In this document: positions 1 through 64,000 of the stretch, piece by piece
How positions within the stretch are numbered: the stretch's first letter is position 1
How the letters are laid out: every line of letters starts with the position of its first letter
NCBI RefSeq assembly: GCF_003992135.1
Contig: NZ_RQVN01000005.1
Location: forward strand, 24,001-88,000
Source of the DNA: Veillonella sp. VA142
GTDB taxonomy: Bacteria > Bacillota > Negativicutes > Veillonellales > Veillonellaceae
Direction: 5' to 3'
Length of the DNA stretch: 64,000 bases
Translations under genes and position numbers: made by a program
Notes under the pieces: generated by a model
What the model was told of the DNA's origin: nothing
Databases searched by the model: none
The model's input: the letters and a program-made list of their open reading frames with translations, nothing else

Positions 1-522
1 CATTCGGTTATATTACCGTCTGAAGATATATGCGAACAGATGTACGACTACCTTGTGGAAGAGTTAGAAAAACAGATGTTCGATAGATATGAAATTGCAA
101 GTTTTGATAAAGATGGGGCTTTCAGCCGTCATAATATCAAATATTGGCATGGCGCTGATTACATCGGCTTTGGTGCTGGTGCCCATTCCTTTGTGGGAAA
201 TCGGCGCTTTCAGAACACCCCTTACGTGGTGCCTTACATCCATAAGATTGAAATGGGTGAAAGTTCATGCGTCGAGGAAGAAATCATCACCAGTCCTCGT
301 GACTATGAAGATTTTTGCTTTCTTGCATTGCGTACGAAGTGGGGGTTAGAACCTAGTTTGTTTGAAAGTCGATTTAATTTAGACTTTCATAATATATATG
401 GATCTGTTGTTAAAGATCTAATACGTAAACAATTGCTTGTTTATGAAGATGATGCATATCGTCTCACTAAGGAAGGGGCCAAGCATGGAAATTATGTGTT
501 TAGTCAGTTCCTTACGTCCTAA
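1..522 (+). CDS. hemW: HemW-like radical SAM protein, C-terminal part (5' end outside window)
   Basis: The reading frame is open from base 1, so the gene starts upstream and only about the last 174 residues are here. The visible part has the HemW/HemN-type stretch with an IGFGAGAHSF motif, followed by a tail that looks like the winged-helix C-terminal domain of this family (FCFLALRTKWG, then a short acidic/basic tail). HemW proteins are heme chaperones related to coproporphyrinogen dehydrogenase HemN. The radical SAM cysteines would lie outside the window and cannot be checked. A HemW gene a short way before hrcA is a common Firmicute arrangement, which supports HemW rather than HemN. Confidence 0.8.
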   Translation, partial: HSVILPSEDICEQMYDYLVEELEKQMFDRYEIASFDKDGAFSRHNIKYWHGADYIGFGAGAHSFVGNRRFQNTPYVVPYIHKIEMGESSCVEEEIITSPRDYEDFCFLALRTKWGLEPSLFESRFNLDFHNIYGSVVKDLIRKQLLVYEDDAYRLTKEGAKHGNYVFSQFLTS

Positions 523-562
523 GTAGGAATGTACGCCCATACAGTTAATTTAGGAGAGTTTT

Positions 563-1156
563 ATGAAAACAGCAGTTATTTTACATGCCTTATTCAGTGA
601 GTTCACTTTTGAACAAATGGAGGCAATCATGAACCTGGCAAAAGAACACGATGGAAAGTTCCGTATCGTTTCTACAGGTATTCAAATTTATGACATTACA
701 AAAGAACAAAAAGCATCCATCTTGGAGCAATTACCAGAAGGAGTTGTACAAGTACAACATAAATCGGTGAACTCCATCATGGCATGCCGAGGTACAGATG
801 GATGTAGCCATGCTTTTATGGAAACTATCCCAATGGCCACTATGGTAGACCAAAAACACTATGGTAAAGATATGCCTAACAAAATTCGTATCGGTATCAG
901 CGGTTGTCCACGATGCTGTGCAGAGTCTATGATTAAGGATATTGGACTAGTGGGAAAACCAAATGGCTTTACCTTAGTAGCCGGTGGCACAAGCGGTGCC
1001 TTGCCTAGAAAAGCAGAACCTTTGCTAGAAGGGTTATCTCCAGAAGAAGCAGAACAGAAAATCTCGGAGCTCTTAGAATGGTATAATGCTAACGCTAAAC
1101 CAAAAGAGAAGTTCGAGCATGTATTACAACGATTGGGGAATCCATTTCAGTCCTAA
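563..1156 (+). CDS. Half-size nitrite/sulfite reductase-like siroheme [4Fe-4S] protein
   Basis: This 197-residue protein looks like one half of the nitrite/sulfite reductase fold: a ferredoxin-like half domain (about residues 1-65) followed by the iron-sulfur/siroheme domain. The cysteine pattern of siroheme enzymes is present as C75-X5-C81 and C115-X3-C119, with an extra Cys118 inside the second motif. Canonical assimilatory enzymes are 500-600 residues with the fold duplicated, so this single-copy form resembles the small sulfite-reductase-like proteins of strict anaerobes. Its substrate is unknown. The start has a good ribosome binding site (AGGAG). It follows the HemW-like gene by 40 bp and may share its transcript. 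Confidence 0.72.
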   Translation: MKTAVILHALFSEFTFEQMEAIMNLAKEHDGKFRIVSTGIQIYDITKEQKASILEQLPEGVVQVQHKSVNSIMACRGTDGCSHAFMETIPMATMVDQKHYGKDMPNKIRIGISGCPRCCAESMIKDIGLVGKPNGFTLVAGGTSGALPRKAEPLLEGLSPEEAEQKISELLEWYNANAKPKEKFEHVLQRLGNPFQS

Positions 1157-1176
1157 ATCGTTACTTGTTCTGTTAT

Positions 1177-1322
1177 GTAGCCTGTGGCTGATTAAACTGA
1201 ATATACTAAAAGGAAGAGCACGGTATACTCCTCACAAACGGTATTTCATAATGTTTGTTCGGAGCACACCGTGCTCTTCTGGTGTTTGTGTAACTTAATT
1301 TGTAAAATGCATCACAGGCTAC
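1177..1322 (+). ncRNA. Candidate structured RNA, copy A (closing stem, bubble, terminal hairpin)
   Basis: A 10-bp closing stem (1177-1186 with 1313-1322, GTAGCCTGTG and its exact complement) encloses a large unpaired zone (1187-1212 and 1280-1312). Inside it is a 67-nt terminal hairpin whose base is a perfect 12-bp stem (1213-1224 with 1268-1279), continuing imperfectly through TACTCC/GGAG and CAAAC/GTTTG (1235-1239 with 1253-1257). The same plan, almost the same length, and changed but still complementary stems recur at 2348-2494. The strand is inferred from copy B, which is followed by a U-rich terminator on the plus strand. The outline is like 6S RNA, but that identification is only a suggestion. 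Confidence 0.45.
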
Positions 1323-1374
1323 TACGCTTAACTGCGTTCATCTGTGGAGAAGGATGTATTGCTTGTTCGGAACA

Positions 1375-1424
1375 TGTGGCGCGCTCCTTATGTTACTACG
1401 ACTCAAGTAGTAACGAGTGCCACA
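1375..1424. repeat. Nested hairpin downstream of copy A
   Basis: TGTGGC at 1375-1380 pairs with GCCACA at 1419-1424, a short CTC/GAG extension follows, and an inner 8-bp stem GTTACTAC/GTAGTAAC joins 1392-1399 to 1407-1414 with a 7-nt loop. The bases just before it (TTGTTCGGAACA, about 1363-1374) resemble TTGTTCGGAGCA in the hairpin of copy A, so part of that hairpin may have been duplicated here. Function is unknown. Confidence 0.5.
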
Positions 1425-1480
1425 AGATATGCTATGCATAATGGAGTTCATTTTTTGGGATATAAGTACAATAATATATA

Positions 1481-1527
1481 AAAAGACCAATACAACTTAC
1501 ATCCTTGATGTCTTGTACTGGTCTTTT
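1481..1527. terminator. Bidirectional intrinsic terminator
   Basis: A 15-bp stem (1481-1495 with 1513-1527, one wobble) starts with AAAAGACC and ends with GGTCTTTT, so it has a T-tract on both strands. It sits between the plus-strand transcript ending at 1156 or later and the minus-strand gene ending at 1572. Confidence 0.8.
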
Positions 1528-1571
1528 GTATTTATTTTGGCTTATACATTGGATAGAATCGAAGAAGTATT

Positions 1572-1931
1572 TTATGCGAGGGTTTTATAATACACCCTCG
1601 CTTTTGGATTCGTAATACGTAGTTTTAATGGTTCTTCATCTTGTATGATGTATAACGTATCTTCTTCTAATCCAGTCCATTCTAATGATATGGAAGTTTC
1701 ACCTGTAGTGATACCAAGTGCTTCCAATGGTGGGATATACAGCAGTCGTACTCCTTTGGGTAGGAGTGTACTACTTTTTTTTATGAACTGTAATTGGTCT
1801 CCGTGTTTTGCATAGTCCAATATCTGTGCTAATTCGTTATGATGTTCTTCGTTTATTAAACCATGAACTTGTGCTTGCTCAACATGTACAAAATTTTCAA
1901 TGTCATCACGTTGTAATACAATAAATTTCAT
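1572..1931 (-). CDS. Uncharacterised 119-residue protein
   Basis: I do not recognise this protein. It starts at an ATG with a GGAAAGG ribosome binding site at suitable distance and is read away from the hrcA promoter region. There is no signal peptide or membrane segment. The N-terminal half is rich in charged residues and histidine; the C-terminal half (about residues 60-115) has alternating hydrophobic residues suggesting a small beta-rich domain. Composition and codon use resemble the surrounding genes. It is monocistronic, with the 754-bp structured gap upstream and a bidirectional terminator downstream. Confidence 0.6.
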   Translation of the reverse strand: MKFIVLQRDDIENFVHVEQAQVHGLINEEHHNELAQILDYAKHGDQLQFIKKSSTLLPKGVRLLYIPPLEALGITTGETSISLEWTGLEEDTLYIIQDEEPLKLRITNPKARVYYKTLA

Positions 1932-2107
1932 ATACTACCTTTCCTTTACAGAAATCATTAATCTAAAACAAGATTAAGCTAAGGCCTAGCATCTTACAAA
2001 GCCTAATATCTTAATAGATGCCAATATATAATCGTAATATCATTATACTATCAATTCTATGATGATACAATTTTAAAAGGGAGTATACATCGATTAAATC
2101 TCACACC

Positions 2108-2327
2108 GAGTAGATGCGTTAGTGAGGTATATCTATATAAAGCACTATATAAGAGCTAACGTAGAGAATCACAGCAACGCTCTCCCTCAAACTACCACCA
2201 GATTGGATGTGTAGGTTGAGCATGCCAATTTAGTGCACTATGTAAGAGCTGACGTAGAAGATCAATACAACGCTCGCTCCCAAACTTCCACCCAATTGGA
2301 TGCGTTGATGAGATATGTCATATAAAA
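2108..2327. repeat. Degenerate tandem repeat, period 93 bp
   Basis: Two full units begin at 2142 (GCACTATATAAGAGCTAAC) and 2235 (GCACTATGTAAGAGCTGAC); each later carries a version of ACGCTC, CCACC and ATTGGATG. A partial copy of the unit's tail (AGATGCGTTAGTGAGGTAT) lies at 2111-2129 before the first unit. The units have diverged and I see no shared open frame. In the second unit, TTGAGC (2216-2221), a 17-bp gap and TATGTA (2239-2244) form a promoter-like pair, so the repeat may carry plus-strand start sites. Confidence 0.65.
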
Positions 2328-2347
2328 GGGATACTGTATATTGATGA

Positions 2348-2494
2348 CTTGTATGTCACGGGTTTAGATTAATTATGATATTACTAGAAGAATACGACAT
2401 ACTCCGGAGCAAACCTACCGTAGGATCAGTTTGTGGAGGAGTGTGTCGTATTCTTCCCTTTATAAAATTGATGGTATATATAGTGACATACAAG
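2348..2494 (+). ncRNA. Candidate structured RNA, copy B
   Basis: A perfect 12-bp closing stem (2348-2359 with 2483-2494) encloses a bubble (2360-2386 and 2457-2482) and a 70-nt hairpin. The hairpin starts with a perfect 12-bp stem (2387-2398 with 2445-2456), continues for 7 more pairs with one wobble (2399-2405 with 2438-2444), and has CAAAC/GTTTG inside (2410-2414 with 2429-2433). An outer imperfect stem (2307-2322 with 2516-2531) extends it. The element is the partner of copy A at 1177-1322: same order, same total length within one base, different but complementary stems, and a shared TACTCC...CAAAC...GTTTG...GGAG core. Confidence 0.45.
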
Positions 2495-2535
2495 AGACCA
2501 TAAAGATGTATTTAGTATGACATACCTCACCAAAC

Positions 2536-2561
2536 CAAACAATCAAAAAGTTTGTTTTTTT
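2536..2561 (+). terminator. Weak intrinsic terminator after copy B
   Basis: CAAAC (2536-2540) can pair with GTTTG (2550-2554) and is followed by seven T residues (2555-2561). The stem is only five pairs, so termination may be weak. It would end a plus-strand transcript of copy B before the hrcA promoter. Confidence 0.4.
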
Positions 2562-2601
2562 GACTAATACGGTATTTACTGAACTTTCACCAATTTTTCA
2601 C

Positions 2602-2629
2602 TTGACATATGTCGTAAATGTGATACTAT
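2602..2629 (+). promoter_or_regulatory. hrcA operon promoter
   Basis: TTGACA at 2602-2607 and TACTAT at 2624-2629 are separated by 16 bp, a housekeeping-type promoter. It lies just upstream of the CIRCE operator, so bound HrcA would block start or clearance. Confidence 0.7.
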
Positions 2630-2640
2630 ATATCTTGTAG

Positions 2641-2667
2641 TTAGCACTCAACCTTAGTGAGTGCTAA
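2641..2667 (+). promoter_or_regulatory. CIRCE operator (HrcA binding site)
   Basis: The exact consensus TTAGCACTC, nine bases, GAGTGCTAA is present at 2641-2649 and 2659-2667. CIRCE is the known operator of HrcA and controls class I heat-shock operons. It lies 19 bp before the hrcA start, so the operon is autoregulated. Confidence 0.97.
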
Positions 2668-2685
2668 TAATAACGAGGTGATACT

Positions 2686-3699
2686 ATGGATGAAAGGAAA
2701 GAGCGCATTCTGCGTGCTATCATTCAAGATTACATTAGAACAGCGGAACCTGTTGGTTCTCGTACTATCGCAAAGAATTATGATTTAGGTATCAGTCCTG
2801 CAACGGTACGAAATGAAATGGCTGATTTAGAAGATCTTGGCTTTCTTGAACAACCTCATACATCAGCAGGTCGGATTCCTTCGGCAAAAGGCTACCAGTA
2901 CTATGTAGACACTTTACAGGGGTTTGAAGACGATGCAGCTGAAGATATTCCTGTAATTCAAGAGTTATGGCAGGCTCATCAACAAGAACTAGATGATTTT
3001 TTTGTAGAAATAGCAAAACTTATTTCTCGTATTAGTCATAATGTGAGTATGTTTTTAGCTCCAGCCCATGATTCATCTACTATAACCTATATCCATGTTC
3101 TTCCTATCGATGAACATAGAGCGGTCATGGTGGTGGTAACGAATACAGGTGCTTTGGATAATGAGCCAATTTATTTTACGGAACCTATTAATAAAGAAGA
3201 ATTAGCTATGCATGCGCATCGATTTAATAGTGTGCTACATGATGTATCCATCCAGGATATTACGCAAGAAAACTTAGACAAAATGCGGGTAACTTTAGAT
3301 TTACAAGATACAACGTATGTCATTTTCTGCGACACATTGTATCGAGCCATTGCTAAGCGAAAACTATTCTATACAATAGGAACTACATCCTTACTAGAAC
3401 AACCAGAGTTTAACGATATTAAACGGGCCCAACCACTGTTAGCCTTATTGGAACAACAAGATGAGTTAACCCAATTATTAACGCCAAACTCTAGTAGTCC
3501 TATCGATGTAAAAATAGGTCACACCAATGAACTGGTGAAAGATATCAGCGTGATCCAAGCAAGTTTTAATGTTCCGCATCAAGTAGGTACTCTCGCCATT
3601 GTTGGACCTACACGAATGGAATATGGCCGTATTATGGGCATCCTAGCCTATATTAATAGGTGCATGGAAGAATTACAAGAACAGAAAAAGAAGCTGTAA
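2686..3699 (+). CDS. hrcA: Heat-inducible transcription repressor HrcA
   Basis: HrcA binds CIRCE and represses chaperone operons; its folding is helped by the GroE chaperonin in studied species. This 337-residue protein has the family's usual length. The N-terminal winged-helix (about residues 1-75) has the typical RTAEPVGSRTIA and TVRNEMADLE stretches, followed by the HTSAGRIPS hinge. The C-terminal part is the GAF-like domain ending in IVGPTRMEYGRIMGIL. The ATG at 2686 follows a GAGGTG ribosome binding site. It is first in the hrcA-grpE-dnaK-dnaJ operon and lies directly downstream of its own operator. Confidence 0.97.
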   Translation: MDERKERILRAIIQDYIRTAEPVGSRTIAKNYDLGISPATVRNEMADLEDLGFLEQPHTSAGRIPSAKGYQYYVDTLQGFEDDAAEDIPVIQELWQAHQQELDDFFVEIAKLISRISHNVSMFLAPAHDSSTITYIHVLPIDEHRAVMVVVTNTGALDNEPIYFTEPINKEELAMHAHRFNSVLHDVSIQDITQENLDKMRVTLDLQDTTYVIFCDTLYRAIAKRKLFYTIGTTSLLEQPEFNDIKRAQPLLALLEQQDELTQLLTPNSSSPIDVKIGHTNELVKDISVIQASFNVPHQVGTLAIVGPTRMEYGRIMGILAYINRCMEELQEQKKKL

Positions 3700-3710
3700 A
3701 GAGGTGAAGT

Positions 3711-4214
3711 ATGGAAGAAAATAAACTAGAAGAAACTGTCACTCCTGAAGTGGAAGTTTTGGAAGAAGAAGCTCCTGAAGCAGTAGACCCTACGAAAGAA
3801 TGGGAGCAACGATACATGCGTTTGCAAGCAGATTTTGAAAACTTCAGACGTCGTACGAACCAAGAAAAAGAACAATTAGGGGTATTTGTTAAATCACATG
3901 TTATTGAAGATTTACTCCCAGTATTAGATAATTTTGAAAGGGCACTTTCAGCACCTGAAACGCCAGAAACAAAGGCTTTCATGGAAGGATTTGTAATGAT
4001 TCAACAAAGCTTGATGGCAAGCCTATCAAAACAAGGTTTAGCAGTCATTGAAGCTGTGGGACAACCATTTGATCCAAATTTCCATCAAGCAATCATGCGT
4101 GTTCCAGCTGAAGATATGGAAGATGACACTGTGTGTGAAGTATTACAAACAGGCTATACTGTAGAAGGTCGCGTGGTACGGCCAGCCATGGTAAAAGTAG
4201 TTCATAATGGATAA
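3711..4214 (+). CDS. grpE: Nucleotide exchange factor GrpE
   Basis: GrpE releases ADP from DnaK to reset its substrate-binding cycle. The 167-residue protein begins with an acidic disordered tail (about residues 1-25), then a long coiled-coil helix (WEQRYMRLQADFENFRRRT) and the C-terminal beta domain with the family motif around PFDPNFHQAIM and the ending VRPAMVKV. It follows hrcA by 11 bp with a good ribosome binding site and precedes dnaK. Confidence 0.96.
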   Translation: MEENKLEETVTPEVEVLEEEAPEAVDPTKEWEQRYMRLQADFENFRRRTNQEKEQLGVFVKSHVIEDLLPVLDNFERALSAPETPETKAFMEGFVMIQQSLMASLSKQGLAVIEAVGQPFDPNFHQAIMRVPAEDMEDDTVCEVLQTGYTVEGRVVRPAMVKVVHNG

Positions 4215-4268
4215 TGTATAAATAATTTTAATTAACATATTAGAAGAAGTATTAGGAGGTCATGTTAA

Positions 4269-6095
4269 ATGGCAAAAGTAATTGGTATTGACTTAGGTAC
4301 AACAAATTCTTGTTTCGCAGTAATGGAAGGCGGCGAACCAACTGTTATTACAAACCAAGAGGGAGCTAGAACGACTCCTTCCGTAGTAGGTTTTGCAAAA
4401 AATGGCGAACGTTTAGTAGGTCAATTGGCTAAACGTCAAGCAGTTTCCAATCCAGAAAACACAATTATTTCTATTAAACGTCATATGGGTACGGATTACA
4501 AAGTGAATGTAGAAGGTAAATCCTATACGCCACAAGAAATCTCTGCTATGATTCTACAAAAAATTAAAGCTGATGCTGAAGCTCATTTAGGAGAACCAGT
4601 AAAACAAGCAGTTATCACTGTTCCTGCCTATTTCACTGACTCTCAACGTCAAGCGACAAAAGACGCTGGTACAGTAGCAGGCTTAGAAGTATTACGTATT
4701 ATCAACGAACCTACAGCAGCTGCCTTAGCATACGGTGTAGATAAAGGTGAAGATGGTAAAATTCTTGTATTTGACCTTGGTGGTGGTACATTCGACGTGT
4801 CCATCCTTGAATTAGGCGAAGGCGTATTCGAAGTATTGGCAACATCTGGTAACAACCATTTAGGTGGCGACGACTTCGACCAACGCATTATGGACTTTTT
4901 AATCGGTGAATTTAAAAAAGAAACTGGTATTGATTTATCCAATGATAAATTGGCTGATCAACGTTTAAAAGAAGCTGCTGAAAAAGCTAAGATTGAATTA
5001 TCTGGCGTTGCAAGCACACAAATTAACTTGCCATTCATCACAGCTGATGCAACAGGTCCTAAACATTTAGACGTAACATTAACTCGTGCTAAATTCGATG
5101 AATTGACTCGTGATCTTGTAGAAGCAACTATCGAGCCTACTCGTAAAGCAATGAAAGATGCTGGTTTATCTGCATCCGACATTGATAAAGTATTATTGGT
5201 TGGTGGTTCCACACGTATTCCAGCGGTACAAGATGCTATTAAACGAGAGTTAGGTAAAGAACCAACTAAAAACATTAACCCTGATGAATGTGTAGCTATC
5301 GGTGCTGCTATTCAAGGTGGTGTATTAGTAGGGGAAGTAAAAGACGTATTGTTACTTGACGTAACTCCATTATCTTTAGGTATCGAAACTATGGGCGGTA
5401 TCTTCACTCGTATTATCGACCGCAACACAACAATTCCTACATCTAAATCCCAAGTATTCTCCACAGCAGCAGATAATCAACCTTCCGTTGATATCCACGT
5501 ATTGCAAGGGGAACGCGACATGGCAGCAGCTAACAAAACATTGGGTCGCTTTGAATTATCTGGTATCCCAGCAGCTCCTCGTGGAGTACCTAAAATTGAA
5601 GTTACTTTCAACATCGATGCGAATGGTATCGTAAATGTAAAAGCAAAAGATCTTGGTACTGGTAAAGAGCAAGCAATTACTATTACATCTTCTTCCGGTT
5701 TGAGCGATGAAGAAATTGATCGTATGGTAAAAGAAGCTGAAACACATGCAGCTGAAGATAAAGCAAAAAAAGAAGAAGTAGAAGTGAAAAATAATGCAGA
5801 TAACTTGGTATACCAAGCCGAAAAAGCGGTAAAAGACTTTGAAGGTAAAGCTGATGCAGCCCAATTAGAAGCTGTAAAAAAAGCGACAGAAACATTAAAA
5901 GCATCTATTGAGTCTGGCGATATTGAGAAAATCAAAGCTGATAGCGAAGCATTGACAGCTCCTTTATATGAATTGTCCTCTAAAATGTACGAACAAGCGC
6001 AAGCACAAGGCGAACAAGGTGGACAAGAAGCTCCTAAACAAGATGATAATGTTGTAGATGCTGACTACACTGTAGTTGACGAAGACAAAAAATAA
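4269..6095 (+). CDS. dnaK: Chaperone protein DnaK (Hsp70)
   Basis: DnaK is the ATP-dependent Hsp70 chaperone of the cytosol. The 608-residue protein has the nucleotide-binding domain with [11 protein letters not shown] at the start, the [10 protein letters not shown] phosphate loop and the [11 protein letters not shown] signature, then the substrate-binding beta domain (after [12 protein letters not shown]) and a helical lid with an acidic tail ending in [12 protein letters not shown]. The length is typical of Gram-positive type DnaK, which lacks an insertion found in proteobacterial forms. A strong AGGAGG site precedes the ATG after a 54-bp gap from grpE. Codon use is strongly biased, as for a highly expressed gene. 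Confidence 0.98.
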
Positions 6096-6113
6096 TAAGA
6101 AGGGACATAGGTA

Positions 6114-7301
6114 ATGGCTCGTGATTATTATGACGTCCTTGGCGTCAACAAAAATGCATCTCAAGATGAAATAAAAAAAGCTTTTCGTAAGAAAGCACGT
6201 CAATACCATCCAGACGTAAATCGTGACAATCCAGAAGAGGCTGAAAAAAACTTTAAAGAAGTGAATGAAGCCTACGAAGTCTTGTCCGATGACACTAAAA
6301 AAGCTCAATATGATCAATATGGTCATGATGCCTTTACTGCTGGCGGAGGTAACTCCGCTGGTGGCTTTGGCGGGGGCTTCGGTGGAGGCGGATTTGGCGG
6401 TTTCGGCGGTGGCGGTGGATTCGAAGATATTTTTGGAAATATCTTTGATATGTTCGGCGGTGGCAGTGGACGTGGTCCACGTGGTCCAGAACGCGGTGCT
6501 GACTTGCGCCAAGATGTACGCATTTCATTCCGTGATGCTGTATTCGGCACAACGATGAAAGTGAATGTACAACGCCATGAAGAATGTGACCATTGTCATG
6601 GTACTGGTGGAGAACCAGGATCTAAAGTCGAAACATGTCCAAACTGTCACGGATCTGGTCAAGAAGCTGTCATCCAAAACACACCATTAGGTCGCATGCA
6701 AACTGTACGTACATGCTCTCGTTGTGGTGGACGTGGTAAAGTGATTGAAAAACCATGTAAAGTATGCCGGGGGCAGGGTCAATCTGTTAAACGTCGGGAT
6801 ATTGAAATTAAAATACCAGCAGGTGTTGATGATGGCGCACGTTTACGTGTGTCCGGTGAAGGTGAACCAGGTACATTAGGTGGCCCTAAAGGTGACTTGT
6901 ACGTTTACATTTATGTATCTAGAGATAAAGAATTTGAACGCAATGGTAACGATATTGTGATTCGTCAAACTATTTCGTTCTCACAAGCTGCACTAGGCGC
7001 TACTATACAAGTTCCCACATTAGAGGGTAAAGTGGAGCTGAAAATCCCAGAAGGTACACAAACAGGTACAGCTTTCAGAATTAAAGGACAAGGTGTTCCT
7101 TATTTACGTCAACCAAGCCAGCGTGGCGATCAACACGTGGTGATTACTGTAGAAACTCCGAAAAAATTGACGGACAAACAACGTCAATTGTTAGTGGAGT
7201 TTGCTGCAGAAAATAAAGAAGACGTAAATACTTTAAAAGTGAATAAAAGCATATTAGAAAATTTAAGTGATAAGGTGAAACAGTTATTTTTCCAAGATTA
7301 A
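6114..7301 (+). CDS. dnaJ: Chaperone protein DnaJ
   Basis: DnaJ stimulates DnaK ATPase and delivers clients. This 395-residue protein has all class A parts: a J domain (about 1-70) with the HPD motif in YHPDVNRD, a glycine/phenylalanine-rich linker (about 75-120), four zinc-binding CxxCxGxG repeats ([32 protein letters not shown], about 158-230), and the C-terminal peptide-binding domain. It follows dnaK by 18 bp in the heat-shock operon. Confidence 0.98.
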
Positions 7302-7325
7302 AACTTGGTAAGTAAGGAGTCATCT

Positions 7326-8207
7326 ATGAAATGGATAGAAATATCCATTACTGTAGAAACGGCAGTCATTGATGAAATGGCTGCCATTTTTAATGATATA
7401 GAAAGTAATGGATACATAAAAGAAACAATGGAAGATAATCCCAACCTAACTCGTTTGACCATCTATTTAGGGACAGATCATAGTGAGATAGAGTGGGCAA
7501 GGATACTAGAAACAGCATTACAAGATGCTAATATTTTCTATGAAGATATGAAATGTAAAACTGTAGATGACGAGCAATGGTATCATAGTTGGCAACAATA
7601 TATTATGCCCACACGATTGTTACCACACTTGGTAATTTGCCCCTCTTGGCAAAGCTATGATACCTCTAAAGACCCACATGCTACAGAACAAGATGTGGTG
7701 ATGACCATGGATACAAAGCTATCTTTTGGTACTGGTGACCATGAAACGACAAGGAATTGTGCAACTTTACTGGGTAAATATATTCATACGATTCCAGTAC
7801 CTTTAGGAGAGCAGGTATGTTTAGATATTGGTACAGGGACAGGAATTTTATTGATGGCCGCTCATCATTTAGGGGTATCTAACTTAGTAGGCATTGACCT
7901 AGAAGAAGAGGCGGCTATACAAGCGAAAGAAAACTGTGATAGTAATGGAATCAACGCTACTATCATTCATGGTAATCTAAGTGATGACTTTCAAGACAAA
8001 GCGCATCTCATTGTAGCAAACCTTACTGTAGATCCATTAAAAATTTTATTACCTATGATTAGGGAAAAACTACACGATAATGGTATACTAATAATAAGTG
8101 GTATCGTAGACGATCGGTATGATGAAATTATGCCGTATATTACCGACTACTGGACTATTATGGAAGAAATGGTAGAGGGCCCTTGGCATACCTTTGCCTT
8201 AGCATAA
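7326..8207 (+). CDS. prmA: Ribosomal protein L11 methyltransferase
   Basis: PrmA trimethylates ribosomal protein L11 with S-adenosylmethionine. The C-terminal Rossmann domain shows DIGTGTGIL (SAM loop) and the NLTVDPL motif of the NxxxPL substrate-binding class; the N-terminal domain matches the L11-recognition part. I place the start at the ATG at 7326, seven codons inside a longer frame that opens with TTG at 7305, because AAGGAG at 7314-7319 is correctly placed for 7326. The gene order dnaJ-prmA-rsmE is common in Firmicutes. Confidence 0.95.
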   Translation: MKWIEISITVETAVIDEMAAIFNDIESNGYIKETMEDNPNLTRLTIYLGTDHSEIEWARILETALQDANIFYEDMKCKTVDDEQWYHSWQQYIMPTRLLPHLVICPSWQSYDTSKDPHATEQDVVMTMDTKLSFGTGDHETTRNCATLLGKYIHTIPVPLGEQVCLDIGTGTGILLMAAHHLGVSNLVGIDLEEEAAIQAKENCDSNGINATIIHGNLSDDFQDKAHLIVANLTVDPLKILLPMIREKLHDNGILIISGIVDDRYDEIMPYITDYWTIMEEMVEGPWHTFALA

Positions 8208-8219
8208 GATAGGAATACT

Positions 8220-8960
8220 ATGAAAAAAATATTTATTGATGGCATTATAGATGAAACTATCCAGTTACCTGCAGATACAGCACATCATCTCTTTCATGTA
8301 TTGCGCCATTCTACAGAGGAACCTTTTATTGTGAGCAATCATGAAGGACATACAGGTGAATATGTATTAACATCTGAAGAATCAGATATATATATGGCGA
8401 AACGATTACGTACCATTGACGTGTCTACATCAGCTACGAAAGTAGTGTTAATTCAATCCTTTTTGAAAGGCGATAAGTTCGAGTTTTTACTACAAAAGGC
8501 TACGGAATTAAACGTGCATCACATCTACGGTGTATCTTCGGTCCATTGTGTAGCCCAATATGATACAAAAAAATTGAGTGCAAAAAAGAGTAGATGGGAA
8601 AAAATTATCATAGAAGCAAGCCAACAATGTGGTCGCTTTGATGTACCTACATTAACAGTAGAACAGTCACTTTCAGAGGTACTGCAAACCTTACAATCTG
8701 ATGAGGGAGTTCTCTTGTTGGGCGCCTATGAACGAGAAGATGACAAGACAATCAAAGATATTTTACAAACTCAGTTACATACTAATTCATACCATACCAT
8801 AGCCATTTGCATTGGTCCTGAAGGTGGTTATAGTCCTACTGAAATGGAACGATTAGAAGCTTGTGGAGGCCATAAGGTTAGCCTAGGTTCCACTATATTG
8901 CGAGCTGAAACAGCGGCTTTAAGTGCTGTGAGTATGATTCAATATGAATTACTAGATTAG
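8220..8960 (+). CDS. rsmE: 16S rRNA (uracil-1498-N3)-methyltransferase RsmE
   Basis: RsmE methylates N3 of U1498 in 16S rRNA. The 246-residue protein has the small N-terminal PUA-like domain and the SPOUT knot domain with the diagnostic IGPEGGYSPTE and LGSTILRAETAAL motifs that bind S-adenosylmethionine. It follows prmA by 12 bp and precedes mtaB by 7 bp. Confidence 0.95.
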   Translation: MKKIFIDGIIDETIQLPADTAHHLFHVLRHSTEEPFIVSNHEGHTGEYVLTSEESDIYMAKRLRTIDVSTSATKVVLIQSFLKGDKFEFLLQKATELNVHHIYGVSSVHCVAQYDTKKLSAKKSRWEKIIIEASQQCGRFDVPTLTVEQSLSEVLQTLQSDEGVLLLGAYEREDDKTIKDILQTQLHTNSYHTIAICIGPEGGYSPTEMERLEACGGHKVSLGSTILRAETAALSAVSMIQYELLD

Positions 8961-8967
8961 GAGTCTC

Positions 8968-10275
8968 ATGAAGACAGTTGCATTTACTACCTTAGGGTGT
9001 CGTGTCAATCAATATGATACGGATGCCATGAAAGGTTTATTTATAAAAGCAGGATATACACCTGTTGGTTTCGATGAAGAAGCCGCTATTTATGTGATTA
9101 ATACTTGTTCTGTAACAAATATGGGAGAGAAAAAATCACGCCAATTAATTCGACAAGCAAAACGCCGTAATCCAGAAGCATTTATCGTAGTCACAGGCTG
9201 TTATGCCCAATTGGCGCCAGAAGTGATTTCTGCTATCGATGGGGTCAACCTTGTGATCGGTACAGCGAATCGAAATAAAATTGTAGAATTAGTAGAAAAT
9301 ATTCCATCTACAGAAGAACAGATTTCCATCGTTCGTAATGTAATGGAAGAGTCTACCTTTGAAGAAATGCCTTTATTTGGCAATGAAATTGAAAAATGTC
9401 GGGCTTTCATGAAGATACAAGAAGGGTGTAATAATTTCTGTTCCTTCTGTATCATTCCTTATACACGAGGAAAATTAAAGTCTAGAAAAATTGAAGACAT
9501 CGTGGAAGAAGCAAAACGCCTGGTTGCTTATGGGTATAAAGAGGTTGTCCTCACAGGGATACATCTCGGTAACTATGGTATTGAACTACCTGAGCGACCA
9601 ACCTTAGGCCGTGTTGTGCGTGAATTATTGACCATTGATGGCTTAGAACGCATTCGCTTTGGTTCTATTGAATCTGTAGAAGTATCGGAAGAATTAATCG
9701 AGTTAATGGCAACGAACCCTCGTGTATGCCCTAACCTACATTTGCCATTACAAGCAGGATCTGATCCAGTGTTAAAAGCGATGAACCGTCACTATAATTT
9801 GCAACAATACAAAGATTTAGTGAAGTATTTACGTAGCCGCATTCCAAATCTGTCCATTACGACAGATATTATCGCCGGATTCCCAGGGGAAACAGACGAA
9901 TTATTTGAGGAAACCATGCGTACAGTCAAAGAAGTTGGTTTTACGCATATTCATGCCTTCCCATATTCTATTCGAGAAGGTACGCCAGCTGCTAAGATGG
10001 AAGAGCAAGTTCCAGAAGCCGTGAAAAAGACACGTGTAGCCTTATTAAATCAACTTGGAAAGGAAGGCTTTAAAGCCTATGCCAATCGTTTCTTGAATCA
10101 ACCTGTAAAAGTTCTAATCGAACAAAGCGATGACTTTTATTACTACGGGCTAACCAATGAATACGTACATAGTAAAATACCTAAACAAGACCATGCATTT
10201 AACGTAGGAGATATTGTAAATGGTGAAGTAACAGAAGTACATAGTGATGTAGTTTTGGTAGAGATTACAGGGTAA
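8968..10275 (+). CDS. mtaB: tRNA N6-threonylcarbamoyladenosine methylthiotransferase MtaB
   Basis: MtaB converts t6A at position 37 of tRNA to the 2-methylthio form. The 435-residue protein has the N-terminal methylthiotransferase domain (TLGCRVNQYDTD) with its own cysteines, the radical SAM domain with the CNNFCSFC cluster motif (C-X3-C-X2-C), and a C-terminal TRAM-type domain. The LGCRVNQ form rather than LGCxKN separates MtaB from MiaB and RimO. It closes the run that begins at hrcA. Confidence 0.94.
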   Translation: MKTVAFTTLGCRVNQYDTDAMKGLFIKAGYTPVGFDEEAAIYVINTCSVTNMGEKKSRQLIRQAKRRNPEAFIVVTGCYAQLAPEVISAIDGVNLVIGTANRNKIVELVENIPSTEEQISIVRNVMEESTFEEMPLFGNEIEKCRAFMKIQEGCNNFCSFCIIPYTRGKLKSRKIEDIVEEAKRLVAYGYKEVVLTGIHLGNYGIELPERPTLGRVVRELLTIDGLERIRFGSIESVEVSEELIELMATNPRVCPNLHLPLQAGSDPVLKAMNRHYNLQQYKDLVKYLRSRIPNLSITTDIIAGFPGETDELFEETMRTVKEVGFTHIHAFPYSIREGTPAAKMEEQVPEAVKKTRVALLNQLGKEGFKAYANRFLNQPVKVLIEQSDDFYYYGLTNEYVHSKIPKQDHAFNVGDIVNGEVTEVHSDVVLVEITG

Positions 10276-10315
10276 TTATATTAGATTCCAGTACTTATTT
10301 TATTAAGGGGGATAT

Positions 10316-10993
10316 ATGGCAAGAGGAATTTTATATGTAATGACAACAGTCGTAGACGGCTTAGTTAAAATAGGTAAGACTGGTATTGATAACTTTGAAT
10401 CTCGAATGAATACATTAGAGAATAATGGCTATCGGAATGTAGTAGGTTTAAAACGAAAATTTGCTATTGAAGTAGATGATTATGATGAAAAAGAACTTTT
10501 GTTAGATGATATATTTAGTAAAAGTCGACTTCACAATACAGAACTATTTGCACTTGATATAGAGTTAGTTATCCAATTATTATCTTCCTTTGATGGAAAG
10601 CAGGTTTATCCTACAGATCAAGGTAAAGATGTTGTATTTGATAATGCTACTAAGGCTAGAGCTGATAATTTAGAAAATCAAAGTTATCAAAATATTCCTG
10701 ACGGATTATATCATATCGATCAAAAAAGAAAAGATATTGGATCTATATATGGTAAAATGTTGGTGGATAATGGTAAATTTATTGTATTAAAAGGTAGTTC
10801 ATGTCCTCCTTCTAACTATTCCTATGCTAATGAGCTAAGAAAATCAGCTGTGATAAAAAATGGTATATTAATAGAGGATATAGTGTGTAAATCTCCATAC
10901 GCTGCTGCAACTTTAGTAAGGGGATTGTCTACAAATGGTTGGACAAGCTGGAAAAATGAATCAGGGGAAACACTAGATAAGTTTAGAAAATAA
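10316..10993 (+). CDS. GIY-YIG (T5orf172-like) protein with C-terminal DUF4357-like domain
   Basis: The N-terminal 100 residues match the GIY-YIG nuclease superfamily, T5orf172 type: GILYVMTT is the first strand, VKIGKTG follows, then an arginine on the next helix (SRMNTLE). The last 55 residues match DUF4357 with its SPYAAATLVRG...NGWTSWKN...TLDKFRK end. The pairing is a known architecture with no defined role; some GIY-YIG proteins act in defence or repair. It has an AAGGGGG ribosome binding site, a more AT-rich sequence than its neighbours, and gaps of 40 and 81 bp on its sides, so it may be an inserted accessory gene. Nuclease activity is not shown. Confidence 0.75.
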   Translation: MARGILYVMTTVVDGLVKIGKTGIDNFESRMNTLENNGYRNVVGLKRKFAIEVDDYDEKELLLDDIFSKSRLHNTELFALDIELVIQLLSSFDGKQVYPTDQGKDVVFDNATKARADNLENQSYQNIPDGLYHIDQKRKDIGSIYGKMLVDNGKFIVLKGSSCPPSNYSYANELRKSAVIKNGILIEDIVCKSPYAAATLVRGLSTNGWTSWKNESGETLDKFRK

Positions 10994-11074
10994 TAATAGA
11001 CTACATAGAAAATATTTGATATAGTAAACATATAGTATGTAAGTATCATACAGTATACAAGAAAGGGGATTCCC

Positions 11075-11425
11075 ATGAAAGAAGATTGCTTATTTTGTAA
11101 AATTATTAATAAAGAAATTCTAGCTAAGGTTGTATTAGAAAATGACAAATTTTTAGCATTCCATGATATTGCTCCAGTAGCACCAGTTCATGTCTTGATC
11201 ATTCCTAAAAACCATGTATCTAACATTGCTCATTTAAACGAAAATAATGAAGCCTATGTGGAAGGTATCTTACCATTCGCCAAATTGGTAGCAAAAGAAT
11301 TAGGTTTAGCCGCTGATGGATACCGTTTAACATTAAATACTGGCGCCAAAGCAGGTCAAACTGTATTCCATTTACATGCTCATTTATTGGGCGGTAAAGA
11401 ATTAGGTTGGCCAAATATCGACTAA
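11075..11425 (+). CDS. HIT family nucleotide hydrolase (HinT-like)
   Basis: This 116-residue protein has the histidine triad FHLHAHLLGG near its C-terminus and an N-terminal CLFCKI motif, both typical of the HinT branch. HinT enzymes hydrolyse nucleoside phosphoramidates and aminoacyl-adenylates. It ends 16 bp before pepD, so the two are probably co-transcribed. Length is normal for the family. Confidence 0.93.
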   Translation: MKEDCLFCKIINKEILAKVVLENDKFLAFHDIAPVAPVHVLIIPKNHVSNIAHLNENNEAYVEGILPFAKLVAKELGLAADGYRLTLNTGAKAGQTVFHLHAHLLGGKELGWPNID

Positions 11426-11441
11426 TCTAGGAGGCAACAGA

Positions 11442-12953
11442 GTGTCAATCAATCAAACTATTATGAATCAATATAATGTGGATAATATTCTGCATTACTT
11501 TCAAGAAATTGCTAATATCCCTAGAAAATCTGGACATGAGCAAGCGATTTCCAATTATATTAAATACTGGGCTCTAAATTTGGGATTAGATGTGTTTCAA
11601 GATGAACACTATAATCTAATCATAAAAAAAGCCGGCACAGAGGGATATGAATCACATGAACCAGTCATTTTGCAAGGTCATATGGACATGGTGTGCACGA
11701 AATTAGAGTCTGTAGAGCATGACTTTATTAATAGCCCGATTGCTTTGGATGTAGAGGATGGTATCTTACATGCCAATGGAACTACGTTAGGGGCAGATGA
11801 TGGATTTGCAGTAGCCTATGGTATGGCTATCTTAGTTTCCACAAATATTCCACATCCTCCATTAGAGGTAGTATTCACGGTAGAAGAAGAAACTACTTTC
11901 AAAGGTGTTAAAACATTAGATTACAGTCATTTACAAGGCAACCGTCTCATCAATATGGATGGGGAAAGCATGAATGAAGTGACTATCGGAAGTGCTGGCG
12001 GTCATGGATCCACTGTGACATTACCAATTGTCCCCGTATCTGTAAATAATGAGATGACAAAACGAAGAATTACTATTGAAGGTTTACAAGGTGGTCACTC
12101 TGGATGTGATATTCACTTAGGTCGGGCTAATGCTATATATATTTTATCTAAAGTATTAGAACGAATTACTGTTGAGCACAATATTCGTGTCACAGAAGTG
12201 AGCGGTGGTAGTGCGCCTAATGCCATACCATTACGTGCCTATGCTGACGTGTATCTACATTTACAGGATGTACCATACGTGCAAGTTTTGTTACAAGAAG
12301 AACAAGAAAAATGGAATACACAGTATGCTAAGGCTAATGAAAATATATCAATTTCTTTATCTGTTGTGCCTAAAGTCGATCGTGAAGATTTAGTAGAATT
12401 AGACTTAGAAGCCATCACCATGGAACGTGCTTTTAGCAATGACACAGTACAAAAGCTTTGTGAACTGATTCAAGGAATTGAACAAGGTATATTACAGCAT
12501 GCTCCTGACAATCCGAATGAAGTATGGTACTCTAATAACATTGGTGTTTTGGGTATGGCGGATGGTGCTGTATACCTTAAAATGCAAGTACGCAGTACAG
12601 ATGCTAAGAATTTAGAGGCTCATTATACAGGCTTAGAAAAATTAGTACAAGATTATGGTGCTTCTGCTAACCAAGAAGCAGAGTATCCAGGATGGCTACC
12701 AACATTTGATAGCCCATTGCAAAAATCCTATCAAAAGGCTTATGAATCTGTGACCGGTGCTAAAGACTTACAGTTCAATGTAATCCATGCAGGTCTTGAA
12801 GTTGGCTACATGCTAGATAACTTACAAGGCCCTGTAGATGCTATAAACATTGGTCCGAACATTCATGACTTGCATGCGCCTACAGAACGCATGCAATTAG
12901 AAAGCTTTGTTACAACTTGGAACATTCTAAAAACATTCCTAGCATCTCTGTAA
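11442..12953 (+). CDS. pepD: Aminoacyl-histidine dipeptidase (M20 family, PepD type)
   Basis: PepD is a cytosolic zinc dipeptidase that cleaves Xaa-His and other dipeptides. Metal-binding and catalytic motifs of family M20 are visible: GHMDMVC, GADDG, VEEETT with the general-base glutamate, and a late histidine in VIHAGLEVG. The 503-residue length agrees with PepD. The start codon is GTG, chosen because AGGAGG lies at suitable distance before it. It follows the HIT gene and is closed by the terminator at 13081-13120. Confidence 0.92.
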   Translation: MSINQTIMNQYNVDNILHYFQEIANIPRKSGHEQAISNYIKYWALNLGLDVFQDEHYNLIIKKAGTEGYESHEPVILQGHMDMVCTKLESVEHDFINSPIALDVEDGILHANGTTLGADDGFAVAYGMAILVSTNIPHPPLEVVFTVEEETTFKGVKTLDYSHLQGNRLINMDGESMNEVTIGSAGGHGSTVTLPIVPVSVNNEMTKRRITIEGLQGGHSGCDIHLGRANAIYILSKVLERITVEHNIRVTEVSGGSAPNAIPLRAYADVYLHLQDVPYVQVLLQEEQEKWNTQYAKANENISISLSVVPKVDREDLVELDLEAITMERAFSNDTVQKLCELIQGIEQGILQHAPDNPNEVWYSNNIGVLGMADGAVYLKMQVRSTDAKNLEAHYTGLEKLVQDYGASANQEAEYPGWLPTFDSPLQKSYQKAYESVTGAKDLQFNVIHAGLEVGYMLDNLQGPVDAINIGPNIHDLHAPTERMQLESFVTTWNILKTFLASL

Positions 12954-13002
12954 GTATACTGTTACAGTCCATATGGTATTAAACAAATAACGTTACATGT
13001 GT

Positions 13003-13052
13003 TAGCATATAGTTAATACTGATCTATGCTAGTACGTCACAAAAATAGCATA
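13003..13052. repeat. TAGCATA repeats before the recombinase gene
   Basis: TAGCATA occurs at 13003-13009, inverted as TATGCTA at 13025-13031, and again in direct orientation at 13046-13052. The first pair are 15 bp apart. They could be operator half-sites or arm sites for the recombinase encoded 125 bp downstream, or chance; 7-bp matches in AT-rich DNA are weak evidence. Confidence 0.35.
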
Positions 13053-13080
13053 TTTGCCATTTATTTTGGCCTATGATATA

Positions 13081-13120
13081 ATTACTTCCGATAACGATAT
13101 ATTATCGGAAGTAATTTTTT
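13081..13120. terminator. Intrinsic terminator after pepD
   Basis: A perfect 14-bp stem (13081-13094 with 13102-13115) with a 7-nt loop is followed by a run of T. It ends the HIT-pepD transcript and insulates the recombinase gene. Confidence 0.88.
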
Positions 13121-13176
13121 AGTTTAAAATAGCAATATAGGTACCAATACCTCGATATAGAACATTTGAGGCGCTT

Positions 13177-14172
13177 ATGAATCAATCTAACACACACTTC
13201 TATTTACGCAATTATAAAGAGATTATGAACAATTCTAAACTTAGTGACAAGGCTAAGTCTAGTATTCTATTATCTAAAGCAGAAAATACTGTAGATGCTT
13301 ATGAATCTGATTGGATGGATTTCGTCGATTGGTGTCGACATAAACAGGAATCCTTTTTTCCGAGCTCACCAGAAATTATCGTCAATTATATCAATGATTT
13401 AGCCGATTATGCTAAGGCTAATACCATATCACGTCGTATCAGCGCTCTATCGGAAAATTTTAATGCTTCAGGTATTGAAAATAACCCTTGTAGCGCTCCT
13501 ATCGTTAAGCAAGCCATGCGAGGTATACGTCGATCCTTAGGGACATATCAACAAGGTAAAACTCCTGTATTACTGGATGATCTTATGGATATCATTGACT
13601 ATATGGAAACGGCCGATATAGCACCTATACAAAAGCTCCGTGATAAAGCTATTTTATTATTAGGCTTTATGGGGGCCTTTCGGCGTAGCGAATTATCTGC
13701 ATTAACAGTAGAATCTTTGAAATTTTTGCCAGAAGGTTTAGAAATCTTCGTATCAAGTTCAAAAGCTGACCAAGAAGGTCAAGGTGCTATCGTTGCCATA
13801 CCCTATATCGAAAATGAAAACTTATGCGCCGTGAGATCCCTTAAAGCATGGTTACAATTCGTTCCTATTACAACAGGGCCTATCTTTAGAGGGTTTACAA
13901 AAAATATGAGCATACGGAAAACTGCTATCAGTGATAAAAGTATCGCAGATATTGTAAAATACTATATGTCAGCTATAGGCGAAGATCCATCCTTATATGG
14001 TGCGCATAGTTTACGTCATGGCTTTGCTACTACAGCAGCCCATTATGGCGTAGAAGAACGAAATATTATGAAACAAACACGACATCATAGTGTCAATATG
14101 GTACGACGGTATATAAATGAAGCCAATAAATTTGTAGATAACCCTATATCTTCTATGTTCAATCGTAAATAG
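13177..14172 (+). CDS. Orphan tyrosine recombinase (XerC/D-like integrase)
   Basis: This 331-residue protein has the N-terminal SAM-like core-binding domain (about residues 30-130, with NTVDAYESDWMDFVDWC) and the C-terminal catalytic domain. The catalytic set is visible: Arg in GAFRRSE (near 169), His277 and Arg280 in HSLRH, His303/His304 in TRHHS and the nucleophile Tyr312 in VRRYINEA. It is thus probably active. It stands alone between two terminators, without excisionase, phage genes or visible att duplication, and its composition is like that of the host. Roles could be integration, inversion or a Xer-type resolution; it is not the usual chromosomal XerC context. Confidence 0.85.
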   Translation: MNQSNTHFYLRNYKEIMNNSKLSDKAKSSILLSKAENTVDAYESDWMDFVDWCRHKQESFFPSSPEIIVNYINDLADYAKANTISRRISALSENFNASGIENNPCSAPIVKQAMRGIRRSLGTYQQGKTPVLLDDLMDIIDYMETADIAPIQKLRDKAILLLGFMGAFRRSELSALTVESLKFLPEGLEIFVSSSKADQEGQGAIVAIPYIENENLCAVRSLKAWLQFVPITTGPIFRGFTKNMSIRKTAISDKSIADIVKYYMSAIGEDPSLYGAHSLRHGFATTAAHYGVEERNIMKQTRHHSVNMVRRYINEANKFVDNPISSMFNRK

Positions 14173-14306
14173 TGCCATCTTAATTAACTACCTACAACTT
14201 AATTCCGTTATGTATACTGAGTCTATATATAGTAATTATATAGTTATACATATAAAATATATAAAACAGGAACTTAAATGGTTTATTTCTTACACTAAAA
14301 GAAGAT

Positions 14307-14357
14307 AAAAGAAGACTGCATACCCTAATATTATTCATGAGGGTGTACAGTCTTTTT
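14307..14357. terminator. Bidirectional terminator between recombinase and LysM gene
   Basis: AAAAGAAGACTG followed by CATACCCT pairs imperfectly with AGGGTGTACAGTC and a T-run (14314-14326 with 14340-14352). A-tract and T-tract flank the stem, so it can stop the recombinase transcript and the convergent LysM transcript. Confidence 0.78.
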
Positions 14358-14412
14358 ATTCTATCATTCAATATATATTTCAATATCTTATCGAACATAC
14401 ATATACTATTAT

Positions 14413-14730
14413 TTAATTATTTGCCCAAGCTGTAATAAAACCGAACATAGTTTTTTCTTTCAATGTAGGAATCATTAAAGTTTCTCCAGCACGTAATGCT
14501 TTACCATGTTGTAAGTGATTAATTTCTTCGATAGCTACAATATACTCACGAATATCAATATCCTCTGTTTGAGCTAAGGCCTTTTGAGATATACTCCATA
14601 ATGTATCACCGGCATCTACTTGTACAGCTTTAATATTTTGAGTATCCATCTCTAATCTTGTTGTGTTAATCATACTATTCACTACAAATACCATGGCTAC
14701 CATTAGTAAAATAGAAAATAATTTATGCAT
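14413..14730 (-). CDS. Small LysM protein, YneA-like SOS cell-division inhibitor candidate
   Basis: The 105-residue protein has one N-terminal membrane segment (about residues 4-20) and a LysM domain (about 38-90, with VDAGDTLWSISQKAL and ALRAGETLMIP) that should bind peptidoglycan outside the membrane. It is transcribed divergently from lexA. That gene arrangement, size and domain order are those of Bacillus YneA, which delays division during SOS. Orthology is inferred from context; sequence similarity beyond LysM is modest. A promoter-like pair TTGACC (14819-14824) and TAAAAT (14795-14800), 18 bp apart on the minus strand, spans a LexA-box-like site. Confidence 0.72.
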   Translation of the reverse strand: MHKLFSILLMVAMVFVVNSMINTTRLEMDTQNIKAVQVDAGDTLWSISQKALAQTEDIDIREYIVAIEEINHLQHGKALRAGETLMIPTLKEKTMFGFITAWANN

Positions 14731-14805
14731 AATATATACCTCTCTCTAATAATATCGAACAAAATAAATAGCACATCTGTTTGCTTATGTGCATATTTTA
14801 ACACA

Positions 14806-14819
14806 CATACAAACGTTCG
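14806..14819 (-). promoter_or_regulatory. Candidate LexA box, LysM gene side
   Basis: CATACAAACGTTCG matches the Firmicute SOS consensus CGAACATATGTTCG at 10 of 14 positions, with one half-site perfect. It sits in the spacer of the predicted minus-strand promoter of the LysM gene, a position where LexA would repress. Confidence 0.55.
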
Positions 14820-14836
14820 GTCAAGTATAATTTTTT

Positions 14837-14850
14837 AGAACACATATTTG
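14837..14850 (+). promoter_or_regulatory. Candidate LexA box overlapping the lexA promoter
   Basis: AGAACACATATTTG matches the SOS consensus at 10 of 14 positions and overlaps the -35 element of the lexA promoter, suiting autorepression. Confidence 0.5.
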
Positions 14851-14876
14851 ACAATTTTCGATATTATATTTATAAT
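14848..14876 (+). promoter_or_regulatory. lexA promoter
   Basis: A perfect TTGACA (14848-14853), a 17-bp spacer and a perfect TATAAT (14871-14876) precede lexA. This is the best consensus promoter in the window. Confidence 0.85.
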
Positions 14877-14927
14877 AGGCTTATATAAATTAAGTTCCAT
14901 CGTACTGTAGAATGAGAGGTTATTCCA

Positions 14928-15608
14928 TTGAGACGTCCAGCAACTGATATAAATAGTAAACAACAAAGAATATTAGATTTTATTATTGAAAGCTTACAAC
15001 AGCGCTATCGCTGTCCAAGTGTTCGTGAAATTGGCGATCATATGGGCTTAAGCTCCACTTCTACTGTTCAAAGTCATTTAAATACATTAGAAAAATTTGG
15101 CTATATTACTCGTGATGCTAATAAAAATCGCTCTATCACTGTTGTAAACATGCCTGATGTACCTGCTTTAGAGATAGATGAAGAAACCCACGAGGTTACT
15201 TCAAGTCCTGAATTTAACTTCTTAGAGGCTGGTCTACGTCGAGTTCCTTTAATTGGCACTGTACAAGCAGGACTTCCTGTAACAGCTATTGAAAACCGTG
15301 AAGATGAGTTTGTCCTACCTACTACCTTATTAGGTAGCTCTGAATGTTTTTTATTACGCGTTCGCGGTGAATCTATGCGTGATATCGGTATGTATGAAGG
15401 TGACTTGCTGATTGTACGTAATCAATCCACCGCTAATAATGGTGATATTGTGGTAGCTCGTATTGATGATGAAGCCACAGTAAAACGTTTCTATAAAGAA
15501 TCTGATCATATTCGTTTAATGCCGGAAAATGAAGAGTTTGAACCTATTATTACACGAAATTGTGTCATTGAAGGTCGTGTAATTGGACTCATTCGTGACC
15601 ATATTTAA
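14928..15608 (+). CDS. lexA: SOS response repressor LexA
   Basis: LexA represses DNA-damage genes and cleaves itself when RecA filaments form. The 226-residue protein has the N-terminal winged helix (about 1-70, with CPSVREIGDHMGLSSTSTV) and the C-terminal S24 peptidase domain. The cleavage pair Ala114-Gly115, the nucleophile Ser149 (RGESM) and Lys186 are all present, so it should be self-cleaving. The start codon is TTG at 14928, supported by GAGAGG at 14914-14919. It is followed by its own terminator and faces away from the LysM gene. Confidence 0.96.
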   Translation: MRRPATDINSKQQRILDFIIESLQQRYRCPSVREIGDHMGLSSTSTVQSHLNTLEKFGYITRDANKNRSITVVNMPDVPALEIDEETHEVTSSPEFNFLEAGLRRVPLIGTVQAGLPVTAIENREDEFVLPTTLLGSSECFLLRVRGESMRDIGMYEGDLLIVRNQSTANNGDIVVARIDDEATVKRFYKESDHIRLMPENEEFEPIITRNCVIEGRVIGLIRDHI

Positions 15609-15625
15609 AAAGTATATAAGTAAGT

Positions 15626-15660
15626 AAAAAGTAGAGGGTGTATTCAGCCCTCTACTTTTT
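15626..15660. terminator. Intrinsic terminator after lexA
   Basis: The stem GTAGAGGG/CCCTCTAC (15631-15638 with 15648-15655) is flanked by A5 and T5 tracts, giving a strong terminator usable on both strands. It separates lexA from the convergent acetyltransferase gene. Confidence 0.88.
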
Positions 15661-15751
15661 ACTATACAACCTCAGACAGGTTACTTTTAACTATAGCTTA
15701 AGTATATACTATTTACATTTTTTTATATACGATCTGTACTATTCATAAAGA

Positions 15752-16324
15752 TTACAATTGGGCAATATCTTTAAAATATCTAATAGGCTCTATTGGAGTA
15801 GTATGGTCTTCTAGTTCCATATGCATCCATACAATGTCATACCATGTATTAAATTTATATCCTGCTTTTGGGAATCGTCCTACTTCAGAAAAACCTAAAT
15901 ACTTATGATATGTATAACTTGAGCAATCACAAAATTGATCATCTTGTAATGGAACTGTAATACATGCATATACACTAAGTATACCTTGTTGTTTTAAATA
16001 GTTAAATAAATGAGTATATAAATGACTTCCAATACCTAGATCCCGATACGTATGATGAACATAAATAGATGTTTCTACACTCCATTCATAGGCTTTTCTG
16101 TCTTTCAATATATTGGCATAGGCATATCCTACTAAATTGCCGTCTACTTCCGCAACTAAATACGGATATCTCTGTATAACGTGCTTTATCCTTCTAGTAA
16201 ATTCTTCTATAGTGGGTACCACATATTCAAATGTGATTGCTGTATTTGTGATATAGTATTCATAAATTTTTAGTATGTCTGGTATATCAGATAATTGTAT
16301 TGGGCGGACATTGATATCTTTCAT
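15752..16324 (-). CDS. GNAT family N-acetyltransferase (phosphinothricin acetyltransferase-like)
   Basis: The 190-residue protein has the acetyl-CoA binding GNAT motif HHTYRDLGIGSHLYTHL (about 97-113) and the EWSVETSIYV strand typical of the Pat/YwnH branch, which acetylates amino groups of methionine analogues such as phosphinothricin or methionine sulfoximine. The natural substrate here is unknown. The start is set at 16324, where GAGGTAC lies upstream and the family-type start MKDINVRPIQ begins. Single gene between lexA and the dap genes. Confidence 0.82.
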   Translation of the reverse strand: MKDINVRPIQLSDIPDILKIYEYYITNTAITFEYVVPTIEEFTRRIKHVIQRYPYLVAEVDGNLVGYAYANILKDRKAYEWSVETSIYVHHTYRDLGIGSHLYTHLFNYLKQQGILSVYACITVPLQDDQFCDCSSYTYHKYLGFSEVGRFPKAGYKFNTWYDIVWMHMELEDHTTPIEPIRYFKDIAQL

Positions 16325-16408
16325 ATTGTACCTCTTAGTATTAAATGTAATGTACACAAAAACTATTTTAAACATATGTATATACAAAATAGTGCAGTTA
16401 TATAAATG

Positions 16409-16446
16409 AAAAGATAGTAGTCGATGATGTGACTACTATCTTTTTC
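16409..16446 (-). terminator. Terminator after dapA
   Basis: GATAGTAGTC (16413-16422) pairs perfectly with GACTACTATC (16431-16440), with A/T tracts outside. It lies 7 bp beyond the dapA stop and ends the long minus-strand run. Confidence 0.85.
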
Positions 16447-16452
16447 TAATTT

Positions 16453-17337
16453 TTAGTGTTTATAAGATTCTATAGCTGTATCAATAATCTGTGATTCCTC
16501 TACAGATGGATCACACAAGGGCAATAATAAAGGTCCTGTACTGAAACCTAATTGCTTCATTGCATATTTTACAGGAATAGGGTTTGTTGTAATAAACATT
16601 GCTTTTAGAATAGGTACTATTGAAAGTTCAATAGCTCTTGCCTCTTTTACTTTATTATCTTTAAATAATGCTATCATTTCTTGCATTTGTTTTCCTACAA
16701 TATGAGAGGAAACAGAAATAACACCCACTCCACCATTTTGTAGTACATCTAATGTTAATGCATCATCACCAGAATAAATCATAAAGTCATTATTTGGTAG
16801 CAATTCACGAATCTGTTGGGTGATTTTGATATCTCCTGTAGCTTCTTTAATAGATGTAATATTAGGGCATTCCTTAGCTAATCTAGCTACTGTTTCCGGT
16901 TCTATACGGCCACCTGTTCGACCCGGTACATTATATAGCATAACGGGTAAATTAGTACTATCTGCAATAGCTTTAAAATGTAAATAACAACCTTCTTGAT
17001 TCGGCTTATTATAATATGGTACTACAGCCATCACAGCATGAACACCAGTATGACTAGCAGCCTTTGTTAAAGCAATCGACTTTTTGGTGGAATTGCTACC
17101 TGTATTGGCAATAATGGTAGCACGATGACCATACTCTTTAGCGATTAATGTAAATAACTCAAGTTTGTCACGGTCATCAATATTGGGACTTTCACCGGTA
17201 GTACCGCATACAATTAAACCATCAGAACCATTGTCCAATAAGTGTCCAGCTAGACGCAAGGCTTCTTGAAAATTTACATGACCATCATCAGTAAAAGGAG
17301 TGATCATAGCTGTTAAGACATTTCCAAATGTTGTCAT
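16453..17337 (-). CDS. dapA: 4-hydroxy-tetrahydrodipicolinate synthase
   Basis: DapA condenses pyruvate with aspartate semialdehyde, the first step committed to lysine and diaminopimelate. The 294-residue TIM-barrel protein has GTTGESP, the catalytic tyrosine in YNVPGRTG and the Schiff-base lysine in SIKEATGD. It starts after a GGGGGTG ribosome binding site and is last in the order dapB-asd-dapA, which supplies both substrate and product steps. Confidence 0.97.
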   Translation of the reverse strand: MTTFGNVLTAMITPFTDDGHVNFQEALRLAGHLLDNGSDGLIVCGTTGESPNIDDRDKLELFTLIAKEYGHRATIIANTGSNSTKKSIALTKAASHTGVHAVMAVVPYYNKPNQEGCYLHFKAIADSTNLPVMLYNVPGRTGGRIEPETVARLAKECPNITSIKEATGDIKITQQIRELLPNNDFMIYSGDDALTLDVLQNGGVGVISVSSHIVGKQMQEMIALFKDNKVKEARAIELSIVPILKAMFITTNPIPVKYAMKQLGFSTGPLLLPLCDPSVEESQIIDTAIESYKH

Positions 17338-17361
17338 CTTAGCACCCCCTAAAATGTATAA

Positions 17362-18393
17362 TTAGAATGATTGATGTTCTACTAAGTATTCTGCAATTTG
17401 TAATGCGTTTAATGCAGCACCTTTACGGATTTGGTCTCCTACAATCCAGAAATTCATAGCATAGTCATTAAATAAGTCTTTACGAATGCGGCCAATTTCA
17501 CAATCATTCTGATTAGATGTGTATAAAGGCATTGGGTATTCTTGTGCAGCTGGATTATCGTTTACTCGCAAACCTGGGAATTTTTCACAAGCAGCTTTGA
17601 AATCCTCTACAGATACGGGAGACTCTGTTTTTACTAGTACAGATTCAGAATGAGAACGGTATACTGGGACACGTACTGTAGTCGGTACTACTTCGATAGA
17701 ATCATCATGTAATATTTTTTGAGTTTCCAATACCATTTTCATTTCTTCTTTAGAGTATCCATTTTCCATGAATACATCAATTTGCGGAATTAAATTAAAT
17801 GCGATTGGATAATGTTTATCCATAGATCCAGTAGGCAATAAATTAGCTACCATCTCTTCCCCAGCAACATGTTGAGCCACTTGGGAATCTAATTCTTCAA
17901 TTCCTTCTTTACCTGCTCCAGATACAGCTTGGTATGTGCTGACAACAACACGTTTAATTGGGGATAAATCATGCAACGGTTTTAATCCTAATGCCATGAT
18001 AATAGTGGAACAGTTAGGGTTAGCAATAATCCCTTTATGTGTATCAATATCTTCTGGATTGACTTCAGGCACTACTAATGGAACTTCTGGATCCATACGG
18101 AATGCACTAGAATTATCAATTACAATAGCGCCACGCCTAGCAGCTTCTGGAGCTAATGTTTTAGAAATAGAACCACCTGCAAATAAGGCAATATCAACAC
18201 CTTCAAAAGATTCTGGTTTTGCTTCTTCCACCACATAGTCTTTACCGTCTACTTTCAATACTTTACCCGCTGAACGGGCAGACGCTAATAACTTAATGCT
18301 TTCATAAGGAAATTTACGCTCTTCAATTAATGTAATAAATTCTTGTCCTACTGCACCAGTAGCACCTAATATGGCTAAATGAGGTTTTCTCAT
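17362..18393 (-). CDS. asd: Aspartate-semialdehyde dehydrogenase
   Basis: Asd reduces aspartyl phosphate to aspartate semialdehyde, the branch point to lysine, threonine and methionine. The 343-residue protein shows the NADP-binding GATGAVGQEF start, DNSSAFRMD, and the catalytic cysteine in NPNCSTIIM; QAVSGAGKEG follows. A 90-bp gap separates it from dapB upstream and may hold its own promoter. Confidence 0.97.
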   Translation of the reverse strand: MRKPHLAILGATGAVGQEFITLIEERKFPYESIKLLASARSAGKVLKVDGKDYVVEEAKPESFEGVDIALFAGGSISKTLAPEAARRGAIVIDNSSAFRMDPEVPLVVPEVNPEDIDTHKGIIANPNCSTIIMALGLKPLHDLSPIKRVVVSTYQAVSGAGKEGIEELDSQVAQHVAGEEMVANLLPTGSMDKHYPIAFNLIPQIDVFMENGYSKEEMKMVLETQKILHDDSIEVVPTTVRVPVYRSHSESVLVKTESPVSVEDFKAACEKFPGLRVNDNPAAQEYPMPLYTSNQNDCEIGRIRKDLFNDYAMNFWIVGDQIRKGAALNALQIAEYLVEHQSF

Positions 18394-18483
18394 AGTAACT
18401 CCTTAATATAAATTACTTAATTATAGTTATATGTATTATACTATTTAAGTTTTTCTTTAGCAAGAAATACATAGAATATAACA

Positions 18484-19278
18484 TTATAGATAATGTTCTA
18501 ATCCATATGTTAATCCGACATAATCTTTAATTTTTTTACAAGCTAATACCACACCAGGCATAAAGGACAGTCGACTTAATGAATCATGACGAATTACCAA
18601 TGTTTCATCATAGCCACCAAAAATAACTTCTTGATGTGCTACATACCCTGGTAAACGAACACTGTGAATGGTTACATCATCGACTTTAGCACCACGAGCA
18701 CCTGGTAGACTCTCACGAGTTAAATCTTCTGCAGCTTTTACATTGGCTGCTTGCTTTGCATCATTGATCAATTTAGCTGTTAATACAGCTGTACCAGAAG
18801 GTGCATCGTATTTATGATTATGATGTAGTTCAATAATCTCCACATCGGGGAAATACGGAGCTAGTTCTGCAGCAGTTTTCATCATCATCACTGCACCTAA
18901 TGAGAAGTTAGGTGCTACTAAACAATTAGCACCATGTGCTCTACCAATGGAATCTAGCTCTTTACGGTGTACTTCTGTAAGACTAGTTGTACCAATCACA
19001 ACGTGAATCCCTTTTGATAACATAAATTTTGCATTATCAAAAATAATTGCTGGTGTTGTAAAGTCCACAATCACATCTGGATGTACGGCTTCAATACCTT
19101 CCTCTAATTGACTGTATATTTTACAGTTTAACGGACTAGTACCTATGAATTCACTAACATCTTTACCACCATGGCTAGGATCTACCCCGCCCACTAAAGT
19201 TAACTCTGTATCATTATGAACAGCTTTTAGCACCTCACGGCCCATTTTACCAGCTGCTCCATTAACTAAAACTTTCAT
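18484..19278 (-). CDS. dapB: 4-hydroxy-tetrahydrodipicolinate reductase
   Basis: DapB reduces the DapA product with NAD(P)H. The 264-residue protein has NGAAGKMGREV (Rossmann loop), the catalytic ELHHNHKYDAPSGTA motif and the usual GARGAKVDDVTIHSVRLPG stretch. It lies 8 bp after recN with a GGAGG-type ribosome binding site, so it is probably on the same transcript. Confidence 0.97.
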   Translation of the reverse strand: MKVLVNGAAGKMGREVLKAVHNDTELTLVGGVDPSHGGKDVSEFIGTSPLNCKIYSQLEEGIEAVHPDVIVDFTTPAIIFDNAKFMLSKGIHVVIGTTSLTEVHRKELDSIGRAHGANCLVAPNFSLGAVMMMKTAAELAPYFPDVEIIELHHNHKYDAPSGTAVLTAKLINDAKQAANVKAAEDLTRESLPGARGAKVDDVTIHSVRLPGYVAHQEVIFGGYDETLVIRHDSLSRLSFMPGVVLACKKIKDYVGLTYGLEHYL

Positions 19279-19286
19279 TGTTCCTC

Positions 19287-20963
19287 CTAGAATGACTCCT
19301 GTTGAAAGTATTGAATCATTTCTTTTGCTGTATTTATGGCTGTATCTGAGAAAGATTGCCCTGACATCATACGGGCAATCTGTGTAACATGTTCTTCTTC
19401 TGAAAGAATAGTCACTTTAGAAATAGTTCGCCCCTCTTCTTCTACCTTATGTAAATGATAATGTTGTTTTGCTACACTAGCAGTTTGAGGTAGGTGTGTA
19501 ATACAGAATACCTGATTATCTGAACTTAATTGAAGAATTTGTTTAGCTACTTGTAAAGCAATATCACCACTAATGCCTACATCAATTTCATCAAACACTA
19601 AGGTCTTATGGGTTGCTTTATTAAATACTGTTTTAAAAGCTAAGGCAATACGTGCTAACTCACCGCCAGAGGCAACTTTATGTAGTGGTAATAAAGCTTC
19701 TCCTGCATTAGCAGAAAATAATAGTTCTATGCGGCTAGCTCCTAATGGAGATAAGGTTTCAGTACCTTCTATGACAAATTCTAGCTTTGCTTTGGGCATA
19801 CCTAATTGAATTAAGTTCTTCTGTAAGGCATCGGTTATCTCTTTATGATGAACATGACGAATCTGTGTAAGAGACTGTAACGCTTGTAATGCTTGCGTTT
19901 TTAGTGTTTCTACACGCTCTACTAGCTGTGATTCTTCACTTTCATGAGATTCTAGTAACTCCAGTCGAGTTTGCGCTGTTTCTTCAAAGGCAAAAATACT
20001 TTCAATGGTATCTCCATATTTACGTTTTAAACTGTAAATAAGTGTATCTCTTTCTTGTAAGTAAAAATAACGCTCTTCATCATAGCTAATAGAATCACGG
20101 TATCTATCTAAAGCTTGACCAGCTTCTTCTAATTGATAATAGGCGGATCGCAATAACTCAGCTATTTCTTCCATGTCTTTATCATATTTTACAAGATCAG
20201 TCACTTCATTAGTAACACTGTTTAAACCATCAATCAGGGGAGTTCTGCCCCCATAGATACCATCATAACAACTAGAAATGGTAGATTGAAGATGCTCATA
20301 GTTATCCAATCGCTCTAATTCTTCCGATACTGCTGTATCTTCATTTGGCTGTAATTGGGCTTCTTCAATTTCATCAATCTGAAACCGCAACATATCTAAT
20401 TCACGAATTCTTTGTGCCGACTCTTCACGCAATGTTTCTAATTGTCGCTTTGCACTGGCATAATCAGTATAGGCTGTTACGTAATTTTCATAAGCCTTCG
20501 TGGCATCATCATTATACGTATCTAAATAGATATGATGTGTTTCTGGTAATAAGAGCTGTTGGTTACTATATTGACCATGAATATCTGCTAAATAGGTGCC
20601 GATTTCACGTAATGCCTTCAATGGAATCACTTGGTCATTTGCTAAAATTTGTGATTTACCGTTTAGATTAAAAGTTCTAGATAAGATTAAAGTGTCTTCT
20701 TCCACTAAAATGTTTTTATTTACTAACAGTTCTTGTAATACGCTATCTCCAGCAATATCAAAAACACCTTCAATGAGAAAAGAGTCCTTCTCATGACGAA
20801 TAAATTCACTACTAGCTCTTTCCCCTAATAGAATGGAAAATGCATCCATCAAAATAGACTTACCTGAACCTGTTTCTCCAGTAAAAATAGTGATGCCCTT
20901 GGTAAACTCTAGCTGCATATGTTCGATGAGGGCAAAATTTTTAATCCCCATGCGTACTAGCAT
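19287..20963 (-). CDS. recN: DNA repair protein RecN
   Basis: RecN is an SMC-like ATPase recruited to double-strand breaks. The 558-residue protein has Walker A GETGSGKS near the start, a long central coiled-coil region, the signature VASGGELARIALAFK and Walker B TLVFDEIDVGISG. It follows argR by one base, an arrangement (argR-recN) widespread in Firmicutes. No LexA box is seen directly before it, so SOS control is not evident here. Confidence 0.96.
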   Translation of the reverse strand: MLVRMGIKNFALIEHMQLEFTKGITIFTGETGSGKSILMDAFSILLGERASSEFIRHEKDSFLIEGVFDIAGDSVLQELLVNKNILVEEDTLILSRTFNLNGKSQILANDQVIPLKALREIGTYLADIHGQYSNQQLLLPETHHIYLDTYNDDATKAYENYVTAYTDYASAKRQLETLREESAQRIRELDMLRFQIDEIEEAQLQPNEDTAVSEELERLDNYEHLQSTISSCYDGIYGGRTPLIDGLNSVTNEVTDLVKYDKDMEEIAELLRSAYYQLEEAGQALDRYRDSISYDEERYFYLQERDTLIYSLKRKYGDTIESIFAFEETAQTRLELLESHESEESQLVERVETLKTQALQALQSLTQIRHVHHKEITDALQKNLIQLGMPKAKLEFVIEGTETLSPLGASRIELLFSANAGEALLPLHKVASGGELARIALAFKTVFNKATHKTLVFDEIDVGISGDIALQVAKQILQLSSDNQVFCITHLPQTASVAKQHYHLHKVEEEGRTISKVTILSEEEHVTQIARMMSGQSFSDTAINTAKEMIQYFQQESF

Positions 20964-20964
20964 A

Positions 20965-21420
20965 TTAATCCCTCATTAAGTCTTGCATACGTTCTAATAC
21001 TAATTCTACACTTTCTACAGAATTGCAAATTAATAGAATCGTATCATCTCCTGCAATTGTTCCTATTACTTCGTGCCATTTTGCATGGTCAATGGCAAAT
21101 GCCACAGATTGTGCTGATCCTGGCAAAGTATGTAATACTACTTGATTTAAGACGTGATCGATACGCAAAATAGAATCTTGGAACAAGCGATTGATACGAG
21201 TTCTAGATAACATAATATTTTCTTCTGGAGATAAGGCATATCTATATCGTCCATCCCCTGTAGGAACTTTAATTAACATCAATTCCTTAATGTCACGTGA
21301 TACTGTTGCTTGTGTAACGGTAATTCCTTCTTCTACCAAAGCTTGGGCTAACTCTTCTTGTGTTTCAATAGCCTTAGTTTGAATAATTTCTTTTATCTTA
21401 TTATAACGAAAACGCTTCAT
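20965..21420 (-). CDS. argR: Arginine repressor ArgR
   Basis: ArgR is the arginine-sensing hexameric regulator of arginine genes. The 151-residue protein has an N-terminal winged helix (KEIIQTKAIETQEELAQAL...TQATVSRDIKELML) and a C-terminal arginine-binding/oligomerisation domain with GTIAGDDTILLIC. I place the start at 21420, where TAATG overlaps the stop of the upstream methylase gene and GGAGG lies just before; this gives the family-standard start MKRFRYNKI. Confidence 0.95.
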   Translation of the reverse strand: MKRFRYNKIKEIIQTKAIETQEELAQALVEEGITVTQATVSRDIKELMLIKVPTGDGRYRYALSPEENIMLSRTRINRLFQDSILRIDHVLNQVVLHTLPGSAQSVAFAIDHAKWHEVIGTIAGDDTILLICNSVESVELVLERMQDLMRD

Positions 21421-21995
21421 TATTTCCTCCGACGTATAATATATAAAATAGGTGGTTGATTTGCTTGATTTAATGGTCGCCACGTACTGCAGTGATACTC
21501 TTTTTGATTCATAGAAGCTATATAATATTCCAGGTCTTCTGCTTCTTTACGACCGGTTTCTGTTCCTGGATACGCTACAATGGTACATAATCCGTTCACT
21601 GAAAGTTTTGCCAATCCTTTTGATATAGCTTTAATTGTTGATGTAGATTGGGTCATAATTTGATGATCAGCATTCGGTAAATATCCTAAATTTCCTATCA
21701 TCAAATCGATAGTAGATACCGGAAGTGTTTCCAGGGCACTATCATGTGAACCCAATATGAAATCCACTTGCTTCATAGCCTGTGGAAGTTCTTTTACAAT
21801 CTTTTCTTTCGTCCTTGTTATTGCTACTTCTTGTATATCAATAGCATATACATGACTATTTTTATGACAATGTGACAAAAGATACATTGTGTCATGTCCA
21901 TTGCCACAAGTAATATCTACAATAGTTCTAGCTGATTCTAAAGCATCCAGCCATAGATGATGCTGAAATTCTACACTGTGGTGTAGAGGAATCAT
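21420..21995 (-). CDS. mnmM: Class I methyltransferase of the YtqB/MnmM type
   Basis: This 191-residue protein fits the small rRNA_methylase/YtqB family, whose Bacillus member MnmM methylates aminomethyl-2-thiouridine at the tRNA wobble position. Visible motifs are the SAM loop VDITCGNGHDT, the acidic end of strand 2 (YAIDIQ) and the catalytic-region NLGYLPNAD. It lies between nadK (4-bp overlap) and argR (overlapping stop/start). The exact substrate here is inferred from family membership. Confidence 0.8.
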   Translation of the reverse strand: MIPLHHSVEFQHHLWLDALESARTIVDITCGNGHDTMYLLSHCHKNSHVYAIDIQEVAITRTKEKIVKELPQAMKQVDFILGSHDSALETLPVSTIDLMIGNLGYLPNADHQIMTQSTSTIKAISKGLAKLSVNGLCTIVAYPGTETGRKEAEDLEYYIASMNQKEYHCSTWRPLNQANQPPILYIIRRRK

Positions 21996-22870
21996 AGAAC
22001 CTCCTTAGATCGTGCAGTCAACTTTTTAAATAAGGTAGCGAAGAATTTTTGATCTTTAAATCTCACATATTTACAATATTGTGGATTGGCTTCAATATGC
22101 AAGGAATCAGTATTACTAAATTCATAATCAAAAGTACCATCGACAGATATGTGTAAGTTTTTTTGGCGCTCTGGCATAGTAATATCAATCTTTGCACTTT
22201 CTTTTAATACTAAAGATACACCTTGTAATAAGTGAGGCGCAATGGGTGTTACGATAAGAGACCGATTATCTGGCGCCATAATAGGACCACCAGCAGATAA
22301 GTTATACCCTGTAGATCCTGTAGAACAAGCTACAATTAAACCATCAGCAGGATACATTTGCGTATGTCCACCATTAATCGACAAGTTGATGCGCGCCATT
22401 TTACCTGGTTCTGAACGAGATACCACAATATCATTAATAGCAGGACGTAGTACACGTTCTCCTTCAGAAGTGTGCAAAGTTCCTACCAAATGAATGCGAT
22501 CTTCTACATAATAATTACCCTTACTAATTCTTTCAATAGCCATCTCTAAGTTTTCAAGCTCAATTTGGTTTAAGAAACCTAATTCGCCTAAATTAATACC
22601 ACAAATTGGTACATTATATGGATAAATTTGACGAGCTAATTGAATAATCGTACCATCACCACCAAAGCTAAATGCCATATCCAAATGTTCAAATACCTCT
22701 GGTCGTGGTAATAAGTGAGACTTTTCTATCCCCAATGCACATACATCATGATGTTCCAATTCTTTAGGCATATATACTTCTATACCAAATGTATGGCAAT
22801 AAGTAATTGCTTGTGATAAAACATCACGAATATTCTCTTTTTTCATATTAGGAAAGAAACCGATTCTCAT
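21992..22870 (-). CDS. nadK: NAD kinase
   Basis: NadK phosphorylates NAD to NADP. The 292-residue protein has the GGDGT motif (FSFGGDGTI), GINLGELGFL, and the STGSTGYNLSAGGPIM nucleotide-binding stretch. The gene sits between tlyA and the methylase in a tightly spaced run; the order tlyA-nadK-argR-recN is common in Firmicutes. Confidence 0.97.
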   Translation of the reverse strand: MRIGFFPNMKKENIRDVLSQAITYCHTFGIEVYMPKELEHHDVCALGIEKSHLLPRPEVFEHLDMAFSFGGDGTIIQLARQIYPYNVPICGINLGELGFLNQIELENLEMAIERISKGNYYVEDRIHLVGTLHTSEGERVLRPAINDIVVSRSEPGKMARINLSINGGHTQMYPADGLIVACSTGSTGYNLSAGGPIMAPDNRSLIVTPIAPHLLQGVSLVLKESAKIDITMPERQKNLHISVDGTFDYEFSNTDSLHIEANPQYCKYVRFKDQKFFATLFKKLTARSKEVL

Positions 22871-22878
22871 AGATCCTC

Positions 22879-23682
22879 CTATAATTGATGAGCCTCCTCT
22901 ACCGTGGCTGTAATTAGCTCTTCAGTAATGTCCAAGGAACCCTCTGTTTGTTTTGTAAAATATCCTAAAAATTCAATATTTCCTTCCATTCCTTTAATGG
23001 GAGAATAAGTTAATCCATGTAAATATAAGTCACAATCTTTAGCGATATGCAAGATACGATCTAACACTAATTTATGTGTAGATTTTTCACGTACTATGCC
23101 ACCTTTACCGACTAGTTCTTTACCGGCCTCAAACTGAGGTTTGATTAACGCTACTAAAGAGCCGGTATCTTTCAATAGGGTCGTTGCTACTGGAAGCACC
23201 TTATCTAAGGAGATAAAAGCCACATCAATAGAAATAAAATCGCTAATTTCCCCTAATTGTACAGGTGTAACGGTGCGAATATTTTGTTTTTCCATATTAA
23301 TGACTCTAGGATCTTGTCGTAACTTCCATGCTAATTGATTGTAACCTACATCAATGGCAAAGACTTTAACTGCTCCATGTTGTAGGGCACAGTCCGTAAA
23401 CCCACCTGTAGATGCACCAATATCTACCATAACAGCATTTGTTAAATCTATGGGAAATAAGTCGATGGCTTTTCCCAACTTTAAGCCACCACGGCTCACA
23501 TATGGTAACGTATTGCCTCTTACTTCCAAATGTGTATCTACTGATACTTTAGTGCCAGATTTATCCAATCGCTGTGAGCCAGAAAAGATAAGCCCTGCCA
23601 TAACAGCGGCCTTAGCTTTTTCTCTACTTTCAAATAAGCCACGTTGCACAAGTAGTATATCAAGACGTTCTTTTTGACTCAT
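22879..23682 (-). CDS. tlyA: TlyA family rRNA methyltransferase / hemolysin-like protein
   Basis: TlyA-type proteins 2'-O-methylate rRNA in studied species. The 267-residue protein has an N-terminal S4 RNA-binding domain (about 1-60, starting ERLDILLVQRGLFESREKAK) and an FtsJ-like methyltransferase domain with VDIGASTGGFTDC. It lies 9 bp after ispA and 8 bp before nadK. Confidence 0.93.
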   Translation of the reverse strand: MSQKERLDILLVQRGLFESREKAKAAVMAGLIFSGSQRLDKSGTKVSVDTHLEVRGNTLPYVSRGGLKLGKAIDLFPIDLTNAVMVDIGASTGGFTDCALQHGAVKVFAIDVGYNQLAWKLRQDPRVINMEKQNIRTVTPVQLGEISDFISIDVAFISLDKVLPVATTLLKDTGSLVALIKPQFEAGKELVGKGGIVREKSTHKLVLDRILHIAKDCDLYLHGLTYSPIKGMEGNIEFLGYFTKQTEGSLDITEELITATVEEAHQL

Positions 23683-23691
23683 AAGCGTCTC

Positions 23692-24570
23692 CTACTGTGT
23701 GCGGTCCATTAAATATTGGACTAGCCCTTCGAGTACAGGTGATGTTTGTTTGGAATCATGCAATGCTGTTAATGCGAGATTGGCCACCTCTTGGGCACGT
23801 TCTTTAGCGGTATCTAAACCTAAAATAGATACATACGTTGCTTTATGCTGACGCTCATCACTGCCAGGAGTTTTTCCTAATTCTTCTTGTGTGCCTACTA
23901 CATCTAAGATATCATCAGTAATTTGGAATAATAAACCTAAATGATCTGCATAACGTAGGTATGCTTCTCTTACAACTGTAGGAGCATCCATAATGATTAG
24001 ACCAATTTCGACAGCTGCACTAAATAAAGCTCCTGTTTTACCTTTGTGAAGAACAACTAATTCTTCCATTGGTAATAATTTTCCTTCTGATTGCAGATCA
24101 AAAGCTTGACCACCCACCATTCCGCTAGGTCCTGCACCTTTCGCTAAGACATGAATAATCTGCACCACTTGTTCTGCGGATAACTTTTTGTGTTTGCTCA
24201 CTAATTCAAACGCATAGGTTAATAATCCATCTCCGGCTAAAATAGCCATACCATCACCATACACACGATGGTTGGTTAGCTTTCCACGACGATAATCATC
24301 ATTATCCATAGCTGGCAAATCATCATGAATTAAAGAATAGGTATGAATTAATTCAATAGCACATACTACATCTTTATAAGCATCCCAAGATCCATCTAAG
24401 GATTCAATAACAGCTTTCGTGATAATAGGTCGAATCCGCTTTCCTCCCATTAACAAGCTGTATTTCATACTTTCATATAATTTAGCATACTCTGTATTCG
24501 GTGATTCTAATACAGAGGAAAGATAACTTTCAATGTCTGCCTTACTTTGTTGCAAGTACTCTTTTAACAT
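23692..24570 (-). CDS. ispA: Polyprenyl diphosphate synthase (farnesyl diphosphate synthase type)
   Basis: This class I prenyltransferase joins isopentenyl and allylic diphosphates to make C15 (or longer) chains. Both aspartate-rich motifs are present: LIHDDLPAMDND and FQITDDILDV; GGKRIRP is also seen. The two residues inserted in the first motif (DDxxxxD) are the bacterial FPP-type. Start set at 24570 (MLKEYLQQSK), which follows GAGGAT; a longer frame upstream has no ribosome binding site. Genes xseA-xseB-ispA commonly cluster. Confidence 0.94.
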   Translation of the reverse strand: MLKEYLQQSKADIESYLSSVLESPNTEYAKLYESMKYSLLMGGKRIRPIITKAVIESLDGSWDAYKDVVCAIELIHTYSLIHDDLPAMDNDDYRRGKLTNHRVYGDGMAILAGDGLLTYAFELVSKHKKLSAEQVVQIIHVLAKGAGPSGMVGGQAFDLQSEGKLLPMEELVVLHKGKTGALFSAAVEIGLIIMDAPTVVREAYLRYADHLGLLFQITDDILDVVGTQEELGKTPGSDERQHKATYVSILGLDTAKERAQEVANLALTALHDSKQTSPVLEGLVQYLMDRTQ

Positions 24571-24653
24571 AATATCCTCAATTCTTTGAAAGATAATAAA
24601 TTTTTGTATAAATATTCTAACTCTATTATACATAAAAAAACGTACTTTGTCTC

Positions 24654-24863
24654 CTAATTCGTATCTACTTGTACAGTTTTAATAATTTGTTCTACTTCTT
24701 CTTCTACAAGCTGCAATAAATCAGAACATTCTTTAACTAGTGTTAATCCTTCTTTATAGGTTTTTAACAATTCATGCATAGATAAGCTTTCATCATCTAG
24801 TTTTTTTACTACTTCTTCTAAGGCAGTATATTTCTTTTCGTAATTTTTTATAGATTTAGCCAC
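24654..24863 (-). CDS. xseB: Exodeoxyribonuclease VII small subunit
   Basis: XseB (69 residues) binds along XseA to form the exonuclease VII complex, which degrades single-stranded DNA. It is a short helical protein with the family pattern YEKKYTALEEVVKKLDDE and LLKTYKEGLTLVKECSDLL. It overlaps the end of xseA by 8 bp, so the subunits are translationally coupled. An 83-bp AT-rich gap separates it from ispA. Confidence 0.94.
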   Translation of the reverse strand: MAKSIKNYEKKYTALEEVVKKLDDESLSMHELLKTYKEGLTLVKECSDLLQLVEEEVEQIIKTVQVDTN

Positions 24864-26061
24864 GTTGTGTTACCTCCTGTACAGTTGCTTTTACAGAGCC
24901 ATCTTGAATATGTATATCTAATGTATCACCAATTTTCACATTTTCAATTGTTTGTAATGGAGCCCCATTAATAGCTACTTTAGCAAAACCCTTAATGACT
25001 TTAGCTAAAGGATTTTTATTATCCAATTGAGTTGCTAATATAGCTAATTTACGTGATTCATCTTGGGATTTCTTTTGCATGGCATTATGTAAAAGGTGTT
25101 CAAAGCGTTGCAATATATTTTTCTGTTGATGCACCAAATTCATGGCAGGTACAGTAATCTTACGATTCGTAATAGAAAACAACTGTTGTTTTTCTTTTTG
25201 AATACGATACTGCACTGTGTTGTGAATAAAGTCTAGTTTTTGCTGTACTTCTTCTTGAAGGCCCACCAATGGATAGATAGCTAGCTCAGCGGCATGACTT
25301 GGAGTTGCTCCTCTCACATCAGCTACAAAATCACATAATGTATAATCTACTTCATGACCAACCGCAGACACGACCGGTGTTGCACATTGGAATATAGATT
25401 CTATTAAGGTTCTATCATTAAAGCACCACAAGTCTTCCATAGAACCACCACCACGACCAACAATAATTAAATCTACATCTGGGTCAGAATCTGCCATAGC
25501 TACGCCACGAGCAATGATAGGTCCTGCCGTAGGTCCCTGTACAGGTACATTAAATACCTTGAATGTTACTAATGGATTTCGATGAGATGCTACATGTAAA
25601 ATATCGTAAATAACTGCTCCTGATGCAGAAGTGACAACACCAATACAACTTGGTACAGGTGGTAAAGGTTGTTTGTGACGTTCATCAAAATACCCTAACG
25701 CATATAACTCTTGTTTTAACTTTTCATAGGCAATTTGATAGTCACTTTTAGCGCCAATGCGAATGTCTTCACATATAAAACTTAAACGACCAGTTTTTTC
25801 GTAAAAACTAATGTTTCCTCGCACTTGTACTAATAAACCATTTTCAAGGGCACCTTCTAAGCCCCGTTGTTGCACCTTAGAACGCCACATAGCCATATCA
25901 ATGGACCCTGTATCATCGATGAGAGAAAAATAATAATGTCCTGTACTGTGCCGTTTTACGTTAGAGATAACGCCTTCAACAATACAATTCTTTAAGAGGA
26001 ATTCTCCCTCTACAGTTTGCTTAATAATTTTATTTATTTCTCCAACGGAGTAAGCATCCAT
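24856..26061 (-). CDS. xseA: Exodeoxyribonuclease VII large subunit
   Basis: XseA carries the catalytic site of exonuclease VII. The 401-residue protein has an N-terminal OB-fold (about 1-95), the catalytic core with GVVTSASGAVIYDI, GRGGGSMEDLWCFND and VGHEVDYTLCDFVADVRGATPSHAAEL, and a helical C-terminal part. The start is placed at 26061 (MDAYSVGEIN) after AGGAGA; a longer frame that runs into the preceding gene is unlikely. Confidence 0.96.
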   Translation of the reverse strand: MDAYSVGEINKIIKQTVEGEFLLKNCIVEGVISNVKRHSTGHYYFSLIDDTGSIDMAMWRSKVQQRGLEGALENGLLVQVRGNISFYEKTGRLSFICEDIRIGAKSDYQIAYEKLKQELYALGYFDERHKQPLPPVPSCIGVVTSASGAVIYDILHVASHRNPLVTFKVFNVPVQGPTAGPIIARGVAMADSDPDVDLIIVGRGGGSMEDLWCFNDRTLIESIFQCATPVVSAVGHEVDYTLCDFVADVRGATPSHAAELAIYPLVGLQEEVQQKLDFIHNTVQYRIQKEKQQLFSITNRKITVPAMNLVHQQKNILQRFEHLLHNAMQKKSQDESRKLAILATQLDNKNPLAKVIKGFAKVAINGAPLQTIENVKIGDTLDIHIQDGSVKATVQEVTQRG

Positions 26062-26062
26062 T

Positions 26063-27055
26063 CTATTCTCCTTCAATAACCTTTGCTCCATAAGCATTAC
26101 CTGATGCATTATCTGCACTATATTTAGATGATACACATAATACATCTAGATTATGATGGTGTCCCCAATGAACTAAACGATCTTGTAAATAGGTATTAGC
26201 CATAACACCACCGGCAGTAACTAAGGTTGTAATATTATATTTTGTTAAAATATACAATAACGCTTTTTCTAGGGAACTCCCAATACAATGGAACACCGAG
26301 GCTGCCAAGATTTGTGCATTTTTTGCTGTACTAAACGATTCTCTATCAGTCCAATCTATAGGTTCATGTTGCAATGATTCCCACCACCGTTGTCCAGCAC
26401 TGTATGGACCACCAAAGCTGATAATAGACTCTTTTACCGATACAGGGAGCACAGAGTCTACATTGTATTTAATACGACGTCCCAATATTTCCATACTTGG
26501 ACCTGCTGGAAATTTTAATCCCATTAACACACCTAGACGGTCCACCAATTGGCCTCCGGCTATATCATCAGATCCGCCTACAATTTGCACTTTAAAGCCA
26601 CCTTTATAAATACGTTCACAAAGAATAAATTCCGTAGTTCCACCTGAAAGATGTAAACTTAAAAAAGGCCCTTCTGGAATCTCACCAATTTCACGCAAAG
26701 TTGCCCATATATGGTTTTCTTGATGTGAGAAAACATGGACAGGGATTTGTAAACAATGACCTAGTGATTTCGCTGTATTCAGTCCTACTAAGAATGCTGG
26801 CATATAAGAGTTTTCTTCTCGTCTTGGAAAACCACTGACACCGATACCTACAATAGGTTTATCTAACATTAAAGACTGAATAAGTTCACCTAAAGCTCGA
26901 GTATGTTGGAACACCATTTGTGACTGTTGTAATCCTCGCTTACCATATGGTACTTCTAATAGTTTTCTAACTTCTTGTACTAGTCTACCTTCTTCATCAA
27001 CAAGAGCACAAGAGGTAGTATAACAGCTAGTATCTATTCCTAAATAATAGGCCAT
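26063..27055 (-). CDS. TsaD/Kae1-like protein (second-copy paralogue, function unknown)
   Basis: The 330-residue protein has the ASKHA-type ATP-binding start (YLGIDTSCYTTSCAL) and the two metal ligands H111 and H115 in HQENH, at the same positions as in TsaD. TsaD makes the threonylcarbamoyl modification of tRNA A37. Other parts (for example the LHLSGGTTE and TAGGVMANTYL stretches) also fit the superfamily, but overall it is more divergent than true TsaD, and this site between nusB and xseA is where clostridia and relatives keep a paralogue of unknown role. Whether a bona fide tsaD exists elsewhere cannot be told here. Confidence 0.75.
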   Translation of the reverse strand: MAYYLGIDTSCYTTSCALVDEEGRLVQEVRKLLEVPYGKRGLQQSQMVFQHTRALGELIQSLMLDKPIVGIGVSGFPRREENSYMPAFLVGLNTAKSLGHCLQIPVHVFSHQENHIWATLREIGEIPEGPFLSLHLSGGTTEFILCERIYKGGFKVQIVGGSDDIAGGQLVDRLGVLMGLKFPAGPSMEILGRRIKYNVDSVLPVSVKESIISFGGPYSAGQRWWESLQHEPIDWTDRESFSTAKNAQILAASVFHCIGSSLEKALLYILTKYNITTLVTAGGVMANTYLQDRLVHWGHHHNLDVLCVSSKYSADNASGNAYGAKVIEGE

Positions 27056-27056
27056 G

Positions 27057-27455
27057 TTATTGTCTCGATGTAGCTAAATTATGAAGAATAGCATTAATGT
27101 ATTTATAAGAAGTGGACCCACCAAACTCTTTCGCTAATAGAACAGCTTCATTAATGACAATCTTAGCTGGTGTATCCGCTTGCGGATGTAATAATTCCCA
27201 AGCAGCCATGCGCAAAATGGTGAGTTCTACTTTAGGAAAACGTTCCATTTTACGTTTAGGAGAAAATTCTTGTAAAGCTGCATCTAATTGTTCTTTTTCA
27301 CTACGAACACCTGTAATTAATTGCTCTGCAAATTGATTGGCTTTTCCTTGCAAATGAGTTGTATTTAAAACAGTATTATCAGCCGTCTCTCTTGAAAAAG
27401 TATCTGCATAAAGAGTTTCAAATGCATATACTCTCGCTAACCTACGATGATTCAT
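27057..27455 (-). CDS. nusB: Transcription antitermination factor NusB
   Basis: NusB with S10 helps antitermination at rRNA operons. The 132-residue all-helical protein starts with RRLARVYAFETLYA and has the typical end with INEAVLLAKEFGGSTSYKYINAILHNLA. Its start overlaps the end of the upstream Asp23 gene by 14 bp. The order efp-asp23-nusB is shared by many Firmicutes. Confidence 0.95.
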   Translation of the reverse strand: MNHRRLARVYAFETLYADTFSRETADNTVLNTTHLQGKANQFAEQLITGVRSEKEQLDAALQEFSPKRKMERFPKVELTILRMAAWELLHPQADTPAKIVINEAVLLAKEFGGSTSYKYINAILHNLATSRQ

Positions 27456-27822
27456 GACTAGGTTCCCTTCTTTCTAAGCCGTCGATGTGCACATCTACAC
27501 GAACACGGTATAAGTCTAACATATTTCGTAAATCTTGACGCACTTGTTGTTGTATTTGTCGTGCCACCTCTAATGGATTAAATCCACAATATAAACGAAG
27601 ATATAAATTTATTTCAATGAAAGACTCTCCAAAACTATCTCGTTTATGTTTTACATTCATTCCAGGCCAACTTCTTTGACCAAACTTTTGTGAGATACCG
27701 TCTACAACACCATCGAAAAATCGTTTACTCATAGAGTGAATTTCGTTGAATGATGACAATACTCTTGCAGTGACATCTAAAATAACGGAGTCTGTAATTT
27801 CTATTTCTAAATGATTTGACAT
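27442..27822 (-). CDS. Asp23/Gls24 family protein, second copy
   Basis: This 126-residue protein resembles Asp23/YqhY-type envelope-stress proteins in its alternating pattern (INLYLRLYCGFNPLEVARQIQQQVRQDLRNMLDLYRVRVDVHIDG). The upstream neighbour has the same fold pattern, indicating a local duplication. YqhY-type proteins affect lipid metabolism or envelope homeostasis in studied species. No membrane segment is seen. Confidence 0.65.
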   Translation of the reverse strand: MSNHLEIEITDSVILDVTARVLSSFNEIHSMSKRFFDGVVDGISQKFGQRSWPGMNVKHKRDSFGESFIEINLYLRLYCGFNPLEVARQIQQQVRQDLRNMLDLYRVRVDVHIDGLERREPSHESS

Positions 27823-27831
27823 ACAAATCCC

Positions 27832-28194
27832 CTATGATATGGTACTTTCAAAAATAATATCCTGCACATAAATATCAACACTATTCACAGTAGCATCTGC
27901 CATAGATACAAGAGCAGTTTTTACCCTCTCTTGTAAACGCAATGCTATGTCTGGAACACGATACCCATAATACACCACAATATGCAGAGATACTTGTAAT
28001 GCTCCATCTTCTAAGACTTGCACTTTAACACCTTCCATGGCACTTTTTATGCCAAATAAACTGCTTACTGTATCCCCAAATGTTGTACTCATACCTGCAA
28101 CACCTTTTGTTTCTAGTGCTGTCATGGTAGCAATCATTTCATAAACAGAATTATCGAACTGTATCAGTCCTTCAAAAAAGCGATTATCTTCCAT
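27832..28194 (-). CDS. Asp23/Gls24 family protein (YqhY-like)
   Basis: The 120-residue protein has the Asp23 pattern: a first conserved block with IATMTALETKGVAGMSTTFGD and a later block SLHIVVYYGYRVPDIALRLQERVKTAL. The start is placed at ATG 28194, because a longer frame from 28239 would translate through the efp terminator hairpin; the ribosome binding site for 28194 is weak (GGTAA), so initiation may be poor. It lies 10 bp before the second Asp23 gene. Confidence 0.82.
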   Translation of the reverse strand: MEDNRFFEGLIQFDNSVYEMIATMTALETKGVAGMSTTFGDTVSSLFGIKSAMEGVKVQVLEDGALQVSLHIVVYYGYRVPDIALRLQERVKTALVSMADATVNSVDIYVQDIIFESTIS

Positions 28195-28203
28195 ATATTT
28201 ACC

Positions 28204-28247
28204 AAAAAAAGCATTTGTCGTCCTACCACAGGCCAACAAATGCTTTT
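28204..28247 (-). terminator. Intrinsic terminator between efp and the Asp23 genes
   Basis: AAAAGCATTTGT (28207-28218) pairs perfectly with ACAAATGCTTTT (28236-28247); on the minus strand a T7 run follows. It lies just upstream of the first Asp23 start, so genes beyond it depend on read-through or a promoter I cannot identify with confidence. Confidence 0.82.
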
Positions 28248-28290
28248 AATTACAATACTATACTAGTTGTTAAAAGATCAAATCTGTGGT

Positions 28291-28848
28291 TTAAGCACGT
28301 TCAATATATTGTCCAGTACGTGTATCTACACGCAATACATCGTCTACTTCGATGAATAAAGGTACTTTTACAACATAACCTGTTTCTAATGTAGCAGGTT
28401 TATTACCACCAGTTGCTGTATCGCCACGGATACCAGGATCAGTTTCAACTACGCGTAACTCAACAGCTACAGGTAAGTCGATACCGATGACAATGCCTTG
28501 GAAGAACATAATGGATACTTCCATGTTTTCTAATAAGAAGTTTTTAGCATCCCCTAATTGGTCAATTGTTAACTCAATTTGATCATATGTTTCATTGTCC
28601 ATGAACGTATACGCTCCATCGGACTCATATAAGAAAGCCATACGACGACGATCAACATGAGCTTTTGGTACTTTTTCACCAGCATTGAAAGTACGCTCTA
28701 CTACAGCACCTGTTTGTAAATTTTTCAATTTAGCACGCACGAAAGCAGCACCTTTACCTGGTTTAACATGTTGAAAGTCAACTACTTGCCATACATTACC
28801 GTCTAATTCGACAGTTACGCCTGGACGAAAATCATTACTGGAAATCAT
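28291..28848 (-). CDS. efp: Elongation factor P
   Basis: EF-P relieves ribosome stalling at consecutive prolines. The 185-residue protein has three beta-barrel domains; the first carries the loop [12 protein letters not shown] with Lys32 at the tip, the position modified in Bacillus EF-P. The C-terminal signature [16 protein letters not shown] is intact. The start at 28848 ([10 protein letters not shown]) follows GGAGGGA; a frame five codons longer is not needed. It follows the aminopeptidase gene, a frequent pairing. Confidence 0.97.
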
Positions 28849-28862
28849 TGTAAATCCCTCCA

Positions 28863-29936
28863 TTACACATCTAGTTCTAATAAATCTTTAGGAGTTTTTG
28901 TGAGTATTTCACAACCCTCCTTAGTAACTATAACTGTATCTTCAATGCGAAGCCCCATATGACCTGATAAATAAATACCTGGTTCTACTGTGACTACCAT
29001 ATTTTCTGTTAATATATCTTTAGATCTTGGTGATGCTACCGGTAACTCATGGATATCTAAACCTACACCATGACCTGTACCATGCCCAAAATTAGAACCA
29101 TAACCTTGTTCCTTAATATAGTCTCTACATACTGCATCTACTTCAGCACCGGTAACGCCTTCTTTAATGAAAGCAACACCTCGTTTTTGTGCTTCTAGTA
29201 CAATAGAATAGAGTTTCTTTTGTTCATCACTAGCTTTACCTAATACTATAGTGCGTGTCATATCAGAGTGATATCCATTATACATAGCACCAAAGTCAAA
29301 GGTCACAAAGTCACCTCGCTCCATAACTTTATCACTAGCTACACCATGAGGCATACTAGAACGATAGCCAGATGCTACAATGGTTGTAAAAGATGGCTCT
29401 CTGGAACCACGTTGTAACATTTCAGTTTCTAAAATGATACGAGCCTCATTTTCAGTCATCCCCACCTGTAATTTCGGCAACATAGCCGCAAATGATTCAT
29501 CGGCGATACGAAATGCTTGTCGTAAACACTCTAGCTCGTCCTCTCGTTTAACCATACGCAAACTAGCAAAATCAAAGGATAAAAATTCTGTTTCAAGTAA
29601 TGTATCACAAACTTTTTGAAATACATCAACACTCATATAATTTCCTTCAAAGCAACATGTGGTTAAAGCAATGTTGGATGAAACTAATATAGTTTTAATT
29701 GTATCATACACATCACCCGTATATTGGATGACCTCATACCCTTCACATTGTTCTTTAGCCTGTTCTGTATAACGACTGTCCGTTATCATAAAGGCTTTGT
29801 CAGGGGTCACAAATGCCACTCCAGTAGTCCCTGTAAATCCTGCAAAATAATGTAAGTTGATAGGACTAATGAGGATGGCTCCTCCATATGCTTCTTCTGT
29901 TAGGAATGCTTGTAAAGCGACTAGTCCATTCATCAT
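28863..29936 (-). CDS. Xaa-Pro aminopeptidase (M24 family)
   Basis: This 357-residue metallopeptidase should remove N-terminal residues before proline. The N-terminal creatinase-like domain is followed by the pita-bread catalytic domain with the five metal ligands visible in [33 protein letters not shown] and GLRIEDTV. It is the first gene of the minus-strand run that includes efp. A possible promoter (TTGTCA, 18 bp, TATCAT on the minus strand) lies in the 71-bp gap before it. Confidence 0.92.
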
Positions 29937-30007
29937 CTCGCCTCCTTAAAAAGCATCAACTAATGATACCATATAATGTATAGTTATGACAAATTGAATA
30001 GATTCGA

Positions 30008-30733
30008 TTAAACAATTTCTTTTTCTTCCTCTGTTAAATCTATGAATGAGCCTAGTTCTTCAATAAAGTCAAGTGTAATTCTATCGATAGCAATGCGTTG
30101 TAAATACGTTACCGTACCACCACAAGCACCAATCATTCGTTTCACTTGATGATATTTTCCTTCATAAATTGTCAACTCACAGGAGTGAATGATTTCACCA
30201 GACTCATTCATCACGTCCTCATCGTTGTGAAGAGATATTTGTGCTGATTTACATTCTGTACCATCTCCTAGCACCATGCCTTCTTGGATGCGACGAATGC
30301 CTTCCTCGGACAAGGTGCCAGTATATTCAACATAGTAGGTTTTACCAATATTCTTTTTGCCATGAATAATCTTATGAGCCCAAGGTCCATCATTGGTTAA
30401 TAATAGCAACCCTTCTGTATCTTTATCAAGCCGCCCTACAGGAAATACCTTCAAAGTTTGAAACTCTTCAGGAAGTAACTCCATGATAGTAGGATCTGTA
30501 GAATCTTCTACAGCTGTTACATATCCGGCTGGTTTGTGAAATTTGATATAATATTCTAATTGTGCTTGTACAACTTGATCTTGAACCGTAACCACATCTA
30601 CATCAGGATTGATATGCATGTCTTTTTTCTTAACAATACTATCATTTACCTTTACAAGACCCTGTTTGATTAAATCATGTACTTCTTTTCTCGTACCAAA
30701 AGCCTTATGAGCTAAAAACTTATCAATCCTCAC
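30008..30733 (-). CDS. RsuA-family rRNA pseudouridine synthase
   Basis: The protein (about 241 residues) has an N-terminal S4 domain (RIDKFLAHKAFGTRKEVHDLI) and the pseudouridine synthase catalytic motif GRLDKDTEGLLLLTNDG with its aspartate. Members modify 16S or 23S rRNA; the exact site cannot be told. The start is set at GTG 30733 because GAAGGTGG is correctly placed for it and not for the GTG three codons upstream. It overlaps the cobC end by 11 bp, making it the last gene of the cobalamin run, although its job is unrelated. Confidence 0.9.
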   Translation of the reverse strand: MRIDKFLAHKAFGTRKEVHDLIKQGLVKVNDSIVKKKDMHINPDVDVVTVQDQVVQAQLEYYIKFHKPAGYVTAVEDSTDPTIMELLPEEFQTLKVFPVGRLDKDTEGLLLLTNDGPWAHKIIHGKKNIGKTYYVEYTGTLSEEGIRRIQEGMVLGDGTECKSAQISLHNDEDVMNESGEIIHSCELTIYEGKYHQVKRMIGACGGTVTYLQRIAIDRITLDFIEELGSFIDLTEEEKEIV

Positions 30734-31367
30734 CGTAACCACCTTCTCTCACATGAGTATGCGATGTATCATTTAATACACAAATACGATTATAAGGGGA
30801 TTGGTCACCCCAAAAATCTACTACACTAACGGCTGTATTACCCTGTGCCAAACGCCATAAACAGTTCAACGGAATGCCTGTTAATGCACATAATAATGTA
30901 CGTATGGTTCCTCCGTGACAAACTACCAATAACCGTTCACCATCCTCCATACGCGCCAGTTCTTCTATCAAACGAGTATAGGCACGTTCCTGCACTATTT
31001 CTACTGTCTCCCCATTAGGGATTGATTTTCCTGATGGATCCTCATAGATGGCTTCAATTTGTCCGGGCCACTGTTCATTAATTTCTGAATAGGTTAAACT
31101 TTCCCAGTCACCAAAGTTAATTTCACGCAGTGCTTCAGTGAAAGTGGTCGGAATATATCGACCTTTTAAAATTTCTTCAGCCGTAACCCTAGCTCGCACT
31201 AAGTCAGAAACGATAGCTCTATCAAAATGAATATCTTGCAATGCATCACCCACATCTACAGCTTGGACCATACCTTTTTCATTTAAAGGTATATCACTGA
31301 ATCCTTGATGCTTTCCAAAATGGTTCCAATCTGTTTCGCCATGGCGCACAAAATAAATTTGTATCAT
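30723..31367 (-). CDS. cobC: Histidine phosphatase, alpha-ribazole phosphatase (CobC) candidate
   Basis: This 214-residue protein is a histidine phosphatase with the active-site YFVRHGETDWN and a second LLVVCHGGTIR motif. Within a cobalamin operon it is most likely CobC, which removes phosphate from adenosylcobalamin 5'-phosphate or alpha-ribazole phosphate. The family also includes phosphoglycerate mutases; the context decides. It is 11 bp after cobD. Confidence 0.85.
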   Translation of the reverse strand: MIQIYFVRHGETDWNHFGKHQGFSDIPLNEKGMVQAVDVGDALQDIHFDRAIVSDLVRARVTAEEILKGRYIPTTFTEALREINFGDWESLTYSEINEQWPGQIEAIYEDPSGKSIPNGETVEIVQERAYTRLIEELARMEDGERLLVVCHGGTIRTLLCALTGIPLNCLWRLAQGNTAVSVVDFWGDQSPYNRICVLNDTSHTHVREGGYGED

Positions 31368-31378
31368 AGTATCTCCTA

Positions 31379-32473
31379 TTATAATCTAAAATATGATCGT
31401 AAAGCGTGTATTAGTTGTTGATTTTGTTCTTTTGTTTTGACAGCCACCCGAAACCAATTAAGGCCTAACCCTGTATAGTGAGAGCAGTCTCGAATTAATA
31501 TGGATTGATAATATAACTTCTGAATCATATCATCTAAGGAATACTGCTCATCTAGGTGACAAAGCATATAATTCACAGAAGGCTCAATGCACTGTAAAGA
31601 GTCCATCAGCATGAGCTCCTTATATAGCCACTTCTTTTCTTCGGTTAGCACTGCTCGAGTCTCTTGTATATAGTCTATATCTTGCAACGCTTTTTCACTA
31701 TATATTTGCGCTAAATGATTTACAGTCCATGATGGGATTTGAGATTTGATAAAGTTAATAACCATAGGATTTGCCATCATCGCCCCAATCCGTAACCCAG
31801 GGACTGCGTAAAACTTAGTTAAAGAATGTACAACAATCACATTGTCATACTCTTTCACATAGTTTCGCATAGAATAGGCATCCCCTAAAAAATCAACAAA
31901 AGACTCATCAAAAACTAGATAATGGCCGTTTTTTTTGCATACTTCAAATAATTCACGACTTTCATATTTCCACAAGGTTCCACACGGATTATTGGGGTTT
32001 CCAATAAATACTAAATAATTCTGAGATTTATTTAAATCATGTAACATTTGTTCCAAGGGATAAGAAAAGTTAAATGTATCCGCATCAAAATATAATTCAT
32101 ATTCTATGACTGGTAATCCACAAGAATGAGCACCATGACTATACTCTGAAAATCCTGGAGCTGGCACATATACAGCTTCTATATTTGGCAATCGGCATAT
32201 GGCATAGATTAATTCAGCCGCACCATTACCAAAAGCGATGCATTCCTTTGGCATATCCCACAATTCGGACGTGATGGAATAAAGATGAGTCATATCTGGA
32301 TCTGGATAATGAATGACATCCTGCAATGCGTCCTTCACGGCATCCAAGCCCTTACTACTCATCCCTAATAGGTTAATATTAGCACTAAAATCTAAAATCT
32401 GATCTAAGGAAGTATGTAACAGTCGGATCGCTTTATGTACATTACCACCATGTACATTTGTTGTTTTCACCAT
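31379..32473 (-). CDS. cobD: L-threonine-O-3-phosphate decarboxylase CobD
   Basis: CobD makes (R)-1-amino-2-propanol O-2-phosphate, the linker of the cobalamin nucleotide loop, from threonine phosphate. The 364-residue PLP enzyme has the aminotransferase class I/II fold: VFIGNPNNPCG, DESFVDF and the Schiff-base lysine in SLTKFYAVPGLRIG. It begins NVHGGNV, typical of CobD as opposed to HisC. It follows pduX, whose product makes its substrate. Confidence 0.92.
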   Translation of the reverse strand: MVKTTNVHGGNVHKAIRLLHTSLDQILDFSANINLLGMSSKGLDAVKDALQDVIHYPDPDMTHLYSITSELWDMPKECIAFGNGAAELIYAICRLPNIEAVYVPAPGFSEYSHGAHSCGLPVIEYELYFDADTFNFSYPLEQMLHDLNKSQNYLVFIGNPNNPCGTLWKYESRELFEVCKKNGHYLVFDESFVDFLGDAYSMRNYVKEYDNVIVVHSLTKFYAVPGLRIGAMMANPMVINFIKSQIPSWTVNHLAQIYSEKALQDIDYIQETRAVLTEEKKWLYKELMLMDSLQCIEPSVNYMLCHLDEQYSLDDMIQKLYYQSILIRDCSHYTGLGLNWFRVAVKTKEQNQQLIHALRSYFRL

Positions 32474-32484
32474 AATAACCTCTT

Positions 32485-33363
32485 TTATCGTTCCATGAAA
32501 GTAATTCCTTCATTTGTAGTTTCCACTATATCCATGAAGGTAAGATTTGGCAATTCCTGTTTTACCCGTTGTAAGCAGTGTACAATACTTGGTGAGTCCG
32601 GGGGAAATAGCAAACCTAATACGGTTCCACTATGGGCAATAATCGTTCCTATAGCATTACACTCTACTCCAATTTGGTGTAATTCATATAAATTTGTCTT
32701 ATGCAAAATACGTTGATTACCAAAAGAACTAATGGTAGAGGCTTCACCGATAAGTTTCACATTATGCTTATGTATACCTTCTTTAAATTTTGCTAAAGCT
32801 TCTACCATCAACTCTTCTTTTTCATCAATTAAAGCATCTAAGTTCTGTTGATGATTAAACTGTACAGTATCAATGGTGCCTCCTTCGTCAAACATAACGA
32901 TACGAATTGGTGGGCAAGTTCCCAAATATTCGCAACATGTACCATTTAAATAATCAAACTGCACAATCCCCGGATAAAAAGGTGCATCTGTAGGTTCGAT
33001 TGATAAACAGATTGAGGCCAATTGTTTCATAGATAATTCGTAACCATGACTTTTAGCAGTAGCCATAGCCACTACACTAATATCTGCACTACTAGACGCC
33101 AATCCTTTTCCTTGCAGAATATCAGAATGTAAATATACAGGTTTTGCAACAGCCCTATCGATTCTCAATATATCTAAAACAGTAATATAAGCTTGGTAGG
33201 CCTTTGATTGTAAAGAAAGTGAGGAAAGAGGAAGTGCATATTGTACATCACCAATGGCATAAGAGTAGCGATTAATGGGACATGTTACTAGAAATCGTTG
33301 TCCCTTTATGGAGCCTTGAATAAATTCTCCACAAGTGCCTGGCGTTCTTACATAAAATGCCAA
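32485..33363 (-). CDS. pduX: L-threonine kinase PduX
   Basis: PduX phosphorylates L-threonine to feed CobD. The 292-residue GHMP kinase has the start RTPGTCGEFIQG and the phosphate loop GKGLASSSADI. A kinase of this type directly before cobD, inside a cobalamin operon, is the known PduX setting. It lies 11 bp before cobD. Confidence 0.9.
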   Translation of the reverse strand: MAFYVRTPGTCGEFIQGSIKGQRFLVTCPINRYSYAIGDVQYALPLSSLSLQSKAYQAYITVLDILRIDRAVAKPVYLHSDILQGKGLASSSADISVVAMATAKSHGYELSMKQLASICLSIEPTDAPFYPGIVQFDYLNGTCCEYLGTCPPIRIVMFDEGGTIDTVQFNHQQNLDALIDEKEELMVEALAKFKEGIHKHNVKLIGEASTISSFGNQRILHKTNLYELHQIGVECNAIGTIIAHSGTVLGLLFPPDSPSIVHCLQRVKQELPNLTFMDIVETTNEGITFMER

Positions 33364-33382
33364 CTCTACTTCCTCCTTTCAT

Positions 33383-34120
33383 TTATATAACACTAACAAT
33401 AATTGCACCTAAAATAATAAAAACTTCTGATAATTCACACACGAATCCATATGTATCCCCTGTGGTTCCTCCTAAATGTTTTGTTACATAGGAATTAAGG
33501 ATAAGATTCATAGCTAAGGCGATGGCAAATAGATACACATAGAACCATTCATAAAAGAACACTGGTAATAAGGCCAATATCGTTGCTACCGATGTGGCAT
33601 GTTTAGGAGCATTATCTGCAAAAAATTTGCCGAGGCCCTCTGGTCTCGCATAAGGAAATTTTTGAATACTAATGACCATAGTATATCGACTCAATATAGG
33701 CATACTTACCAAGACCAAAGGAACCACCTGCATTGGCAAGTTAACTAGTAGTTGCCATTTTAAGAGAGTTAAAAATACAAAACCTACGACTCCGTTACTT
33801 CCCACACGGCTATCTTTCATAATCTCTAGTTTACGTTCCCGATCACGCCCTGAAAATAAGCCGTCACAGGTATCCATAAATCCATCTGCATGAAGTCCAC
33901 CAGTAAATAGAAATTCAAAGATTACTAAGATGAGCATCAACAGTGACACAGGAAGATAGGGATTTGCCAAGGCGTACAAAGCCCACATAAAGGCGCCAAT
34001 GACAAGTCCTACTAAAGGAAAATAGGTAACGGATGCGCCAAAGTCTTCTACTTTCCACTCTGTTTGGTTTACAATTTTTAAGCGTGTTAAAAATTGAAGT
34101 CCTACAAGAAATCCTTTCAT
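33383..34120 (-). CDS. cobS: Adenosylcobinamide-GDP ribazoletransferase CobS
   Basis: CobS joins adenosylcobinamide-GDP to alpha-ribazole (phosphate) in the membrane. The 245-residue protein has several hydrophobic segments and the family motif GLHADGFMDTCDGLFSGRDRERKLEIMKDSRVGSNG in one run (positions about 74-110), with the acidic metal-binding residues. It is 7 bp after cbiB and 19 bp before pduX. Confidence 0.95.
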   Translation of the reverse strand: MKGFLVGLQFLTRLKIVNQTEWKVEDFGASVTYFPLVGLVIGAFMWALYALANPYLPVSLLMLILVIFEFLFTGGLHADGFMDTCDGLFSGRDRERKLEIMKDSRVGSNGVVGFVFLTLLKWQLLVNLPMQVVPLVLVSMPILSRYTMVISIQKFPYARPEGLGKFFADNAPKHATSVATILALLPVFFYEWFYVYLFAIALAMNLILNSYVTKHLGGTTGDTYGFVCELSEVFIILGAIIVSVI

Positions 34121-34127
34121 ATTCCAC

Positions 34128-35105
34128 CTACCATTGATTAATTACATATGTACTGACCATTGTTAAGGCAACACCCAAGATAGAAACAGTATACATTAAA
34201 TAGATAGTTTGATAAATGTGTTTCCCTACCATAGGTGTTATAGGGTCTCCCATATAAGCCCTGAAGGTGATTTTATCATGATACACATTGTGTCCACCTA
34301 ACCGAATATGTAAAGCCCCTGCTACAGGAGCCTCTGCATAACCTCCATTAGGACTAGGATGTTTATGTGCATCACGTAAAGCTATACGAGTCGCATATTT
34401 CCAATCTTTGCCACATAGAAATGAGGCTATCACAAATAAAATGCAAGTAATTCGTGCAGGAATATAATTCACCACATCGTCTAAGCGAGCAGCAAAACGG
34501 CCAAAGTATAAATACCGCTCATTTTTATAACCTAACATGGAGTCCATCGTATTAATAGCTCGATATCCAATAGCACCCCAGGGACCTAATAGGACAAACC
34601 AAAATAAAGGAGAAATAACACCATCTACTGTATTTTCCGCTACTGTTTCAATCGTAGCACGAGTAATTTCGCTTTCATCAAGTTCACTAGTCTTACGACC
34701 TACAATCCATCCCACTTTACGGCGTGCTTCAGATATATCTTGTTTTCTCAACAAATTAGCAATTTCTATGCCTGCCTCTGCTAAACAACGAGGGCTAATG
34801 GCAATGTATAGGCACAATAAAGATACTATGAAATAGCCGATGGGATGTATGGTCCCTCCTATAAATAGAAGACCCGTAACAATGATCATCACAGTCATTA
34901 AGACTAGTAATACAGTAGATATCCCTAATAGTATTTGATTCCTTGCGTTAGTATTCTTTTTATACAATAGATGTTCATAGAAAGAAATACAATTACCAAT
35001 TAAAACAACAGGATGGTATTTACTTCTAGGGTCACCCACTAAAGTATCTAACAAAAGAGCCCCTAAAGGAATAAAGTAAAGAAGATGGTGTATAAACCAT
35101 TCCAT
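34128..35105 (-). CDS. cbiB: Adenosylcobinamide-phosphate synthase CbiB/CobD-type
   Basis: CbiB attaches aminopropanol phosphate to adenosylcobyric acid. The 325-residue membrane protein has multiple hydrophobic helices and conserved DTLVGDPRSKYHPVVLIG and HPSPNGGYAEAPVAGAL stretches. I set the start at 35105, where TAATG overlaps the cobQ stop and GGGAG precedes; five upstream codons in frame are dispensable. Confidence 0.94.
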   Translation of the reverse strand: MEWFIHHLLYFIPLGALLLDTLVGDPRSKYHPVVLIGNCISFYEHLLYKKNTNARNQILLGISTVLLVLMTVMIIVTGLLFIGGTIHPIGYFIVSLLCLYIAISPRCLAEAGIEIANLLRKQDISEARRKVGWIVGRKTSELDESEITRATIETVAENTVDGVISPLFWFVLLGPWGAIGYRAINTMDSMLGYKNERYLYFGRFAARLDDVVNYIPARITCILFVIASFLCGKDWKYATRIALRDAHKHPSPNGGYAEAPVAGALHIRLGGHNVYHDKITFRAYMGDPITPMVGKHIYQTIYLMYTVSILGVALTMVSTYVINQW

Positions 35106-36625
35106 TAGTCTTGCTCCCATAATGATTGAATATAATCCATATCTAAATGTTCTTCTACAATCTTAGCTAATCGATTATAGGCAGCTTCTTTATGTTCAAA
35201 GTAGCGGAATACAATATCTAATGGCTCTAATCCTTTTTTTGTACGCAATGCATTCAGGATTGAGCGACGTAATCCATCATTATCTAAAATACCGTGAATA
35301 TATGTGCCCATCACTTGACCATTACTAGTGACAAAACCATCGATCACATCTACTTTAGCATCACTACGCTTTTGAATATGGAAACAACGTTCTCCTGGTC
35401 CTACTGGCTGTGTATCTCCCATATGGATTTCATAGCCTATAAGATTTTCACCACTATAGTTAGTACCTAAGAAAGATAAATCCTTTACATCAAAACAAAC
35501 TTGATGTGTTAATTTTTCAGTTTTCATAGTAGTAGCTGTTGGAAGCAAACCTAAGCCTTTTAATTCAGGAATATCCCCTTCAATCCCTTCTGGATCATAA
35601 AGCATTTCTCCCAGCATTTGATTACCGCCGCAAATACCCAATACAGGTACCCCAGCATTTGCTAAGTCGTGGATATCTTTATCATAGCCATGCTCCTGCA
35701 AATACGATAAGTCAGCTAATGTGTTTTTAGAGCCTGGTAAAATTACCATATCTGGATGACCAATTGGCTCCCCTTGTTTCACAAAACGAACAGATACATC
35801 TGGTTCATAGGCAAGAGCATCAAAGTCTGTAAAGTTGGAAATTTTAGGAGTTTGCATCACCGCAATCGTAATCTCTTTTGATACACCTCTATATTTACTT
35901 TCTAATGCTACAGAATCTTCTTCATCAATATCAAGGTTTTCTATCGCCGGTACTACACCTACCACTTTTTTACCTGTTTTTTCTTCAATAAAATCCAATG
36001 CAGGTTGTAATAATGTGACATCACCTCTGAATTTATTAATGATAATACCTTTTACTAGATCTCTTTCATCTGGCTCTAATAATTCTAAAGTGCCCACCAC
36101 AGATGCGATAGCACCACCACGATCAATATCTGCAATAAGCATTACAGGAGCCTTTGCTAACTTGGCAACACGCATGTTTACAATATCATTAGCTTTTAAA
36201 TTGACTTCCGCAGGGCTACCAGCGCCTTCAATAACAATCATATCGAAATTATCATCAAGATATTGTAAACTTTCTTTTACTTTATCTAAGGCTGTTAAGG
36301 AGTATTTTGTATGGTATTCTCTAGCGCTATACACACCTACCGGTTTGCCCATTAATACGACTTGAGAGGACTGATTTCCTGTAGGTTTCAATAGGACAGG
36401 ATTCATTTGTACAATAGGTTCTAAACCTGCTGCTTCCGCTTGTGCTACTTGGGCTCGACCAATTTCATCCCCTGCTTTCGTAACATAGGAATTTAATGCC
36501 ATATTTTGTGCTTTAAAAGGTACAGTTTTATATCCCTTATTGTGTAAGATCCGACACATTGCTGTCGCTAAAATACTTTTACCCACATTAGAACTGGTAC
36601 CTTGAAACATAATTTTTTTAGCCAT
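35105..36625 (-). CDS. cobQ: Cobyric acid synthase CobQ
   Basis: CobQ amidates four side chains of adenosylcobyrinic a,c-diamide using glutamine and ATP. The 506-residue protein has the N-terminal dethiobiotin-synthetase-like ATPase domain (MFQGTSSNVGKS, IEGAGSPAE, IADIDRGGA) and the C-terminal glutamine amidotransferase domain with its cysteine in GICGGNQMLG. It overlaps cobU by 8 bp and cbiB by one base. Confidence 0.97.
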   Translation of the reverse strand: MAKKIMFQGTSSNVGKSILATAMCRILHNKGYKTVPFKAQNMALNSYVTKAGDEIGRAQVAQAEAAGLEPIVQMNPVLLKPTGNQSSQVVLMGKPVGVYSAREYHTKYSLTALDKVKESLQYLDDNFDMIVIEGAGSPAEVNLKANDIVNMRVAKLAKAPVMLIADIDRGGAIASVVGTLELLEPDERDLVKGIIINKFRGDVTLLQPALDFIEEKTGKKVVGVVPAIENLDIDEEDSVALESKYRGVSKEITIAVMQTPKISNFTDFDALAYEPDVSVRFVKQGEPIGHPDMVILPGSKNTLADLSYLQEHGYDKDIHDLANAGVPVLGICGGNQMLGEMLYDPEGIEGDIPELKGLGLLPTATTMKTEKLTHQVCFDVKDLSFLGTNYSGENLIGYEIHMGDTQPVGPGERCFHIQKRSDAKVDVIDGFVTSNGQVMGTYIHGILDNDGLRRSILNALRTKKGLEPLDIVFRYFEHKEAAYNRLAKIVEEHLDMDYIQSLWEQD

Positions 36626-37205
36626 GGTTACTTACCTCCAATGCTTTTATATCTATTGTCATACCGCTGATTGTCATGTACGCTTCATCAGCCTCTGCAG
36701 CTACCAAACGATTGACACGTCCCATAATATCTCTAAAAATACGAGCTAATTGATTCTCTGGCACAATCCCTAAGCCAATTTCATTAGTTACAAAAATAAC
36801 TGTTTTTTCATTGTCTCCTCTGTACGAGCGAATCACATTGAGTACGGTTTCTACTTCTGAAAGTATCACACGTTCTCTTTGATTAACATCTTCCTGAGAA
36901 GTAAATTCACCATCTTGTAATAATAAATTAGTAGTCCACATCGTTAAGCAATCTACTAATACCACGGAGCATTCATCTAATACTTTTAGAATCTCTGCAC
37001 TAACAGTACAAGGAATTTCATAATTGTTCCAAATCATTTTTCGTCGCTCTTGGTGTAAATGAATACGATGTTTCATCTCCTCATCATAAGCTCGTCCTGT
37101 AGCAATATATCCTTTTTGCCCTTCCTTTGACAGTGCTATTGTTTCTGCAAACTCACTTTTGCCACTACGGGCACCACCTGTACAAAATATTATACGATTT
37201 TTCAT
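36618..37205 (-). CDS. cobU: Adenosylcobinamide kinase/guanylyltransferase CobU
   Basis: CobU phosphorylates adenosylcobinamide and then transfers GMP to it. The 195-residue protein has the P-loop CTGGARSGKSEFAE, the catalytic histidine region HQERR, the VLVDCLTMW strand and FVTNEIGLGIVPENQLAR. The start at 37205 gives the normal length. It is the first gene of the cobalamin run; only 71 bp separate it from the divergent gene at 37277, and no B12 riboswitch is seen there. Confidence 0.96.
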   Translation of the reverse strand: MKNRIIFCTGGARSGKSEFAETIALSKEGQKGYIATGRAYDEEMKHRIHLHQERRKMIWNNYEIPCTVSAEILKVLDECSVVLVDCLTMWTTNLLLQDGEFTSQEDVNQRERVILSEVETVLNVIRSYRGDNEKTVIFVTNEIGLGIVPENQLARIFRDIMGRVNRLVAAEADEAYMTISGMTIDIKALEVSNHG

Positions 37206-37276
37206 AACATACCTATACAAAGTTGCCCTCTATCAGTTATCATATGTACTATACATTCATTATGAAGGAGACAACT

Positions 37277-37627
37277 ATGGAATTATTAAACTTAGACATC
37301 CAATTAATGGCCACTCTATGGGAAAATACATACCGAGCAGTCATTAAAGATCAAAATGGAAATTATGTAGCCTCTGTTCGCATTATCGTAAATGTTCCAC
37401 TTTCACCAGATCGTTTACCACCGAATGCACCAAAAGCAGATCCACAATTATTTGTATTGGTAGAAGACGCTGTGATGGAATCGGAAGATATCATTCAATT
37501 TGAAACCTTATTATCCGTACACATCCGAGAGAAATTTAAAAATGAAATCGATCAGATTTATTTCTTCTATCCAAGCCCTGAAGACGTGTTAAATAAAACT
37601 GTAGATATACAAGAAGTACAACATTAA
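37277..37627 (+). CDS. Uncharacterised 116-residue protein
   Basis: I do not recognise this acidic soluble protein (MELLNLDIQLMATLWENTY start). It has a good AAGGAG ribosome binding site at 37265-37270 and stands divergent from cobU. No membrane segment, signal peptide, cysteine cluster or known motif is visible. The middle has a proline-rich loop (SPDRLPPNAPKADP) and the C-terminal half alternates hydrophobic and charged residues. Divergence from the cobalamin operon might mean a shared control region, but no link in function is shown. Confidence 0.65.
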   Translation: MELLNLDIQLMATLWENTYRAVIKDQNGNYVASVRIIVNVPLSPDRLPPNAPKADPQLFVLVEDAVMESEDIIQFETLLSVHIREKFKNEIDQIYFFYPSPEDVLNKTVDIQEVQH

Positions 37628-37697
37628 TCGCAGTAACTACATACATAGTATTATAGCACATCCAAGAAGATTTAATAGAAATAATCTAAGAGATAGT

Positions 37698-37731
37698 AAA
37701 AGGAGGTACCCTGCATGGAGTACCTCCTTTT
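37698..37731. terminator. Bidirectional terminator
   Basis: AAAAGGAGGTAC (37698-37709) pairs perfectly with GTACCTCCTTTT (37720-37731). It lies between the convergent genes at 37277-37627 and 37742-38245. The stem contains a ribosome-binding-site-like AGGAGG, but no start codon follows. Confidence 0.88.
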
Positions 37732-37741
37732 ATATCATAAA

Positions 37742-38245
37742 CTATTTCACTTCATCTTCTACGCGAGCTAAGATAAATAGCAAGTCGGATAAGCGATTCA
37801 AATAGCGAAGATTAGACATATGAATCTCTTCCGTTTCTCCTAACTTCCATAGGTCACGTTCTGCACGACGAACTATGGTACGACCTAAGTGCAAGAAACT
37901 GGATGCTTTACTATCGCCTGGTAGAATAAATTTAGATAGTGGCTCTAATTGTTCATCGAACTTGTCGATGATATGCTCTAAATTACTTACATGCTCATCT
38001 GTAATAGTAGCTGCTTGGCCTAAGCTAGAGATATCAGCCATAATCATCCATAGTTCTTTTTCAAGTTGCAATAATGTGTCTTGCACTACCTTTTTATCAG
38101 AGTACGCACGAGCTACTCCAAGAAAGGCTTGCGCCTCGTCAATGGTTCCGTACGTACAAACACGTTGAGATGCTTTGCTTACACGTTCGCCAGTATATAA
38201 ACCAGTAGAACCTGCATCGCCTGTTTTCGTGTACACTTTTGCCAT
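37742..38245 (-). CDS. pduO: PduO-type corrinoid adenosyltransferase
   Basis: This enzyme transfers the adenosyl group of ATP to cob(I)alamin or cobinamide. The 167-residue protein has the PduO/MMAB motif TKTGDAGSTGLYTGERVSK at the N-terminus and the helix with RTIVRRAERDLW near the C-terminus. The start at 38245 follows GGAGG. It lies close to the cobalamin operon, though across one intervening gene on the other strand. Confidence 0.93.
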   Translation of the reverse strand: MAKVYTKTGDAGSTGLYTGERVSKASQRVCTYGTIDEAQAFLGVARAYSDKKVVQDTLLQLEKELWMIMADISSLGQAATITDEHVSNLEHIIDKFDEQLEPLSKFILPGDSKASSFLHLGRTIVRRAERDLWKLGETEEIHMSNLRYLNRLSDLLFILARVEDEVK

Positions 38246-38309
38246 AGTATACCTCCTTAACAACTAGAAATCTTACGATCTCTGTAACATAAGATATGCA
38301 TTGCTTCCT

Positions 38310-39173
38310 TTATATGCGACTCGCTATATCACGCAAACGTTGAATACGACTTTCTGTAGATGGATGCGTGCTAAATAATTGAGTCATAGTAGAAGAAATT
38401 CCACTTAAAGGATTAATGATAAACATGTGTGCTGTAGATGATACACGGCTTTCGCTTTGACCAGGAAGCACACCAAATTTAGCATAATGCTCAATTTTGG
38501 CCAATGCAGATGCTAAAGATAATGGCTTACGACTCATCATCGCCCCTTCTTCATCTGCCAAATATTCACGAGAGCGTGAAATAGCCATTTGAATTAAGCT
38601 CGCTGCCAAAGGCGCCAAAATAATAGTTCCAAGTAATGCTAAAGGATTAGAATTTTCCTCATCATCACGGCCTCCAAAAATTGCTGCCCATTGTAACATA
38701 TTCGCCACCATCGCAATAAATCCTGCCATACTTGCTGCGATAGTACTAATTAATGTATCTCTATGCTTCACATGAGAGAGTTCATGAGCCAGTACACCTT
38801 CAATTTCATCATCTGTTAAGAGATTCATGATGCCTGTTGTCACTGCTACTGCTGCATGCTCAGGGTCACGACCTGTAGCGAATGCATTAGGTACCTCTGA
38901 TTCAATAATATACACTTTTGGCATCGGTAACCCAGCATTATGAACTAGCTTTTTTACAATATTAAAGATGGTAGGATTGTTTTGCTCATTAATTTCTCTA
39001 GCATCATAAGCCCGTAGTACCATAGACGCGCTATTCCAGTAAGTATAAAAATTTATCCCTAAGGAAATAATAAACATCAATATCATCCCAGAGTGACCGC
39101 CTATCATTTGACCAATCACCATCAATAATCCAGATAGTAATGCCAATAAGACCGCTGTTTTTATATTGTTCAT
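38310..39173 (-). CDS. htpX: Membrane protease HtpX homologue
   Basis: HtpX is a zinc metalloprotease of membrane protein quality control. The 287-residue protein has two N-terminal membrane segments, the zinc-binding HELSH motif in VLAHELSHVKHRD, two further hydrophobic stretches (about 145-200) and the ending STHPSTESRIQRL typical of the family. It has its own promoter-like sequence (39216-39244). Confidence 0.95.
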   Translation of the reverse strand: MNNIKTAVLLALLSGLLMVIGQMIGGHSGMILMFIISLGINFYTYWNSASMVLRAYDAREINEQNNPTIFNIVKKLVHNAGLPMPKVYIIESEVPNAFATGRDPEHAAVAVTTGIMNLLTDDEIEGVLAHELSHVKHRDTLISTIAASMAGFIAMVANMLQWAAIFGGRDDEENSNPLALLGTIILAPLAASLIQMAISRSREYLADEEGAMMSRKPLSLASALAKIEHYAKFGVLPGQSESRVSSTAHMFIINPLSGISSTMTQLFSTHPSTESRIQRLRDIASRI

Positions 39174-39215
39174 GTATTCCTCCTACTTAGATATTTTATA
39201 GAATGTATTTGCTTA

Positions 39216-39244
39216 ATTATATCACATATAGTTTAAAAGAATCA
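39216..39244 (-). promoter_or_regulatory. Putative htpX promoter
   Basis: On the minus strand TGATTC (39244-39239) and TATAAT (39221-39216) are 17 bp apart, with TG one base before the -10 element (extended -10). It lies in the 80-bp gap between thrB and htpX. Confidence 0.55.
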
Positions 39245-39253
39245 TGAAGTTTT

Positions 39254-40183
39254 CTATTCATATTTAATTTTTACAACTTTAGCGCCTTCCCGGTCTGCAT
39301 GCAGTACGAAACGACGACAATCAATATCGTGATTAATAAAGACAGAACTCATGGCATCTGCCACTGTCACTGCATGTTCTGGAGAACAATAAGCAATTAA
39401 GGTAGAGCCTGAACCACTAATAGTTGACCCATAGGCTCCATTCTCCTTAGCTGCTATAAATACATCATCACAATAAGGAATCAAAGTTTTACGATACGGT
39501 ACATGTAAATAATCCTGTAATGCTACAGACAAATTATCCATACGATTTTGTATCATAGATCCTACAAACAATGTAGCAAATCCTACATTAGCAACGGCTT
39601 CTTTATAACTTAATTCTGTTGGTAATACACTTCGTGCGTATGACGTTTCTACAATGACTTCCGGTACTACCACAGCAAATGTTAAATTACTTGGTACATC
39701 GATATGGGAATGGTATACCGTATCGTTTCCACCAACAGCACAAACTAAATTTCCCATGATAGCAGGCGCTACATTATCTGGATGCCCTTCCATATCATTG
39801 GCAATGAGTAATAATTGGTCCTTGTTCAAAGGTTCTTGCAAATAAGCATTGGCCAATAGTAAACCACCCACAATAGCTGTAGAACTACTACCAAGACCTC
39901 TTGATGGTGGAATTTGTGTATTCGAATGAATACGACCATAAATGGGAGCAGCATTTACCTCTTTAAATACTCGTTCCATGGCAATACCCACTAGATTTTG
40001 ACTATGGTCTTCCTGTTCCAATAAGTCTGCCCCAAATCCTTCAAAAGTATACGTATTGGATGAGGCCTGTTCATCAGGCTCAAAGGTAAATAGATTATAC
40101 AAATTTAATGCGACTCCTAGACAATCAAATCCAGGACCGCAATTGGCACTCGTAGCCGGTACTTGTACCGTAATAGATTTCAT
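39254..40183 (-). CDS. thrB: Homoserine kinase
   Basis: ThrB phosphorylates homoserine for threonine synthesis. The 309-residue GHMP kinase starts VQVPATSANCGPGFDCLG and has the phosphate loop PPSRGLGSSSTA. The start at 40183 follows AAAGGAG; the frame runs further upstream into hom but without a ribosome binding site. It lies 10 bp after hom. Confidence 0.96.
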   Translation of the reverse strand: MKSITVQVPATSANCGPGFDCLGVALNLYNLFTFEPDEQASSNTYTFEGFGADLLEQEDHSQNLVGIAMERVFKEVNAAPIYGRIHSNTQIPPSRGLGSSSTAIVGGLLLANAYLQEPLNKDQLLLIANDMEGHPDNVAPAIMGNLVCAVGGNDTVYHSHIDVPSNLTFAVVVPEVIVETSYARSVLPTELSYKEAVANVGFATLFVGSMIQNRMDNLSVALQDYLHVPYRKTLIPYCDDVFIAAKENGAYGSTISGSGSTLIAYCSPEHAVTVADAMSSVFINHDIDCRRFVLHADREGAKVVKIKYE

Positions 40184-40193
40184 GAACACTCCT

Positions 40194-41486
40194 TTATTCA
40201 ACCATGATGCGGATAACACTACCCACTTCTCTAACGACACGTAAATGGTTAAAAGAATCAATTAAATTTTGAATATATGCATGAGGACATTTAGAAGTAA
40301 TGATCGCTAATGTAGCCGTATCATTATCTGCTTTACGTTGAATCACAGAATGAGCAGAAATGCGTTGTTCTGCTAATTTGGTAGCTACTTTTGCCAATAC
40401 ACCTGTAGAGTTATCCACAGTCATGCGAATGTAATAAGCAGATTCAATTTTGCTAGAACTATACATTGTTTTTTGAGGATAATAGAATTGTTTCATTTCC
40501 CCGGTTTTGCCTTGCACCACATTGCGGGCTACTTCCATCACGTCACTTACGATAGAGCTACCTGTTGGTAAACTACCAGCTCCACGACCGTAGAACATGG
40601 CATCATCAAAGCCATTGCCACGTAAGAATACAGCATTAAACGAACCCCGCACAGAGGCTAATGGATGTGTGTTGGCAATAAAAGCAGGATGTACATTTAA
40701 GGACAAACCTTTTTTTGTTTCTCTCGCAATACCTAATAATTTAATCGTATAACCAAACTCTTTACCAAATTGGATGTCACTAGCATCAATTTTTGTAATT
40801 CCTTCACAACTTACATCTTCAAAGAAGATACGTTTATTAAAGGCAATAGAACCTAGTATAGCTAATTTACGTGCTGCGTCATAGCCTTCTACATCAGATG
40901 TAGGATCTGCTTCTGCATAGCCCAGCTCTTGTGCTTCTTTTAGGACTTCTTCATAGCCTAATCCATCTTCACTCATCTTAGACAAAATAAAGTTAGTTGT
41001 GCCATTTAAAATGCCCATAATTTCAGTAATTTGGTTACTACCAAAAGAATCATATAAGGCGCGGATAATTGGAATCGCCCCTGCCACACTCGCTTCAAAG
41101 CGTAAATCCACATGATGTTTTGTAGCTAATTCCATTAAATAAGGGCCAGCCTCTGCTAATAAATCTTTATTCGCAGTCACTACATGTTTGCCTGCAATGA
41201 TAGCTTCTTCAATACAGGTACGAGCAAAGGTAGTACCACCCATCACTTCCACTACAATATCTATAGATGAATCCTCTAAAATCTCTTTATAATCTGTTAC
41301 AAATATAGCCGTTGTAGGTAGTGTCACATGACTATATTTATCTGGATTTCTAACATAAATCTTGTCCACAATGACTGGAACATTGATGCGATGTTGAATC
41401 ACTTCCAAATTTGTGGTCAATAATTCAACAGTACCTTGACCAACAGTACCAAAACCCAATAGGGCAATCTTTACGCCTTGCTTCAT
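40194..41486 (-). CDS. hom: Homoserine dehydrogenase
   Basis: Hom reduces aspartate semialdehyde to homoserine. The 430-residue protein has the NAD(P) loop LLGFGTVGQGTVELL, EVMGGTTFA, the catalytic-domain stretch GILNGTTNFILSKM and EADPTSDVEGYDAARKLAIL, and a C-terminal ACT regulatory domain (about 350-430), suggesting threonine feedback. It lies between an ACT protein gene and thrB. Confidence 0.97.
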   Translation of the reverse strand: MKQGVKIALLGFGTVGQGTVELLTTNLEVIQHRINVPVIVDKIYVRNPDKYSHVTLPTTAIFVTDYKEILEDSSIDIVVEVMGGTTFARTCIEEAIIAGKHVVTANKDLLAEAGPYLMELATKHHVDLRFEASVAGAIPIIRALYDSFGSNQITEIMGILNGTTNFILSKMSEDGLGYEEVLKEAQELGYAEADPTSDVEGYDAARKLAILGSIAFNKRIFFEDVSCEGITKIDASDIQFGKEFGYTIKLLGIARETKKGLSLNVHPAFIANTHPLASVRGSFNAVFLRGNGFDDAMFYGRGAGSLPTGSSIVSDVMEVARNVVQGKTGEMKQFYYPQKTMYSSSKIESAYYIRMTVDNSTGVLAKVATKLAEQRISAHSVIQRKADNDTATLAIITSKCPHAYIQNLIDSFNHLRVVREVGSVIRIMVE

Positions 41487-41504
41487 TCTCTATCTCCTTA
41501 AGCA

Positions 41505-41957
41505 CTAGGCTTGACCAATTAGTTCTACCTTAATAACTCCCTCTAATTGTCGTACTTCGTGCAAAACATCTTCTACTGGTAATGTTAATTCCTTTGTTTC
41601 AAAGGAAATATTCACATGTGCTACACCTTGTAGAGGCAAATTCTGATTAATTGTCAATACACTGCCATTATAATCTGCAATGATCCGTAAAATATTAGAT
41701 AGCATACCAGATTCATTAGAAATCAGTGCATTAATCGACACAATTTTGCCTTGTGAAAGTTCATAAAATGGAAATACATAATCTTTGTATTTATAATAGG
41801 CAGAACGACTCAAATCCATTTTTTCAACAGCTTCATTAATCGTTTTGGCCTCTCCTAATTGTAAAATAGATTTTACTTTAATTGTTTTTTTAATCGCTTC
41901 TGGTAAAATTACTTCATTCACTAAATAAAATTTGTCTTTCTTGCCTTTCACAGCCAT
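41505..41957 (-). CDS. ACT domain protein (UPF0735/PheB type)
   Basis: The 150-residue protein has an N-terminal helical region (KFYLVNEVILPEAIKKTIKVKSIL, about 10-33) with a helix-turn-helix-like part (LSRSAYYKYKDYVFPF) and a C-terminal ACT domain (about 70-148, with SNESGMLSNILRIIADYNGSVLTINQ). The UPF0735/PheB family lies next to hom or thrB in many Firmicutes and may sense an amino acid. Its role is not established. Confidence 0.88.
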   Translation of the reverse strand: MAVKGKKDKFYLVNEVILPEAIKKTIKVKSILQLGEAKTINEAVEKMDLSRSAYYKYKDYVFPFYELSQGKIVSINALISNESGMLSNILRIIADYNGSVLTINQNLPLQGVAHVNISFETKELTLPVEDVLHEVRQLEGVIKVELIGQA

Positions 41958-41968
41958 AATTACACCTC

Positions 41969-42958
41969 TTAACTACTAGTGGAAACGGAACTTGCCATGT
42001 GTTGTCCATATAGAGTAAATACAGAGTACATACCGATAAAAAAAGGAACATATTCAGCTACAATCCGCCATGCCACTGCAACTAGCCCCACTGTTCCAAT
42101 TGGTACAAAGGAGGAAAACAAATACACAAATAATCCTTCAGCAACTCCTGTTCCACCTGGTGTGGGTGCAAAATATAAAATTAAATTTAATAAAATCATG
42201 CGATTTAATATTTCAACAATGCTAATATCTGAAGTAAACGCATACATCAAAGCTGGTGCAATAGCATATAAGAATAGCAAGCTCAATGCAGACTCAATAA
42301 ATACAATAAAAGATTGCATAGGGTTTGCATATAATAAACTAAGTCCCCCATTAAATTCATCCAACTTAATAAGCCATCCTTTGGGGCTTCCTTTTTTCAT
42401 TATCTTACATATCCACGTTATTAATTGCTTCATAAGTCGCGTTTGTAGCAGATACATTCCCATAAATGTTGAAATCACAACGAAAATTGATATACCTAAC
42501 AATTGAGCGTTTGTAATATAAGGTACTTCGATAGGTTCTGTTACCAATATGATTGGTAACATGACAATAAGAAATAAAATAGAAAATACAGTCCGCACTA
42601 ATACGATCGGCGCTGCTTTACCGATAGGCACGTGATAAGACCGCAAGATTAAAGCCTGTGCTACGGCACCACCACTAGCACCAGGTGTAAGCATAGCCAT
42701 AAAATAATTACCAAATATAACTCGTAAAATGGCAATTAAAGATAAACTATATCCCCCCATACGCACCAATCGTTGTAGACGCAATCCATCAAAGTACATT
42801 CCTAACGCAAGAGCTACTATGGCTAACAATAAAGATGTAAGGTTAAATGTACCTAACGTAGCCAATGAATCTAAATCAATTGTAAAATAAATTGTTATAC
42901 TAGACACAAGTAAGAGCAACAATCCAATCAGGATTCCTCGCTTTACCATGGTGCTCAT
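41969..42958 (-). CDS. Lysylphosphatidylglycerol synthase-type integral membrane protein (flippase-like)
   Basis: The 329-residue protein has about eight membrane segments and the signature TPGASGGAVAQALILR and FAPTPGGTGVAEG of the AglD/YbhN/MprF membrane-domain family (UPF0104). Those proteins carry lipids or glycolipids between leaflets in studied cases. It lacks the MprF synthase domain. It overlaps the deacetylase gene upstream by 4 bp, so the two are likely to work together. Confidence 0.82.
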   Translation of the reverse strand: MSTMVKRGILIGLLLLLVSSITIYFTIDLDSLATLGTFNLTSLLLAIVALALGMYFDGLRLQRLVRMGGYSLSLIAILRVIFGNYFMAMLTPGASGGAVAQALILRSYHVPIGKAAPIVLVRTVFSILFLIVMLPIILVTEPIEVPYITNAQLLGISIFVVISTFMGMYLLQTRLMKQLITWICKIMKKGSPKGWLIKLDEFNGGLSLLYANPMQSFIVFIESALSLLFLYAIAPALMYAFTSDISIVEILNRMILLNLILYFAPTPGGTGVAEGLFVYLFSSFVPIGTVGLVAVAWRIVAEYVPFFIGMYSVFTLYGQHMASSVSTSS

Positions 42959-43821
42959 GAACGGTCTCCTTCAGTCCATTGTCCATAATGGATTAGACTA
43001 ATATCATGAGTACCAACATATTCTTTTACTCTAGCTGATGTCATGGCATATCGTTCTTCGTCCCAATGATACCCCCAATCATATAAAGATCGAAGTGTAT
43101 GATTATCTTTACCAGGATGTGTCATAATTTCATGGACTCCTTGTTTTTTAGCAACCTTCTCTAAAATTGCTAATAAAGCATCTTCTGTAAGCTGTCCACC
43201 ATTCATCATACCCCAGAAATACAAAGGAGATGAAAATCCAAAATCTCGGGATGTGGCATAAGCTTGTTGTGTGATGACTGTAAGTCCTACTTTACCAATC
43301 CAACGTCCTAATGAAGACACGCCATTCAATAAAAATGGAGTTTCATCAGGCATACGAATCTTAGTTAATCCATGGCGTTTCATTTGTTCTGCCACCATTG
43401 GTAACACCTGTGGCAGTACATGCATATGTTGATGTCCATCCACATGAGTAATCGGTAATCCAGTAGATATTACCTTTTGAAATTGTGCTTCAATTTCTTT
43501 TCTCAATTCAGAACCTTTTATTTGCCCTTTGAAGAGACGTTTTATAAATTCTGTATGAGTCATAGGGAATTTTCCATCAATCAGTAAGCTTGGCACTTCT
43601 TTAGGATCACAAACTGGTGATAGCCCACCAACCAAGCAAACATGTAATCCAACTCCTAATGTGGGTGTTGTCTTAGCTAATAATATGGCATCCTCAAAAT
43701 GGTCCCCAGATGCCAATAAAGACGTACTTGTTACTATTCCTTGTTGATGACTTTCTAAGATTCCTTCATTAATAAGAGGATGTAAACCGAAGTCATCTGC
43801 ATTCACAATTAGACGTTTCAT
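42955..43821 (-). CDS. YdjC/ChbG-type carbohydrate or glycolipid deacetylase
   Basis: The 288-residue protein has the family's acidic start VNADDFGLHPLINEGI, the metal-binding HVDGHQHMHVLP and the MTHPG motif near the C-terminus. ChbG deacetylates acetylated disaccharides; the related HpnK acts in hopanoid glycolipid synthesis. Overlap with a flippase-like gene points to a membrane or envelope glycolipid substrate rather than sugar degradation, but this is inference. Confidence 0.86.
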   Translation of the reverse strand: MKRLIVNADDFGLHPLINEGILESHQQGIVTSTSLLASGDHFEDAILLAKTTPTLGVGLHVCLVGGLSPVCDPKEVPSLLIDGKFPMTHTEFIKRLFKGQIKGSELRKEIEAQFQKVISTGLPITHVDGHQHMHVLPQVLPMVAEQMKRHGLTKIRMPDETPFLLNGVSSLGRWIGKVGLTVITQQAYATSRDFGFSSPLYFWGMMNGGQLTEDALLAILEKVAKKQGVHEIMTHPGKDNHTLRSLYDWGYHWDEERYAMTSARVKEYVGTHDISLIHYGQWTEGDRS

Positions 43822-43874
43822 AGTTACCTTCCTGTACGCACTAAATGGATAATTGTATTATTATTTTACCAAAA

Positions 43875-44684
43875 TTATTGTTGTTTGGATAGACAAAATT
43901 TTCTTTCTTGTACTTTATACATGCACAAAGCTCCTGCTATAGCAACATTTAAAGATTCCATGGGACCATACATAGGGATTGAAATTCTTTGTGTAACTAT
44001 CTGTGATATATTTTCTGATATACCATTGGCTTCATTTCCTAAAGCAATCATAGTTGCCCCTTCATAACTAGGTTGTCCATAGTCAACACTATCTTCCAAC
44101 ACAGTTCCATACAGTTTGATTCCTGATTCTTTGAGTTTAATGATATTTTCCGTAGTAACATTTATATAAATCGGTAATTTACATAACCCACTCATAGTAC
44201 TGCGCACTGTTTTTTCATTGTATATATCAACAGTATTAGGAGTTAAAAACATTGCCTCCACCCCAGCACCTACAGCAGTTCGTATTAAAGTTCCTAAATT
44301 ACCTGGATCTTGTACCCCATCAATAAGTACATACAGAGCATTCGCTTTTACTCGAAAATCTTCTAATCGTCGTATTTTTTGGCATACAACAGCAATGACA
44401 CCTTGCCCATGAACAGTTGTTTCAATCCCTTTCCATAGGCTTTCTGAAAAGGAAAATACCTGAACTTCATAGATTTCACATAAGGATAGCAATGCATCTA
44501 ACTGTTCCTGTTTTATGGATTCTGTATTGACGATGACATACCGTACCGTACCAGTAGGCAGCATATCCATGACTGTACGATATCCTTCAGCTACAAATTC
44601 CTGATGCATAGTACGATATTTTCTCTTATATAATTGCACAATGTGCTTAATTTTTTTATTATCTCGTGAAGTAATCTCTTCCAT
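43875..44684 (-). CDS. SpoU/TrmH-family RNA 2'-O-methyltransferase
   Basis: The 269-residue SPOUT protein has the N-terminal substrate-binding domain (ITSRDNKKIKHIVQLYKRKYR) and the three knot motifs: DGVQDPGNLGTLIRTA, ALGNEANGIS and IPMYGPMESLNVAIAGAL. Target is probably rRNA (RlmB/TsnR-like), but the position is not predictable. It is 12 bp after the ABC exporter genes. Confidence 0.92.
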   Translation of the reverse strand: MEEITSRDNKKIKHIVQLYKRKYRTMHQEFVAEGYRTVMDMLPTGTVRYVIVNTESIKQEQLDALLSLCEIYEVQVFSFSESLWKGIETTVHGQGVIAVVCQKIRRLEDFRVKANALYVLIDGVQDPGNLGTLIRTAVGAGVEAMFLTPNTVDIYNEKTVRSTMSGLCKLPIYINVTTENIIKLKESGIKLYGTVLEDSVDYGQPSYEGATMIALGNEANGISENISQIVTQRISIPMYGPMESLNVAIAGALCMYKVQERKFCLSKQQ

Positions 44685-44696
44685 ATGACCCTTTCC

Positions 44697-46430
44697 TTAT
44701 GCATTCCATAATTGATAAAACAAACCTTTTTGAGAAAGTACTTCCTCTAATCCGCCTTGTTCTACAACTTCACCATCAGATATGACAATAATTTTTGTAG
44801 CATCGCGTAAGGTTGATAAACGGTGTGCTATGGCTATGATTGTTTTTTCACCTTTCATATCTGCAATCGATTGTTGCAGTAATTCTTCTGTGTGACTATC
44901 TATATTCGAAGTAGCCTCATCGAATACTAATAATGACTTATTTTGTACCAAGGTTCTAGCCAATGACAATAGCTGACGCTGCCCCTGTGAAAGCAAGGAT
45001 CCTAAGTACCCAACTGGGGTTTTATATCCTGCTTCCAAACGACGTATAGAGCTATCCAAATGAGCTCGTTTAACAGCTTCTTTAACCATTTCTTCTGTAA
45101 TAGAACTATCAAATAAGGAAATATTCTCTTCTACAGAACCTTTAAATAAATGAGGGTCTTGAAATACATAGCCCATAGATTGGCGTATAATTCTTGGGTC
45201 TAACCTACTTAAATCGTGTCCATTAATTCGAATGTATCCTTTGGTAGGGCGTTCAAAACCAAGTAATAATTGCATCATCGTAGACTTACCGCCACCGGAT
45301 GGACCTGCTATTCCTAAAAATTCCCCCTCCTGTAAAGACCAATTAATATCTTTCAGTACGTAATTTTCTGTTCCATCATAGGAGAAATAGACATGATCAA
45401 ACTCGATAGAATGGATCGCAGAAAATTCTTTTGGTATTGCAAGATTCTTTTCTATTTTCTTCGTTTCATTTTCTAACATTGGTAAAATACGTTCTGCTCC
45501 TGCTAAAGCAGACTGTAGATTCCCATATTTTTCTGCAATTTCCTTAATCGGTTCAAAAATGCGATTAATATATTGTAAGAATGCAAATACTGTGCCCGCT
45601 TCAGTTATGGAATCAAAATACCCAGTCACAGTAAAAATAGCAATCAGAGCGACAAAAAATAAACCATCCACAATAGGCCTAAAAATAGCAAATGTTTTTA
45701 CCTCGAATAAACCTGCTTTTAAAAACTCTCGACTTACCTTATCGTAACTTTTTTCCATGATAATTTCACCTACATAGGTTTTAATCATCAAAATAGCATT
45801 CAACATTTCCTGCACAGATGCATTGGATGCAGCTACTTTACTACGAACACCTCTGAAAGCCTTTCTAGCATATTTACGATAGATAAAAATAACCCCAGTG
45901 AAAACAGGTACTAATAATAATATTATGGTAGCCAAAGTAGTATCAATGAGAAACATAAACACCAAAATACCAACAATCTGAAAGATACTACTACTTATTT
46001 TTACGAGGACCTCTGTATATAAGGTGCGAATCGATTCTGTATCGTTGGTAACTCGTGTCACTAGATTTCCTACAGGATATGCTGTAAACTCTCTAGGACT
46101 CATAGTTAATATATTTTCAAAGATTTTATTTCTAATATCATAGATGATACGTTGTCCAAAACTTTGTAATGCATAGTTTTCTATACCTAGTGCAACCATT
46201 CCAAATAAGATTAATCCTATATAGGCTACTGCATAATTCGTTATGAGGCCCATGTCTTTCGTTGCCACACCTACATCGATAAATTCTTTCATGATGACCG
46301 GGCGTATAAGCTGTACACCTAGTACTAAAATCAACATACAAATGCCAAGACACAGATAAGCAATGTAAGGTTTGATAAATGTGCATAAATGCAATAGCAC
46401 ATGATAATCTGTTTTTTGTTTAGTTTTCAT
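44697..46430 (-). CDS. Heterodimeric ABC exporter, subunit with consensus Walker B
   Basis: This 577-residue half-transporter has six membrane segments (about 1-310) and an ATPase domain with Walker A GPSGGGKST, signature LSQGQ (a change from LSGGQ) and Walker B LLVFDEATSN with the catalytic glutamate. Its partner has the opposite pattern, so the pair should have one active and one degenerate ATP site, as in BmrCD/LmrCD-type exporters. Substrate unknown; multidrug or lipid export is likely. Overlaps the partner gene by 11 bp. Confidence 0.9.
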   Translation of the reverse strand: MKTKQKTDYHVLLHLCTFIKPYIAYLCLGICMLILVLGVQLIRPVIMKEFIDVGVATKDMGLITNYAVAYIGLILFGMVALGIENYALQSFGQRIIYDIRNKIFENILTMSPREFTAYPVGNLVTRVTNDTESIRTLYTEVLVKISSSIFQIVGILVFMFLIDTTLATIILLLVPVFTGVIFIYRKYARKAFRGVRSKVAASNASVQEMLNAILMIKTYVGEIIMEKSYDKVSREFLKAGLFEVKTFAIFRPIVDGLFFVALIAIFTVTGYFDSITEAGTVFAFLQYINRIFEPIKEIAEKYGNLQSALAGAERILPMLENETKKIEKNLAIPKEFSAIHSIEFDHVYFSYDGTENYVLKDINWSLQEGEFLGIAGPSGGGKSTMMQLLLGFERPTKGYIRINGHDLSRLDPRIIRQSMGYVFQDPHLFKGSVEENISLFDSSITEEMVKEAVKRAHLDSSIRRLEAGYKTPVGYLGSLLSQGQRQLLSLARTLVQNKSLLVFDEATSNIDSHTEELLQQSIADMKGEKTIIAIAHRLSTLRDATKIIVISDGEVVEQGGLEEVLSQKGLFYQLWNA

Positions 46431-48156
46431 TGCTATCTCCTTGTTTTTGCAACATCACCAACTCATGATACATACCTTTTTGTTGTAATAATTCTGCATG
46501 TGTACCAGATTCAACAATATGACCCTCGTGAAACACATAAATACAATCTGCATCTTCTAAAGCCTCTAAGCGTTGGGAAATACATACAATAGTTTGTTCT
46601 GCCTTAGATCGCAATGTTTTTAAAATATGATATAAACTATGAGCATCTAACGCTGAGAAAGCATCATCTAGCAACAGGTAGGGAGCATCCTTGTAGAATG
46701 CACGTGCTAAAGAAATCCGCTGGCGTTGTCCTCCCGATACATCGGATCCACCCTCTTCTAAGTTGTCATGTTTGCGTGCACCTTCAATGCGTTCCTCTAA
46801 ATCTCTGAACAACCCCGCTCGTTGAGCCGCCTCTTCGATGGTTATTCTTGAACCTTCATCACTTGTATAACCAAATTGAATATTATCTCGGATGGATACA
46901 CTTAGTAAAGAAGGAGTAGATGGTGCATAAGCAATACTGTGTCGTATTGTACTGAGCGGAATATCTTGAATATCCCTAGAACCGAAATAGATACTATGTT
47001 TAGGGGCATGCTGAATATCCAATAATAATTTAAATAAAGTAGATTTTCCTGAGCCAGGACCACCAACGATACCAATAAAGGATCCTTTCGGAATATGCAT
47101 AGTTACATCTTCTAAAATTGCTTCCTTACTAGCAGGATAGGTAAAATTTAACCCTTGAATATGTATATCTTCTAGTGGTAAGCACCCTACTCTTTCTTGT
47201 ATTTCTTCCTGAGGAAGTTCAAAGAACTCTTCCATCCGTTCCAATGAAGCAACCCCTTTTTGTAAGACTGTTGTTAAAGATCCAATCGCCATAATAGGGC
47301 CAATAACAAGCATGACATATCCATTAAGTGCTACAAATTCTCCTACTGTTAATTCCCCGTTGATAATTGCTTGTCCACTCACATACATATTAAGAGCATA
47401 ACAAATAAAAGGTGCCATATATGTCAATGGAGTCAATAAGGAATCGATACGCACCACATCTAGATTGTTTTCATAGTTTGTTTTGTTCACATTTGTAAAC
47501 CGTTTCCAACTTGTATGTTCTTTATTAAATGCACGGATTACCGCCATACCCAAAAATAGCTCTTGTGTATATTCCGTCACATCACTATAAGAACTTTGTG
47601 CTTTCTTTTGACGGATACGCAGATGTTTTGAAAGTTTCAACATACTATATACAATGAATGGCATCGGCAATATAGTTACAACAGCTAACCATAAAGACAT
47701 CTTTTGAACGAGGATACAAAATGCAATGACCCCAAAAAATAAGGCATCCACAAATAACATAACTCCTAATCCCAGAGACACACGTAATGAAGTGACATCA
47801 TTTGTCATGAGTGCCATAACCTTCCCTGGACCATGCTCATCATAATAGGACGTAGGAATCCGTAAAGCATGTTGAAATAACTCTCGACGTAAATAAAACT
47901 CGAAGTTACGGATAGACCCCAAGAGCATGTGCCGAGAAATGAATTTTAACACAGTAATAACAATACCTAATAGGACAAATAACCAAACATACTGCCAAAT
48001 TCCATCTTTTCCAGCATATAATGTATTAATAGCTTCCCCCATCCAAGAAGGAACCAATAATAATAATCCATTAATTGTAAGAAGCAAAATGATACCAATG
48101 ATATATTTATAGGAATGTTCTTTAAAAAAGTATCGGAATAAGTGAAAACCTTTCAT
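46420..48156 (-). CDS. Heterodimeric ABC exporter, subunit with degenerate Walker B
   Basis: This 578-residue half-transporter has six membrane segments and an ATPase domain with Walker A GGPGSGKSTL, a consensus signature VSGGQRQR and Walker B YLLLDDAFSALD, in which aspartate replaces the catalytic glutamate. That substitution marks the non-catalytic subunit of heterodimeric exporters. It is transcribed first, divergently from tpx, and translationally coupled to its partner. Confidence 0.9.
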   Translation of the reverse strand: MKGFHLFRYFFKEHSYKYIIGIILLLTINGLLLLVPSWMGEAINTLYAGKDGIWQYVWLFVLLGIVITVLKFISRHMLLGSIRNFEFYLRRELFQHALRIPTSYYDEHGPGKVMALMTNDVTSLRVSLGLGVMLFVDALFFGVIAFCILVQKMSLWLAVVTILPMPFIVYSMLKLSKHLRIRQKKAQSSYSDVTEYTQELFLGMAVIRAFNKEHTSWKRFTNVNKTNYENNLDVVRIDSLLTPLTYMAPFICYALNMYVSGQAIINGELTVGEFVALNGYVMLVIGPIMAIGSLTTVLQKGVASLERMEEFFELPQEEIQERVGCLPLEDIHIQGLNFTYPASKEAILEDVTMHIPKGSFIGIVGGPGSGKSTLFKLLLDIQHAPKHSIYFGSRDIQDIPLSTIRHSIAYAPSTPSLLSVSIRDNIQFGYTSDEGSRITIEEAAQRAGLFRDLEERIEGARKHDNLEEGGSDVSGGQRQRISLARAFYKDAPYLLLDDAFSALDAHSLYHILKTLRSKAEQTIVCISQRLEALEDADCIYVFHEGHIVESGTHAELLQQKGMYHELVMLQKQGDSNEN

Positions 48157-48203
48157 AAGTGCCTCGATTCTTATTTAGTTTCGATTTTTTTCGATAAAGT
48201 TTA

Positions 48204-48233
48204 TTTACTAATTTTATTGTACCATGTTATAAT
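48204..48233 (+). promoter_or_regulatory. tpx promoter
   Basis: TATAAT at 48228-48233 has TG one base upstream (extended -10); TTACTA at 48205-48210 lies 17 bp before it. It is in the 124-bp divergent gap between the ABC exporter genes and tpx. No clear PerR or Fur box is seen. Confidence 0.6.
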
Positions 48234-48280
48234 GTCATTATACAAAAGATATTATTCCGCATTTTAAGGAGGAACATACA

Positions 48281-48796
48281 ATGGAAAAACGTACAGGTGT
48301 AGTAACATTTGCAGGTAACCCAATCGCTTTATTAGGTAAAGAAGTAAAAGTAGGTGACAAAGCTCCAGCTTTTACTCTATTAGACAATGGGTTAGGTGAA
48401 AAAACATTAGCTGATTATGCTGGTAAAGTAAAAGTTATCTCCGTAGTGCCATCTTTGGATACTGGCGTATGTGATGCGCAAACTCGTTGGTTCAATCAAA
48501 ACGTGTCTAAATTAGGAGACAACGTTGTTGTCCTAACCGTATCCGTAGATTTACCATTTGCTCAAAAACGTTGGTGCGGAGCTGCTGGTATCGACCAAGT
48601 AGAAACTCTATCTGATCACCGCGATCTTTCTTTTGGTGAAAACTATGGCTTCGTTCTTGAAGGCTTACGTTTATTATCCCGTGGTATTGTTGTCATCGAC
48701 AAAGACGACGTAGTTCGTTATGTAGAATACGTACCAGAAGTAACATCTGCTGTTAACTTCGACGCAGCTGAAGCCGCTACTAAAGCGTTAGTGTAA
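48281..48796 (+). CDS. tpx: Thiol peroxidase Tpx
   Basis: Tpx is an atypical 2-Cys peroxiredoxin reducing peroxides with thioredoxin. The 171-residue protein has the peroxidatic Cys64 in [12 protein letters not shown] and the resolving Cys99 in RWCGAAG, both at family positions. Codon use is strongly biased, indicating high expression. It has an AAGGAGG ribosome binding site and its own terminator. Confidence 0.97.
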
Positions 48797-48816
48797 TTAC
48801 TAATAACTGAACAGAT

Positions 48817-48850
48817 AAGGGTGCAGTGATTCGTCACTCCATCCTTTTTT
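48817..48850 (+). terminator. Terminator after tpx
   Basis: AAGGGTG-C-AGTGA pairs with TCACT-C-CATCC around a TTCG loop (48830-48833), followed by a T-run. One mismatch lies in the stem. It would limit read-through into the PsiE-like gene 20 bp on. Confidence 0.8.
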
Positions 48851-48866
48851 TATTGGAAAGGTACTT

Positions 48867-49286
48867 ATGAATTATTTTTTACAACAAGTGTCTACATTTT
48901 TTCAGTGGGTGCTAAACTTCACTTTATTTTCCATTGGCATTGTATTAACCGTAGCTGTTTTGAATACAGCATTTTATATCGTGACACTCATACCAGGTTT
49001 ATTTACAACTGATGTAGCATATATTACATTTTTAGAAGAAATTATTAACTTCTTTTTATTTTTTGAGTTTTTATCACTAGTGGTAAAATATTTTAAAAAT
49101 AATTTCCACTTCCCTCTTCGTTATTTTATCTATATTGGTATAACCGCCATTATTCGGTTGATTATAGTGTCTCATGAGTCTGCTATAGATTTATTTTTAT
49201 GGTCATCAGCTATTTTAACGTTAGTTGTTAGTTTAGTCTTAGTTGTACGATATGGTAAAGAGCCTAATACTGACGAAAGCTTATAA
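48867..49286 (+). CDS. PsiE-like membrane protein
   Basis: The 139-residue protein has four hydrophobic segments and the [17 protein letters not shown] and [17 protein letters not shown] stretches (about 60-105) typical of the phosphate-starvation-inducible PsiE family, whose function is unknown. It lies just behind the tpx terminator. No Pho box is seen, so the family's phosphate link is not supported here. Confidence 0.8.
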
Positions 49287-49371
49287 GCTATCTCATTAAT
49301 TATATTAGGTATAGCATCAATAGCTCTGTTCTCTCGTTAATTATATTGACGTTATAGAACCAAAACATACA

Positions 49372-49409
49372 AAAAAGGACTGTTCACGATTTCGTGTTCA
49401 GTCCTTTTT
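49372..49409. terminator. Bidirectional terminator between PsiE-like gene and glnA
   Basis: AAAAAGGACTG pairs with CAGTCCTTTTT (49372-49382 with 49399-49409), and inside it CACGA with TCGTG, separated by a 2x2 internal loop. It lies between convergent genes. The rest of the 249-bp gap holds nothing I can name. Confidence 0.82.
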
Positions 49410-49535
49410 CATAGAAAATTATATGATGCTGCTAGATTCACGTAACTCCTCTTTTACAGAGTGGCATATTCGTGGCAACTGTCAAACATTGTGTTACGTA
49501 TGAGATCCTATTGGATAATACTCTATAGATATCTA

Positions 49536-51431
49536 TTATAGAATATTACGAGCATATTCTGCATATAACGCTTCTAATTCAAGTACTTTTTCATTCATTT
49601 CGACTTGTAATGTAGACGCTGTATCATAGTCACCTTTTGTTAAAGCATCAGTAATACGTGTAAATAAAGATTTATTTTCTGCATTATCTTTTGCTAGGTA
49701 AATGCGCAATGCATTCACTCTATTCCAATTAGCACTATCAAAGGCATCCGCTGCATCATGGATGGATTGTAAGGAACGTACTAATTGAATATTAGCCGGT
49801 ACAATACGATTCGCTAATTCTAATTTCCAACGATTCAATACACCAGCCATGAAAGAATCCATCAACTCTTTATCAAATGCTCCGCCTAATGTTAAAGATG
49901 CTACTTTATCTGGATTGTTCGTATAGCCTTGGATATTTTCCCACACAGTAGCAGGTGCTTTACCGAATTTACGATCTCGTTCTTCTGCTGTGAAATCATC
50001 AAATACATCAACTTCAGAGCGATATTCACGAGATGCATCTAAATAATCAGCTGCTTCCCCTTCTTTTTTGGATAATTCTGCCAAAATTTCTTCTGGTGCT
50101 TTACCAGATGTGATAACATATTTCATTCCGTCAAATGCAGATAAATAAATCAATGCTAAAGCTGTGTAAGTATTTGTATATGGGTTTGGAGAACGTAATT
50201 CAAAGCGAGTAGCCATTGGTGTATCTACATCTCGAATTAATCCACAAAGGATAGTACGGTTACGACTTGGTAGAGATGGATCTGTACCAAGGGATGTTAC
50301 GATACAAACAGGTGCTTCGAATCCAGGTTTTAGACGGTTCAAGGAGTCTGTTGTGGAAGAAATAAATGGATTGATAGCTTCATAGTGTTTCAATAGGCCC
50401 ATGATAGCACCATAAGCTAATGGACTTGCATGTTCCTTACTTAAATCAGCTGGTGAGAACAAATTATACACTTTGCCATTTTTCATTTTTACCATCACAC
50501 CAAAATGTGTATGTTCACCAGAACCTGCTACACCGATGATAGGTTTCGCATTAAAAGTAACATCTAAGCCATTTTCACGGAATACTTCTCGAACGATGAT
50601 ACGAGCTTGTAACTCATTATCTGCAGTTTGTAATGGGTTATTGGTATATTTCCAGTCAATTTCTAATTGTTCTAATACCCAGTCCACATTACCCTCATCA
50701 TCAAGTTTTGCTTTTACGCCTCCAACTTCTTTGTGGCCCATTTCTGCATGTAATCCATATTTATCTAGTAAGGATACTGCTTGTTCTAGAGCTGTACGAA
50801 CAGAACCATGTGTACGTTGCCAATATTGTTCTTGTAATTTTTGGGATACAGATAATGCTTTTACATCAACGTTTTTAGATGGTGTTTTTACCCAGAATTC
50901 TAACTCAGTGGCGGATGTAAAAATAACGTCAGCGATTTCATTAGCATCGATAAACTCCATGCCTTTCACTTGATTCGCTTGTAAAAGTTTCATTAATTCT
51001 TCTTTTACAAATTCACAACTACGTTTTAAAATAGAACGAGAATCTACATAGCGCTCACAATGCTTCAAGAAGGCTGGAATACGAAGGGTACCTGTTGGTT
51101 TACCTGTCTTTTCATCAATATGTTCATAGTTATAATCAACAAACCAATTCACACTTGGGTCACCCCACATATCTACACGAGCATTATTCAATGTAGCAAT
51201 ATTTGTTAATACAACAGAGGAACCATCTGTTTGTACTGCACGACCTTCAAAGAAAGATTCATAATCATCAAAAAATTGCTCCATTGGAATTTTTTCATCT
51301 GTATCATTACCTGCCAAATCAACACCGACTAAGGATACAAAACGAATTTCTGGATGTTGTTCTAGTAAGGCAAGAACACCTTCTTTACCATATTGACCTG
51401 CTGGAATGTAATATAATAATTCTTTGCTCAT
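49536..51431 (-). CDS. glnA: Glutamine synthetase, long divergent type
   Basis: Glutamine synthetase makes glutamine from glutamate, ammonia and ATP. The 631-residue protein is longer than type I enzymes (about 450) and shorter than type III (about 700). The catalytic domain is recognisable by GLHAEMGHKEVGG, the ammonia/glutamate-site stretch GSGEHTHFG, and RFELRSPNPYTNTYTALA. The N-terminal part has TDGSS like the family's grasp domain. A helical C-terminal extension (about 500-631) is unlike type I. The start at 51431 follows GAGGAGG. Its leader contains a terminator (51453-51490). Confidence 0.88.
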   Translation of the reverse strand: MSKELLYYIPAGQYGKEGVLALLEQHPEIRFVSLVGVDLAGNDTDEKIPMEQFFDDYESFFEGRAVQTDGSSVVLTNIATLNNARVDMWGDPSVNWFVDYNYEHIDEKTGKPTGTLRIPAFLKHCERYVDSRSILKRSCEFVKEELMKLLQANQVKGMEFIDANEIADVIFTSATELEFWVKTPSKNVDVKALSVSQKLQEQYWQRTHGSVRTALEQAVSLLDKYGLHAEMGHKEVGGVKAKLDDEGNVDWVLEQLEIDWKYTNNPLQTADNELQARIIVREVFRENGLDVTFNAKPIIGVAGSGEHTHFGVMVKMKNGKVYNLFSPADLSKEHASPLAYGAIMGLLKHYEAINPFISSTTDSLNRLKPGFEAPVCIVTSLGTDPSLPSRNRTILCGLIRDVDTPMATRFELRSPNPYTNTYTALALIYLSAFDGMKYVITSGKAPEEILAELSKKEGEAADYLDASREYRSEVDVFDDFTAEERDRKFGKAPATVWENIQGYTNNPDKVASLTLGGAFDKELMDSFMAGVLNRWKLELANRIVPANIQLVRSLQSIHDAADAFDSANWNRVNALRIYLAKDNAENKSLFTRITDALTKGDYDTASTLQVEMNEKVLELEALYAEYARNIL

Positions 51432-51452
51432 GATAAACCTCCTCATAATAAA

Positions 51453-51490
51453 CAAAAAGACTCCAAGAAACAATGTTTCTTAGAGTCCTC
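51453..51490 (-). terminator. Terminator in the glnA leader (possible attenuator)
   Basis: A 13-bp stem with one wobble (51459-51471 with 51475-51487) and a 3-nt loop is followed on the minus strand by a T5 run. It lies 22 bp before the glnA start. On the minus strand AGTC-AATGAG-GACT (51497-51484) can form a hexaloop hairpin that uses the first bases of the terminator stem, so the two folds exclude each other. It may equally be the plain terminator of rpsU-yqeY. Confidence 0.75.
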
Positions 51491-51517
51491 ATTGACTTAG
51501 TATTATATTATGTGATT

Positions 51518-51546
51518 ATAGTAACACAATCAATTAAGTCTGTCAA
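51518..51546 (-). promoter_or_regulatory. glnA promoter
   Basis: On the minus strand TTGACA (51546-51541), a 17-bp spacer and TACTAT (51523-51518) lie between the yqeY stop and the leader terminator, so a glnA transcript starting here must pass the terminator. Confidence 0.7.
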
Positions 51547-51550
51547 CTTA

Positions 51551-52003
51551 TTAGTTGACTTTAGCAAGTTCTTCTTTGACAATAGCATTGACTAACTTGC
51601 CATCTGCACAGCCCTTAGTCTTTGGTATTACCAATGGCATAAGGTCACCCATCTTAATCGGTGCAGTCAGAGTGGAAATCGCTTCTACCACAATGTGACG
51701 AATTTCTTTTTCACTTAATTGGGCAGGCAAATATTTTGCTAATACTTCCATCTCAGCTTTTACTTGAGCAACCAAGTCATCACGATGACCTTTCTCAAAT
51801 TCAGCTAAAGAATCTTGACGAATTTTCATCTCTTTCGCTAAAATGGCGATAACATCAGAATCTTCTAATTCAATTTTCTTATCGATTTCTGTATTTTTTA
51901 TGGCGCTATTTACCATGCGAATGACTGAAAGTACAACTTTACCCGCTTCGCGAGCTTTCATCGCTTCTTTCATATCTGTTTTAAGCTGATCTTTTAAGGA
52001 CAT
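51551..52003 (-). CDS. yqeY: GatB/YqeY domain protein
   Basis: The 150-residue protein is the free-standing GatB/YqeY tail domain: SLKDQLKTDMKEAMKAREAGKVVLSVIRM, then IRQDSLAEFEKGHRDDL and LPAQLSEKEI. Free YqeY proteins have no settled function; the domain binds tRNA in GatB. It lies 20 bp after rpsU, a very common pairing. Confidence 0.94.
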   Translation of the reverse strand: MSLKDQLKTDMKEAMKAREAGKVVLSVIRMVNSAIKNTEIDKKIELEDSDVIAILAKEMKIRQDSLAEFEKGHRDDLVAQVKAEMEVLAKYLPAQLSEKEIRHIVVEAISTLTAPIKMGDLMPLVIPKTKGCADGKLVNAIVKEELAKVN

Positions 52004-52023
52004 GTTGTACCTCCAAGATTGAC

Positions 52024-52203
52024 TTACGCTTTGAATTTGCGTTTTCTTGCTGCTTCAGATTTTTTCTTTCTTTTTACGCTTGGTTTTTCGTAATGTTCGC
52101 GTTTGCGTACTTCAGATAAAACACCTGCTTTTTGGCAGGAGCGTTTAAAACGACGAAGTGCACTTTCAAGCGATTCATTTTTACCGACTTTAATTTCTGA
52201 CAT
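52024..52203 (-). CDS. rpsU: 30S ribosomal protein S21
   Basis: This small gene of 59 codons translates to a very basic protein starting [19 protein letters not shown], then [20 protein letters not shown] and a lysine/arginine-rich tail ending RKFKA, the usual S21 layout. S21 sits on the 30S platform near the anti-Shine-Dalgarno helix. The ribosome binding site is an exceptional GGAGGGGGGGA. It has a strong promoter 64 bp upstream and is followed by yqeY. Confidence 0.97.
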
Positions 52204-52266
52204 CTATATCCCCCCCTCCAAAACGTATAATGGAAGTGCAGGTAATTTATATACGCACATACAGAT

Positions 52267-52295
52267 ATTATAAGCAGTTGACATATATTTGTCAA
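52267..52295 (-). promoter_or_regulatory. rpsU promoter
   Basis: On the minus strand a perfect TTGACA (52295-52290), a 17-bp spacer and a perfect TATAAT (52272-52267) are present. Bases around the -35 include TTGACAAATATATGTCAA, an inverted repeat that could be an operator. Confidence 0.85.
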
Positions 52296-52327
52296 GCCTA
52301 TTCCCCTATAGTTTCTAGGAATTTATC

Positions 52328-54484
52328 TTATAATTTAATTTCCATACCAATGCGATACATACGACCATCAATATATAAATCATGTACTTCACGGTTTAAC
52401 AAGTTATCTATTCCCACATAGGCAGATAATCCATTATTCCATTTTTTATTGATACTAAAGTTCAACGTATTAAAAGAATATTCATTATAGCTACTAGTAC
52501 CGCGATTTCGCGCTTCCTCAAAACCATATTTATGTGTAAAGCTATTCCATAATATAGCACTATATCCATTGGATTTATGGTCATCATAGATGAGCTGTAA
52601 GGTACTCACAGACCGTGGACGATTACTTAAACGTTCATTGGTGCTCATATCCTTAGCATCCACTAAATTATAAGTACCTTTTACCATGAATCGATTTGTG
52701 AATTTGTGACCTATGCTTAGTTCCATACCTTGAATTTTTGCTTTCCCTATATTGTAATATTGATGACGTTGTGCCACACCAGGTACATCAGATTCTATCT
52801 GTTTAGTATCTATTAGATTGCTTACTCGTGTATGATAATACGATGCTTTTCCAAATGTTTTACCACGTTCTGCTTCTAAAGCTATATCAAACGACGTAGA
52901 CGTTTCAGGCTTTAAATTTGGATTTCCTATAATATTCAATACACCCATAGGTGTCGTATGGAACATATTTAAGTACAATTCTGAAATACTTGGAGCTTTA
53001 TATCCTTTTCCAAAGTTAAATTTCACCCGTGTATGTATATCAAATTCATAGACTACTCCCAATTTTGGTGTAATATTATGCCCAAATTGACTGTTGTTTT
53101 CATACCGAATTGCCGATGTTAATGAAAGTTTTAGAATCGGTCGCCATAAATCTTCTACAAATGTGGCCCAAGAATCATAATGAAACTTTTTACTTTGCTT
53201 CATTTTGTGGACATCCAATCCGCCTAGGCGAGTGCCTTCATAGATAACACGTCGGTACTCTCCGCCAAACATTACATCATGATGATCTCCTACATACATT
53301 GTGTCCTTTCCTTCGAGAACAATGTTTTTGTATGTAGCAGTATCATTATCAGTAGCCGGATACAAAGATTGGTAATCAAACTTCAATGGTGTTGGTGGTT
53401 TTGGTGGTTTGCTTGGCATCATTACATTAATAACACCCTCAGGTAGAGTCCGATCATCTATCATTAAATAGGATTTATCTAATTGACTATAATAAGTTCC
53501 TATTTCATAATTATTTCTATTTGTTCTACCACTGTAGGTAATACCTGTTTGTATACTCTTATTATTAAAATATTCTGTTTTATTTAAATTGACAGGTACC
53601 ATTCTTGAATCTGCCGCAAAGACCATTCCACTTTTGTGAAATACAGTAGCATATTTATCAGCATTATCAGTGTGTAGCTTTTCTTTAAAATAACTGAAAT
53701 CTACTTTAATTGTATTTAGGTTAGGATTTTTAAAATCATACATAACACTACTATTATAGGATTGTTTTTGACCATACATGATACGACGATATCCTTCTGT
53801 ATAGCCTGTTAACTGTTTTGTTCTCGTATTGAAAGTCTTTTCTGACATATGTCGATTGATAGGCCGTTCTTTCGTCACATTCATATTGAAGCTTGCATTC
53901 CAACGACCTTGGTTTCCACTGCTCAATGCATAATATGCTTGTTCGTGCTTAGTACCACTAGATACACCCAAAGATTGTAACATATCGGTAGTATCGGTAG
54001 GCTGCTTCGTAATAATATTAATGATACCACCCATAGCATCTGATCCATATAAAGCAGAAGAAGGTCCACGAACAATTTCAATGCGATTCACTTGGTCTAA
54101 ATTAATGCGGCGCAGCGTGTATACATTTGTCGTATTAGATGCGTCTTCACCGGCTAAACGACGGCCGTTTACGAGCACAAGAGAGTGGCGTGATTCCATA
54201 CCACGAATCATCACCTGATTACCAGTCATACCTGCTTCTGATAAATTAATATTTTCCACCAATTGTAGAGCACTTTCTACCGTATCTGCTCCTAAACGTT
54301 TCATATCATCTTGCGTAATTAATTGTACAGCTGCAGAACTATTCCTAATAGTTTCTGCTTGTTTCGAAGCCGTAACAACCGCCATATAATTATCACTTGC
54401 CTCCATTGCATGTGTCACATATATAGGCGCTAATAAAGTGCTGAAAATAGCTCCGCATAAGGATGCTTTTAAAAGTGTATTCAT
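52328..54484 (-). CDS. TonB-dependent outer-membrane receptor
   Basis: The 718-residue protein has a signal peptide (about 1-26), a plug domain (about 45-160, with QVMIRGMESRHSLVLVNGRRL and IEIVRGPSSALYGSDAMGGIINIIT) and a 22-strand beta-barrel ending in an aromatic/hydrophobic strand (MYRIGMEIKL). It resembles FepA/CirA-type siderophore, heme or cobalamin receptors. The preceding gene encodes a periplasmic binding lipoprotein, so the pair imports a metal complex. The ligand is unknown. It also proves the organism has an outer membrane. Confidence 0.93.
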   Translation of the reverse strand: MNTLLKASLCGAIFSTLLAPIYVTHAMEASDNYMAVVTASKQAETIRNSSAAVQLITQDDMKRLGADTVESALQLVENINLSEAGMTGNQVMIRGMESRHSLVLVNGRRLAGEDASNTTNVYTLRRINLDQVNRIEIVRGPSSALYGSDAMGGIINIITKQPTDTTDMLQSLGVSSGTKHEQAYYALSSGNQGRWNASFNMNVTKERPINRHMSEKTFNTRTKQLTGYTEGYRRIMYGQKQSYNSSVMYDFKNPNLNTIKVDFSYFKEKLHTDNADKYATVFHKSGMVFAADSRMVPVNLNKTEYFNNKSIQTGITYSGRTNRNNYEIGTYYSQLDKSYLMIDDRTLPEGVINVMMPSKPPKPPTPLKFDYQSLYPATDNDTATYKNIVLEGKDTMYVGDHHDVMFGGEYRRVIYEGTRLGGLDVHKMKQSKKFHYDSWATFVEDLWRPILKLSLTSAIRYENNSQFGHNITPKLGVVYEFDIHTRVKFNFGKGYKAPSISELYLNMFHTTPMGVLNIIGNPNLKPETSTSFDIALEAERGKTFGKASYYHTRVSNLIDTKQIESDVPGVAQRHQYYNIGKAKIQGMELSIGHKFTNRFMVKGTYNLVDAKDMSTNERLSNRPRSVSTLQLIYDDHKSNGYSAILWNSFTHKYGFEEARNRGTSSYNEYSFNTLNFSINKKWNNGLSAYVGIDNLLNREVHDLYIDGRMYRIGMEIKL

Positions 54485-54502
54485 GACATAACCTCCTAAA
54501 AA

Positions 54503-55453
54503 TTATTCATATAATGCTTTGTACATTAATTCGAGAGTTTGAGTAATCCGTGTACCAGGATTTAAGGCAAATAAACCACCTGGAACATAGTGAATCTGAT
54601 CTGTTTTCACCGCTTGCACATGTTGCCACGCTGGGTTTGATTGCATTTCTTTCACAAAGGACTCTTTGATCGATGGATCAGGATACATGACCACAAAAAT
54701 AATACGTTCAGGATTCTGCTCTTGAATGAACTCTAAACTTAATGGTACATAAGGAGCATCCCCTCCTATATACTTACCAATATTATTAGCCCCTAAACTA
54801 TCTAATAATTTACCGCTAAAAGAACGGTCAGTACTTACATTCAGATTACCTGGCGTTCCTAGTAATAACAAGGTTTTAGGATGTGGCTTATCCTTTATTT
54901 TCCCTTGATAGTCTGAAAATACAGTATTAATTTTCTCTATTTGCACCTTGCTTATATCTGGATGGTTCGTTAGCTCGCCGAATAGTTGCAAGGACCGATT
55001 GACATCTTCAAAGGAATCTAAATCATTAATATACAAAGGAATGTTCGCCGATGTTAAAGCCTCCCGAAGTTTTATATGATTTGCTATATTCATACCAATC
55101 ACCAAATCTGGATGTAGACTAATAATCTTTTCTACATCAGGATTGTATGTGTTCCCTACAGAGGGAATGTCTTTTACCTTTTCTTGTAACTCTCCTGTCA
55201 AAGAGGCCGCATCCATGCGCCCCACAATGGTTCCTTCTACAGCCAAATACATATCAATATTGGCTGTATTTAAGATTACAACCCGTTTGGGATGACTTGG
55301 CATGGTCACAGAAGTTCCCGTCCTGTCAATTTCGGTTCTTGTTGCCGCCTCTTGTGTCACTACTGTTGGCGTATCAGCAGTCCAAGAGCATCCTGATAGC
55401 ACCATCAAACTGTATAGAACAGAGGTACAAGCTACTGCATTCCACAATCGCAT
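54503..55453 (-). CDS. Periplasmic siderophore/heme/cobalamin-binding lipoprotein
   Basis: The 316-residue protein begins with a lipoprotein signal (lipobox VLSGC, Cys22) and has the type III binding-protein fold of BtuF/FhuD/FepB: PKRVVILNTANIDMYLAVEG, the long central helix and IIFVVMYPDP, ending LFALNPGTRI. The start is at 55453, with AGGAGG upstream; the frame extends nine codons further without need. It is first in a two-gene unit with the TonB receptor; no permease or ATPase gene accompanies them here. Ligand unknown. Confidence 0.9.
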   Translation of the reverse strand: MRLWNAVACTSVLYSLMVLSGCSWTADTPTVVTQEAATRTEIDRTGTSVTMPSHPKRVVILNTANIDMYLAVEGTIVGRMDAASLTGELQEKVKDIPSVGNTYNPDVEKIISLHPDLVIGMNIANHIKLREALTSANIPLYINDLDSFEDVNRSLQLFGELTNHPDISKVQIEKINTVFSDYQGKIKDKPHPKTLLLLGTPGNLNVSTDRSFSGKLLDSLGANNIGKYIGGDAPYVPLSLEFIQEQNPERIIFVVMYPDPSIKESFVKEMQSNPAWQHVQAVKTDQIHYVPGGLFALNPGTRITQTLELMYKALYE

Positions 55454-55468
55454 CAGTTTCCTCCTAAT

Positions 55469-55499
55469 AAAAAAATCCACTTTCCCTAAGGAAAATGGA
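55469..55499 (-). terminator. Terminator in the leader of the binding-protein/receptor unit
   Basis: A 10-bp stem with one wobble (55476-55485 with 55490-55499) and a 4-nt loop is followed on the minus strand by seven T residues (55475-55469), immediately before the AGGAGG ribosome binding site. With a promoter at 55577-55605, most transcripts would stop here unless something prevents folding. Confidence 0.8.
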
Positions 55500-55576
55500 A
55501 CTTATCCGAACACTATATATTGAGGACTTACTCATTGGTTACTTTAAATTTACACTATGTTAAATCAATTTATTCT

Positions 55577-55605
55577 ATAGTAATATAAATGAAATTTTTT
55601 GTCAA
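55577..55605 (-). promoter_or_regulatory. Promoter of the binding-protein/receptor unit
   Basis: On the minus strand TTGACA (55605-55600), 17 bp and TACTAT (55582-55577). The leader to the start codon is roughly 115 nt, enough for a small sensor fold. No clear Fur box or B12 box is recognised. Confidence 0.75.
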
Positions 55606-55609
55606 TTGA

Positions 55610-55633
55610 AAGAGGGGTCAAAAGACCCCTCTT
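55610..55633. terminator. Hairpin after the WG-repeat gene
   Basis: AAGAGGGGTC (55610-55619) pairs perfectly with GACCCCTCTT (55624-55633) around AAAA. No good T-run follows on the minus strand, so it is a strong hairpin but a doubtful intrinsic terminator. It adjoins the -35 box of the next promoter. Confidence 0.55.
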
Positions 55634-55710
55634 ATACATGCCATACCTATAGCTATTATAAGGAAGACACATATATTGATGATTCTATCATCTATATATG
55701 GTAGTAGATA

Positions 55711-57498
55711 TTAATTACTTTTACCTACGAATACCTGTATAGATTCATACACCGGCTCAACAATAGATTTTCCACTAAAATCAAGAACACCATATTTACC
55801 ATGTTGTTTATAAACTACGCTTTCTAAAGTAGCGGTATCTACCTTAGATGTGTCCGATGGTAATTGCAATAGACTTTCGCCTGTTAATGGATTGACAAGA
55901 TATGTATTATTTCCCCGTTTACCAATTAATCCACTATAAACACCATAGAATGGTTTAGGTGCCGTGATGGAATCATAACTTTCACCAATTTCACGGAATG
56001 TATCTAATGAAATCATTCGATAAGAAGACCCAGACTTACCTACCAGTACCGTAGGCGCTACCACTTCTAATTTTGAATACGCAAATGAAAGCACAGTACT
56101 ATTATCTTGACGCTTTACACCCCAACGTCCTTCTTCATCTTGTAAAAGAAAGGCTCCTAGTTCTGGCATATATGTAATATTTTTATAAACCATTGGGAAT
56201 ACTTCAACACCGTCTTTGGTATACAATCCAAAACGTCCATCTTTATATGTCATAATCCCGGCTTCAGTTAATGGACTGACCATCTGATTTTTGGAAGAAA
56301 TGACTTCTTTTCCCGTTTTGTCAATATATCCACGTTTTAATTTAGACGTTGTCCAAGCATAATCAGTTTCACCATAGGTTGCTTGATGATAGAATGCACC
56401 TTTCACTAAAGCTGCTGTTAATGTATTAAAGATGCCCCCAAAGTTTAATCCATGCGCTTTTCGTGTCACCCGAGCTAAGCCATTTTGATACGGTTCAACG
56501 CCATCATAATCTTTGATGGAAAATAATTTCTTCCCACTTTCATCAATAGCTACCCTTTGTTTATTCCCTAATAATACAAAGGCAATTCCTTCACTGAAAG
56601 GAGCTAATACACGTTGAATGCGCTCACCTTCCACTTGCTGTGGCATTGGTATGTTACGAGTTTGTGCACCTTCTGTTTGAGATATAATTTTCAAAGCCCT
56701 AGATGTCTCTACCTGATTGCCTTCATCATCAAAATATAAGATAGATCCATCTGTTTGATACCCAGAAATAAGTCCTGTATTTTGATTCCACACTAAAGAT
56801 GTAAATATCTCATCAGATTTATATTCTCCAGTTCTAGCATTGAATATAGCTACTAGTTTATTCGTTGTGCCTACACTATGCAAGTCACCATACAATTCTT
56901 TATCAAGTTTAAATGGTTTATGATGTAACATTTGACCTTGCAGATTATAATAGGTAGTTGCTTCCCCTTTCATGGAATAGATTAATCCTGTAGGTGATAC
57001 TTCAACATGCTTTGTTGGCATCACAATGGAAGAACCAGTGTTTACTGTTTCTAATACGGTTTTACCTGCCTCTTCATATAGTACAATACCTAACTTTCCC
57101 GTAGTATCTAAACTACCTATATGTAACTCCTTTTTAGGTCCCATTACAGGTTGTCCATCCGAGGATAGAATAATATTACCATCTTTCGACTTACCAATAT
57201 AGTAGTAGGGTGCATGGCTAAGTTGTTCCATTTGTGATTGCACATGACTTACACTGTTTGCTTGTTCTGCCACTGTATAAGTCTTGTCAGGATACTCAAT
57301 ATGCTTACTAAAAGCGCCTAATACAAACCCCCTTCCTCCATAGTATCCACGCATATATTCCATCCCCCGATAGTAGCCTACCCCGTGATAACCAACGCCT
57401 CCAGATACATGTGTTTCTGCTTGTACTATAAACGGTGTCATCATAGTAGATACACTTGCTAGCATAAGTCCTAGTGCTATTTTCTTACATACTTTCAT
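55711..57498 (-). CDS. Exported WG-repeat protein
   Basis: The 595-residue protein has a signal peptide (cleavage after VQA, residue 27), a short glycine/tyrosine-rich stretch (GGVGYHGVGYYRGMEYMRGYYGG, in part, about 32-55) and then many WG-type beta repeats, seen as RFGLYTKDGVEVFPMVYKNI, GRWGVKRQDNSTV and GKYGVLDFSGKSIVEPVYESI. Such repeats form propeller-like surfaces and often bind proteins or envelope polymers. Exact function unknown. It is 8 bp after mtaD and may be transcribed with it. Confidence 0.82.
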   Translation of the reverse strand: MKVCKKIALGLMLASVSTMMTPFIVQAETHVSGGVGYHGVGYYRGMEYMRGYYGGRGFVLGAFSKHIEYPDKTYTVAEQANSVSHVQSQMEQLSHAPYYYIGKSKDGNIILSSDGQPVMGPKKELHIGSLDTTGKLGIVLYEEAGKTVLETVNTGSSIVMPTKHVEVSPTGLIYSMKGEATTYYNLQGQMLHHKPFKLDKELYGDLHSVGTTNKLVAIFNARTGEYKSDEIFTSLVWNQNTGLISGYQTDGSILYFDDEGNQVETSRALKIISQTEGAQTRNIPMPQQVEGERIQRVLAPFSEGIAFVLLGNKQRVAIDESGKKLFSIKDYDGVEPYQNGLARVTRKAHGLNFGGIFNTLTAALVKGAFYHQATYGETDYAWTTSKLKRGYIDKTGKEVISSKNQMVSPLTEAGIMTYKDGRFGLYTKDGVEVFPMVYKNITYMPELGAFLLQDEEGRWGVKRQDNSTVLSFAYSKLEVVAPTVLVGKSGSSYRMISLDTFREIGESYDSITAPKPFYGVYSGLIGKRGNNTYLVNPLTGESLLQLPSDTSKVDTATLESVVYKQHGKYGVLDFSGKSIVEPVYESIQVFVGKSN

Positions 57499-57506
57499 AA
57501 GAGCTC

Positions 57507-58787
57507 CTACTGCGCTTGAAATACAGTTTGTGCTTGGGCAATTTCATAACGCAATTTTTCTTCATCAATGGTGAGTAGTTCTTTATCTTTCATTACTAAT
57601 TTACCACCCACAAGAACGGTATTCGCATCTGATGAATTGGCCGCATACACTAAGGATGCTACATCATTATACCGTGGTTGCCAATGTAATCCTGATGTAT
57701 CATAAAGCACAATATCTGCACGATATCCTACATCTAATACACCAAGATCATCATAATCTAATGCTTTAGCACCCATCACAGTTCCTAAATCCCATGCCGT
57801 TTGAGCAGGTATAGCCAATGGATCGTATAAACGAGCTTTATGTAGCATAGCTGCCAAACGCACTTCTTCTAGCATATCTGCATTATTGTTACTAGCCGAA
57901 CCATCTGTGCCTAAGCCTACCACAATTCCTTTGGCAAGCATTTCTGGCACTGGTGCAATGCCACTGGCTAATTTTAAGTTAGATTGTGGATTATGTGCTA
58001 CGCGAACGGATTTTTCTTTCATAATATCCATATCCTCATCCGTTACATGTACACAGTGAGCCGCCAAACAACCTAAATCAAATAAGCCTAAGTCATTCAT
58101 ATGCGCAATAGGAGTTTTGCCAGTAGCTTTTATAACATTTTCCACTTCTCCTTTTGTTTCACTTAAATGCATATGAACTTGTGCTCCTAAATCATGACCT
58201 AATTGAACTACTCGTTCTAAATACGTATCAGGACATGTATATGGTGCATGAGGTCCCAGCATCACTTTAATTTGATTTTGGTTATACCCATGATATGTTT
58301 CAAATAATTCTTTACTTTCTACTAGTGCTTGTTCTGCTGTAGGTGCTACACCGGCCATACCACGTGATAAAACAGCACGAATACCTGTTTCTTTAATAGC
58401 TTCAGCAGTTTGATCCATAAAAAAATACATATCACTAAAACAAGTTGTACCAGAACGGAACATTTCTGCAATACCTAGCTGTGTACCCCAATATGCCAAG
58501 TGATTATTCAATTTAGCTTCCGCTGGCCAAATGGCGGTTTGTAACCAATCCATTAACTCTAAATCATCAGCATAATTACGTAATAATCCCATAGCAATGT
58601 GAGTATGTGTATTTACCATTCCTGGTGTCGCCAGCATACCTTTACCATCAATCACTTCTTTTGCTTGAGGTACAGCATCATTAGAAACAAATTCTTTAAT
58701 ATAGCCATTTTCAACAACAATAGCAGTATCTCGTAAAATTGTATTTCCTTGTAACACATCTACATGTGTGATAATAACATCAACCAT
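57507..58787 (-). CDS. mtaD: 5-methylthioadenosine/S-adenosylhomocysteine deaminase
   Basis: MtaD deaminates methylthioadenosine, S-adenosylhomocysteine or 5'-deoxyadenosine. The 426-residue amidohydrolase has the metal-binding HTHIAMG, HMHLSETKGE and the GLGTDGSASNN motif with its catalytic aspartate. The start at 58787 (MVDVIITHVD) follows GGAG at proper distance. It lies 9 bp after mtnA; together they suggest methylthioadenosine handling via methylthioinosine. Other possible substrates include guanine-like purines, less likely here. Confidence 0.88.
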   Translation of the reverse strand: MVDVIITHVDVLQGNTILRDTAIVVENGYIKEFVSNDAVPQAKEVIDGKGMLATPGMVNTHTHIAMGLLRNYADDLELMDWLQTAIWPAEAKLNNHLAYWGTQLGIAEMFRSGTTCFSDMYFFMDQTAEAIKETGIRAVLSRGMAGVAPTAEQALVESKELFETYHGYNQNQIKVMLGPHAPYTCPDTYLERVVQLGHDLGAQVHMHLSETKGEVENVIKATGKTPIAHMNDLGLFDLGCLAAHCVHVTDEDMDIMKEKSVRVAHNPQSNLKLASGIAPVPEMLAKGIVVGLGTDGSASNNNADMLEEVRLAAMLHKARLYDPLAIPAQTAWDLGTVMGAKALDYDDLGVLDVGYRADIVLYDTSGLHWQPRYNDVASLVYAANSSDANTVLVGGKLVMKDKELLTIDEEKLRYEIAQAQTVFQAQ

Positions 58788-58796
58788 GTTCAACTC

Positions 58797-59849
58797 CTAT
58801 TTCATTTTCTTTTTTTGTAAATCACGAATACTAGTATTGAAAGGAGGTCGTAATACCCCTTCTTCTGTGATAATAGCTGTCACTAAGTCATGAGGTGTGA
58901 CATCAAAAGCCGGATTTAATACTTCAATACCTTGCGGTGCAGAAGGCACGCCTTGGAATTGCAGTACCTCTAGGGGATTACGCATTTCAATAGGAATATG
59001 TGCTCCTTGCTCCATAGAAAAATCGAACGTACTATATGGCGCCGCTACATAAAATGGAATATTATGATGTTTAGCCAATACGGCTACACTATAGGTACCA
59101 ATTTTATTAGCCACATCACCTTCTAAAGTAATACGGTCAGCCCCTACAATCACAGCATCAATAAGACCTTGTTGCATGGCATACCCAGCCATATTGTCAG
59201 TTTGTAATGTCACAGGAATGCCATCTTCGTGAAGTTCAAAGGCCGTTAACCGAGAGCCTTGCAATAATGGTCTTGTTTCATCTGCATAGACACGATCTAG
59301 CTTACCTTGTGCGTGAACTTCACGAATCACTCCTAAGGCAGTACCTATTCCTGATGTAGCCAACGCTCCAGCATTGCAATGTGTCAAAATACGATAGGAT
59401 TCTTTATCTTGGAATAAGGTAGCCCCATGTTTTGCCATACTTTCATTTAAGGCAACATCTTCCGTATCAATGGCGATAGCTTCCTTTACAAGAACTGCAT
59501 CTAGCTCACCAATATCCCCTGTGAAAGTATCTACCACGCGCAATACTCGATCAATAGCCCACATTAAGTTAACCGCTGTCGGTCTAGTTTGACGTAAGGT
59601 TTCCGCAAAGGCTCTAAATTCAGACAAAATTTCTGCGCAAGCTCCACCACGATGATAGCTTTCACGGAAGGCAAGGATTAATCCATAGGCAGCTGATACA
59701 CCAATAGCAGGAGCCCCGCGCACACGTAGCATCTTGATAGCTTCAGCCACTTGTCGCCAGTCAGTACAACGTACATATTCCACAGATGTTGGTAATTTCG
59801 TTTGATCTAAGATAATAACTTCTGATCCATTCCATTCAATACTTTTCAT
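58797..59849 (-). CDS. mtnA: Methylthioribose-1-phosphate isomerase
   Basis: MtnA converts methylthioribose 1-phosphate to the ribulose form. The 350-residue protein has RVRGAPAIGVSAAYG, HCNAGALATSG with the catalytic cysteine, ADETRPLLQGSRLTAFEL and the aspartate in VGADRIT, which separate MtnA from eIF2B subunits. It lies next to mtaD and after hslO. Confidence 0.93.
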   Translation of the reverse strand: MKSIEWNGSEVIILDQTKLPTSVEYVRCTDWRQVAEAIKMLRVRGAPAIGVSAAYGLILAFRESYHRGGACAEILSEFRAFAETLRQTRPTAVNLMWAIDRVLRVVDTFTGDIGELDAVLVKEAIAIDTEDVALNESMAKHGATLFQDKESYRILTHCNAGALATSGIGTALGVIREVHAQGKLDRVYADETRPLLQGSRLTAFELHEDGIPVTLQTDNMAGYAMQQGLIDAVIVGADRITLEGDVANKIGTYSVAVLAKHHNIPFYVAAPYSTFDFSMEQGAHIPIEMRNPLEVLQFQGVPSAPQGIEVLNPAFDVTPHDLVTAIITEEGVLRPPFNTSIRDLQKKKMK

Positions 59850-59877
59850 ACTGTTCCCTCCATAGAAACAAGTAGCA

Positions 59878-60750
59878 TTAATGTGTTTCTTCGATTAATA
59901 AAGTTTGTATATCTTCCTTAGAAAAATGATATTTTTCATTGCAATAATGACAAGTTAACTCTGTCACTTCATCTTGGGCTAGTTCTTGTTTATCATGCAT
60001 CGGTAAACTTGCTAAGCGATCAAAAAATCGTTCTCGACTACACGGACATGCAAAATGAATATGCTCACTATAGACCTCTTGTACAGTAAATCCATCTAAA
60101 ATACGTTCCATCAAGTGTTCCGCATTAGGATTTACTTTCAAATAATTAGTCACAGCTCCAATGGTTTTCAAATTTGCTTCAATTTTATCAAATGCATCAT
60201 TCGTTACATCTGGCAAAGCCTGTACTAAAAAACCACCTGCTACAATCGTATGGTAATCTGGATCCACTAGGACACCCAAACTAAGAACGGAACCTACTTG
60301 CTCAGACATAGCTAGATAATAGGCTAAATCTTCAGCTACTTCACCGGTTTGGATAGGACTTTGGGAGGTATAGTTTTGACGAAGTTTGGTAAACCGTGTC
60401 ACTTGAACTTCTCCATTACGACCCACAGCAGCCCCTACATCGAGTTTCCCTTCTCGCAATAATGGTACATCTACATGAGGATGGTCCACATATCCTCGTA
60501 CAGTATTATTACTAAATGCATCCACATGAACTATGCCTAATGGTCCATCGCCACGCAACCGGATACTTACATTTTCATCATTTTTAAAGTCACTAGCCAT
60601 TAGCATAGCCCCTGTCATAGTACGACCAAGTGCGGCTGTTGCTACAGGCCACAAATCATGGCGAACTCTCGCCTCTTCTACGGTATCAGTAGTTACGGCA
60701 ATAGATAGACGCAACCCTTCTGCTGTTGTATAACGTTTAATAAAATCCAC
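59878..60750 (-). CDS. hslO: Redox-regulated chaperone Hsp33
   Basis: Hsp33 is a holdase switched on by oxidation. The 290-residue protein has the N-terminal substrate-binding domain and the C-terminal zinc-binding cysteines arranged CPC in FACPCSRERF and CHYC in LTCHYCNEKYHF. All four cysteines are present, so redox control should be intact. It sits 14 bp after ribH. Confidence 0.96.
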   Translation of the reverse strand: MDFIKRYTTAEGLRLSIAVTTDTVEEARVRHDLWPVATAALGRTMTGAMLMASDFKNDENVSIRLRGDGPLGIVHVDAFSNNTVRGYVDHPHVDVPLLREGKLDVGAAVGRNGEVQVTRFTKLRQNYTSQSPIQTGEVAEDLAYYLAMSEQVGSVLSLGVLVDPDYHTIVAGGFLVQALPDVTNDAFDKIEANLKTIGAVTNYLKVNPNAEHLMERILDGFTVQEVYSEHIHFACPCSRERFFDRLASLPMHDKQELAQDEVTELTCHYCNEKYHFSKEDIQTLLIEETH

Positions 60751-60764
60751 GGATATCCTTCTTT

Positions 60765-61223
60765 CTACATAGATTCCAATAGATTGATCATTTCAATAGC
60801 ACCCATAGCGCAATCAAAACCTTTGTTACCAGCTTTTGTACCAGCACGTTCGATAGCTTGTTCAATGTTTTCTGTTGTTACTACACCGAACATAACAGGT
60901 ACGCCAGAATCTAAAGACACATGAGCAATACCTTTTGCTACTTCATTACACACATAATCATAATGAGTAGTGGCCCCACGAATAACAGCGCCTAAACAAA
61001 TAACAGCATCATATTTGCCACTTTTTGCAGCTTTTTGAGCAATCAGAGGAATTTCAAATGCACCTGGTACCCAAATCGTAGTAATATCGCTATCTTGTAC
61101 ATCATGGCGTAATAATGCATCTTTTGCACCGCTAATTAATTTAGATGTGATGAACTCATTAAAACGGGAACCGATAATAGCAAATTTCTTACCTGTACCT
61201 ATTAATTTACCTTCTTGAATCAT
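60765..61223 (-). CDS. ribH: 6,7-dimethyl-8-ribityllumazine synthase
   Basis: RibH condenses the RibBA product butanone phosphate with the pyrimidine to lumazine. The 152-residue protein has [26 protein letters not shown], and the active-site [14 protein letters not shown]. The start is set at ATG 61223, two codons inside the frame, because AGGAG lies only one base before the first ATG. It is last of the four rib genes. Confidence 0.97.
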
Positions 61224-61296
61224 TGTCATTCTCCTTTATTTAACATATACATTGACCTAAGTACGTTTTACACTAGTTGTTATTTACATACATGTT

Positions 61297-62493
61297 TTAT
61301 AGCATATGACGCATTTTTTCTTTTTTTGTATTTAAATATTTTGCATTAATACTATTCGCTTTGATAACGATAGGAACACGCTTAGATACAGTAATACCCC
61401 AACGCTCTAAGTCCTCTTTCTTTTCAGGATTGTTTGTTAATAACTTAACACTTTTTACATCTAATTCACGTAACATTTGTGCAGCTAAGGAGTATTCGCG
61501 CATATCAGGAGGGAACCCTAACTTCACATTTGCTTCTACGGTATCATATCCTTGATCTTGCAATGTGTAGGCTTTAATTTTATTAGTTAACCCAATGCCA
61601 CGCCCTTCTTGACGCATGTAGATAACGATACCTTCTCCTTGCTCTTCAATAGCACGCAATGCATTTTCCAATTGTTCCCCGCAGTCGCAGCGATGGGAAC
61701 CAAACACATCACCTGTCAAACATTCGGAGTGAATGCGCATTAACACATCGGATTTACCACGCACATCACCTTTCACGATCATAAGATGCTCTTTATGGTC
61801 CACTTCATTTTTAAATATAATGATGCGGAAGTCGCCGTATTTCGTTGGTAATCTCGTTTCAGCGGCGATGCTCACCAATTTGTCGTGACGTTTTCTGTAT
61901 TCAATCAAGGCTTCCACAGATGCAATTTTTAAATTATGTTTTTTACTGAAAACCAATAAATCATCCATACGTGACATATATCCTTCATCATTGGTAATTT
62001 CACAAATCGCTGTTGCAGGATATAATCCAGCTAATTTACAAAGGTCAATAGACGCTTCTGTATGGCCCTGACGTACTAATACGCCACCTTCTTTGTAGCG
62101 CAATGGAAATACGTGTCCAGGACGTCTAAAATCTTCTGGTTTTGCATTTGGATCAATAAGTTTTTGCATCGTAACAGCACGTTCTTCTGGAGAAATACCG
62201 GTGGTAGTATCCATGTGGTCTACTGACACAGTAAACGCTGTTTCATGATTATCCGTATTCTTTTCTACCATTTGTGGAATACCAAGTCGTAGCAAATCAC
62301 GCTCCAACATCGGTGTACACAATAAACCTCTGGCCTCTTTGATGATAAAATTTATAGTTTCACGAGTAGCAAATTCAGCTGCAATGACTAAATCGCCTTC
62401 ATTTTCCCGACTTTCATCATCCACAATAATGACAGGTTTACCTGCTTTCAAATCTTCAATTATTTCTTCGATAGTATTCAATCTATAGGACAT
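61297..62493 (-). CDS. ribBA: Bifunctional DHBP synthase / GTP cyclohydrolase II
   Basis: The 398-residue fusion makes both riboflavin precursors. The N-terminal DHBP synthase domain (about 1-203) has DDESRENEGDLVIAAE and RPGHVFPLRYKEGGVLVRQGHTEA; the C-terminal cyclohydrolase II domain has the zinc-binding HSECLTGDVFGSHRCDCGEQ region (about 253-272) and EGRGIGLTNKI. It lies between ribE and ribH. Confidence 0.97.
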   Translation of the reverse strand: MSYRLNTIEEIIEDLKAGKPVIIVDDESRENEGDLVIAAEFATRETINFIIKEARGLLCTPMLERDLLRLGIPQMVEKNTDNHETAFTVSVDHMDTTTGISPEERAVTMQKLIDPNAKPEDFRRPGHVFPLRYKEGGVLVRQGHTEASIDLCKLAGLYPATAICEITNDEGYMSRMDDLLVFSKKHNLKIASVEALIEYRKRHDKLVSIAAETRLPTKYGDFRIIIFKNEVDHKEHLMIVKGDVRGKSDVLMRIHSECLTGDVFGSHRCDCGEQLENALRAIEEQGEGIVIYMRQEGRGIGLTNKIKAYTLQDQGYDTVEANVKLGFPPDMREYSLAAQMLRELDVKSVKLLTNNPEKKEDLERWGITVSKRVPIVIKANSINAKYLNTKKEKMRHML

Positions 62494-62507
62494 TTATATC
62501 ATCCTTT

Positions 62508-63161
62508 CTATAAAAAGCCGTTACTTAACAATGTATCCATCGTTACCTTTCCACCTTTAGTCGGCAACTCTTGAGGCCCTTTCATAAAGTGTTCAATATA
62601 ACGACCGAAAATATCTGTTTCTAAATTCACTGTAGTACCAATTGTAGCATATTGCAAAATAGTGTTTCCAATCGTATGTGGGATGATTGAAATTTCAAAC
62701 CATCCAGTTCCCACCTTGGAAACAGTCAAGCTAGCTCCATCCACAGTAATAGATCCTTTATATATGACATAGTGTAGAATAGCATCATCAGTAGCGATGC
62801 GGAACACAATAGAGTTACCCACATGGTCTTTACCGATAATCTTACCTTGACCATCAACATGGCCTGCCACTACGTGGCCACCGAGCCGACCATTAGCAGC
62901 CATAGCTCGTTCTAAATTGACCTTACTTCCTGTGGAAAGATTGAGCAATGTTGTCATTTTCACAGATTCTGGCATCACATCAGCTGTGAATCGTTCAGCT
63001 CCGATTGTAGTTGCGGTTAAACACACACCATTGACTGCTACCGAATCACCAATTCTTAAATCATCGAATATAACAGTTCCTGCAATTTCAAGGGTAAGTG
63101 AACTTTGGGAACGTTTTACACTCTGTATAGTCCCTATTTCTTCAATGATCCCGGTAAACAT
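62508..63161 (-). CDS. ribE: Riboflavin synthase
   Basis: Riboflavin synthase (alpha subunit type) converts two lumazines to riboflavin. The 217-residue protein is a tandem of two lumazine-binding barrels: MFTGIIEEIG...VNGVCLT in the first, GHVDGQGKI...VDGASLTV in the second. The start at 63161 gives the family's MFTGIIE start and follows GAAGGTG; it overlaps the ribD end by 20 bp. Confidence 0.96.
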   Translation of the reverse strand: MFTGIIEEIGTIQSVKRSQSSLTLEIAGTVIFDDLRIGDSVAVNGVCLTATTIGAERFTADVMPESVKMTTLLNLSTGSKVNLERAMAANGRLGGHVVAGHVDGQGKIIGKDHVGNSIVFRIATDDAILHYVIYKGSITVDGASLTVSKVGTGWFEISIIPHTIGNTILQYATIGTTVNLETDIFGRYIEHFMKGPQELPTKGGKVTMDTLLSNGFL

Positions 63162-64000
63162 AAACACCTTCTCTTCCTTTTCGATAACTAATTATTTTCA
63201 TATTATCCCCAACAGCCATCACTTCATCAATATCTAGTTGCACCGCTTCGTCCAAACTAGAAAAGCCCAAACCACCTACAGCAGGTGTAGCACCAATGCC
63301 ACCTATAATACGGTTTCCAATGTATGTTACTAATTTATCAAAGGCTTTAGTTTCTACAAAACTAGCTACTACTTGGCTCCCCCCTTCAATGAGTAAACTC
63401 ATGCATTGACGAGCCCCTAATTCTTCTAGGATAAAGGAAATATCTAAGCCTCTGTCATTCGATGGTGTCACAATGACTTCTGCTCCTTTATCACTGAAAG
63501 CTCCTATTTGTTCAAACCCACACTCTTCGCCAACAAATATTGTTATATTGCGATTAGGTACAGTCCAAATAGTGGCGTCTAGTGGAGTGCGTCCATGTGA
63601 ATCTAATATATATATATTCGGCTGTTTGTCGATTGTTTCCTGTGGAAGGCGACAACTTAGTAATGGGTCATCAGCAATAATCGTGCCTACCCCTACCAAC
63701 ATACCATCCACTTCTTTACGAATACGATGCCCATCGATCCTTGCCTCTTCATTGGTAATCCATTTTGATTCACCACTAGCCGTAGCAATCTTTCCATCCA
63801 TAGACATGGCAGATTTTAGAATCACGAAAGGCTTACCTGTTTTAATGTATGTAATAAAAGCTTCATTCATTTCCACACATTGCCGTTCTAAAACACCAAC
63901 TTCGACTTCTATGCCAGCTTCTCGTAACATCTCTAAGCCTTTACCCGCTACTAAGGGGTTCGGGTCAATCATACCGATGACAACCCGTGAGATTCCTGCA
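63142..64000 (-). CDS. ribD: RibD, C-terminal part (5' end outside window)
   Basis: RibD deaminates and reduces the pyrimidine intermediate. The open frame continues past base 64000, where it reads AGISRVVIGMIDPNPLVAGKG, the end of the deaminase domain. The rest is the reductase domain with FVILKSAMSMDGKIAT, SKWITNEEAR, GVGTIIADDPLL and LLIEGGSQVV. The zinc-binding deaminase start and any FMN riboswitch would lie outside. First visible gene of the ribD-ribE-ribBA-ribH order. Confidence 0.95.
   Translation of the reverse strand, partial: AGISRVVIGMIDPNPLVAGKGLEMLREAGIEVEVGVLERQCVEMNEAFITYIKTGKPFVILKSAMSMDGKIATASGESKWITNEEARIDGHRIRKEVDGMLVGVGTIIADDPLLSCRLPQETIDKQPNIYILDSHGRTPLDATIWTVPNRNITIFVGEECGFEQIGAFSDKGAEVIVTPSNDRGLDISFILEELGARQCMSLLIEGGSQVVASFVETKAFDKLVTYIGNRIIGGIGATPAVGGLGFSSLDEAVQLDIDEVMAVGDNMKIISYRKGREGVYVYRDH

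What the first reader, a model, noticed from the sequence alone, without database searches (positions are those of the whole stretch)
1177..2494. Two paralogous hairpin-in-bubble elements with compensated stems, candidate structured RNA (6S-like outline)
Seen directly: 1177-1322 (146 nt) and 2348-2494 (147 nt) share one plan. Each has a perfect closing stem (10 and 12 bp), a left bubble of 26 or 27 nt, a terminal hairpin of 67 or 70 nt opening with a perfect 12-bp stem, and a right bubble of 33 or 26 nt. Closing and hairpin stems differ in sequence (GTAGCCTGTG versus CTTGTATGTCAC; GAAGAGCACGGT versus GAAGAATACGAC) but both stay complementary, while the inner core TACTCC, CAAAC, GTTTG, GGAG is kept. 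Such covariation points to selection on RNA structure rather than a decaying mobile repeat. Inference: the closing stem/central bubble/terminal stem outline resembles 6S RNA, of which some Firmicutes carry two copies.
Basis: partly seen in the sequence, partly recalled or inferred. Interest (0 to 1): 0.82.

Follow-up and report, generated by a model that had tools for sequence, protein, structure and literature searches.

The report
Swapped hairpins at gene ends
The two "6S-like" elements are two of about a hundred related folded hairpin sequences that sit just after genes in this Veillonella group; they probably help end or protect messages and are exchanged between gene ends, and they are not 6S RNA.

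Summary
The geometry is real. Both elements fold strongly (z about -7 to -9.5) and their stems covary, but they lie on opposite strands. The 6S reading fails: this genome has one genuine 6S RNA elsewhere (G000:C8, E=1.4e-17), and no Rfam family reaches its threshold here.

The elements belong to a dispersed structured repeat family. A covariance model built here finds 93-124 hairpins in each of six genomes of this genus. A sequence search finds none in 23 other genomes of the family.

Typical copies begin just after a stop codon and are co-oriented with that gene (36 of 39 ORF-scored copies in this genome). The hairpin is followed by a U-rich stretch (5.3 T in 9 nt). Orthologous sites are nearly always occupied in all species, both window sites included. 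Yet the hairpin module differs between species at the same site: loop-type agreement is 0.60, against 0.53 for unrelated sites. One clean empty site shows the element exactly after the stop codon.

Best reading: a new REP/bcr1-like family of 3'-end hairpins, terminator-like on the gene strand, whose modules are reshuffled between fixed sites, most simply by ectopic recombination. Function is inferred. No mobilising enzyme was found, and no transcript data were available.

The parts
1157..1212 (+). Left end (LE) of element 1, starting directly after the stop codon of ORF 563-1156; holds the 5' closing arm 1177-1186
   Evidence: same post-stop position in G002-G005
1213..1279 (+). Hairpin module of element 1 (apical loop type A, CAAAC-GGTATTTCATAAT-GTTTG)
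   Evidence: R1 89.1 bits, E 8.6e-23
1280..1340 (+). Right end (RE) of element 1; U-rich start (TGGTGTTTGTG), 3' closing arm 1313-1322, own small hairpin to GCGTTC
1363..1447 (+). Relic of a second hairpin-plus-RE unit (3' half of a B-type hairpin and an RE); the aligned stretch in G003 is similar
   Evidence: inspection of alignment
2387..2456 (-). Hairpin module of element 2 (apical loop type B), opposite orientation to element 1
   Evidence: R1 51.3 bits on -, 34.9 on +
2348..2494 (-). Element 2 with inner closing arms 2348-2359 / 2483-2494; present in this long form in G000, G002 and G005
2295..2543 (-). Outer closing arms of element 2 (2295-2327 / 2511-2543, 76% complementary); G003 and G004 carry the hairpin in this outer stem without the inner arms

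Best explanation
The two elements are members of a genus-restricted family of dispersed, structured 3'-end repeats, comparable to REP and bcr1 repeats. A typical copy is LE (about 55 nt) + hairpin H (67-70 nt) + RE (about 60 nt), starting at the stop codon of the gene upstream and read in the same direction as it. Shown: fold, covariation, position, orientation, conservation at orthologous sites, and exchange of the hairpin module at those sites. Inferred: in the mRNA the H hairpin with its U-rich tail acts as a terminator or 3'-end stabiliser; homologous recombination between the similar ends of dispersed copies (gene conversion, perhaps fed by natural transformation) swaps hairpins as whole units, so that stems change on both arms at once while LE and RE stay recognisably orthologous.
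For: Covariation on 42 A-type hairpins: 16 of 21 pairs changed on both sides, score 0.352 against 0.144 +/- 0.009 shuffled and at most 0.107 slid. Of 196 hairpins, 183 keep at least 12 of 19 Watson-Crick pairs. Co-orientation: 76 of 83 copies with an upstream ORF; 36 of 39 in G000 alone, p=3.6e-8. U-richness after the stem: 5.33/9 on the gene strand, 3.82/9 on the other. Orthologous sites: occupied in nearly all comparisons at 23 loci x up to 5 species. Module exchange: loop concordance 0.60 orthologous against 0.526 non-orthologous, while LE identity is 0.80 against 0.655 and RE 0.73 against 0.65; at L020 LE, RE and the flank agree between G000 and G003 but the hairpin is a different one. Ordinary-looking terminators lie at two sites that lack an intact hairpin, G005 at L019 and G004 at L008.
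Against: No expression data. The hairpin (19-bp interrupted stem, long structured apical loop) passes a simple canonical terminator test in only 1 of 47 copies, and ordinary gene ends passed in only 6 of 24, so that test is weak. At stem positions 4-7 nearly all non-Watson-Crick pairs are A-C on the gene strand (271 against 4 G-T), i.e. G-U on the opposite strand, which could mean the other strand is the folded one. Element 2 and a few copies do not follow a co-oriented gene. The strongly conserved apical loop is not explained by termination alone. Starting from G000 copies biases the occupancy count towards shared sites.
Confidence: 0.6

Rival explanations
1. Non-autonomous transposon (MITE-like) still moved by an unidentified enzyme, with a target preference for gene ends or terminator hairpins; different hairpins at one site are repeated independent insertions.
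For: Empty site in G000 where G002, G004 and G005 carry an element directly after the stop codon. Copies nested inside the apical loop of another copy and arrays of H-RE units. Genus-wide copy number 93-124.
Against: Y1 (IS200/RAYT) transposase absent in 6/6 genomes of the genus, IS110 absent, reverse transcriptase absent in 5/6. No clear target duplication at the empty site. LE and RE stay orthologous while H changes.
Confidence: 0.25
2. The functional folded strand is the one opposite to the gene (an antisense RNA, or a single-stranded DNA hairpin used in recombination, working somewhat like an integron attC site).
For: A-C versus G-T bias at stem positions 4-7, 271 to 4. The - strand of element 1 folds more stably, -60.2 against -55.5 kcal/mol, and element 2 shows the same in its own frame. 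attC sites also lie after stop codons and conserve structure rather than sequence (general knowledge).
Against: Outside positions 4-7 the bias vanishes (55 against 49). U-rich tails are on the gene strand. Several flanking genes are core genes, not cassettes (e.g. gyrA-like at L012, hcp-like at L010, read from their sequence). No integron integrase was looked for.
Confidence: 0.1
3. No function: fold-back template switching and gene conversion keep palindromes perfect, and copies persist by chance.
For: Closing arms can include host coding sequence and its stop codon (L024 in G000 and G001, L040 in G001 and G005), as inverted copying would produce.
Against: Near-universal retention at orthologous sites, strict post-stop position and orientation, replacement by ordinary terminators when absent.
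Confidence: 0.1
4. 6S-like RNA polymerase-binding RNA.
For: Outline only: closing stem, central bubble, terminal stem.
Against: Genuine 6S is a single separate locus in all 13 genomes searched, E 1.4e-17 in G000; no 6S match in the window; about 100 copies.
Confidence: 0.01

Closest known systems
bcr1 and related repeats of the Bacillus cereus group
   Same: Genus- or group-specific dispersed intergenic repeat of about 150 nt with a conserved stem-loop structure and mobile-element characteristics (listed in PMC2267715, citing Okstad 2004)
   Different: No sequence relation is known to me; here strict co-orientation after stop codons, two or more apical-loop types and module exchange at fixed orthologous sites. 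Whether bcr1 shares these was not checked.
REP sequences and BIMEs with RAYT transposases
   Same: Dispersed palindromes near gene 3' ends with proposed roles in termination, mRNA stability and translation (PMC3733652, PMC12306157)
   Different: Longer, no free GTAG/CGTC tag beside a short hairpin, no Y1 transposase in any genome of the genus
Intrinsic (Rho-independent) terminators
   Same: After the stop codon, co-oriented, stable hairpin followed by a U-rich tract
   Different: Long interrupted stem, conserved 23-25 nt apical structure, extra LE and RE hairpins, multi-copy family
6S RNA (RF00013)
   Same: Closing stem, bubble, terminal stem in outline
   Different: Different sequence, length, copy number and location; true 6S found elsewhere

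Membership tests
6S RNA (RF00013) | Match to the 6S covariance model at the gathering score | tested here: not met
   the only genome match is G000:C8:19852-20024
6S RNA (RF00013) | Binding of RNA polymerase, product RNA synthesis | not testable with these tools
   wet experiment
REP/REPIN with RAYT | Y1 tyrosine transposase (PF01797) in the genome | tested here: not met
   0 of 6 genomes of the genus; control genomes ring
REP/REPIN with RAYT | 20-40 nt palindrome tagged at one end by GTAG or CGTC | tested here: not met
   hairpin 67-70 nt; CGTC and GTAG occur in LE only inside pairing regions (definition PMC3733652)
MITE / IS-derived repeat | Terminal inverted repeats and short target duplication around empty sites | tested here: inconclusive
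   imperfect closing arms present; empty site found but no clear duplication
IS110 bridge RNA-type element | IS110 transposase (PF02371) in the genome | tested here: not met
   0 of 15 genomes
Retron / group II intron derivative | Reverse transcriptase (PF00078) in the genome | tested here: not met
   absent in 5 of 6 genomes, one weak match in G004
Dispersed structured repeat (bcr1-like) | Many intergenic copies with one conserved fold, restricted to one group | tested here: met
Intrinsic terminator | Stable hairpin directly followed by a U-rich tract on the transcribed strand | tested here: met
   83% have at least 5 T in 9 nt on the gene strand
Intrinsic terminator | Short uninterrupted stem and small loop by simple canonical criteria | tested here: not met
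   1 of 47 passes

The most novel reading that the evidence does not exclude
A dedicated system keeps docking sites at gene 3' ends and exchanges hairpin cassettes of different loop type between them, so that species differ in which hairpin sits after the same gene; the conserved apical loop would be the recognition site of an unknown protein or recombinase.
Probability: 0.15. Interest if true: 0.78.

Novelty: new variant of a known kind. Interest (0 to 1): 0.5.

Why it matters
About a hundred hairpins per genome in one bacterial genus, most of those examined sitting at gene ends, appear to be interchangeable structured 3' ends from one repeat family. This offers a natural experiment on how mRNA 3' ends evolve, how stems change on both arms at once, and how a repeat can be fixed in place yet shuffled in content. 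It also warns that compensated stems in paralogous copies need not mean a trans-acting RNA.

Tried and rejected
6S RNA: rejected. Other Rfam families: only chance-level hits. Plasmid or phage origin: no match in plasmids, phages or viral contigs. IS200/RAYT, IS110 and reverse-transcriptase mobilisers: not found, or in one genome only. A longer autonomous copy: a shared tail after RE (TTTGCAAACTTGCGC...) occurs in only 14 of 130 RE copies and mostly belongs to repeated small-peptide loci, so it is not the element's end. Strand choice from wobble pairs: contradictory signals. Canonical-terminator statistics: too weak to decide. Literature: no paper found on this repeat in Veillonella.

Full report
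Observation. The window belongs to a Veillonella-related genome (G000, 1.97 Mb, contig C5). Contig lengths identify four relatives: G001 as VA139, G002 as VA137, G004 as 3891 and G005 as 3310. Element 1 lies after ORF 563-1156 and element 2 upstream of hrcA. Element 2 is the same kind of element on the minus strand.

Dispersed family. Copy 1 has about 45 relatives in its own genome and copy 2 about 9. All six genomes of the genus carry 55-83 BLAST matches to a consensus. None of 23 further genomes of the family does. A covariance model of the hairpin finds 93-124 per genome in the genus, two weaker matches in one sister genus (G008, E=6e-6) and one marginal match elsewhere. Plasmid, phage and viral collections gave nothing.

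Anatomy. A typical copy reads TCGTCACTTGTT..GCTATGTAGCCTGTGGCG..AAAGG (LE), a 67-70 nt hairpin, then TTGTGTTTGTGTGATTTAGG..GGAACGCCACAAGGCTACTACGCGTAACTGCGTTCC (RE). The hairpin has a variable outer stem (81 different 12-nt arm starts, partly register shifts), a small internal loop, CAAAC/GTTTG or GAAAC/GTTTC, and an apex of type A, B or rarer types. On 42 aligned A-type hairpins 16 of 21 pairs change on both sides; the covariation score is 0.352 against 0.144 shuffled and at most 0.107 when slid. These rows are related copies, so the count is not one of independent events. An orthologous double change is visible at window site 2: GAATACGAC/GTCGTATTC in G000 against GAATGCGAC/GTCGCATTC in G002.

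Position. Of 83 copies with a nearby upstream ORF, 76 are co-oriented with it, most with the hairpin 40-55 nt after the stop codon; downstream genes are split 35/31. In G000 alone the count is 36 of 39 (p=3.6e-8). This is not explained by replication direction, because downstream genes show no bias. Some closing arms include coding sequence and the stop codon itself (L024, L040).

Fixed sites, exchanged hairpins. Regions downstream of 23 G000 host genes were fetched from up to five relatives. Nearly every site is occupied at the same offset, including both window sites in the four relatives whose contigs reach that far. The first hairpin's loop type agrees between orthologous sites in 60% of pairs, against 53% for unrelated sites, while LE (0.80 against 0.655) and RE (0.73 against 0.65) remain more alike at orthologous sites. 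At window site 1 the hairpin is type A in G000, G002 and G004 but type B in G003 and G005. The simplest account is ectopic gene conversion; active replacement by a dedicated enzyme is not excluded.

Sites without an intact hairpin. G005 at L019 and G004 at L008 carry ordinary-looking terminators. At locus S5 G000 is empty and continues from the stop codon into the flank, while G002, G004 and G005 carry the element directly after the stop. No clear target duplication was seen.

Function. The gene-strand tail is U-rich (5.33 T in 9 nt against 3.82 on the other strand). That, the position, and terminators at sites without an intact hairpin make a 3'-end role likely but not shown. REP sequences offer precedents: they have been proposed to act in termination and mRNA stability, and those within 15 nt of a stop codon reduce translation (PMC3733652, PMC12306157). 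The bias towards A-C mismatches at stem positions 4-7 on the gene strand is unexplained and keeps an opposite-strand role open.

Rejected. 6S RNA is excluded as membership. Known mobilisers searched for were absent or nearly so. I rate the finding as a new variant of a known kind: a structured dispersed repeat family with an unusual positional rule and module exchange.

Noticed in passing
2104-2310: Three imperfect direct repeats (GGATGCGTT-GGTGAGGTATGTC-like) upstream of element 2; they repeat the outer closing arm, like the serial LE remnants seen at other loci.
   Followed up: partly
L050, L045, L088: Repeated loci with short hydrophobic peptide ORFs (e.g. MKKFKNYDRLILILKLLVRLIDWFN) beside a convergent hairpin and a shared promoter-like stretch; they look like type I toxin-antitoxin arrays and are often next to the hairpin elements.
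   Followed up: no
G008 (sister genus): Two matches to the hairpin model at E=6e-6: possible distant relatives outside the genus.
   Followed up: no
2641-2667: CIRCE operator (TTAGCACTC-N9-GAGTGCTAA) before hrcA-grpE-dnaK, 147 nt from element 2.
   Followed up: no
13028-13161, - strand: Marginal Rfam match to a plant microRNA family (MIR480, 35.2 bits against a cut-off of 35), most likely chance.
   Followed up: no
L024 (G000:C29:5438-5493 region): A closing arm reverse-complementary to the last codons and stop codon of a leuB-like gene, in G000 and G001; origin by inverted copying is possible.
   Followed up: partly
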